Origin: a virus | Length of the DNA: 34,678 bases | Direction: 5' to 3' (one strand) | Virus record (IMG/VR): IMGVR_UViG_3300004097_000023 | Coordinates: 1-34,678 of that record | In this document: piece by piece, positions 1 to 34,678 of the stretch | Numbering within the stretch: the stretch's first letter is position 1 | Layout: every line of letters starts with the position of its first letter | The notes under the pieces: generated by a model | Databases searched by the model: none | Told to the model about the DNA's origin: nothing | The model's input: only the letters and a program-made list of their open reading frames with translations | Program-made: the position numbers and the translations under genes

Positions 1-1043
1 TGTAAGATGTCTTTAATAGACCCAGACGCTGGGCGAACATCTTCAACCGGACGACGACCAGAACGCGTATTGCGTTTAGGCTCATCTTCTTCATCCCATG
101 GCGGTGCCATGTCTTTAATTGACGCACGTGCTTTTGGAGTCTTTATCTTAGAAAATGCATCGTTGTCTTTCTCTTCAACATCAACCTTTTTCTTCTGTAC
201 CATGTCAGACTCACTACGAACGCCTGCGTTACCCGGTAACTTAGGAATACGCTTACGTAGACGTTCAATGTCTTCAAACCCTTCTACCCATTCCATGTCG
301 ATCGGCTTAGCAGTAATTACCGCACCGAACTGTGTTACGATTTCATTGTAACGTTTAGCCATCTCAATGTAGTATCGTAATAGTACATCTAGGTACGGTA
401 CGGATGCATTAGAACCGTACGTGGTCGGTATCGTTTCTAACACTTTAGTAACAAGTGCACGAATGCCAGCTGTGTCTTTCTTAGGTATTACAGCACCCAA
501 TAGACTATTATCGCTATCGCCTTCTAAGACGTGGAAAGTTGTTTCACCAACACGTTGATGTTGCTTACCTTCGAAGTCTTTATTACGGGCGATATAGATG
601 CTAGCGAAATGCTTGCCTGCTGCGAACGTGCCGTAGACAGTTGCCCATGATTTAATAGCACCCGATTTAACGTCAGGGAATGCCGCTAGAATTTCATTAG
701 CAGATGGGTCGCGTACTTGTTGCTGTAGTTCTTTAGTCACTCCCACAGTCAGTACATCTTTAATAAGCGCGGCGAAGCGCTGTGATAATGATATACGAAT
801 AATGTTAGCTAATATGTGGAACGTTGGTGACTGTCCCATTAGTGCATCTTCACAAAGTGGGTGGAATGGATGTACCTCACTCCATTCATTTTGATCTAAG
901 TAGAACTTAGTCGGCAAGACTAAATCCTTGCCATCTACTTGTATCGGGTCTTCACTTTTAGTTGGCTGTAGTACGTGTCCAGCTTCACTAACTATTAGTC
1001 CAGCACTTTCTAATAGTGCCTGATAAAATTCTGTTGTATTCAT
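1..1043 (-). CDS. Unrecognised phage protein, C-terminus cut by the window edge
   Basis: The first 347 residues are visible (begins MNTTEFYQALLESAGL); the frame is open to the left edge. The ATG at 1043 overlaps the stop of the upstream gene as ATGA, and its ribosome site GGAGG lies inside the last codons of that gene, so the two are probably translationally coupled. The first ~270 residues look folded. The last ~75 become charged and low-complexity, with an acidic patch (WDEEDE), a basic stretch (KRNTRSGRR) and two copies of a short motif, SIKDM and SIKDI, about 35 residues apart. I recognise no family. The tail resembles, in composition only, those of the proteins at 1040-2653 and 10562-12385. 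Confidence 0.85.
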   Translation of the reverse strand, partial: MNTTEFYQALLESAGLIVSEAGHVLQPTKSEDPIQVDGKDLVLPTKFYLDQNEWSEVHPFHPLCEDALMGQSPTFHILANIIRISLSQRFAALIKDVLTVGVTKELQQQVRDPSANEILAAFPDVKSGAIKSWATVYGTFAAGKHFASIYIARNKDFEGKQHQRVGETTFHVLEGDSDNSLLGAVIPKKDTAGIRALVTKVLETIPTTYGSNASVPYLDVLLRYYIEMAKRYNEIVTQFGAVITAKPIDMEWVEGFEDIERLRKRIPKLPGNAGVRSESDMVQKKKVDVEEKDNDAFSKIKTPKARASIKDMAPPWDEEDEPKRNTRSGRRPVEDVRPASGSIKDIL

Positions 1044-2653
1044 ATATCCTCCAAGGATAACTTAGTAAATTTATTTGAACCTAAAATGTCGTCGTCTAGT
1101 AGAGACATGTTCGAGCGAGGACGTTCTGCGCGTGATCTTTCATTACGTCCACTACGTGATGTGCGTGTACTGGTACTACGACGTGCAGCATTAACATCTG
1201 TACTTAACGATATTGTTGACTTCGTATCAAACATGTCACGGACGGTATTGTCTACACATTTACGAACTTCCATGTAGCCATCTGCTAGTGAATCTGTTTT
1301 AGTAACGTTGTTAGTTACTATCGGAGCCAGCATACTGTCCGCAAAGGATGTAAAGACGTAACGTCCATAATCGCCATCGATTGTAATTTCAATAATAGTA
1401 ATGCCACAAACTTCAGCATCAATAGATACATCTACAACCTGATGTCCGTGATTACTTATTGGGTTAAACACTTCGCGTTTGATGCGGGTTTCAAAGCCGC
1501 GGATTAAATCACGATTCTGTAAACCTTTACCTAACATAGACGTCATGTCTTCGATGATTATATTGGAATCGCTACCTCTACTTTGCTGATTACTTATTGT
1601 AAATGAGATAGTGTCAATAAAACAATCTAGCATTACAATTGGAATTATGTGACAGATACTCGCCGCTGCTTTAACTTCTGCAGATGCACCAGTCCATACG
1701 TCAGACTCAAACTCACTAAAGTCATCGTTTAATGCCACGGTTGTTTTATCATCCAGCTCACGCATACCCATATCACAGAACGAGGCGATATCTTTAAACG
1801 CGAAACGGTTATTAAACTTGAAGTTACGGTCAGTATCAGCTAACGCGCGCAAGAATCGGTTAGAGCGAGTAGTTTGCATTGAACCACCTGCGGTCTCGTA
1901 CGCCAGCGTGTCTCGATTATCATCAATGATACCCGTGTCACGTGTATTTAGATTAGCCTTGGCTTCTAAATCTGACGTTATTAACTTATGTAGGTAATTG
2001 CCTGCTCCATTAGTGCGTCGGTCGTTAAGTTGAATACCGGAGTAGAATGAACTACGTGTATCGATACTATCATCTAAGATGTCATCGCCTAGTAAGTCCT
2101 CTCTATTCTCAATACGTGCAAAGATATCCGACGGGCGAATTAGCTTATCTTCTTCCCCACGAACACTTCGGCGTAGATCTGCTAATATCGTTTGCGATGT
2201 ATCAATTATACGTGTTACTGTACCGCGTGCACCGTCTTGGAAATCCTGTACTGTCGTTACATTATTTAAATACATCCACATTTTAGGGTCGATGTTGTTA
2301 CCGTGTGATAGGTCAGCGTGGTTAGTGTAACCTTGAACGATAGCACGAGTTCGCTTACGGTTAAACGTAGTCATGGGTTCCAGTTCGATTTGTAAGAAGA
2401 ATCGGAATCGACGCTCACCCATACCGCCGTCAGAGTCTATACCCGGTATGTAAATATCTTCCGTGTCGGTTGAAAGAGTCAATGCGTCTGCCGATACGCC
2501 TACAAAGCTATCGATGCTAAAGTTACCGCCTGTACGTTCAACCACATCTGTGATGTCATTTACGAATTGACCATCACGTTGCCATTCGAATGTTCTACGT
2601 ACTTGCTTTTCTAAACCACCTACTTCTATTAATAGTAGATCAATTAGTTTCAT
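1040..2653 (-). CDS. Unrecognised 537-residue phage protein with Ser/Arg-rich tail
   Basis: The ATG at 2653 is preceded by AAGGA with good spacing. The first ~465 residues look like a mixed alpha/beta fold with no catalytic motif I can name. The last ~70 residues change sharply to a Ser/Thr/Arg-rich, probably disordered tail containing STSTRTSRSGRNERSRAERP, followed by an acidic end (LLDDDILGSNKFTKLSLEDI). It lies 32 bp after the 527-residue gene and overlaps the next gene as ATGA, so all three belong to one operon. The Arg-rich tail could contact nucleic acid or an acidic partner; this is an inference from composition. Size and position next to replication and transcription genes suggest an abundant intracellular protein, but a virion protein is not excluded. 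Confidence 0.85.
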   Translation of the reverse strand: MKLIDLLLIEVGGLEKQVRRTFEWQRDGQFVNDITDVVERTGGNFSIDSFVGVSADALTLSTDTEDIYIPGIDSDGGMGERRFRFFLQIELEPMTTFNRKRTRAIVQGYTNHADLSHGNNIDPKMWMYLNNVTTVQDFQDGARGTVTRIIDTSQTILADLRRSVRGEEDKLIRPSDIFARIENREDLLGDDILDDSIDTRSSFYSGIQLNDRRTNGAGNYLHKLITSDLEAKANLNTRDTGIIDDNRDTLAYETAGGSMQTTRSNRFLRALADTDRNFKFNNRFAFKDIASFCDMGMRELDDKTTVALNDDFSEFESDVWTGASAEVKAAASICHIIPIVMLDCFIDTISFTISNQQSRGSDSNIIIEDMTSMLGKGLQNRDLIRGFETRIKREVFNPISNHGHQVVDVSIDAEVCGITIIEITIDGDYGRYVFTSFADSMLAPIVTNNVTKTDSLADGYMEVRKCVDNTVRDMFDTKSTISLSTDVNAARRSTSTRTSRSGRNERSRAERPRSNMSLLDDDILGSNKFTKLSLEDI

Positions 2654-2685
2654 TTTGTAATCCTTGTTATAAAAGTGTTTTGAAG

Positions 2686-4269
2686 TTATGCTGTTCTTTT
2701 GTTTATCTTAATAAGTAATTCTGCAAGTTCTAGTTTAAGACTCTTGGCAGGCTTAAACTTACCACTCTGTTGTCTCAGTTCCCCGCTGAGTTTAGCAGAG
2801 CAGCTTAATACCCACTCTTGATCGGCAAACATTTTAGTGTATGCTTCTAACGCTTGAAGTCCCGGACACATCTGTCTACGTGACGTCGTTGCGCGTGAGT
2901 GTCGGTAATATGGGTACGTTGCAGCTAAACGTTGACGTACGTCGTTAGTTACTGTATCAAACGGTGTGGTTATTAATATTGACTCATGTGTCGCTGCCGC
3001 AGGGGCCGAACTCATAAGCACTGCTATGTCACGAAGATGCCAATGTATTAACGCGGCCTGCGTTATAGCCATCGCATGGATCATTGCAAATCTGTCGATG
3101 TGCGGTATAGATCTATGTTGTACTATTTTCGCCATCACCCACTGAACAATTATCAGTTGATCTGGTCGGATAGGCTGCGGCTTGAAGCGGTTAAATGAAT
3201 CTATACACATCTTAACTAGCGATGCTGGAATGTCTTCATCTAATGCTCTTTTCGCAGTACGGTAATCGTAGAAGTAGTGCTGCACTAACATATGTACATC
3301 ACGTCTCACTTCTTCGCGTGTTCTAAATGATTCAAGATATCCTGTCTTGTCTTCATCCTCACCACTACGGCTTGCCATTTTTGGCTTAAGTCTAGCGAAC
3401 TTGTCCTTTAGTTTCTTAACTTCAGTATCGATACGTTGATACACGTGTGTTATTAGATCACCCTCATCTCTGAATGTGTTAACTTCACGCACTGCCAGTT
3501 TGTTCACTACGGACGTGGCCAACAAATAGTTTGGAATATCTGATGTCCCAAGGCCTGCCACAACAGAACTAAGTATTGAATTCTTAGCCTCTTGCTTATG
3601 TTTGCCATTCTCAAACTTATCCCATATTGCATTGACAAATTCTTCAAGACGTCTAAAAGGCGGACTGTTAATTAGTTGGGTATTTGCCAACGTACTAAAC
3701 ATCTCCATTTCGTAATATACTTTACCAGCCTTTTCATTTGCCACAGTAGTCATGCGAGCGGTTAGATTCCAGATAGGAGCCACTGCACGAAGAATTATAG
3801 TGATGATAGCCAAGCCACGGTACTCTTCCTTTATGTACGTAGTCGCTCTAGATATCTTGTCATGGACTGTGCTGTCAAAACTTTCTTTAACATTGTCAGT
3901 TGAAATGACTTCCTTACCTTCCATGAACTTAAAAACATTATCGTAGTCGTGGTACGTATCAAGTAACTTAGTAATACCATCACGCATTTCTACGTGTCGC
4001 TCCGCTTGCGTTGGAGCTTCGATTATAGACTCAAATATGCTTTCATAAATAGCAAATATCTTATCTAACTCTTTTGTAGTTAACGTCTGCCAGTAACCGT
4101 TAATCTCTACGAAAAGCACATCTGATAACTTTCCTACATATTTTTCAGGTGTTAAATTCTTAACCCGTGGGTCGTCACTATTTGACTTCTTAGGTTTAAA
4201 TTGTCCGAAGTCTATAGTAGCGCCTTTATGTTCAAGCCACATCGTGTCTTTCTTAAGTAATAATCTCAT
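2686..4269 (-). CDS. Unrecognised 527-residue protein; possible extra RNA polymerase subunit
   Basis: The ATG at 4269 has a GGGAG ribosome site. This is the first gene after a terminator (4325-4350) and a candidate promoter (4301-4320), so it begins a new transcription unit. The protein is mostly helical and basic, with no recognisable enzyme motif; the last ~130 residues are rich in Arg, His and Ser. PhiKZ-type non-virion RNA polymerase has a fifth subunit (gp68) of roughly this size with no sequence signature, encoded not far downstream of the beta' N-terminal gene. Here the order beta' then, several genes later, this protein on the same strand fits loosely. That is only an inference from size and order. 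Profile comparison against gp68 homologues would settle it. Confidence 0.85.
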   Translation of the reverse strand: MRLLLKKDTMWLEHKGATIDFGQFKPKKSNSDDPRVKNLTPEKYVGKLSDVLFVEINGYWQTLTTKELDKIFAIYESIFESIIEAPTQAERHVEMRDGITKLLDTYHDYDNVFKFMEGKEVISTDNVKESFDSTVHDKISRATTYIKEEYRGLAIITIILRAVAPIWNLTARMTTVANEKAGKVYYEMEMFSTLANTQLINSPPFRRLEEFVNAIWDKFENGKHKQEAKNSILSSVVAGLGTSDIPNYLLATSVVNKLAVREVNTFRDEGDLITHVYQRIDTEVKKLKDKFARLKPKMASRSGEDEDKTGYLESFRTREEVRRDVHMLVQHYFYDYRTAKRALDEDIPASLVKMCIDSFNRFKPQPIRPDQLIIVQWVMAKIVQHRSIPHIDRFAMIHAMAITQAALIHWHLRDIAVLMSSAPAAATHESILITTPFDTVTNDVRQRLAATYPYYRHSRATTSRRQMCPGLQALEAYTKMFADQEWVLSCSAKLSGELRQQSGKFKPAKSLKLELAELLIKINKRTA

Positions 4270-4300
4270 TGTTCAAACTCCCAGTTATAACCTTGTTCAT

Positions 4301-4320
4301 TACTATAAAATATATTTGAA
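4301..4320 (-). promoter_or_regulatory. Candidate promoter, ATATTTTAT class
   Basis: The minus strand reads ATATTTTAT (4313-4305), 36 bp upstream of the ATG at 4269, followed by TG five bases later. The core recurs at 12468, 20105 and 24778, and as ATATATTAT at 26896. Here both flanking genes are on the minus strand, so only leftward transcription makes sense. The promoter role is inferred from recurrence and position. Confidence 0.5.
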
Positions 4321-4324
4321 AATA

Positions 4325-4350
4325 CTTTCAGTGGGCGGACCCACTGAAAG
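4325..4350 (-). terminator. Terminator hairpin after the SSB-like gene
   Basis: A perfect 11-bp inverted repeat, CTTTCAGTGGG and its complement with a 4-nt loop, starts 14 bp past the stop of the SSB-like gene. On the minus strand it is followed by TATTTTC, a weak U-tract. A candidate promoter follows at once, so it separates two transcription units. Confidence 0.75.
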
Positions 4351-4363
4351 CATCATTCGTTGA

Positions 4364-5062
4364 TTATGGTAAGTAGCTGTCTAAGTCGCCATCAATCATT
4401 GGAGCTGCTGCTGGGGCTTGTTGGTTGTTGTTGAAAGCAGGTTTCTGGTAACCACCCTGTTGACCACCTTGCTGAAAACCGCCGCCTTGTTGCTGGCCGC
4501 CTTGCTGAAATCCACCACCTTGGTTATTGTTGAACGCAGGCTTTTGGTAACCGCCTTTATTGAAGCCACCCATCGGTTTCGCATCTTCAACTTTGTAGCC
4601 TGCCTTCCATGCTTCGATAACCATCGGCTCGATTAATGTAGACCAAGCGATCGCACGATTACGTGAGAGTTCGTTCTCAGGAATAGGTGCACCGTTCTTA
4701 AGATGTACGTACTGGCGTTTAGGTAAGAATTCAAAACGTAACTTACCTTTACCGCGGTTATTGATTTCAATGTAAACGAAACCATCATCATCACGACCGA
4801 TAATGATTTCACCGTAGGTTGCTTCACTTTTAAGTAAACTGATCGTATGTGTTACAGGTTCTTTTGAACGAGCGGCCATACCGATGTATTGACAGAAGCC
4901 TTTCCATTCATCGATTGTAAGATCAGCATTTAACCACTGCTCACCTAAACGTCCTGACATCGATACGCGGTTATAACGATTCGGATCTAACTTTAGTAAT
5001 GTTGGACGTCCGCCGATTGGACGCGTGCGTAGTTGTAGTGCATTCTCGCTGAGATATGACAT
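4364..5062 (-). CDS. Probable single-stranded DNA-binding protein with Gln/Gly-rich tail
   Basis: A 232-residue protein in three parts. Residues 1 to ~160 form a compact basic/aromatic domain. Residues ~163-216 are a Gly/Gln/Asn-rich linker. The last residues are an acidic tip (MIDGDLDSYLP). This layout (DNA-binding domain, flexible linker, acidic C-terminal tip for partner recruitment) is that of SSB and of T7 gp2.5-like proteins; I see no clear OB-fold signature, so the call rests on architecture. The linker is symmetrical: GGYQKPAFNNNQ (about 170-181), GGGFQQGGQQ twice, then GGYQKPAFNNNQ again (about 203-214). The ATG at 5062 has AAGGA upstream, a TGTAGRCTA element lies 35 bp upstream, and a terminator follows: probably its own, strongly expressed unit. 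An unrelated abundant nucleic-acid-binding protein is the alternative. Confidence 0.65.
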   Translation of the reverse strand: MSYLSENALQLRTRPIGGRPTLLKLDPNRYNRVSMSGRLGEQWLNADLTIDEWKGFCQYIGMAARSKEPVTHTISLLKSEATYGEIIIGRDDDGFVYIEINNRGKGKLRFEFLPKRQYVHLKNGAPIPENELSRNRAIAWSTLIEPMVIEAWKAGYKVEDAKPMGGFNKGGYQKPAFNNNQGGGFQQGGQQQGGGFQQGGQQGGYQKPAFNNNQQAPAAAPMIDGDLDSYLP

Positions 5063-5096
5063 GTTGAATTTCCTTGATACCGGGTTTAATTTATAG

Positions 5097-5105
5097 TAGC
5101 CTACA
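5097..5105 (-). promoter_or_regulatory. TGTAGGCTA element upstream of the SSB-like gene
   Basis: The minus strand reads TATATGTAGGCTACTATAAA around this site. The 9-mer TGTAGRCTA occurs three times in the window, always between genes (also 15957-15965 and 21976-21984). Here and at 21976 its edge is 35 bp from the start codon. A promoter or operator is inferred. The core TAGGCTA is a short dyad, so protein binding is possible. Confidence 0.45.
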
Positions 5106-5139
5106 TATAGTAAACGACTGCGTAATAATTAACATTAAC

Positions 5140-5973
5140 TTACAATTTAATATCATAACGTCGCACAAATTCTAATAGGTTAGGTTCATGTGCTAGTTTG
5201 ATATCTTGGATGATTTTATCGTGCGTTGTTAACGCGTGCCATTTTCGAGCCTCACTTATTTTCAACAGGACACGCCGGATTGCAATAGGCTGTGCGGATA
5301 ACATACTGCTGTCTCCGAAGATACACAACATAATTAGATTAAAAGGAATGATAGGACCATCCTTCTTAACTGCTAATTTAGTATGCCATTGCTGCCTAGG
5401 TTTAAGCTTTCCGGTGTGTGATTCTAGTAATAAAAGATCTTTAAATTTGGTGTAAGACAGTAAGTCAAAGGGAAGATGTGTCAACATGACACATCTTTTA
5501 TTTTCACCCTCATGGGCGTATTTGATTATTGAAAAATCATCTTTTCTGTTTACTTTAAAGAACTCTATTGCACCGCGCTCGGTGGCTTCGAATGCTAATT
5601 GCTTAGCAGTTGTATTATTCTTGAAGTTACCCTCAGGAATCTTTTCACTTATACCTTCATATGTACATAGGTATACGTTAACTTCAGTCTGTGCGTTCCC
5701 CGCACTAACTGACGCCATTATTGAATCCCAGTCAGACGTTACCACCTCGGCTATCTGCTCTGCCGTAAGGTATGGTTGGTCTGCGGACTCATATGAGTTA
5801 TACGCATTCCTAATGAGTGTGCGTAAGTTCACATAGATAACATCCATCTTTAGGATTGCAGGCGGCTCGACCTCCGTATCGAACTCACCTGTATTTGTTA
5901 TCCGCTCAAAGGCTAGAGAAGTACCAATAGAGGCACCTGTCCAACCTAGTGTTCTTTTATCCGTATCCACCAT
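5140..5973 (-). CDS. Unrecognised 277-residue phage protein
   Basis: The ATG at 5973 (MVDTDKRTLGW) is chosen over a TTG three bases upstream; the ribosome site AAGGTGG lies 12 bp from the ATG and 9 bp from the TTG, so the TTG cannot be excluded. The protein looks globular and alpha/beta. A patterned segment, VIYVNLRTLIRNAYNSY (about 47-63), and a basic segment, HTGKLKPRQQWHTKL (about 185-199), stand out, but I recognise no family. It follows the SbcD-like gene by 28 bp and probably shares its transcript. Position between a nuclease and an SSB-like protein suggests a replication or recombination role, by association only. Confidence 0.85.
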   Translation of the reverse strand: MVDTDKRTLGWTGASIGTSLAFERITNTGEFDTEVEPPAILKMDVIYVNLRTLIRNAYNSYESADQPYLTAEQIAEVVTSDWDSIMASVSAGNAQTEVNVYLCTYEGISEKIPEGNFKNNTTAKQLAFEATERGAIEFFKVNRKDDFSIIKYAHEGENKRCVMLTHLPFDLLSYTKFKDLLLLESHTGKLKPRQQWHTKLAVKKDGPIIPFNLIMLCIFGDSSMLSAQPIAIRRVLLKISEARKWHALTTHDKIIQDIKLAHEPNLLEFVRRYDIKL

Positions 5974-6001
5974 CAAAGTTTAGTACCACCTTTTATATAA
6001 G

Positions 6002-7180
6002 TTACATTGTATTCATAACAAGCTCAATCTCACGCTTGAAAGATTCTAGATCATCGTCATCTACTTCAGATTCTCTAAGTATAATACCTTCGATATTGTC
6101 AGGTGTTATATTTATTGCGCCTCCGGCCAGTTTAAAGTCTCCGCCTAAATCAGCTTCGATCTTAACGTCATCAGATTCACTAGAACCTTCAACAACTACC
6201 TCTGAGTATGCATTCTTCCATTCGGATAATCTTGAGCTTATATCGTACATTCGATTGTACTTGACTTTAAGTCGACCAATGGGTCTTTCTAAGTCACCGA
6301 ATGTCTTAAGAACTTTTTCTGCTAATGTAATAACTTCAACGTCTGTTTTCTTAACACCGTCTATTGTTATATATTTCATAGCAAGTTCATTCAATACATG
6401 ATATATATCTACAATGCCATTAGATACGTCTACTACTAAACAACCTTTTGGATCTTCTTCATTATGTGCTAAACGTTCCCACGAGCCGGGTACAGTTATC
6501 TTCCCCTTACGTTTATGTCGATGGTCATGTCCTATGACGATCGCCCAGTTAGCCCACTGTTCCCAAACATCCTCTTTAAAATGTGACACCGATTTTGCGG
6601 CGGCAAGCGGTATTTGGAATTCGAACATTCCGTGCATGACAATCATATCTACACTAGAATACCCACGAGTAGCTAACAACTCCTTAAACTCGACGGTGGT
6701 CTGGTCACAACTCTCACGCCATTCATCAGGAACATACCCAACTGTGATGCCTAACACCTTATCGTCGATAATAGACAGCTCATCATAATGTTGAACATCT
6801 GCATGTATCTGATATATCTCGTTCAGCTTTGTTATTAACTTAGACTGTTTCCAATCATGGCTAGGCGTCCCTTCCAAGATTCTAATAGGTGTATTAGTAC
6901 TCTTAGATAGTCTGAGCATTCGCTCTATCCAATCGTTGATATCATCCATCTCGGAAGCTGGTAAGTTAAGCAGTTTATCGAACAAGTCGCCGGGTATGAA
7001 TATGGCATCTAGGTCTAGCATCGTTTCTACATTGAAGATTTGTCTGTTCAACGTATCCGTGATATACCACGTGTGCGTTCTACTGTGACCTAGATGTACG
7101 TCGCTAACGAATAGGTACCTTTTAGTGCCAATAGATTTGGCCGTTAGTTCACAAAAGGTGGTCTTTTTGTATGTATGCAT
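6002..7180 (-). CDS. SbcD/Mre11-like metallophosphoesterase (DNA nuclease subunit)
   Basis: Calcineurin-like metallophosphoesterase motifs appear in order: DVHLGH (27-32), GDLFD (64-68), GTPSHD (104-109, in place of the usual GNHD), VMHG (181-184) and GHDHRH (217-222). These supply the Asp, His and Asn-type ligands of a two-metal site. The length, 392 residues, fits SbcD/Mre11 proteins, which process DNA ends and hairpins together with the SbcC/Rad50 ATPase. No SbcC-like gene is visible in the window, so the partner must be elsewhere or absent. The final ~70 residues are acidic and lack an obvious partner-binding motif. The start overlaps the preceding stop as TAATG, indicating coupling to the 198-residue gene. 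A stand-alone phosphoesterase is a weaker alternative. Confidence 0.85.
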   Translation of the reverse strand: MHTYKKTTFCELTAKSIGTKRYLFVSDVHLGHSRTHTWYITDTLNRQIFNVETMLDLDAIFIPGDLFDKLLNLPASEMDDINDWIERMLRLSKSTNTPIRILEGTPSHDWKQSKLITKLNEIYQIHADVQHYDELSIIDDKVLGITVGYVPDEWRESCDQTTVEFKELLATRGYSSVDMIVMHGMFEFQIPLAAAKSVSHFKEDVWEQWANWAIVIGHDHRHKRKGKITVPGSWERLAHNEEDPKGCLVVDVSNGIVDIYHVLNELAMKYITIDGVKKTDVEVITLAEKVLKTFGDLERPIGRLKVKYNRMYDISSRLSEWKNAYSEVVVEGSSESDDVKIEADLGGDFKLAGGAINITPDNIEGIILRESEVDDDDLESFKREIELVMNTM

Positions 7181-7776
7181 TACGGTAGATCGTATCCGCC
7201 ATCAAATACATCATCTTCTTCGACCTTAGCTTCTTCGTTATTGCGTGCAATATTGTCAGTAATGTCAGTACCCTTGGCCTTGTTATATACTTCAGCCATT
7301 TCAGGAGAGATGTCGATTAAATCCATGCTATGGTCATTGAATATCTTATTCAGCGCTAGGATAGATTCTACAGAAGAGACAACCATGTCGATATTATCAG
7401 TCTTAAATGCACTAAGTACATTATATAGCACTGTATCTTTATTGGCAGGATTATCAGCAACGATGTTATTTAAATCGCTTGCGAATGCCGAAAGGTTTGT
7501 ATCTTTTCTATTACGTATTTCAGAGTTTTCTAAGAATGGCGGTATTCTGTACAGCACTTCATTGTTTTCACCACGTACGCGTATTGCTACATTTGGATGT
7601 GATGTAAGTGCTATCCAATCGGTGACACTAAACGCGTCTCCACGATTAGCCAGTAATGGCAGTACGCGTTGTTTAAATTCAGCATAGCTGACATCAACGT
7701 CTGTATCTATCTTACGTAACTCAACCGCAAGTGAGCGTGTTTCTTCAACGATCGCACGTCTTAATAAGTCACTCAT
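7180..7776 (-). CDS. Unrecognised 198-residue protein with acidic C-terminus
   Basis: The ATG at 7776 is preceded by GGGGAAAG at good spacing. The protein is mostly helical. It ends in an acidic, probably flexible tail (NNEEAKVEEDDVFDGGYDLP), reminiscent of partner-recruiting tips on replication proteins. The stop overlaps the start of the SbcD-like gene by one base (TAATG), so the two products are probably made in similar amounts and may act together. No known family is recognised; it is not an SbcC ATPase, since no Walker motif is present. Confidence 0.85.
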   Translation of the reverse strand: MSDLLRRAIVEETRSLAVELRKIDTDVDVSYAEFKQRVLPLLANRGDAFSVTDWIALTSHPNVAIRVRGENNEVLYRIPPFLENSEIRNRKDTNLSAFASDLNNIVADNPANKDTVLYNVLSAFKTDNIDMVVSSVESILALNKIFNDHSMDLIDISPEMAEVYNKAKGTDITDNIARNNEEAKVEEDDVFDGGYDLP

Positions 7777-7848
7777 TATACTTTCCCCTTTTTTATTTGT
7801 TGTCGTGTTTACAAACTATCTACTGCATCGTATTTTTTAAAGTGTGTA

Positions 7849-8247
7849 TTACGTTCGTTCTACGTTGTACTCCGTCATGAAACGAGAGTCTACCTTATCT
7901 AAGCTAGTAGCCATGTCATAAGACCGACCGTCAGAGACTACAGTGGCTGCTATATTAAGGTTGTATGTAGCACCGTCCTCGTCTATCGGTACTGCAGTTG
8001 TTGTGACCTCAGCCCCTTCTGGGAAGTTATTGGTGAGTATTGTTGTTAAGTCCACCTGTACATTATTTGCTACGGTATCCATGTTCATTCCACCACGCCA
8101 TATCGCACTCTGGAGTGAGAAGACCTTACCGCGGTATCGATTAGTCATAGATGGATTTAGCGCTTGGTAATATGCTAGTATTGCATCTATTCTTTCTTCG
8201 GGTGTTACTGCCCATCCTTTCGATGACAGTGTCGGTATAACGTTCAT
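7849..8247 (-). CDS. Conserved-looking small phage protein (132 residues)
   Basis: The ATG at 8247 follows GAGGGAAA. The protein begins MNVIPTLSSKGWAVTPEERI, a helical N-terminal half with a tyrosine-rich segment (AYYQALNPSMTNRYRG), then a beta-rich C-terminal half (about 75-132). The N-terminal pattern feels like a family common in large tailed phages, but I cannot name it or assign a function. It sits between a terminator (8266-8297) and the 198-residue gene, so it may start its own transcript. Confidence 0.8.
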   Translation of the reverse strand: MNVIPTLSSKGWAVTPEERIDAILAYYQALNPSMTNRYRGKVFSLQSAIWRGGMNMDTVANNVQVDLTTILTNNFPEGAEVTTTAVPIDEDGATYNLNIAATVVSDGRSYDMATSLDKVDSRFMTEYNVERT

Positions 8248-8265
8248 ATAGTTTCCCTCAATGGC

Positions 8266-8297
8266 AAAAAATAAAAGGCATGACTTACGTCACACCT
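8266..8297 (-). terminator. Bidirectional terminator hairpin
   Basis: A 9-bp stem (8276-8284 with 8289-8297, two G-T wobbles, 4-nt loop) is followed on the minus strand by TTTTATTTTTT and on the plus strand, after a few bases, by nine T residues. It ends the beta'/205-residue unit 22 bp past the stop at 8319. Confidence 0.7.
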
Positions 8298-8318
8298 AGT
8301 TATTTTTTTTTATTCTAA

Positions 8319-8936
8319 TTAAAGCATTGCATTATATTCAGATGTTGGATCATCCACACCTGCCCATATTGCCTCATCTACTTTGCCCCACGTTTGACGT
8401 ATTTCAGCAACGTCAATAACAGATAAAGTATCTTGCTCATGATTGGTTAGTGCATACGTATGTGATACATGCTCACCATCGTCTTTATGCACCTGTCCAT
8501 TCATCACCATACGATAACTTGCATGCGAGTGTTTAATCGCATTCTGTTGATCAGGTTTACTGTTAAACCCATTCTCGTAACCAGCTAATTTACCTGCTAG
8601 CCACAATTTGCGGGCTTGTATATTTGACATCACCATATGTTGCATACGTGGTGGTGCATTTTGGAGCGATCCGATATCAGATAAGAATTCGATGCGGTCT
8701 AATCTGCCACCATTCTTTATCTTACGGTAAGCGCCCGTCGCGGCACGAACTGCACGACTAGATTTAAGTCTACCTATTTTAGCCTTGCTTTTGTTTAAAA
8801 TGTCTTCGGTGAATCGTCGTGCGATTCCTTCATCACCAAATAGATTTGCATGATAGTCATCTAGAAGACGGTCTGGCCTTGTATAAAGTAAATCTTTAAC
8901 GCCCTCATTATTCATGCCTTGAATAATTCTAGCCAT
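8319..8936 (-). CDS. Unrecognised 205-residue basic protein
   Basis: The ATG at 8936 lies 10 bp after the beta' stop; its AAGGAG ribosome site overlaps that stop codon, so translation is probably linked. Residues ~45-80 are strongly basic (KSKAKIGRLKSSRAVRAATG), while the C-terminus is acidic. Several His residues cluster around 134-163, but the spacing does not match an HNH or zinc motif I can defend. A terminator follows, so this is the last gene of the polymerase-subunit transcript. Function unknown; a partner of the polymerase is possible only by association. Confidence 0.82.
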   Translation of the reverse strand: MARIIQGMNNEGVKDLLYTRPDRLLDDYHANLFGDEGIARRFTEDILNKSKAKIGRLKSSRAVRAATGAYRKIKNGGRLDRIEFLSDIGSLQNAPPRMQHMVMSNIQARKLWLAGKLAGYENGFNSKPDQQNAIKHSHASYRMVMNGQVHKDDGEHVSHTYALTNHEQDTLSVIDVAEIRQTWGKVDEAIWAGVDDPTSEYNAML

Positions 8937-8945
8937 TGTAACTCC

Positions 8946-10475
8946 TTAAATAGAGTGGTGTGTTAAGTAGTTATTAACCATCGTAGTAATCTCTGGATGG
9001 AATGTAATATGTCCGGCAACTGCGTTTGGTCGGTCTACATCCATTATGTTTAAGTGTGATGCCCATCGTTCGAACTGTCGTTTTTCAACGTTGTCTATAG
9101 GTAGACGTACTTGTAACATATCTCCATCGAAATCCGCATTCGGATCTTTGATAGCTAACACTGATAACATTATTGCGTTGTTATGTATATCGTCATGAAC
9201 TTTTGTTATTCTGAAGTATTGATTGGAACCGCGGCGCAACGTAGGATTACGCAGCATAGATACCGGATACCCACCTTCAGGACATTCACTAATTATTTCT
9301 TTCAGTATTCCTGATATTACCGGGCACCATTTAACAGTGCCTCTATCGATAATTCTGCCAATCTCTTTTGGATTATGGCCCATACGCAGTAATTTACTGG
9401 CGATATGCACTGAGAAGATAGTTACAGACCAAGCCCACGGCGTGTGTATCTCATCATAAGCGTGCTCCATAGCTAGCGGTGCGATTACTGCACGACCTGT
9501 ATAGAATCCACGAGTACTGCCTAATTGCCCACGGAACATACCTGTCTTACCAGAACATGTTTTACTATAGTAGTGTGAGAAATAAGCACCCATTGATTTT
9601 ATTACTTTAACCGTTTCTGCCTGCACCACTTTAAAACTTGGTTTAGTGGAACGCGTTTCTAATGACGCAATAGTCTTAGGTGCATCAAATGCATCTTTCA
9701 TATTAGGGTCAATAAATTCGGCAGTGCCTCCACGTTCAGAAACCATGATAAGTTTAGACGGGAATGGCAGGTATCTAGTAAATACACAATCACGATAAAG
9801 CTCAATGAATTGGGCAAACCGTTTACAGGTATAAATGGCAGCAGCGACCGTAGTGTACTTATAAGTGAATAGTTTAGGATTCTGTATAAATAGCAGGTCT
9901 ATGATTCTGTCAAAGTTATTCTGGAAATAGTTTAGGCCACGTGATATTTTATTCTCGCTTAAGAATGTGATTAATCGTTCTATCTCTACTCGACCACCGC
10001 GATAATTGTTTGGCTTGTTAACAACGTATGTTGGATTGGTTAAGTATTCAATTAAATCAAAGTGTGTATGTTTGAAGTATGTACTGAACAATTGGTATAT
10101 GCGCGGATGTATAAATGCGTTAACTCGTTTAGGTACTCGCATCCATACTTGAGGCACTAGTGGTTGATTTATAATACTCTTTACTTCAGTATTACATACC
10201 TGACACTTAATCGGATTAACAGGGTCATAATTAAATGCACCTGTAGTACAACCCTTTTCACAGGACGGGACGGTGTTTAACTTGTCACTATCATAACTTA
10301 CTCGAATAAGATCATTAATAACATCTATCGTTTTACCTACGCTGAACTCATCAGCCACATCGTTTATGATGATAGGTGCTATCTTTAGATTCTTAAAGTC
10401 TTTTTCCAGTGAGTATATGTCTAAGCTAATGCCGTTCTCTTCTGCTACTTCGTTGCTATTATCCGTTTGAGCCAT
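8946..10475 (-). CDS. Phage multisubunit RNA polymerase, beta' N-terminal subunit
   Basis: The protein carries the beta' catalytic motif NADFDGD (about residues 446-452), whose three Asp residues bind the active-site magnesium. Upstream are GMFRGQLGSTRGFYTGRAVI, matching the beta' segment that ends in the SGRSVI-type motif, and RNPTLRRGSNQ, matching the RAPTLHR region. A zinc-ribbon pattern, C-x3-C-x14-C-x2-C, lies at about 72-94. The chain stops only ~55 residues past NADFDGD, so the trigger-loop half must be another gene: the split beta' of phiKZ-type phages. Its 509 residues fit the non-virion polymerase subunit (phiKZ gp55), though the virion form cannot be excluded. I prefer the ATG at 10475, with GGGAGA seven bases upstream, over a TTG at 10490. 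Confidence 0.92.
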   Translation of the reverse strand: MAQTDNSNEVAEENGISLDIYSLEKDFKNLKIAPIIINDVADEFSVGKTIDVINDLIRVSYDSDKLNTVPSCEKGCTTGAFNYDPVNPIKCQVCNTEVKSIINQPLVPQVWMRVPKRVNAFIHPRIYQLFSTYFKHTHFDLIEYLTNPTYVVNKPNNYRGGRVEIERLITFLSENKISRGLNYFQNNFDRIIDLLFIQNPKLFTYKYTTVAAAIYTCKRFAQFIELYRDCVFTRYLPFPSKLIMVSERGGTAEFIDPNMKDAFDAPKTIASLETRSTKPSFKVVQAETVKVIKSMGAYFSHYYSKTCSGKTGMFRGQLGSTRGFYTGRAVIAPLAMEHAYDEIHTPWAWSVTIFSVHIASKLLRMGHNPKEIGRIIDRGTVKWCPVISGILKEIISECPEGGYPVSMLRNPTLRRGSNQYFRITKVHDDIHNNAIMLSVLAIKDPNADFDGDMLQVRLPIDNVEKRQFERWASHLNIMDVDRPNAVAGHITFHPEITTMVNNYLTHHSI

Positions 10476-10508
10476 GTTTTTATCTCCCAAAATAAAAATA
10501 CATATACG

Positions 10509-10536
10509 AAAAAAATAGGGGTGCAGAGCACCCCTA
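10509..10536 (-). terminator. Strong rho-independent terminator after the 607-residue gene
   Basis: A perfect 9-bp stem, TAGGGGTGC with GCACCCCTA and a 3-nt loop, is followed on the minus strand by seven T residues. It sits 26 bp past the stop at 10562 and only 34 bp before the polymerase subunit start, so the upstream gene is probably transcribed alone, with limited read-through. Confidence 0.9.
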
Positions 10537-10561
10537 GTTAGTTGTTGTTACCTAATCAAGC

Positions 10562-12385
10562 TTAACGGTAACGTGAAGATAGACCTACGTTACGGTTAGA
10601 ACTGTGGCGACGACGTTGGTTACCTAATGGTGATGTAGATAGACCAGCAGTTGTACGACGTCCAGTATTGCGACGGCCGCCACGATTACTTAGCTCAACA
10701 TTGCTGTCAAGTTCCATACCCAAACCAGAATCGCCATGCTTAACAGATTCTGCAAGACCTTGTAGGAATTCTGGGTTGATGTACAGCTTAGTACCGAAAC
10801 CTTTAAGTTTAAATTGACCATCAGTGACAAGATTTAAGATGGCAATCATTTTACTCATTGACTCTTCGTGGTTAAATTCACGATCGTCAATTTGTACGAT
10901 TTCGAAGTAATCATCTAACTTCTCAGGGTAGTTATCCTTAAGCGTGTTCATGATGTGTAATGTATCGATCTCTTCGATTGGGCGATTGCCGTCCGCAGTA
11001 GTGTAGTAACCTACAGGTACACGGATTTGACCAGAGATAACATCACTTGAGCGTTGAACGATCATGACGTCGTCACTTACGCCGTCAGTAAGGTTAGACA
11101 ATACTTTAACTAGCTTATCAACCGCAGTTAAATCACCATCAGCCACATCTAATAGCAACTTCTGTGTAGCGTAACCAAGAGTACTTTCATTGATTAGTAC
11201 AGCGAACTCAACTGGGATGTTGCGGCTGCGTTCTGTACGGTAAAGTACTTTACGTAACCAGTTAGCCGATTCAGTTGGATCTTCATCTACCAAATTAATG
11301 TCAGAAGGGATTTCATTGTTCGGCCAGAACATACCGTAAGCTAGACCGCTCAATTTAGCATGCGAGTTATGCATGTTACTTTCGAACTGCTTCATCCACA
11401 AGTCGTTGTCTTTTAGGAACATCATTGCTGCTAGACCTAAGAAGAAACGCTCGAAGTTACCAGAGGTAACATCTTGGTGGTATGGGTTAGATTGAGTCAT
11501 CACCACTTCTGGGATGTATGTCGCAGGATCAAAATCTTGGTCGCGGTCAGGCAGTTCGTTACCTACCCAGCGTGCATTTACGAACGCGTCAATCTCTAAC
11601 AACGTACGTGAACCGCTAGATGCTCGGATTTGTGAAACGTTCTTTTCACGGAAAGTTTCAGAGATTGCAATTTGTAGATCACTACGTAATGGCATGCCAC
11701 CTAAAGTTACGGCTTCTTCATTCGGAGTGAATGTAAGCTTAGCACGTAAGCTAGAATTTTGTGCTAGCATTTCAGCACTGAATGGTTCATCCACATTTGC
11801 AATAAGGATGTTGCTATCTTCAGCATCGCATGCCAACATTTGTACTGTCTCAGCAGCAGAAAGATCTACTTCTACAGGCACTACTGTTGCGTTAGTGAAG
11901 TACAGTTGACCTGAAACTTCGACAGTGTTTAAAATCCAATCTTCAAAGTCTTTAACCAACTCATCAGTAATAGCATCTGACGTTGATTCGAAGTTGAATA
12001 TTTTCTCTTCACGTGTACCGCGACGACTGCGGTCTTTAACTTCTTCCATCGCAACTGGAGTGATTGAAGATTCAAACACAAGAAGATGCCACATTAAATC
12101 AGCATCTACGCGGTTAGCGTGGATAACAAAACCGTATGAGTCAGATAAATCACGCGCTAAGTCGTTATCAGGCATGATGATAATCGTCTCAGTGTCGTTG
12201 TTCTCTTCCAAGAACTCTTTTACTTGTTTAGTGTACTCAGTAGCGCGACCTTTCTTTGCAGAGCTAGGCGTGAACGAGCGAGAGAACTTACCACGAGCTG
12301 GTGGTGGTGGCGGTGTTTTAGATTCAGCACGTTTCTTCATTACTGGTTCTTTTGGTGCATTTGTTTTATCGTTAGCGTTGAACAT
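10562..12385 (-). CDS. Candidate phage nuclear shell protein (chimallin-like), 607 residues
   Basis: Residues 1 to ~50 are basic and proline-rich (KTPPPPPARGKFSRSF), residues ~50-555 form a large folded alpha/beta core, and ~560-607 are an Arg/Ser/Gly-rich disordered tail (GGRRNTGRR, NQRRRHSSNR). No enzyme motif is visible. In phiKZ the nucleus shell protein gene (gp54) lies directly before the non-virion polymerase beta' gene (gp55); here this gene directly precedes the matching subunit on the same strand. Chimallins are of similar length, with flexible N- and C-terminal segments that join subunits. The gene stands alone between a candidate promoter and a strong terminator and uses many CGT and GGT codons, as expected for an abundant product. 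I infer the identity from position and architecture; I cannot recognise the fold from sequence. The ATG at 12385 has AGGA upstream. Confidence 0.5.
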   Translation of the reverse strand: MFNANDKTNAPKEPVMKKRAESKTPPPPPARGKFSRSFTPSSAKKGRATEYTKQVKEFLEENNDTETIIIMPDNDLARDLSDSYGFVIHANRVDADLMWHLLVFESSITPVAMEEVKDRSRRGTREEKIFNFESTSDAITDELVKDFEDWILNTVEVSGQLYFTNATVVPVEVDLSAAETVQMLACDAEDSNILIANVDEPFSAEMLAQNSSLRAKLTFTPNEEAVTLGGMPLRSDLQIAISETFREKNVSQIRASSGSRTLLEIDAFVNARWVGNELPDRDQDFDPATYIPEVVMTQSNPYHQDVTSGNFERFFLGLAAMMFLKDNDLWMKQFESNMHNSHAKLSGLAYGMFWPNNEIPSDINLVDEDPTESANWLRKVLYRTERSRNIPVEFAVLINESTLGYATQKLLLDVADGDLTAVDKLVKVLSNLTDGVSDDVMIVQRSSDVISGQIRVPVGYYTTADGNRPIEEIDTLHIMNTLKDNYPEKLDDYFEIVQIDDREFNHEESMSKMIAILNLVTDGQFKLKGFGTKLYINPEFLQGLAESVKHGDSGLGMELDSNVELSNRGGRRNTGRRTTAGLSTSPLGNQRRRHSSNRNVGLSSRYR

Positions 12386-12460
12386 GGTATTATCCTATGT
12401 GTTGTGGATTGTATTTTAAGAGCTTATTTATTATTCTTGGATTAGTATGTCCGTGAATAT

Positions 12461-12480
12461 CAAGTTAATAAAATATACTT
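12461..12480 (-). promoter_or_regulatory. Candidate promoter, ATATTTTAT class, in a divergent gap
   Basis: The minus strand reads AAGTATATTTTATTAACTTG, with the shared core ATATTTTAT and TG five bases after it. It lies 83 bp upstream of the 607-residue gene. The plus-strand gene at 12508 begins 32 bp on the other side, so rightward activity is possible, but flanking bases match the other sites only in the leftward orientation. Confidence 0.45.
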
Positions 12481-12507
12481 AAATAAATTTAGAATAGGGG
12501 TAGCTTA

Positions 12508-13569
12508 ATGTTAGATTACTTTAATGCAGATTTCGCCACTGCAAAAGGTAGAGTAATAAACTCTTCCTTCATATCAATTGCTAGTACTGTAATAAAAAAC
12601 CATAAAATCATTCGGGAACGTTATGTATCTAGCTCTCGAAGCGTGCCACCGACGAACTTGGTCTATAAACTACTGAGTGGGTTGGTGCTTAATAAAGAAA
12701 TGCTCTCTGGCAATTTCGATTACATTATAAGAGATCGTGCAAGAAGACTTGCTACCTCTTTAGATGTGACCTCACCGTCCAGTTACGGAACAGTCTTCAC
12801 CGATACCTTTTTAAATGGTGGCAATGAAGCTATTATGTTTACTTACGAGAAGTATGATAAAGAGAAGTGGGAAGACATGTCTCCTATTACCTTCGCCTAT
12901 CATACAAGTACAAATGTCAACTATCAATTGGGCACCTCTAACGATGATACTGCTTTTGCGTTTGTCGTTATCAATGTGCCTATGTTAGCGTATCAGTACT
13001 TACAGTGGGCTAACTGGCGTAGTCTTAACGGTGTAGAAGAGAACATCTACAATTTCATTAAGAAGTACCCGTTATTTAATAGTCTAAAATCCTACATGGA
13101 CATTAGCTTATTTAATCGTCATTACTACAGAGTCGTTGGAAATACAATACCTGAAGATGATCGTGTTAATGAATATCCAATACCTGATATTGAAAACAGA
13201 CTTAATAAAACGACTGTTGATACTGTCAATTCATTATTCGGTAAATCTACGACCATCGGTTCTGCATTATACGCGACCCGCCTATTCTTTAAAGATAGTG
13301 CTTTAGATCTAATCGAGCCAATACCTACAATATACACCCAACAGGTTAGTTGGTTTTTACTTGCATGTAAGATGCCTTTCTTACACTACGGGTTATCCGT
13401 AGGGTATAGTTCGGGTGTTTCATTGGATAGTAAAGTGTTGTCTACTATGCAACGTGAGTTGCGTGCTTTCATAAACAGCCGCACATTGTCCCACGTGCCT
13501 AAGCACATGAAAGTTCATATAATAGACAACTACTTGGAGAATTTGTTAATCCTCGCCGACGAGTTCTGA
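12508..13569 (+). CDS. Unrecognised 353-residue phage protein
   Basis: The ATG at 12508 follows AGGGG. It is one of three complete larger genes on the plus strand. The protein is rich in Tyr, Phe and Asn and looks globular, without signal peptide, membrane segment or known motif. Its last 24 bases overlap the end of the convergent DNA polymerase gene, so no separate terminator fits between them. Composition would suit a virion protein, but nothing else supports that. It is transcribed divergently from the 607-residue gene. Confidence 0.83.
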   Translation: MLDYFNADFATAKGRVINSSFISIASTVIKNHKIIRERYVSSSRSVPPTNLVYKLLSGLVLNKEMLSGNFDYIIRDRARRLATSLDVTSPSSYGTVFTDTFLNGGNEAIMFTYEKYDKEKWEDMSPITFAYHTSTNVNYQLGTSNDDTAFAFVVINVPMLAYQYLQWANWRSLNGVEENIYNFIKKYPLFNSLKSYMDISLFNRHYYRVVGNTIPEDDRVNEYPIPDIENRLNKTTVDTVNSLFGKSTTIGSALYATRLFFKDSALDLIEPIPTIYTQQVSWFLLACKMPFLHYGLSVGYSSGVSLDSKVLSTMQRELRAFINSRTLSHVPKHMKVHIIDNYLENLLILADEF

Positions 13570-15720
13570 TGGCTCAATGTCAATTGGGTCACCATAATAA
13601 TCGGATACAAGCTTCGTTCTGTTCTTATCAATCATCATTACTTTAAAACATTCTAGGATGTGGTAGTATGGTTCAACTGATGAAAAGATAATACGTCGGT
13701 ACGCTGCAATATCTAATATCTCTTTAGGTATTCCATTGTTAGCCACAACACTCTCAGGCAGTAACAATTGTGTGAACTTGCGTTTGGGGAATCGTTTATG
13801 CCATTCCTCTATACGTCCTGCAAGCTCTCTATCAGCCATCGACGCTATCCAGTCTTTTATCTGTGTCTTATTGTTAAGATTAACAGCTATCTTAACTACT
13901 GCGTATGATGGTGCTCCTGCAGTACCATACTTAGGGCCAAATGTTGTTTCCCACCAGTCCCAATATGCATAACTAGACGATTCAGGTATTGAGTATGCTG
14001 ATTTATCCTTAATCTGTCCAGTCTTAAGATAGATGAAGTCACCGCTCTGAACTGACGCTACAATGCTGTGTTCAATCTCAGCCACGTGTTCTAACAGTGG
14101 AACTATCTCGATATCGTTTCCTAGCATAACGGTAGTTGAAAGCTCTTTGATAACCTTTCTGAACTTTGTCATGATAGTAGCAGGAATATTAGATGTACGT
14201 AACGCAACCCCTTTTACTTCTAACTCAGGATCCTTGTATAGGGTTCCCTCTTGTGAGGTTATGAGCGAGAAGTAATGCTTTGCTTTATTTGTCAATGCAA
14301 ATGAGCTAAACTTAAACTCGTTCTTCATCGTGTAGCGATGCAGGTACGTATCTTCAACACCCATCTGGATAGACATACTTGCCATCATGTGTCCGATGTT
14401 CTGCGTTGCTATGTATATCATAGAGTCTGCGATGTTATCTGCTTCTACGCCTGTCATTGTCCCACAGTACCATTGTGACCAGTCTTGCACTGTCGCCATA
14501 GTTGAGTCGGTGTCAGATACTAAAGACACGCGACGGATGGTGTCAGGGATCTTAGCGACCGATATTGGCACATTCCGTGTGTTCATTATCTCACGGATAA
14601 ATAAAGAGTACTCACCACAGGCATTATTGACACTACGCGATGTCGCCATAAGTAGTTTGTAATCATCGTAGTTAGCTTCTTTAACTTTAAATATATTACG
14701 AGGTCCTACTATATCAGAACGTAGTAGTGCAACTAGTGCTCTAAGATCGGCGGTGGTGTTATCTTCAATGCCTTTAACTTCATCATCAGTTGCAGGTACC
14801 GTTACACGTTCGATCATCTTCCCAAGCCATCCGCGAATTACTTCCGGATTGTACTTACGTACATGGTACAGGTCACCTATATATACGAATGCAGCACGTT
14901 GGATAGGGGTTAGGTTTTCTACAATATGTTCGATATGATCCATAGCTGAAGCATTGCCCCAGAATGGTTCGGTCGAATAAGTAATACATTCCATCGTTTC
15001 AGCTACTGTCGGATAGTGCATATCGTAATAATCCATACAGTTCTGGAATGTTTCAAACTCAGTTAATGTGCAGATAGACAATATATTATTTATAACAATG
15101 CCCGCCATCCAGTAATGTCTAGAACCTGCGAGCAGTTTTTCATTGTTAGCATTACCGTAAGATGTTGCAGTACGACATGTAGACGTCAGTGTTGAGTGCG
15201 TTGACTTATTGTAGAGTATTGTGTACTGTGATGAATGTGCACCAGACAATGCGTTATTACGTGTCTTAAATGAGTTCTGTTCATTCTTCTTATTCGATGC
15301 GGTTTGTTTATCACCGTTACTCATCGCGGTCATCATCTGTTTCTTAATGACGCCACGAGTTTTGATGTTCACGTCAATAAATATTGACAGTAATGATCGT
15401 TTAGTTTTGGCTGGTGTGTAGAATGTTAGCGACGGCGACGATATGATGTCGTTCTTTTCTATTAATTTTAATAGTTTATCGGTTTTAACTTGGATCCCAG
15501 TACGGTCACCTGTATCTTTATCGCGGATGTTTATATTGGCTACTGGTGCGTTCATTTCGAAACGGCCACCTTTTGAGAACTCGGTACGTATCCATTCACC
15601 GCATATCTCTTTGCTCTTTCCGGTTGCGATCATCAAGTACGTAAGTAATTGTTCCATATACCCTTCAACTACATTTATTTCTCTAACGTACTCATTATCC
15701 TTTCTAAGGAAGTATGACAT
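13546..15720 (-). CDS. Family B DNA polymerase, fingers/palm/thumb (C-terminal) part
   Basis: Motif B-like fingers: a helix with repeated Lys (TRGVIKKQMM, ~121-130) leads to FKTRNNALSGAHSS (~151-164), matching the family B K-x3-NS-x-YG signature. Motif C is VSDTDS (401-406), with the two catalytic Asp residues. After it NKAKHYF (478-484) and KGVALRTSNIP (503-513) match the KKRY and K-G-E-x-x-R-R elements before the thumb. Motif A (D-x2-SLYP) and the exonuclease motifs are missing, so the N-terminal half must be another gene outside this window. About 240 residues separate motifs B and C, far more than the usual ~60. The ATG at 15720 has AGGAG upstream. It makes phage DNA with its missing partner. 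The motif series makes other families unlikely, although divergence is high. Confidence 0.82.
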   Translation of the reverse strand: MSYFLRKDNEYVREINVVEGYMEQLLTYLMIATGKSKEICGEWIRTEFSKGGRFEMNAPVANINIRDKDTGDRTGIQVKTDKLLKLIEKNDIISSPSLTFYTPAKTKRSLLSIFIDVNIKTRGVIKKQMMTAMSNGDKQTASNKKNEQNSFKTRNNALSGAHSSQYTILYNKSTHSTLTSTCRTATSYGNANNEKLLAGSRHYWMAGIVINNILSICTLTEFETFQNCMDYYDMHYPTVAETMECITYSTEPFWGNASAMDHIEHIVENLTPIQRAAFVYIGDLYHVRKYNPEVIRGWLGKMIERVTVPATDDEVKGIEDNTTADLRALVALLRSDIVGPRNIFKVKEANYDDYKLLMATSRSVNNACGEYSLFIREIMNTRNVPISVAKIPDTIRRVSLVSDTDSTMATVQDWSQWYCGTMTGVEADNIADSMIYIATQNIGHMMASMSIQMGVEDTYLHRYTMKNEFKFSSFALTNKAKHYFSLITSQEGTLYKDPELEVKGVALRTSNIPATIMTKFRKVIKELSTTVMLGNDIEIVPLLEHVAEIEHSIVASVQSGDFIYLKTGQIKDKSAYSIPESSSYAYWDWWETTFGPKYGTAGAPSYAVVKIAVNLNNKTQIKDWIASMADRELAGRIEEWHKRFPKRKFTQLLLPESVVANNGIPKEILDIAAYRRIIFSSVEPYYHILECFKVMMIDKNRTKLVSDYYGDPIDIEPSELVGED

Positions 15721-15798
15721 GTTCTTTTAACTCCTGAATTATAGTTACATATAAAGATACGTCTCATAAATTTCTACAGGATATTTACAGAAACAAAT

Positions 15799-15836
15799 AA
15801 AAAAACATACCGACGCCCATTACAGGAGTCGGTATG
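15799..15836 (-). terminator. Rho-independent terminator upstream of the DNA polymerase gene
   Basis: A perfect 9-bp stem, CATACCGAC with GTCGGTATG and a 13-nt loop, is followed on the minus strand by TTTTTTTATTTG. It closes transcription coming from the 15987-20074 cluster or from the short unit at 15837-15956. The DNA polymerase gene must then have its own promoter; TATATGTAACTATAATT lies between this terminator and the ATG. Confidence 0.85.
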
Positions 15837-15911
15837 AATAAACACTTCAACAAGGGTAATACCAATTCGATAGTAATAGATGATCAACGCAGCGATCTGG
15901 CATTCTATTAA
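15834..15911 (+). CDS. Possible 25-residue ORF on the plus strand
   Basis: ATG at 15834 follows AGGAG with 5-nt spacing and encodes MNKHFNKGNTNSIVIDDQRS and five more residues. The ribosome site and ATG lie inside the right half of the terminator hairpin of the opposite strand. There is no clear plus-strand promoter and no similarity I can judge, so this may be chance. Confidence 0.2.
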   Translation: MNKHFNKGNTNSIVIDDQRSDLAFY

Positions 15912-15956
15912 TATCTTACAACTAAACTTACTGGGAGATAAGCCTGCTACAAAGTA
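15837..15956 (-). ncRNA. Possible short non-coding transcript
   Basis: On the minus strand a TGTAGGCTA element (15957-15965) is followed by about 120 bp without a credible gene and then by a strong terminator (15799-15836). In the other two copies this element sits 35 bp before a gene start, but here no start codon with a ribosome site follows. The arrangement would give an RNA of roughly 150 nt. Only the flanking signals support it. Confidence 0.25.
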
Positions 15957-15965
15957 TAGCCTACA
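15957..15965 (-). promoter_or_regulatory. TGTAGGCTA element
   Basis: Second of three intergenic copies of TGTAGRCTA; the minus strand reads ACATGTAGGCTATACTT. It lies just past the end of the gene at 15987 and points into a gap without a gene start. Promoter or binding-site role inferred. Confidence 0.4.
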
Positions 15966-15986
15966 TGTGTGTTATTTTTTTTATTG

Positions 15987-16400
15987 TTACGATGCTGAAG
16001 TGCTTAAAACTTCAACAGTGAGGTCAGTATATCCGTACCCGTTAAGCGCGGTGCGTACCTTCTCTACATCCGCAACTGATGCATTGTTAACGGTTATACG
16101 TAACGTGGCACTGGTCACAACAGTGATGTCGCCAGATATCCACGGAACACCGACAGCCAAGGTCTCACCGTCCACTGTTCGTACCAGTAAGTACTCATAG
16201 TCTTCAGGATTCTCGGGAGTGCCTACAGGTAGTGTTGAGAATATGTTTGCATGCTGCGATGCGACATCATCCCACGCCGAGGCTATATCGAAACTAACGA
16301 TACCCTTGACAGTAACATTCGTGTATACGTCTTTTATTAACTTAGTGGCTAACTTAAACGTCACAGTCATGCCTGATTTAATATTGCTAGTGTCTGCCAT
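15987..16400 (-). CDS. Small beta-rich phage protein, SH3-fold-like
   Basis: 137 residues; ATG at 16400 with AGGAATAA upstream that overlaps the end of the preceding gene. The N-terminal ~90 residues are beta-rich, with NIKSGMTVTFKL near the start and YEYLLVRTVDGETLAVGVPW at about 68-87. The pattern resembles a small SH3-like domain family widespread in large tailed phages; I recall it from general knowledge and cannot confirm it here. Residues ~95-137 look like a separate alpha/beta unit. It is the last gene of the 20074-15987 cluster. Confidence 0.75.
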   Translation of the reverse strand: MADTSNIKSGMTVTFKLATKLIKDVYTNVTVKGIVSFDIASAWDDVASQHANIFSTLPVGTPENPEDYEYLLVRTVDGETLAVGVPWISGDITVVTSATLRITVNNASVADVEKVRTALNGYGYTDLTVEVLSTSAS

Positions 16401-16403
16401 TGG

Positions 16404-16940
16404 TTATTCCTCTTTAGTAATGATTAGGCGACGTCTGAGACTGTTGTAACTGACATCTGTTATTGGCATAGTATTTATCACATCGTCACCTGTCTGTGGG
16501 TCAGGCAACAGTGCGTGTAGGTTAAGTGCAACAATTGCTTCTAGCACTGACGTGTGAATGATGTACGCAACACCTTCAGTTACGTCTTCTACACTATCTA
16601 GGTCGCGATATTCTCTATTTAACATAGCTGCTAGTCTATTTCCAGAGCTTATCAAATTATCTAGACTATCGAATACCTCCTCAAGAGTGTCGTCTGACAT
16701 ATACTTTTCTATCAGCGTAAGTACGGTCACAAAGCTAGACGCGGTTGAGAAGTCTTCTACCGATACGCCTTTTAAGTAATGCGCTACGATGTATTCGTCA
16801 ACTAGTTGACTGTAGATTAGCTCAGATAGAGATCTTACACCCGCAGGCCAATCTTGTAAGTCATTAGACGAATACATCGACACCAGACCTTCAGCTATAT
16901 GGTCAACTGCTTCCGGGTCTAAAGTGAATAGTATTTTCAT
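16404..16940 (-). CDS. Small unrecognised protein of the overlapping-gene cluster
   Basis: I place the start at the ATG at 16940 (MKILFTLDPEAVDHI), preceded by GGAGAG at ideal spacing; an upstream start in the same frame would add a poor N-terminus and more overlap. The 178-residue product is acidic and helical and ends in a short predicted strand pair (SYNSLRRRLIITKEE). It overlaps the preceding gene by 38 bp. Similar strand-pair endings occur in several neighbours, hinting at a diverged family. Function unknown. Confidence 0.8.
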   Translation of the reverse strand: MKILFTLDPEAVDHIAEGLVSMYSSNDLQDWPAGVRSLSELIYSQLVDEYIVAHYLKGVSVEDFSTASSFVTVLTLIEKYMSDDTLEEVFDSLDNLISSGNRLAAMLNREYRDLDSVEDVTEGVAYIIHTSVLEAIVALNLHALLPDPQTGDDVINTMPITDVSYNSLRRRLIITKEE

Positions 16941-17511
16941 TAGAACTCTCCATGAAAAAGTTAGGTATATGCACAGGTACCCTACCACCTGCGTTGGTGG
17001 CGTTAATCGTTACCTTCTTGCGTGTCATATCAATATTGCACTCGAAAGGATCGAGTGGGTCTAGTGTACATCTGTCAGTTATGTTCGACAACACATAAAC
17101 TAATTCTTCGTGAAGGTCAGTATCGACAATGTCAAACTCTACGAACATATCCACAGTTTGTTCTGCTGCTAACTCAGCCGCGGTGTGGAGTTCGTTACCG
17201 AAGTTCCAATTGAACTGCTCAGTGAGTAGATCACTTATCTCGACAATAACGCCATCTTCATCGATCACCATGTTATCGGTAAATAGGTCTACATAACGCT
17301 CGGTTAAGAATCCGAATAGTGCGTCCTCGTAGGCTGGGACCGTGAGTAGATCGTCATACAGCGCGTTGTATATAATGCCTTCAAATATAACTGAGTTGAA
17401 TATGTTAGGCGCGTCACTTAGACTATCGCGCATTTCTTTTATCCTTGCATTTATCTCATAGATGTAGTCTCTGAAACAGAAAGTGACTCTCTTGCTCTTC
17501 GAATTCGACAT
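16903..17511 (-). CDS. Small unrecognised protein of the overlapping-gene cluster
   Basis: 202 residues; ATG at 17511, with only AAGG about 10 bp upstream, so initiation may depend on coupling to the preceding gene, which overlaps by 61 bp. A helical acidic body (residues ~15-140) precedes a strand pair, ECNIDMTRKKVTINATNAGG, near 164-183. No catalytic motif, signal peptide or membrane segment is visible. Confidence 0.8.
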   Translation of the reverse strand: MSNSKSKRVTFCFRDYIYEINARIKEMRDSLSDAPNIFNSVIFEGIIYNALYDDLLTVPAYEDALFGFLTERYVDLFTDNMVIDEDGVIVEISDLLTEQFNWNFGNELHTAAELAAEQTVDMFVEFDIVDTDLHEELVYVLSNITDRCTLDPLDPFECNIDMTRKKVTINATNAGGRVPVHIPNFFMESSNENTIHFRPGSS

Positions 17512-17852
17512 GACGGAGTGCCTTGTAGTTGTATTATCTTCTTAGATACTACAAACTCCATCATTGCGCTGTAACCCTCGCTATCACTGATGTAATCATA
17601 GTACCTTACTACAATATCACCAACAACCGTAGAATAATAGTAGAATTCGTCTTGTATTCTCTCTACAGCAAGTATGTCTTTAACGATGGCGCGTGTGCGC
17701 TCATTCAGTGGACCGTGAGGCACCGCCATGATCTTTTCAACGATAGTATTTAAAACTACTAGCCTTTCTTCGTTACTAAGCTCATGGACGTCTATGAGGC
17801 CGTTAACGGCGTCTACTAGATCGTTTATTCCTATGGTCATCTTCACTAACAT
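17451..17852 (-). CDS. Small unrecognised protein of the overlapping-gene cluster
   Basis: 133 residues from the ATG at 17852 (GAGG three bases upstream); an in-frame ATG at 17840 (MTIGINDLVDAVNG) is an alternative. Mostly helical, with a Tyr-rich centre (DEFYYYSTVV) and a basic/Ser-rich end (RIRRARESLSVSETTSMR) that is read in the region overlapping the next gene. It overlaps both neighbours, by 50 and 61 bp. Unknown function. Confidence 0.78.
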   Translation of the reverse strand: MLVKMTIGINDLVDAVNGLIDVHELSNEERLVVLNTIVEKIMAVPHGPLNERTRAIVKDILAVERIQDEFYYYSTVVGDIVVRYYDYISDSEGYSAMMEFVVSKKIIQLQGTPSCRIRRARESLSVSETTSMR

Positions 17853-18303
17853 ACGCCTCTATTGTTTCCGCTGCTAAATCACACAGCGTATCTAAATCAT
17901 GGTTATTAAAATTATGACATTTTATGGAAGACATTCGAAGTAGCCAGTGCCCGTTCCCACGAACAGTGTGGCTCTTATAAATGAATCGATAATTAATCCA
18001 ATCGTTATAACCTCGGAGTTCGTCGAAGATGGCAGGCAACATTTTACTAACACAGTCTTTCATGTCGTGCATGCCGGAAGCGCTTATTATTCCAGCGGCG
18101 TCTAGCACTAAATGTTCAAGAGTATTCGATATACTTCTGGCATCAACGTCTCTTCCGTTGAGTTTATCCACTGCCATGTTAAGTAAGCCATTTAGATCGT
18201 CAACTAACATCTCCATAATGCGTCTAGTATCTAACGACTGGGTGTACGGTATGACATCTTGATGTATATGGTCAAAGCCGGGTAATGCTACATTTAAGTT
18301 CAT
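17803..18303 (-). CDS. Small unrecognised protein of the overlapping-gene cluster
   Basis: 166 residues; ATG at 18303 with AGGTAGAGA upstream. A helical body is followed by a strand-rich part containing INYRFIYKSHTVRGNGHWLL (about 102-121) and a very basic end, HRNKRSSRRR. That basic end overlaps the next gene by 50 bp, so overlap constraints may have shaped it. Unknown function. Confidence 0.78.
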   Translation of the reverse strand: MNLNVALPGFDHIHQDVIPYTQSLDTRRIMEMLVDDLNGLLNMAVDKLNGRDVDARSISNTLEHLVLDAAGIISASGMHDMKDCVSKMLPAIFDELRGYNDWINYRFIYKSHTVRGNGHWLLRMSSIKCHNFNNHDLDTLCDLAAETIEAYVSEDDHRNKRSSRRR

Positions 18304-18312
18304 AATCTCTAC

Positions 18313-18687
18313 CTATGTGAAGTAAGTGCGGAGTATAAGACGCCCGCCTCTGATATCGCATTCGCAATTAGCAACGTGTCGATCGTCAATAGACTTACGT
18401 ATAATATCGATAACATTATGGTACGTGGGAAGTTCGTACGTCGTCTGGACGTGGGGTATATATTCATCAATGGTTAAGTCTCCGTGAAGTTCGTGGAGAA
18501 GCCGTGCAGCTGTAATGACCGCATCGAATTCTCCGTAATTTAATAGGTCGCCTTTAATGACTTCCGTTATCCATGTGAAGTTGTCGACATCGCCGTCGGT
18601 TAGGTCATATACCTCCAGTTCCTGCAGATCTTCGCATAGTTCTTCTATGTGCGCTATCCCTATAACAATCTTTGTTGAGCTTGACAT
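18313..18687 (-). CDS. Small unrecognised protein of the overlapping-gene cluster
   Basis: 124 residues; ATG at 18687 with AAGGAATAAAC upstream, a leader much like that of the gene at 20074 (AGGAATAAAC). Acidic and helical for ~105 residues, ending in a strand pair, CECDIRGGRLILRTYFT, of the same style as its neighbours. It lies 9 bp before the next gene in the operon. Unknown function. Confidence 0.78.
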   Translation of the reverse strand: MSSSTKIVIGIAHIEELCEDLQELEVYDLTDGDVDNFTWITEVIKGDLLNYGEFDAVITAARLLHELHGDLTIDEYIPHVQTTYELPTYHNVIDIIRKSIDDRHVANCECDIRGGRLILRTYFT

Positions 18688-18710
18688 ATTGTTTATTCCT
18701 TATTCTTTTA

Positions 18711-19142
18711 TTATACTAAAATGGATAGTAAGTATCCGCTTATTGTATAGTCTTTAATACGTCCAGCCTGAATGTATTTTAATTGCATATAAAGGTCAGA
18801 TGTGATGAAGTTAACTAACGTCTCTATATGTAGGTTTGTATGAAGCGGGGCATGTGTAGATTCGTTGTACCAAATAAAACAAAGTCTTGCAGTCGCCATA
18901 TCGACGACCGCCCGGTTAATTCCCTTACCAGCACTGTTTAGGTACATGTCAAAAATACTCGCGACAAATTCCTCAACATCACATCTACTCGGACAATAGC
19001 CCCACCGCTCTAACCGCTGTTCGGTACCTAGGTAGGTATCTTCAACGGTGAGCCGCGCTCTTCTATTTATCTTCGCTCGTGCTTGGTAATTCGTAATCAC
19101 CTTTCCACTTGTCTTCTCCATGATCTCTCTTAAAGATGACAT
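18711..19142 (-). CDS. Small unrecognised protein of the overlapping-gene cluster
   Basis: 143 residues from the ATG at 19142 (GAGG about 10 bp upstream). A start at 19121 (MEKTSGK), with AGAGAG upstream, would cut the overlap with the preceding gene from 80 to 59 bp and is quite possible. The first ~45 residues are basic (ITNYQARAKINRRARL); the rest is helical. No recognisable motif. Confidence 0.75.
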   Translation of the reverse strand: MSSLREIMEKTSGKVITNYQARAKINRRARLTVEDTYLGTEQRLERWGYCPSRCDVEEFVASIFDMYLNSAGKGINRAVVDMATARLCFIWYNESTHAPLHTNLHIETLVNFITSDLYMQLKYIQAGRIKDYTISGYLLSILV

Positions 19143-19740
19143 GTCTTAGATCCTCGCCGAAATGTAGGTGTACATTATCACCCTTGACTTGGAAGTCAAC
19201 GGTAAGCCAATAATTATCAGGTAGTATGTTTCTCATCTCACAGATGACTGAAACAAACAGTTCTTGGAATATGTTACGAATGTCTGAGTTAGTAATTCCA
19301 ATAGGCACTCGCTTAGTTCTATACAGTCCGTCTCTCAGCGTTGCATACGGCACTGAGGTTCGTCTGGCAGCTTTACATATCTTAGCCCAACATGCTGCAT
19401 CCGTACGTTGACACTTATGGATCGACGAATTAGCTAGTAAGTAAAAAGCATTGCTAAACTCTTCAGGTATTGAATTGAAGTGCTCGCACAGTACCGCGCA
19501 TATAAGTTCTATGGTGAGTTCTTTATGGAATTCATTCATCGCATTGGCGTAGTCTTTACCACCGCGTACATCTTTTAGATTAACTGCTTCGTATAGCGAG
19601 ATGGGACGTTCTGGGCAATAGTCGACGTCTCTAGGATTTTTAAATATTTTAATGTCTCCCGTAAACATGTCGGATCGGTCCGTTATAAACTTCCGCACTA
19701 GATCTACATAAGGACCTAATTCAAATATTATTTTATTCAC
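19063..19740 (-). CDS. Small unrecognised protein of the overlapping-gene cluster
   Basis: I choose a GTG start at 19740 (MNKIIFELGPYVDLV), because GAGG lies six bases before it; a TTG at 19761 would extend further into the upstream gene without a better ribosome site. The 225-residue product has a Cys-containing helical centre (LICAVLCEHF; CQRTDAACWAKICKAARR) and a strand pair, TVDFQVKGDNVHLHF, about 185-199. Its last ~25 residues overlap the next gene by 80 bp, the largest overlap in the cluster. Unknown function. Confidence 0.75.
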   Translation of the reverse strand: MNKIIFELGPYVDLVRKFITDRSDMFTGDIKIFKNPRDVDYCPERPISLYEAVNLKDVRGGKDYANAMNEFHKELTIELICAVLCEHFNSIPEEFSNAFYLLANSSIHKCQRTDAACWAKICKAARRTSVPYATLRDGLYRTKRVPIGITNSDIRNIFQELFVSVICEMRNILPDNYWLTVDFQVKGDNVHLHFGEDLRHVIFKRDHGEDKWKGDYELPSTSEDK

Positions 19741-20074
19741 AATATACCTCGAATTTATCAACCCGGCGATGGTTGATTTTTGTTATAGTGTTCGTATTGC
19801 CGAGATGGCGCACCATCTCTAACCAGTAGTTAAAGCTGCCATTAATGACGTGATGTTCTACCACATCATCGATTACGTTACGGATGTTAATTGGTGCTCT
19901 TTCGTAAAGTAGCCATGCTTCATCGGTTAATGCTACGATACAGTGGCGGTGAAAGATAGACAGCAGTATCAGATTAGATATGTCATTCCGCGACACGGCT
20001 GATATGTTGATACCTCTATCTTCGATCGAATGGTAGATTTCTCTATCGTCGAATCGCAATATAATTAGTTTCAT
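19733..20074 (-). CDS. First small gene of the overlapping-gene cluster
   Basis: 113 residues; ATG at 20074 with AGGAATAAAC upstream. A candidate ATATTTTAT promoter lies 31 bp upstream, so this gene probably begins the cluster's transcript. The protein begins with a strand (MKLIILRFDDREI), is helical in the middle and ends with ITKINHRRVDKFEVYCE. No known motif. The stop overlaps the next gene's GTG start by 8 bp. Confidence 0.78.
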   Translation of the reverse strand: MKLIILRFDDREIYHSIEDRGINISAVSRNDISNLILLSIFHRHCIVALTDEAWLLYERAPINIRNVIDDVVEHHVINGSFNYWLEMVRHLGNTNTITKINHRRVDKFEVYCE

Positions 20075-20100
20075 ACAAGTTTATTCCTGATGGCTATATA

Positions 20101-20120
20101 CAGTATAAAATATGTCTGAT
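20101..20120 (-). promoter_or_regulatory. Candidate promoter, ATATTTTAT class
   Basis: The minus strand reads ATCAGACATATTTTATACTG; the core ends 31 bp before the ATG at 20074. The plus-strand gene at 20222 is 109 bp away on the other side, which favours leftward use. Confidence 0.5.
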
Positions 20121-20221
20121 TATAATTTCATTACTGTGTTGTCTATCGTTCATAGGAAGACCTACAGCGTTTTTATTTATGGAGGTAGGGTGAATCATAT
20201 GTAGACGATTACGGAGGTCCT

Positions 20222-21037
20222 ATGAACGCTATAGAGTACGCTATAAATAGATTAAAGTTTTCTGACATACCGTCGGAGATATTAGAAGACGGATTTCGGG
20301 GAAAAGAAGACCGTTACATGCGACGTAGAAAAAGTATTGATGCTGAGATACGGGATAAGGTTATTGACAATTTAATCAAGCCAGATCTTGATGCGGCTGG
20401 TGGAGTTATGTTATCTATTCCGCTTGATGGGATACCTTTTGATAAGTTGGAAGATTATAGTAGAATATACGTTATCCCTAGAACAAAGACGTTAGGTCGT
20501 GATATTGTTCAGGTAAATCGTGTTTCACTAAACGTTACTTCTAACTATTCTGAGCGTGTGCCCGGACAGTCGTCCTCCTCTTTTTCTGTATCACCCTTTG
20601 AAAGAAGTGTGCAGTCGGTCATTGCATCACATAGTCCAATCCCTAACATAACAAATGCGGAAGTAGAGTTATTAGGTGATAACGTTATTAAAGTTAACGA
20701 TTACCAAAACTTCTCTGCGGACATATGTTTAGAATGTCGCATCGGATACAGTGATGAGCTTATTGAGATAAAGAAACCTTATTACCAAGACTTTGCTGAA
20801 TTAGTGAATATTGCAACTAAGGCTTATTTATTCCGTGAGTTAGCACTTACCGTTGATAGAACTAAGTTAGAAGGTGGCCGTGACTTTGGTAGATACAAAG
20901 AGTTTATTGATCAATGGGCTGATTCGTATCAAATGTATGGTGAGTTATTCGAGAGTAAATGGAATGTCATATTACTATTGAATGATCAGAACCGTAAGCA
21001 GAAACACATAATGCATGCGGGACGTGTTAAAGTGTAA
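20222..21037 (+). CDS. Unrecognised 271-residue protein, possibly virion-associated
   Basis: The ATG at 20222 has an excellent GGAGGT site. The protein begins MNAIEYAINRLKFSDIPSEI, then has a basic segment (YMRRRKSIDAEIRDKVIDN), a Ser-rich stretch (PGQSSSSFSVSP, ~117-128) and a helical C-terminus with Tyr and Phe. The opening pattern, with a proline after ~16 residues and a segment such as VMLSIPLDGIPFD, reminds me of structural (neck or baseplate) proteins of large myophages, but this is only a recollection. It stands alone on the plus strand inside a minus-strand block and shares a bidirectional terminator with the gene at 21094. Confidence 0.8.
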   Translation: MNAIEYAINRLKFSDIPSEILEDGFRGKEDRYMRRRKSIDAEIRDKVIDNLIKPDLDAAGGVMLSIPLDGIPFDKLEDYSRIYVIPRTKTLGRDIVQVNRVSLNVTSNYSERVPGQSSSSFSVSPFERSVQSVIASHSPIPNITNAEVELLGDNVIKVNDYQNFSADICLECRIGYSDELIEIKKPYYQDFAELVNIATKAYLFRELALTVDRTKLEGGRDFGRYKEFIDQWADSYQMYGELFESKWNVILLLNDQNRKQKHIMHAGRVKV

Positions 21038-21043
21038 ACAAAT

Positions 21044-21082
21044 AAAAAAAGGGAGCTAGGGCGGCGTTAGCTGCTCTAGTCC
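21044..21082 (-). terminator. Terminator between convergent genes
   Basis: A GC-rich stem (21052-21062 with 21073-21082, one bulge and one mismatch) is followed on the minus strand by TTTTTTTATTTG. It closes the minus-strand genes ending at 21094. On the plus strand an A-tract precedes the hairpin directly after the stop at 21037, and only CTTTC follows, so rightward termination would be weaker. Confidence 0.7.
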
Positions 21083-21093
21083 TTTCTATATGT

Positions 21094-21492
21094 CTATGCA
21101 TGTATTTCATCATAAGCCATTTCAATGTATAGATCATGCACCACCTGTTTCACCCATTCAATTATATCGGACGGGTGGCAGTGTTCTGTGTACATGCATA
21201 ATCGGTAGCCTATAAACCTAACTGCGAACTTAACCGCTTCTTCGAAACTGTCTTGCTCAGCCATACTGCGCTTTATGATATCATGGTATAGCCAGACCAT
21301 GCAGGTAGGTATCTCTTTAAAACTACTGTCCCAGTCAATTAGACTCACATCGTTAAGTAATAGTGCTAGTTCGGTTCTTCTCGTCCCCGCTAATGCGATG
21401 GTGAGCGCTTCTGTTCTAGGATCTGACTGTCCTGAGTTAGCCGACGATGCGTGTCGGTTAAATAGAATTCTTGCAGTGCTAATCGGCAACAT
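21094..21492 (-). CDS. Small unrecognised helical protein
   Basis: 132 residues; ATG at 21492 with GGAGG six bases upstream. Almost entirely helical, with several Cys and His residues (EIPTCMVWLYHD; YRLCMYTEHCHPSDI), but not in a spacing I can call a metal site. It follows the 144-residue gene by 14 bp and precedes a terminator, so it ends a short two-gene transcript. No known family. Confidence 0.8.
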   Translation of the reverse strand: MLPISTARILFNRHASSANSGQSDPRTEALTIALAGTRRTELALLLNDVSLIDWDSSFKEIPTCMVWLYHDIIKRSMAEQDSFEEAVKFAVRFIGYRLCMYTEHCHPSDIIEWVKQVVHDLYIEMAYDEIHA

Positions 21493-21506
21493 GTCCGCCT
21501 CCTCGT

Positions 21507-21941
21507 TTAATGTACGGTCGGAACCTTACCGTCACGTACCGTGTGGATGATTAAATAAAATGCTTGATCGAATAGATTACGGATGCCTAGTGAGCTAACT
21601 TCAGTTGGTTTCATGAATCGTTCGAAGTTATTCTCCAGCAGTATGTTAATCCCATCAGCAGGTGTCTTGCCGTTTCTGACCGCAGCTAAGGCGATGTTTA
21701 ATACTTCTGCCCACATGGATGCGTTTGGCGCTATCTCCATGGAGGATTCGGTTAACGATTCTATTAAGATCCCAGCGGTGTCTTCAGCTGGCTGCATTGC
21801 AGATATGTTATAAAGTTCTAGCATAACGTTATTAGCCGTACCAGCACACTGCACTAACTGGTCTGGTTGTACAATTCCTTGGCTAACTGAAATAACAAAC
21901 TCACTTGGCGTCATGCTAACCGTTTTGGCTGATGGATTCAT
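21507..21941 (-). CDS. Small unrecognised helical protein
   Basis: 144 residues; ATG at 21941 with AGGTG upstream. A TGTAGACTA element lies exactly 35 bp before the start, as at the SSB-like gene. The product is helical and mildly acidic, with no catalytic motif or membrane segment. It is probably cotranscribed with the 132-residue gene that follows. Confidence 0.8.
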   Translation of the reverse strand: MNPSAKTVSMTPSEFVISVSQGIVQPDQLVQCAGTANNVMLELYNISAMQPAEDTAGILIESLTESSMEIAPNASMWAEVLNIALAAVRNGKTPADGINILLENNFERFMKPTEVSSLGIRNLFDQAFYLIIHTVRDGKVPTVH

Positions 21942-21975
21942 TTAATGGCACCTATGTTAATAGTAACTATGTGTA

Positions 21976-21984
21976 TAGTCTACA
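21976..21984 (-). promoter_or_regulatory. TGTAGACTA element
   Basis: Third intergenic copy of TGTAGRCTA; the minus strand reads TGTGTAGACTATACAC, which also contains the inverted pair TGTA/TACA. Its edge is 35 bp from the ATG at 21941, the same spacing as at the SSB-like gene. Promoter or operator inferred. Confidence 0.45.
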
Positions 21985-21996
21985 CAGTATCACTAC

Positions 21997-22560
21997 TCAC
22001 GTTAATTGTAACAGTATTTTAGCCTTATCTACTGGGGTGTTTAAAATTCTTTTTATGTCTGGCATTATAGACATCGTCAACCCTACATCGCCGTATATAG
22101 GCGCACGGTGTACTGCTATGCCGTAATCGCTCCAATATTCAAGTTGGTCGTCCAATATTAAGAGACGGTCGTAATCGTCGTCTTGTATTAACTTAGCGAC
22201 TGCACGTACTCGGGATCGCCCCCCACCTGTAGCTTCAGATATGATGAATCTATCTAGTGGGATGCCTAAGAAAGTCGCAATGCTTATATCGTCACGCCCT
22301 CCCCCGAACCAACTACTGATGCCCATGATGTCAGAATCTGTGCCATCGATGATCGAGTTCAATAGTGCGAGCTTCCTGCGATTAACAAACATCCCTAGAT
22401 CACGTGTGCGTTTATTACCATCGTGTGGTAGAAAGAACTTAACCTCTTTCTTAAACTTCATGACAACTTCTACATCAACCGTATTGGCCATTAGAAGAAC
22501 GTCATCGTAAGTATTCAGTACACTGTCGATATCAAGTGCTATAAGTGTACGTTGTCTCAT
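21997..22560 (-). CDS. HAD-family phosphatase, RNA/DNA-repair type (HAD_SAK-like)
   Basis: Residues 6-16, LIALDIDSVLN, carry the HAD nucleophile signature (D10, D12); the form LDIDxVLN is typical of the small HAD domains found in polynucleotide repair proteins. ISSW at 81-84 fits motif II (a Ser before Trp), a conserved Lys may be K123, and LLILDD at 133-138 supplies the acidic motif that completes the magnesium site. The length, 187 residues, matches a stand-alone HAD domain. The likely reaction is removal of a phosphate from a nucleotide or a polynucleotide end; the substrate cannot be told from sequence. No kinase or ligase gene is adjacent. The ribosome site (GAGG, about 12 bp from the ATG at 22560) is rather distant. 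Confidence 0.75.
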   Translation of the reverse strand: MRQRTLIALDIDSVLNTYDDVLLMANTVDVEVVMKFKKEVKFFLPHDGNKRTRDLGMFVNRRKLALLNSIIDGTDSDIMGISSWFGGGRDDISIATFLGIPLDRFIISEATGGGRSRVRAVAKLIQDDDYDRLLILDDQLEYWSDYGIAVHRAPIYGDVGLTMSIMPDIKRILNTPVDKAKILLQLT

Positions 22561-22822
22561 GGTAAAACTATCCTCAGGTTAAGTAACTGTATTTTTTTAC
22601 TTGCAACCTATTATATTAAATTGGTACGATTTAGGGTGTTTCATGAGATGACTCACATACATCTCTCTCGTACCTTCGGTATCCTCTCGCTTCCTCCTTC
22701 ACCCTACTGGTGGAGGTTTAATGCCCCTCCTTCCCCATTTCACATCCGTGATTTATCACTAGCTACTCTTAGTTACAAAGAATAGCCTTTAAGTGTTAAA
22801 AAAAACAGTAAACAACTCTTTT

Positions 22823-22847
22823 GAAGCTTTTAGAAGCTTTTAGAAGC
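22823..22847. repeat. Short tandem repeat, unit GAAGCTTTTA
   Basis: Two full copies and a partial third (GAAGC) of a 10-bp unit in the AT-rich part of the non-coding island. Confidence 0.8.
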
Positions 22848-23130
22848 AATTAGATGTACCTACTCTTTTATCTAAGTATAGTTTAAAAAAGAAAAGAACG
22901 AAAGACTTTAAAAGAAAATCAAATGATAAGAAATAAAACTACTTGATACTTTAGAGATTAACTTGTATTTTCCAAAATCCCAAAATTATATCCACATGAT
23001 CCAGCAATGGCGCGCCAGCCGCCTCCAGACGCACTATACAGTATCTAATAGCGCTAAACTGCATATTAGCTATCCGATTGTACTTTGATAACGCTTAAAC
23101 CTCTTAGAATCGCTCTATGGAGCTAGAGAC

Positions 23131-23161
23131 AAAAAAAAAGAAAGGACAGAAGTCCCCTCTT
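23131..23161 (-). terminator. Terminator after the 90-residue gene
   Basis: A 10-bp stem (23138-23147 with 23152-23161, two wobbles, 4-nt loop) is followed on the minus strand by a run of T residues. It begins 18 bp past the stop at 23180 and ends the three-gene unit 24719-23180. Confidence 0.7.
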
Positions 23162-23179
23162 TAATTATATTAGCATTTT

Positions 23180-23452
23180 TTAGATCAAGATGTAAGCATT
23201 ACTGCAAATGTAATCGCTAAGCAGTGAAAATCTTTGAATCACTTCAGGAGGCGTATTCTTTTTATCGAGTACAAATCCTGAAATAGAGATCTTATCCATT
23301 TCGTATTTAATTCTACTGTATGCACTGGGTCCGGTCTCTGCCAGCGCAGCATTTAATGGATCCATTATAGTGCTCGGTAGATTATCAATGATGTTAAAGT
23401 CTGCGATGGTCACATCGCTACGGCCAGTCATGTTTAAATATGTCTTTTTCAT
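23180..23452 (-). CDS. Small unrecognised protein (90 residues)
   Basis: ATG at 23452 with AAGGA upstream; the stop of the preceding gene lies within this leader. The product (MKKTYLNMTGRSDVTIADFN at its start) looks globular, with a helical centre. It is the last of a three-gene transcript ended by the hairpin at 23131-23161. No family recognised. Confidence 0.75.
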   Translation of the reverse strand: MKKTYLNMTGRSDVTIADFNIIDNLPSTIMDPLNAALAETGPSAYSRIKYEMDKISISGFVLDKKNTPPEVIQRFSLLSDYICSNAYILI

Positions 23453-23456
23453 AATG

Positions 23457-23939
23457 TTACTTCCTTAAAGGTTCAAATGGATTACGATACGTGCCTGTGA
23501 ATTCTGGCACTTCAATACTAAGTGGCGGTAGGTCGCCTTCGTTGTTAACAGTAGTCTTGTTCAGCACCCACACATTATCGGTACTTACACGCTCCCAGTC
23601 AACGTCTAAGACACTGCGGTGTAAACGCGCGCGACCGTTAAGCATGTAGAATAAACCCACGTTAACAGCATGTAGTCCCACATTAGCAATCGCCTGACCT
23701 AACGCTCGTTTAAAAGTTGAACGACTATAATACGTGAACATGTAAGATGTGTGTAAACTATACACCTTAAATTCATTAGTCTGCGGGTTAAAAACTTCAA
23801 GGGCGTAATCACCTTCTTTCACATCATCATCAAGGAGGAACATCTTACGACCATGGCGGTCGTCGATAATCGCTACCTTTGAGTAGTCTTCATTGACAAG
23901 TGATTTGGCGATACAAAGCCTTTGGATTGATATATCCAT
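23457..23939 (-). CDS. Unrecognised 160-residue protein
   Basis: ATG at 23939 with AGGAG at good spacing. Residues ~20-60 look like a beta-rich domain with an acidic loop (LLDDDVKEGDYAL); a central helical stretch (GQAIANVGLHAVNVGLFYML, ~81-100) is fairly hydrophobic but too polar to call a membrane segment. The C-terminus is Pro-rich (PPLSIEVPEFTGTYRNPFEP). It lies 15 bp after the 254-residue gene. Function unknown. Confidence 0.8.
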   Translation of the reverse strand: MDISIQRLCIAKSLVNEDYSKVAIIDDRHGRKMFLLDDDVKEGDYALEVFNPQTNEFKVYSLHTSYMFTYYSRSTFKRALGQAIANVGLHAVNVGLFYMLNGRARLHRSVLDVDWERVSTDNVWVLNKTTVNNEGDLPPLSIEVPEFTGTYRNPFEPLRK

Positions 23940-23954
23940 AACGTACTCTCCTAA

Positions 23955-24719
23955 TTAAGATTTGACATATTGATTTATTACGAATAATGCGGTAGCGCTA
24001 GAAAAGTTATCTATACGATCTCCCGGGAGGTAACTGCTAAACTGTACCTTAACACGTCGCGAAACGATCTTACCCTGATACTCATCAAGCATTCTCAACA
24101 TTGTTTGGGTAAATTTACGCACCTTTGTAAAGTACATTTGATCATTATACTGCACCTCGACTATAATAAATTTATCGGTAGGTTCGTTCCGGTAACCAAT
24201 AACTCGTCCCTGACAATAGCGTGTCGGTAATACATGATACCAGTTAACGATACCAGACTTAAGAACACCGCGAATGATGAACCCATCAAAACTGTCGTCT
24301 TGTGAATACGTATCTAACTCACGTGGCAAGCCATCATATGACAACGCCACGCGCTCTATCGGAGATATCGCCACACGTCCGCCTTTTGATTTTATATCAT
24401 CAAAAGTGTATATAATGATGTCATTACACCATTCATCAAATGGAGTGTGATGAAGCTGATAGCTAATCCATCGCGCCACACCGTACATCATCGATTTATG
24501 GTGTAAGATGAACGTCCCGGTAACACCACATTTGACCAGATAGTCACTCAACGGATCGTTATTAAAGGTAGTACGTCCGTTAAGTAGCGAGGTCCCCTCT
24601 TCAGTAACCATCACTGAACATAATACACCTACGGGTGCAATGTATGCATCTAGTACTTCACTACTTAATTCTTTGTCACGCATTGCTGCAAATAGTGACG
24701 CACGCTTTGAAAATTTCAT
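23955..24719 (-). CDS. Unrecognised 254-residue protein
   Basis: ATG at 24719 with GGAG upstream; first gene of a three-gene minus-strand unit that has a candidate promoter 59 bp upstream. The protein is mixed alpha/beta, with a His-rich patch (FILHHKSMMYG; SYQLHHTPFDEW, about 70-97). A Lys/Arg-rich pattern near the end (KVRKFTQTMLRMLDEYQGKI, RRVKVQFSS) could suit nucleic-acid contact. SYDGLPRELD and DGFIIRGV are loosely like parts of nucleotidyltransferase/ligase folds, but no K-x-D-G active site is present, so I do not assign that. Confidence 0.82.
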   Translation of the reverse strand: MKFSKRASLFAAMRDKELSSEVLDAYIAPVGVLCSVMVTEEGTSLLNGRTTFNNDPLSDYLVKCGVTGTFILHHKSMMYGVARWISYQLHHTPFDEWCNDIIIYTFDDIKSKGGRVAISPIERVALSYDGLPRELDTYSQDDSFDGFIIRGVLKSGIVNWYHVLPTRYCQGRVIGYRNEPTDKFIIVEVQYNDQMYFTKVRKFTQTMLRMLDEYQGKIVSRRVKVQFSSYLPGDRIDNFSSATALFVINQYVKS

Positions 24720-24770
24720 TGTTGTATCTCCGATTAAATTAAAAACAAAGTATAATAGCTTACTGTATTA

Positions 24771-24790
24771 CATCTTAATAAAATATATCT
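24771..24790 (-). promoter_or_regulatory. Candidate promoter, ATATTTTAT class, in a divergent gap
   Basis: The minus strand reads AGATATATTTTATTAAGATG, nearly the same as the site at 12461-12480. The core ends 59 bp before the ATG at 24719; the plus-strand gene at 24823 is 37 bp away on the other side. Confidence 0.5.
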
Positions 24791-24822
24791 ATCTTTATTT
24801 GGAATACCCAAAAGGATCTAAC

Positions 24823-26142
24823 ATGAACACAACACCAATCCATAGTCTGATAACGCATCTGCTTAACTATAACGTACGAACGCCAAACGTTGCAGTAGAA
24901 GCAAAGACAGAATACAGTACACACTACGCGTCTATAAAGAACGCATTTGATGAAGTAAGTAAAAGCAGTGCAGGCAGTGTAGTTACTATGGCGACATGTA
25001 AACGCGTAATAAATTACATGAAATTATTAGCATCTCGTGAAGAACACTTAAACTTCTTCGGAGGTAACCTAATGGGTACTGACCGTATCCGCTACTTCGA
25101 TCAAGATAGATACAAGTGGTTCGATGAAGTAATACAATTAGATGAATCGTTCCTACAAGAAGCGATATACTCAGTCGATCCCGTTTATACGGACCGTAAA
25201 GTGGCCAGTGACGCGTTTAACCTTTCGATCATATGGTTCGTACATATGTGCATGTCTACGCTTAACAGTAAGGATAAGACCGTACAGTTAGCAATGAGTG
25301 AAGCACTTATCTTACTACAATTCAAATTACTATCATCACTATACTCAAATCAGTTTGATAAGCCTGTGGACAATGCAGCAGCTGAAGCAGTATATAGTGC
25401 ACTCTCAATGAAGTTTGCACTTAAGCGTTTAGGTAGCTGGGGTGAAGTACTTAAATGGCGTGCTGAGGCATTCCTCGATAAGACAGGCCCACATTTTCAT
25501 GACATAGTCAAGTTTAACAACGATGACAGAATCATGTACGTACTTACCGACATATCAACACGTATCCGTAAATCTATAAAGGACCAGTATAAAATACTAG
25601 ACCAAGTCAGATCTGGCAACTTGAGAATAGAAACAGGCTCAAGCAGAATTAATATCGCAGGCGACGACATCATTAAAGACAGAGTCACCTCATACAACAC
25701 TGCCAAGCTTTATCTTCTTGACGTGTCTGGAAATGAAAGTAGTTTCATCAAGCAGGACCTGTTAAGTGTAGTGTTAGATATAATGTCAACAACTTCAAAG
25801 CAGGCACTCCTTGACATACTGAGCTCTATGGCTAGAACACCTACAGGCAAGAAACGAGAAGTTGTGGAGTCTATGATGGAGGATACGGTACTTCATGCAT
25901 TTGACTATATCGCTAGAGAACGCATACAGTTCAACGACGTTGGATACATCATTAACAAGATGCGTGCATTATACATGTCATCTAAAACGTCAGATCCTCG
26001 TCTGTTAAGCTTACGTAAACGTCTCGAAGATTATGCAAAGAAACACAGTTCATTACGCGCATCGTCTGCCTTATCATCAGTACGCACAGCAACAATGTTA
26101 TATTTCTTAATACGTGCATTATCCTCTAATGTGTATAAGTAA
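24823..26142 (+). CDS. Unrecognised 439-residue, mostly helical phage protein
   Basis: I start at the ATG at 24823 (MNTTPIHSLITHLLNYNVRT), which has AAGGA seven bases upstream; the frame is open further left, across the divergent promoter, and that part is not coding. The protein is almost all helical. An aromatic segment, NFFGGNLMGTDRIRYFDQDR (about 79-98), stands out, and the last ~60 residues are Lys/Arg- and Ser-rich, ending in a hydrophobic helix (ATMLYFLIRALSSNVYK). No catalytic motif is visible. A short membrane-like gene follows 58 bp downstream on the same strand. Function unknown. Confidence 0.82.
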   Translation: MNTTPIHSLITHLLNYNVRTPNVAVEAKTEYSTHYASIKNAFDEVSKSSAGSVVTMATCKRVINYMKLLASREEHLNFFGGNLMGTDRIRYFDQDRYKWFDEVIQLDESFLQEAIYSVDPVYTDRKVASDAFNLSIIWFVHMCMSTLNSKDKTVQLAMSEALILLQFKLLSSLYSNQFDKPVDNAAAEAVYSALSMKFALKRLGSWGEVLKWRAEAFLDKTGPHFHDIVKFNNDDRIMYVLTDISTRIRKSIKDQYKILDQVRSGNLRIETGSSRINIAGDDIIKDRVTSYNTAKLYLLDVSGNESSFIKQDLLSVVLDIMSTTSKQALLDILSSMARTPTGKKREVVESMMEDTVLHAFDYIARERIQFNDVGYIINKMRALYMSSKTSDPRLLSLRKRLEDYAKKHSSLRASSALSSVRTATMLYFLIRALSSNVYK

Positions 26143-26200
26143 TTGATTACAATACGGTTTTTTATTACAGTAAGTGACTATATAATGTAAGGAAGGATAT

Positions 26201-26362
26201 ATGGAATACATACATTTTCTAATTACATTAGCAATAATCGTATATGCGGAGATACGACATTGTTCAATTGGTTACGTGCAGTGCCTCATAGAGGTTCCGA
26301 TGCCGAAGATGTTATCCACACATCCAGACGCGGACGCCTTCGGAGTGTCTGGAATCTCCTAA
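26201..26362 (+). CDS. Small membrane-like protein (53 residues)
   Basis: ATG at 26201 with AAGGAAGGATAT directly upstream, a good ribosome site. The product starts MEYIHFLITLAIIVYAEIRH, a likely single membrane helix, followed by a ~35-residue polar part with two Cys residues. It follows the 439-residue gene by 58 bp on the same strand. Its 3' end overlaps a run of inverted repeats (TCCAGAC with GTCTGGA; CTTCGG), so the RNA is structured here. The chance that this is only part of an RNA element is real. Confidence 0.5.
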   Translation: MEYIHFLITLAIIVYAEIRHCSIGYVQCLIEVPMPKMLSTHPDADAFGVSGIS

Positions 26363-26476
26363 CGGGCTCCGCACAAACCCAAAAAAAATACTCACGCTAG
26401 TAATGGCGTTATTACAATAACGTCTGGGTAATACCCGAGCCGCCCTCAGTCATTGACTGAGGGCACTCCACCTTTT
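26363..26476. other. Hairpin-rich intergenic stretch
   Basis: Between the 53-residue gene and the convergent gene at 26477 lie CGTTATT/AATAACG (26407-26424), GGGTA/TACCC (26426-26436) and the long hairpin at 26442-26464. GGCTC at 26365-26369 can pair with GAGCC at 26437-26441, closing the set into one multi-branched fold. Confidence 0.45.
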
Positions 26477-26477
26477 T
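26442..26477 (+). terminator. Hairpin between convergent genes, likely terminator
   Basis: A perfect 10-bp stem, GCCCTCAGTC with GACTGAGGGC and a 3-nt loop, is followed on the plus strand by ACTCCACC and then six T residues. The eight-base gap before the T-run is not canonical. It stands where rightward transcription meets the minus-strand gene at 26477. Confidence 0.6.
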
Positions 26478-26848
26478 TATTTGCCAAATATGCCAGCGTT
26501 GTTTATTTTAATAACATCAGCCATCTCCACGGCTTTACTACTTTCACTCAACAGGTTAAGGCTTGCACACATAGACCCTGATAACTGCCCTGCATAAAGT
26601 AGGTCTATATAATCAGAATAGCTGGCCCAACATAAATTAACACTAGAGTCTATGTGAAGTATGTCACGTACTCCACGCTCAACTAAATCGATAGTTTCCT
26701 TAGTATCAGACATGCCGTGCCAGTCGTGGCCCACAATGTTGTACCAGACACATTTCCCGTCATAATTCGCCACCAAACGCATATCTGTGTTATCGATTGA
26801 TACGATCTTACTTATGTTTTCTTTTACCTTAGATAGAATGTCAGACAT
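26477..26848 (-). CDS. Small unrecognised protein (123 residues)
   Basis: ATG at 26848; the leader is AT-rich with only a weak ribosome site. A candidate promoter lies 48 bp upstream and hairpins follow the stop, so it is probably a single-gene unit. The alternation of strands (MRLVANYDGKCVWYNIVG, about 22-39) and helices is that of a small alpha/beta domain. No family recognised. Confidence 0.75.
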   Translation of the reverse strand: MSDILSKVKENISKIVSIDNTDMRLVANYDGKCVWYNIVGHDWHGMSDTKETIDLVERGVRDILHIDSSVNLCWASYSDYIDLLYAGQLSGSMCASLNLLSESSKAVEMADVIKINNAGIFGK

Positions 26849-26890
26849 ATTGTAGTTCTCATTATTAAAAAGTTTATGTAAGTATTTACA

Positions 26891-26910
26891 CTAAGATAAT
26901 ATATATCCAT
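26891..26910 (-). promoter_or_regulatory. Candidate promoter, variant of the ATATTTTAT class
   Basis: The minus strand reads ATGGATATATATTATCTTAG, with ATATATTAT in place of ATATTTTAT and TG five bases later (GTG), 48 bp before the ATG at 26848. Both flanking genes are on the minus strand, which fixes the direction. Confidence 0.45.
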
Positions 26911-26930
26911 GAATATTTTCAATGCCAAAT

Positions 26931-26980
26931 AAAAAAATTATAGGGCAGTAACAGTATGTTACCGTTACCCACCCTATAAT
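26931..26980 (-). terminator. Rho-independent terminator of the terminase operon
   Basis: Minus strand: ATTATAGGG pairs perfectly with CCCTATAAT across a loop that itself holds GTAAC/GTTAC, then T residues follow. It lies 12 bp past the stop of the 66-residue gene and ends the late operon. Confidence 0.88.
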
Positions 26981-26991
26981 GTTCCGTTTAC

Positions 26992-27192
26992 CTATGGTGA
27001 TACTTCTGCGATGTGTATTATAAATGTAGCCGCACCTGCGGCACTGCTGAATATTACCGCCGATGCAATCGTGCCGATAGTCATCCCGCTCTTAAGACCT
27101 TTCTTACGAATTGTCTCTTTCACGAACTGCCAAACATGCGCACTGATACACAACAATAATAAACACACTACAAGGATAATAAAACTAGTCAT
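26992..27192 (-). CDS. Small two-helix membrane protein
   Basis: 66 residues; ATG at 27192 overlaps the terminase stop as ATGA, and GAGGT lies in the terminase 3' end, so it is translationally coupled. Two hydrophobic helices (FIILVVCLLLLCISA, ~4-18; TIGTIASAVIFSSAAGAATF, ~38-57) flank a basic loop (KETIRKKGLKSG), giving a hairpin with the loop in the cytoplasm. The size and topology would fit a holin-like protein, but nothing else supports lysis, and position after the terminase is not a standard lysis locus. It is the last gene before the operon terminator. Confidence 0.8.
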   Translation of the reverse strand: MTSFIILVVCLLLLCISAHVWQFVKETIRKKGLKSGMTIGTIASAVIFSSAAGAATFIIHIAEVSP

Positions 27193-29309
27193 CGTAAATA
27201 CCTCGATTGTAATTTCTCGTTTCTGATTAGCTCCTGTAACTCACCCACCGTACTCGCCTGCGAAGTGTCAAGACTTAACTTGGCCAGCTTAACCCTAAGT
27301 TCGCGTTCGATTACTGTTTTAGTGAATGGATTACGATTGCTAGCACTGCGTGAACAAAGCTCGTCTATCTGAAGCGCTAACTCCTCCTGACGCGCAAGCT
27401 CAAGCTCATACTCCTCACTATCAAATTCCTCACCCTCATCTGAAACAACGTGCCGCTTCATTAGTATCCGGTTAGAAACTCCATAATAATCAAGACGTTT
27501 ACCAAACAGCATGAACCAACAGGATAATAACCACGCAATTACCGTATCATCATTCCCACTAGTCTTATGGTCTATTCGCCCGTCCTTAACCACTAGAGAT
27601 AATAGCTCATCTGCAAGTTGCTTGTCTTTGATCTTATCGCCAGCCATGCGAACTGCAGTTTGTAAGACTTCGCCGTATAGGAGCTTACGCGAAGCGCCCG
27701 TTGTCACGAAACCAAAGTACTTTCTATATACTTCATAGAAGCTCTCGTCTCGAACCTTAGTGCTCTTCTTAAACTCTTTTAAATCGCCATCATCAGTTTC
27801 CCTGTTTTGCACTATCGTATTATAAATACGGCGCGTTGGTTCAATTCCGCGCGCGGGCAAAGTAAGTAGTAATGAATCGATTATTGTAGGAGCGGAAGAC
27901 TTACGTTCTATTACTAATATGGTGTTTAGATACTTAGTTAAAAGATCTGCTATCCAATTAGTAAAGACTATAAGATTACTCTCGTTTATCAAAGCCGTAG
28001 CTGCAACCTCTAAAGTTTCGCTATTGGTAAGTACAAGTGATATGTTATCGCGCCCCACTGCGTCTGATGTGTCGAGACCTATAATGTGTTTCTTCTCTAA
28101 CTTAGCTTTAATGTCAGACTCATTATAATACCACTTAAGACAGTAGTTATTTTTAGATATCTCATGGTACGGTATCGGGTCAATAACGCTATCGCGAATC
28201 ATTCTGGACTCGTCAACGGTTAGTGGTGACGATAGAGAACCTGCGGTCCATTGTAAACCAAAGTCACGTAGTTTCTCTTCACGCGTACCTGACGCATTGG
28301 CCATTGCATCGTATAACTCTAAATCAGACATCCCCAACTGACGATGGTTGAATGGTGCGTGTATTAATACACGATCGCCTTTAGAATTAGAGTTAATAAG
28401 TTCAATTAACTTAGACCTAGTCTCTACATCAATGAGCTTGTCATCCCAATAGTAACCATCGTGGAATAACTCATAGATGTACTTACCGTCTTCTTCATCA
28501 CGCTTACCCGGCGTTGTTGTAAATACGTTACCGTAAGGAACACCCTCACGTTCAGCAATACGTCTAGCGGTTGTACCTGATGCAAGTGCTGCGGGAAGCA
28601 TGGCACGTATATATCTAGTAAATGCACATTCGTCACTAAAGAGCCTAGCGGATGTTAAACCACGTCCAGCATTCTGTGCCGAGGCTATATTTGACTGCGC
28701 TATGGCAGTGATCAGTTTGTTATTGCGGTTCATGTAAGTGAATATCTCACTATTATCCGCATCGGTCTTCATCGTCACCCACAAGTATTTTGGCAATGTG
28801 TCACGGATCTTTTTCATCTTATCTATTGTTTCAGACCTTAGTCCCGCATCCTTGGTAAGTAGGATTGTACGCGAGTTCTTAAGGATACGTTTTAAGTAAA
28901 CGAGTAGCGTTGCAACTACAACCGTTTTACCCTGCTGACGTATTAGCAGTAATGCAATATCGATATTATTAAAGAACGTCCATATTAATGCAAACGACCC
29001 ACGGTGAATCATAAAAGGAACAGGATCGGCACCCTCTTGCGGTACACGTACAATTTCACGAAAGAAGTACCAAGGGTTAATGAACATTTCGTATGCGATC
29101 ATACTTTTTTGTTCAAGTGTTAAATTCGCTGAATGTGGATCAACAAACTCCAACTCAGGCTGCACTAACGCCAAACAACAATACCAATGTTTAACACCCA
29201 TCTGCTTTTGAATATACGCTAACTTTAAGAATGACTTATTGCTAGTTTTAAAATGGACTATTGCATCCTCATATTCAGGACGCTTCCAGTCGTTAGCACG
29301 TAATATCAT
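27189..29309 (-). CDS. Terminase large subunit (DNA-packaging ATPase and nuclease)
   Basis: The ATPase domain has a Walker A variant, LIRQQGKT (122-129), Walker B with catalytic Glu, ARLFSDECAF (221-230, D226 and E227), and the coupling motif TTTPG (264-268). The nuclease domain has the RNase H-like acidic residues: GLDTSDAVG (411-419, D413), VIERKS (466-471, E468) and, further on, NDDTVIAW. The order and spacing are those of TerL, which pumps DNA into the procapsid and cuts it. At 706 residues it is long for TerL, with a ~100-residue N-terminal part and a charged C-terminal part (~620-706). No small terminase is recognised nearby. The ATG at 29309 has AAGG upstream. It follows three virion-type genes and is coupled to the 66-residue membrane protein. 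Confidence 0.95.
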   Translation of the reverse strand: MILRANDWKRPEYEDAIVHFKTSNKSFLKLAYIQKQMGVKHWYCCLALVQPELEFVDPHSANLTLEQKSMIAYEMFINPWYFFREIVRVPQEGADPVPFMIHRGSFALIWTFFNNIDIALLLIRQQGKTVVVATLLVYLKRILKNSRTILLTKDAGLRSETIDKMKKIRDTLPKYLWVTMKTDADNSEIFTYMNRNNKLITAIAQSNIASAQNAGRGLTSARLFSDECAFTRYIRAMLPAALASGTTARRIAEREGVPYGNVFTTTPGKRDEEDGKYIYELFHDGYYWDDKLIDVETRSKLIELINSNSKGDRVLIHAPFNHRQLGMSDLELYDAMANASGTREEKLRDFGLQWTAGSLSSPLTVDESRMIRDSVIDPIPYHEISKNNYCLKWYYNESDIKAKLEKKHIIGLDTSDAVGRDNISLVLTNSETLEVAATALINESNLIVFTNWIADLLTKYLNTILVIERKSSAPTIIDSLLLTLPARGIEPTRRIYNTIVQNRETDDGDLKEFKKSTKVRDESFYEVYRKYFGFVTTGASRKLLYGEVLQTAVRMAGDKIKDKQLADELLSLVVKDGRIDHKTSGNDDTVIAWLLSCWFMLFGKRLDYYGVSNRILMKRHVVSDEGEEFDSEEYELELARQEELALQIDELCSRSASNRNPFTKTVIERELRVKLAKLSLDTSQASTVGELQELIRNEKLQSRYLR

Positions 29310-29329
29310 GTTTTAATACCTTATTGTTA

Positions 29330-29355
29330 ATGCGACTAGCCTAAGCTAGCCGCAT
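29330..29355. other. Long hairpin between virion gene and terminase gene
   Basis: An 11-bp stem with one wobble, ATGCGACTAGC with GCTAGCCGCAT and a 4-nt loop. The minus strand has no U-tract after it; the plus strand has TTTTTT ten bases later. It may act as a processing site or partial attenuator in the leftward operon, or stop antisense transcription. Confidence 0.55.
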
Positions 29356-29368
29356 CAATACCGCTTTT

Positions 29369-31039
29369 TTATTTCTGGTGAGCTAGCAGTGAAGCTTGTG
29401 CTAAATGCAACTCGTCTTGCGGTGTTCTTTGGATAAACCGAACAAGTACCAAATCGCTCTCATTAACTTGGAAGTCAACATTAAATGTATCCATCCATGT
29501 ATCTACAGAACGAGTGTATGTACTATCGCCAATCAACACTTGGAAGTGTGTAGGCTCTAATATCCCACTTTCGCTACGACGATCATATAGTGGGTACGTT
29601 AACCCATACATCATCGTAAGCCACTCGGCTTTACTTGTCATACCAGACGCTAGATTAAGAGTCCAGTATTTGGCATTACTGTATTCAAACAATGCGCGTG
29701 CACCAGCGCCATATACTTCACCGTCCGGTGTGTAACCGATGTAGAAGTTATCAGCAGTAACATTACCCGCAGCCTGCAGTGATATATTAAACGACTGTGG
29801 ATGTATGTGCGCTGCATACGTCTGACTAACTTCAGCAAGGTTAACTCGAACGATTAAGCGCTGTTTGTAATTGTACAGTTTAGGGTCAAATATCTCAGAG
29901 TTGTCCCCGGCTGTAACGTACGGCGTAGCGTAGAAAACATTACCACGCTCTAAGTCATACAGATAGTAGTCAAGACGGTAACCGATTTCCGGACTTATCC
30001 ATCTAGGTACAACAAACAACTTAACACTGTACGCACCATCAATCTCTAAAGTAGTGGCACTGTAAGGTTTCATTATAACCCCATCAACAACATCGCTTCC
30101 AAGATATGTTTCAGTACGACCCAAGCGGTAAGATAGGTTCAGCGCCAATGTCTGACCTAGTGTGGAACTGATGTAGAACGTGTCATGTGCACCGCTGTTA
30201 CGTAGACCATCTAGCGTAGCGCTAGTACCATCGATTGTAATAAGCTTACTACCGTCAGTATAAACAACTTCAGCCTGTAGCGGAATGTCGTCTAAAGGTA
30301 TGTTGATAGGAAGCTCTAACAGACGTTCGTTTGTCTTAGACATGAACGGACTAATTAGTTTAACATCTAACACTTGTTTAATTGGAGCATCCATGGCCAT
30401 TACCATGTTCGTCTTAACGATATAGCAGTACGCTATGGCAGCCACTTCAGTAGTGTCGCTATAAAAAACAAGAGTAACTAGCTCCCCATTCTCAACCGTT
30501 TTCGTACAAACACCCGGCGCTACCGATTTAACCGATAGATTACCTGTGGTGTCGACTAAGGCCAATGGAATGCGGTCTGAAGTAATATTGCCGTTAGCAT
30601 AGTTACCTGAGATGACCTCACCACCTGCACTAATTACCTTACCACGGAATATACGAACACTGTCTAAGTCAGTGCCCGCCACAGTCAACCGTCCATCGAC
30701 GCGCAGTGTTGCAGGATGTTTAGTATCGTCCACATAAACACGGAACGTATCAGAAGACGATGGCGCACAGCCGCCAATAACCACGTCGCCATTAAATGTA
30801 GGCACTGGGTTAAATGGTTCAAGCTCGTATGTGTAGTTTGTGTAGTCTGTAGTGATAACACGCCAAAAAGATTGGTTTGCATAATCAACAATTAGATCGC
30901 GCGGGTTAGCAACTTGACTACCCGGACCTAACGGCGTTGTGTACAGTTCGTCTTTATCAAATAAGGTAAAGCGACGGTCCGGTTGCGGAATGGGAACGCC
31001 ATAACCGCTCCCATTATTGATATGATCTTCATTAGCCAT
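29369..31039 (-). CDS. Probable virion structural protein, beta-rich, 556 residues
   Basis: ATG at 31039 with AAGG upstream, starting 3 bp before the stop of the preceding gene. The protein is rich in Thr, Val, Gly, Tyr and Asp, with many short strands (for example GDVVIGGCAPSSSDTFRVYV and KHPATLRVDGRLTVAG, ~83-135) and almost no Lys-rich or catalytic segments, as in fibre, baseplate or head decoration proteins. Position in the terminase operon fits a late virion protein. PhiKZ-type phages also have a set of virion genes next to TerL, but I cannot match this to a particular one. Confidence 0.75.
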   Translation of the reverse strand: MANEDHINNGSGYGVPIPQPDRRFTLFDKDELYTTPLGPGSQVANPRDLIVDYANQSFWRVITTDYTNYTYELEPFNPVPTFNGDVVIGGCAPSSSDTFRVYVDDTKHPATLRVDGRLTVAGTDLDSVRIFRGKVISAGGEVISGNYANGNITSDRIPLALVDTTGNLSVKSVAPGVCTKTVENGELVTLVFYSDTTEVAAIAYCYIVKTNMVMAMDAPIKQVLDVKLISPFMSKTNERLLELPINIPLDDIPLQAEVVYTDGSKLITIDGTSATLDGLRNSGAHDTFYISSTLGQTLALNLSYRLGRTETYLGSDVVDGVIMKPYSATTLEIDGAYSVKLFVVPRWISPEIGYRLDYYLYDLERGNVFYATPYVTAGDNSEIFDPKLYNYKQRLIVRVNLAEVSQTYAAHIHPQSFNISLQAAGNVTADNFYIGYTPDGEVYGAGARALFEYSNAKYWTLNLASGMTSKAEWLTMMYGLTYPLYDRRSESGILEPTHFQVLIGDSTYTRSVDTWMDTFNVDFQVNESDLVLVRFIQRTPQDELHLAQASLLAHQK

Positions 31040-31041
31040 AA

Positions 31042-33576
31042 TTAAGCCTTAATCTGTAACAGTTTATTTATAATAACTTTATTGGCAAGGTAGCGGTCAT
31101 TAAGTCTGTCAATCATCGCCATCTGTAACGGCGTTAAATCAATAACGTCAAGTCCGTCATGCGGGTGTACGATAACATAACGTAAATCCGCGCCCAATAA
31201 AATCGGTTCATAGTCCAAGAGGTAAACATATTCAAGCATTACTTTATCAAACTGACTAGTACTTATGTAATACAAATCATCATCTGCCGACAATGCCAAG
31301 TCACCGTTAATCATGTCGTGTATAACTTTATTCATAATAGGACTGAATAATTTATACAAGTTAGGGATAGGGTTAAACTCTATTCCAGTTGGTGTGGGTA
31401 TGAAGTTATTTAAATACGCGTTTATGCGTTTATCTAAATCTCTAGAAACATCCCTCATGGAATATGTATTTTTACTTACAATATCACGGAGTGGTATAGT
31501 GGCGTCATTCACCATCCAAGGTCTTCCATTGACAACGTCGCTAATTCCAACATTACCATCTTCTCGGAAAACAACATCTTCACGATGACGGACTGAACCG
31601 CCGACAGTTATCTGAATGACCTTATCGTCCTTAACATCAAAGTACGTGTCATTACTCAGAAGGCCGTTTACTACAAATCCCACTTTTGGTGGTCTAACCT
31701 TATCTGCCAAACCACGACATCTAATATCGAACCACGGTTTGTGTCTATTCGCACCGTCCTCAAGATATTCTTTATTACATACAACAACCTGAGGCCATTT
31801 GTAGTAATAGTCTATATCGGGAACAAGTGCTCTGCCATTCATCCATATTTCCATTGTCTCTGGCTGAAACTGCATAGGCGCGTATTTGTTGTCATCTTCC
31901 CACAGGTCAATGCTAAACTTAGCGTGACCGTCAGTCATAGGAATCTCTAAACCGTAAGTCAAGAACTTAACATCGGATACTACAACAGGTCGACGTCTAG
32001 AGAGGTCGACGTTCCATGTTATGGCACCATCAAACCCAACCGTGTATGCATCTGTCCCGGTCACATCTTCAAACACATCCGCTTCTTCACCACTTAATAA
32101 TAAATTAGTATAAAAGCGATAATTGTTCTTAAGGTCAACCTTAAAAGTCGTAGCGTCCCAAGTGACATCTAATCCAACCCCACCCTGCCCTTCAATACAC
32201 TCGACCATTGCGGCAGCGGCATTGCGGCAGACGTACCGCGAGTTGTAATCAGAAGTATGGTTATAGTAACCTAACAATAAACCGTCAATGTCGTATTCAT
32301 ACACCGTACAATTACGTGCTAGTAAAGGCGCTATAAAAGCGACAAGCACACCTGCATCCAACTCTGTTTTATTTGGAGTGTCAGCAACGTACTTACTAAC
32401 AGCATTGTACCCGTAGGCATCAGTGCATAGCTCATTTGTAATATTACCGTAACTGGCAGCCATAATTCTATTATAAGAACTCTGCTCCAGTACGCTACCA
32501 CGCCATTCTTCCACGACAGAATTTATCCCACAGATGGCAGATACGATTTCAGCATCTTTAAGCTTATAAAGCTCCTGAATCCTGTTATGTGTAAAGATAA
32601 GCGGCTTGTCCATACCACTCCGTCTAATCACCAATTTCAGTGTTAGCTCTTTAGTGCTATTCCACCCATCCATTTTAACTACATATTCATTAAGTCTAAA
32701 TGTCCCAACGCTGTAGTCGTTATGTGTAACCTGTCGAACCGAGTTAGACATATGTTGGTGAAAGAAAACGCCACGATTATCTTTCAACACCGAGAAGTCG
32801 ATGTCGTTAATAAAATGAATGGTGTCGATTTGTTTTTCAGGATGTACTAGATATTTCCGCGTCCCGTCTAACTCACTGGTAAATGTAGATAGTTTACTAA
32901 CATCGAAATACTCAATACTTTCGACCAGACCGTCGTAGACAATCTCAACATAGTCCCACAGCGCAATGTCTGCAGTAGTTAATATATCCACTTCATAACC
33001 GTTAACGTACGCGGACGGCTCGCCCGGGTAATTATTTCGATACCCATTAAACTTATTAACTACCGTCTGACGTACCGCAACGTTACTTACGATCTGTCCA
33101 TACACTTGTGATTTGTGAGCTTCTGTGTATTCAGGAGAATGTCTAAATGCACCATCGTAGAATCTAACGTAAAGAGATTCCACACTAAAGTCGACTTGAC
33201 TGCCAACTCTCTCAACCGCCATTATCACATTACCGTTCGGTTGTTTTCGCATCCAGCAGTAGTTAAGCGGCAATGTTCTACCTAAATCATTGTAGACCGT
33301 GATCAACGTACCGAATGTATTAACTACATCTTTAAAGCTAACCCATTTATCAGAAAGATCACTTATACCTAACTCACGGTAAGTAAACGCACCCAACTGA
33401 AATACATGGAACCATTTGCCCTTTTCAGGAAGACGTATTGAATAGCGCTGTACCTCCATTCCAAACGTCTCACCTTCAGGCGCTGACAGTCTGCCCGGCT
33501 TGACAATCCAACGTCTGTCATTGGAAGGTTTACACCAGATATTCGTTTGTGCGTGTGCAACAAGCCAGTTTCCCAT
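31042..33576 (-). CDS. Probable virion structural protein, 844 residues
   Basis: ATG at 33576 with AGGAG upstream; 9 bp after the preceding gene and 2 bp before the next. Largest protein in the window. It is beta-rich and Trp/Tyr-rich, with no enzyme motif. MNGRALVPDIDYYYKW (579-594) and VVNGLLSNDTYFDV (635-648) look like two copies of the N-G-x-x-L-x4-D-Y strand pair common in phage tail and fibre modules. The last ~140 residues are more helical. Together with its neighbours it is likely part of the tail, baseplate or neck. Confidence 0.78.
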   Translation of the reverse strand: MGNWLVAHAQTNIWCKPSNDRRWIVKPGRLSAPEGETFGMEVQRYSIRLPEKGKWFHVFQLGAFTYRELGISDLSDKWVSFKDVVNTFGTLITVYNDLGRTLPLNYCWMRKQPNGNVIMAVERVGSQVDFSVESLYVRFYDGAFRHSPEYTEAHKSQVYGQIVSNVAVRQTVVNKFNGYRNNYPGEPSAYVNGYEVDILTTADIALWDYVEIVYDGLVESIEYFDVSKLSTFTSELDGTRKYLVHPEKQIDTIHFINDIDFSVLKDNRGVFFHQHMSNSVRQVTHNDYSVGTFRLNEYVVKMDGWNSTKELTLKLVIRRSGMDKPLIFTHNRIQELYKLKDAEIVSAICGINSVVEEWRGSVLEQSSYNRIMAASYGNITNELCTDAYGYNAVSKYVADTPNKTELDAGVLVAFIAPLLARNCTVYEYDIDGLLLGYYNHTSDYNSRYVCRNAAAAMVECIEGQGGVGLDVTWDATTFKVDLKNNYRFYTNLLLSGEEADVFEDVTGTDAYTVGFDGAITWNVDLSRRRPVVVSDVKFLTYGLEIPMTDGHAKFSIDLWEDDNKYAPMQFQPETMEIWMNGRALVPDIDYYYKWPQVVVCNKEYLEDGANRHKPWFDIRCRGLADKVRPPKVGFVVNGLLSNDTYFDVKDDKVIQITVGGSVRHREDVVFREDGNVGISDVVNGRPWMVNDATIPLRDIVSKNTYSMRDVSRDLDKRINAYLNNFIPTPTGIEFNPIPNLYKLFSPIMNKVIHDMINGDLALSADDDLYYISTSQFDKVMLEYVYLLDYEPILLGADLRYVIVHPHDGLDVIDLTPLQMAMIDRLNDRYLANKVIINKLLQIKA

Positions 33577-33585
33577 CAGTAACTC

Positions 33586-34476
33586 CTATTTGTATTGATC
33601 AATGAACATTAATAGCCCACGACTGTAATTTGTAAAGACATTACCGCGGTTCATGTCGTATACTATAGTGCCGATCTGGGTACGTTTGAACATCGAATTT
33701 TCGATGGCCATCTCAACCAGTGCAGCCATAGCAGGCGGATACTCAATAGCAATCGCAACAAAAGTAGCAGCATTTGTATTCGACCACCACGACCCGCTTA
33801 ATACTGTATATAACGCTTTCGTATTAAAGCCTTTTAAACGAGGCCCAAAGTCTACTTTCTCAATCGCCTCAATAAATTCATCGACGTCTCTAGGGAAGCC
33901 ACCATCAATACGTTCACTAACTTCTTCAATAGCTTCAATGGAGATAGGGTTGTTTCTAGCGATGCTTTGAAGATGTCTAGCTATAGTTAACTTATCTTCG
34001 ATATTATTGTAGTATTGTCCGATAGAGAACATTGCTACCAGTGCCATCAGCCTTATCTTCTGATTAGGTGGGAGGCCATATCTGTGTGAGATGGTGTTAG
34101 TTAACCAACGGATCAGTACATCCGAAGCCATAGCAAATGCACGTTGTGCTGTTTCAGGTCTATCACACAGAACCCATGAATTTTCCAAACGTGCGCAAAG
34201 TAGATTTAATTGCTCATCCAAACCATTACGAATTTTGATATCACCACTACGGTCAAGTGATGTATAAGGTCTTGCATCAATAAACACCTGTTTGTTATCA
34301 ACATCGTAAATAGGGTATGGGAAAGGAGGTACGTCTTGCACTTCAGTGACGTAAAGTATGTTGTCCAAAGCCACATGACTTTTATCAGACAGGCTAGCTT
34401 TTTCTATCGCCAGAAGCATTTCCGAAGTAGAAAAGCCCTTAATGATTTTTGAACTGTAAGCATTTTGTAAACTCAT
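33586..34476 (-). CDS. Probable virion-associated protein, 296 residues
   Basis: ATG at 34476 with GAGG about 9 bp upstream; first gene of the late operon. A beta-containing N-terminal third (DVPPFPYPIYDVDNKQVFID, ~48-67) is followed by a helical body. No known motif. It is read in the same transcript as the 844-, 556-residue and terminase genes, so assembly or virion function is inferred from context alone. Confidence 0.75.
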   Translation of the reverse strand: MSLQNAYSSKIIKGFSTSEMLLAIEKASLSDKSHVALDNILYVTEVQDVPPFPYPIYDVDNKQVFIDARPYTSLDRSGDIKIRNGLDEQLNLLCARLENSWVLCDRPETAQRAFAMASDVLIRWLTNTISHRYGLPPNQKIRLMALVAMFSIGQYYNNIEDKLTIARHLQSIARNNPISIEAIEEVSERIDGGFPRDVDEFIEAIEKVDFGPRLKGFNTKALYTVLSGSWWSNTNAATFVAIAIEYPPAMAALVEMAIENSMFKRTQIGTIVYDMNRGNVFTNYSRGLLMFIDQYK

Positions 34477-34572
34477 ATCGTGAAATCCTCTGAGTATAAG
34501 TATGGAAGTTAAAGTAAATACATATGACGTTACGTCGTAATTTTTTTTTATTCAGTAGACAGGAGATAACCC
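34477..34572. promoter_or_regulatory. Divergent late-gene intergenic region
   Basis: 96 bp between the leftward virion operon and the rightward partial gene; promoters for both must lie here or close by. It is AT-rich, with a CATATG palindrome at 34521-34526 and a short dyad, GACGTTACGTC, next to it. PhiKZ-type late promoters contain TATG, which CATATG would offer on both strands. The ATATTTTAT core is absent, which would suit a different temporal class. Confidence 0.3.
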
Positions 34573-34678
34573 ATGTCTGAGATTGTAAAGAACGGTACAC
34601 CGCAAAATGTTAAATACGGAACAGACGACCAATCGGTCGCGGATAAAGTATTAACACAGGCTGGCGTACCTATCCACC
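34573..34678 (+). CDS. 5' end of a plus-strand gene, cut by the window edge
   Basis: ATG at 34573 with AGGAGATAACCC upstream. 35 residues are visible (MSEIVKNGTPQNVKYGTDDQ, then a helix ending LTQAGVPIH). Too short to identify. In phiKZ the tail sheath gene is a few genes from TerL, so a tail protein is possible by position only. Confidence 0.7.
   Translation, partial: MSEIVKNGTPQNVKYGTDDQSVADKVLTQAGVPIH

Follow-up and report, generated by a model that had tools for sequence, protein, structure and literature searches.

The chmA locus and its neighbours

The stretch of DNA analysed (34,678 nucleotides, the virus fragment IMGVR_UViG_3300004097_000023; hereafter the window) carries on its minus strand, at 10562..12385, a gene for a 607-aa chimallin or nuclear shell protein (chmA), assigned by profile, sequence and fold matches. 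The ORF opens with an ATG, with a Shine-Dalgarno-like AGGAT approximately 8 nt upstream. The next gene on the same strand (8946..10475) encodes the N-terminal beta' subunit of the nonvirion RNA polymerase, a phiKZ gp55 homologue (PDB 7ogp_A, E=8e-68; PHROG2987, 1.6e-149) with the NADFDGD motif in its translation. The ORF as listed runs from a TTG (8946-10490, 514 aa). As the TTG at 10490 runs into the ribosome-binding site GGGAG (10484-10488), the ATG at 10475, yielding 509 aa, is the likelier start. Unlike phiKZ gp55, which is broken up by an HNH-encoding insertion, the window gene is uninterrupted; the PDB chain 7ogp_A joins PHIKZ055 and PHIKZ056.1. The 7ogp_A match confirms the proposal of the sequence-only reading that the shell gene directly precedes the beta' N-terminal gene, as gp54 does gp55 in phiKZ. 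The same adjacency of chmA and a gp55-type gene is found in phiKZ, PhiPA3, Goslar, RAY, SPN3US, pTD1 and others.

On the other side of chmA lies an antisense gene (12508..13569, plus strand) homologous to the phiKZ head protein gp52 (BLASTP 9e-21), whose place and orientation are kept in most relatives, followed by a divergent family B DNA polymerase (13546..15720, minus strand; PF20286, E=9.9e-245). At least 20 ChmA-bearing phages (Chimalliviridae) share the order DNA polymerase, antisense head protein, ChmA, beta', among them pVa-21, JHP1101, Goslar, Eowyn, RAY, SPN3US, pTD1, Aphrodite1, BONAISHI, Moabite, OBP and N1M2, with small extra genes inserted in some relatives. This order agrees with published core genome blocks (PMC10299810). 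Two further minus-strand genes encode homologues of phiKZ gp68, a subunit of the nonvirion RNA polymerase (2686..4269; PDB 7ogp_B, E=9.6e-27), and of phiKZ gp69 (1040..2653; BLASTP 2e-22), the latter 24% identical to its phiKZ counterpart. The gp69 protein is PicA, a shell-associated nuclear protein importer (PMC11087766). A single 34.7-kb fragment thus holds the Chimalliviridae core genes for ChmA, gp55, gp68, gp69/PicA and the divergent polymerase, and the presence of PicA and ChmA in one window will be useful for studying importer-shell co-evolution. A region on the opposite strand, amid short genes (20222-21037), strongly matches Pfam DUF7484 / PHROG3179, to which no function is assigned; in pVa-21 and JHP1101 the same place is taken by an antisense gene of equal length.

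Of the two transcription signals proposed from the sequence around the shell gene, the terminator is borne out. An intrinsic terminator on the minus strand separates chmA from the beta' gene (10516..10536), with a 9-bp G+C-rich stem (TAGGGGTGC-TCT-GCACCCCTA) followed by T7, and G+C-rich hairpins occupy the same intergenic place in JHP1101, pVa-21, Goslar, Eowyn and Wellington. For the proposed promoter, the candidate is a lineage-specific AT-rich motif. A block TTTAAGTATATTTnATTnnnnTGAnATTCAnGGA, located 65-98 bp upstream of the chmA ATG (12450-12483), is shared with both Vibrio relatives, pVa-21 and JHP1101, and contains TTAAGTATATTTnATT, common to all three. Within it, TTAAGTATATTTTATT (12467..12482, minus strand), conserved in the two relatives, is a candidate lineage-specific promoter element of the early, vRNAP type. 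A sigma-70 promoter type was rejected, with 23 matches in the window compared with 26.6 expected from shuffles.

Further copies of the core of the element, TATATTTnAT, lie 38-92 bp ahead of other genes in the lineage. In the JHP1101 stretch, each of the 5 sites is on the coding strand and precedes an annotated gene by 38-90 bp, with 0 on the opposite strand. In the window, the three minus-strand sites (12467-12482, about 4299-4319 and about 24772-24792) lie 45-92 bp before genes, and the one plus-strand site is not so placed. Similar AT-rich early promoters have been described in jumbo phages (PMC7598289), and the motif is a candidate virion-RNAP early promoter of the pVa-21 lineage, as judged from its conservation and placement. 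In phiKZ, Goslar and Eowyn, chmA is preceded by a different motif, of the TATATTAC type; indeed, the phiKZ-like TATATT-N7-TGA spacing occurs in the window less often than chance predicts (11 matches, 21 expected), in line with a distinct lineage motif.

Family, fold and domains of the shell protein

A profile search with the 607-aa protein matched the PHROG4795 nuclear shell protein family (E=1.2e-29, residues 100-560), the sole named match in PHROG, with no structural family found; no Pfam-A family matched. When searched against the PDB with phmmer, the protein gave a single match, the Goslar chimallin 7sqt (E=1.5e-7), the chain sequence of which is that of the translated Goslar chmA gene. 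When the three lineage members were compared, profile to profile, with nine further ChmAs, hhalign returned a probability of 99.8 and an E of 1.6e-29 over 477 columns. By tblastn, the window protein is 62% identical, over 95% of its length, to pVp-JHP1101 XKC19680, annotated as a putative nuclear shell protein, and to pVa21_208 of pVa-21. Identity to the compared chimallins outside this lineage is 12-17% over the full alignment. The product of pVa21_208 (AQT28149.1; 19923-21782 of the pVa-21 record) is labelled 'hypothetical protein' in GenBank; a gene filed in this way is now identified, and pVa21_208 is a chimallin.

The fold was modelled with AF2 from an 18-row alignment including the Goslar and 201phi2-1 sequences, giving a model of moderate confidence (pLDDT 61, pTM 0.68); single-sequence AF2 yielded no usable fold (pLDDT 31). 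Foldseek matched the model to all solved chimallins (E about 6e-19 to 1e-25, TMt 0.72-0.82; best values 1.1e-25 for 7sqv and 0.82 for 7sqs). In VIA, the solved chimallins matched residues about 42-564 with Z 28-30, while the next unrelated fold reached 7.7. Structure prediction, one of the checks suggested beforehand along with the profile search, thus leads to every solved chimallin, with other folds far behind; as known chimallins were present in the underlying alignment, the match is supportive and not fully independent.

The model contains the two-domain chimallin core, flanked by tails with lengths as in the chimallin family. The N-terminal tail (residues 1-49; 12239..12385, minus strand, as are all segments) is predicted to be disordered, has a net charge of +9 and a PPPPP run, and is the counterpart of the chimallin N-tail or NTS. 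It is followed by the N-terminal domain (residues 50-201; 11783..12238), delimited approximately by alignment to a solved chimallin, and the C-terminal domain (residues 202-559; 10709..11782; net -23). The latter has a GNAT-like fold: acetyltransferases including AtaT and NAA60 match residues 202-552 in VIA with Z 6-7.7, and a similar domain has been reported for the 201phi2-1 chimallin (PMC9365700). The Arg-rich C-terminal tail (residues 560-607; 10565..10708; net +9), the CTS1/CTS2 counterpart, includes GRRxxGRRxxAGLxxSPLG, conserved in three lineage members. With pLDDT below 50 at residues 1-45 and 561-607 and equal positive charge on both tails, the folded core with basic disordered ends described from the sequence holds.

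The 607-aa ORF is a divergent chimallin (ChmA) of the known family, from an uncultured pVa-21 relative; profile, sequence, fold and gene order all bear out the earlier identification of a candidate nucleus shell protein, with the family, the fold, the gene order and the terminator shown for this locus. That the protein might be a virion or head structural component, lying by chance beside the polymerase gene, gains something from the head protein homologue on its antisense side. Against this, the PHROG search returned the nuclear shell family and no structural one, and every significant fold match was a chimallin, making a head protein extremely improbable. Nor was a second ChmA found in the window record, and the complete pVa-21 and pVp-JHP1101 genomes each have one copy, at the same locus.

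The two closest relatives resemble the window in gene order, upstream motif, terminator, acidic core and Arg-rich tail, while approximately 35% of core residues differ and the C-tail is less basic in the window (+9 compared with +13). The N-tail is mostly unrelated to that of JHP1101 (12 of 43 aligned residues identical), and the PPPPP run occurs in the window only. The Goslar chimallin (7sqt/7squ/7sqv) shares the two-domain fold, similar length, synteny and both tails at 15% identity over the full alignment. In the case of 201phi2-1 gp105, phiKZ gp54 and PhiPA3 gp53, the fold (7sqs, Z 29; 8fne, Z 29) and the place before gp55 are shared, with 15-16% identity for the phiKZ and PhiPA3 proteins; unlike that of the window, their C-tails are nearly uncharged. 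The Vibrio Gorgonvirinae (pTD1, Aphrodite1) and BONAISHI have Vibrio hosts and synteny in common with the window, but belong to other branches of the ChmA tree and have a core of -1 to -8 without a basic tail. The very low identity to studied chimallins makes the window protein well suited as an outgroup when asking which features of the shell are essential.

Tail and core charge across chimallins

Solved chimallins form tetramers through the N-terminal segment. Their C-tail carries CTS1 and CTS2, both of which dock on adjacent subunits, with the C-terminal domain as the docking site of CTS1; deletion of either the NTS or the CTS abolishes assembly in vitro (PMC9365700). In the window protein, the two basic tails enclose a core of -46, and none of eight other window proteins is comparably acidic. 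In the three members of the pVa-21 lineage, the core charge is -46 to -51 and the C-tail charge +9 to +13, compared with -21 and +3 in Goslar and -7 and 0 in 201phi2-1, both faces of the shell of the latter being negative (PMC9365700). Arg and Lys make up 23-33% of the C-tail in the lineage, as opposed to 2-10% in Goslar, phiKZ, PhiPA3 and 201phi2-1.

Across 27 chimallins, C-tail charge was found to be anticorrelated with that of the C-terminal domain (r -0.89; contrasts -0.80). With the pVa-21 lineage removed, the correlation remained at -0.89, while that between the N-terminal domain and the tail was -0.12. Seven held-out ChmAs, fetched later, followed the rule in rank order (r -0.99), although the fitted slope overpredicts them and several closely resemble members of the first set. 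For all 34 chimallins, r is -0.86 (phylogenetic contrasts -0.79), with the pVa-21 lineage at the extreme. A literature search found no discussion of chimallin tail charge, which is not proof of novelty. The chimallin family itself is already known, and the window protein adds a divergent member; the charge covariation, a correlation, was the one unexpected finding.

The simplest reading of the correlation would be that the docking tail and the domain that binds it are matched electrostatically. As the hypothesis was formed on these data, the sequences are related and the solved structures come from outside the lineage, charge matching stays a lead. The covariation could instead be a statistical by-product of an overall-charge constraint or shared ancestry, with no bearing on docking: the idea arose from inspecting the same data, the lineage carries much of the link between N-terminal domain and tail, and several of the held-out sequences lie near fitted ones. 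Such a constraint sits less well with the finding that strong anticorrelation with the rest of the protein is confined to the termini, as opposed to internal segments, with the positive correlation between N- and C-terminal domain charges, with the persistence of the C-terminal domain effect both without the lineage and on contrasts, and with a gp55 control that gave no significant effect. We consider a by-product quite possible, while leaning against it.

Electrostatic co-evolution of the tails and the docked domain, with the pVa-21 lineage as an extreme of charge-driven assembly using Arg-rich tails and a highly acidic shell, is in our judgement close to an even call, falling a little short of it. 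As the C-tail is known to dock on neighbouring subunits, assembly in this lineage may be unusually electrostatic, and the combination of strongly basic tails and a strongly acidic core suggests that inter-tetramer docking is probably more so than in solved chimallins. Charge-driven assembly would predict salt sensitivity, and a changed shell stiffness or RNA affinity. The link between tail and docking-domain charge offers a testable rule for shell-subunit recognition, and might limit shell-protein mixing between co-infecting phages.

Probable shell formation and the pVa-21 lineage

Taken with the homology to chimallins of known assembly, the locus is almost certainly best explained as the chmA gene of an uncultured jumbo phage in the pVa-21 lineage of Chimalliviridae, the product of which would form a shell around replicating DNA. 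By analogy, chmA would be expressed early from its own promoter, with transcription terminated ahead of the polymerase gene. ChmA would then self-assemble in the cell, with tetramers joined into a sheet by the N- and C-terminal segments, and the sheet would form the shell enclosing the phage DNA. The flanking polymerase subunits would transcribe inside, and the PicA-type importer would move proteins through the shell. Nuclei have been shown in cells infected by two other Vibrio chimalliviruses, Eric and Ariel (PMC10587174); no imaging of a pVa-21-type infection was found in the literature.

Arg-rich tails often bind nucleic acid, and the high Arg and Lys content of the lineage C-tails relative to Goslar, phiKZ, PhiPA3 and 201phi2-1 would fit a chimallin homologue that makes no closed shell, with its tails turned to RNA or DNA instead of to neighbouring subunits. 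Yet across the family the charge of the tail follows that of the docked domain, a relation accounted for by docking but not by nucleic-acid binding; the core domains are also conserved, and the relatives have only one copy of ChmA. We therefore regard a loss of the shell as very unlikely. With ChmA as a shell protein, the nucleus-forming phages would gain an uncultured representative from a distinct lineage of Vibrio jumbo phages.

A PhuZ tubulin was sought with the phiKZ protein as query. No match was found in the complete pVa-21 and JHP1101 genomes, the scope of this comparison as the window genome is seen as a fragment, while Goslar, Eowyn, Aphrodite1 and BONAISHI matched with an E of 6.5e-18 or better. 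The pVa-21 lineage may be another PhuZ-less chimallivirus group. Pfam Tubulin_2 was dropped as a probe: it misses phiKZ too, and its negative in pVa-21 was therefore discarded in favour of the phiKZ query.

Scans of a genome-contig collection with the window ChmA and of a viral-contig collection with the pVa-21 ChmA found no relatives. A joint alignment of all ChmAs proved too divergent to scan a collection with. Two shorter contigs match the window at 99.9%. Another contig, IMGVR_UViG_2852743531_000003 (141 kb), encodes at 3717-5762 a divergent ChmA of 682 aa, which has the same synteny and groups with that of Burkholderia phage FLC9.
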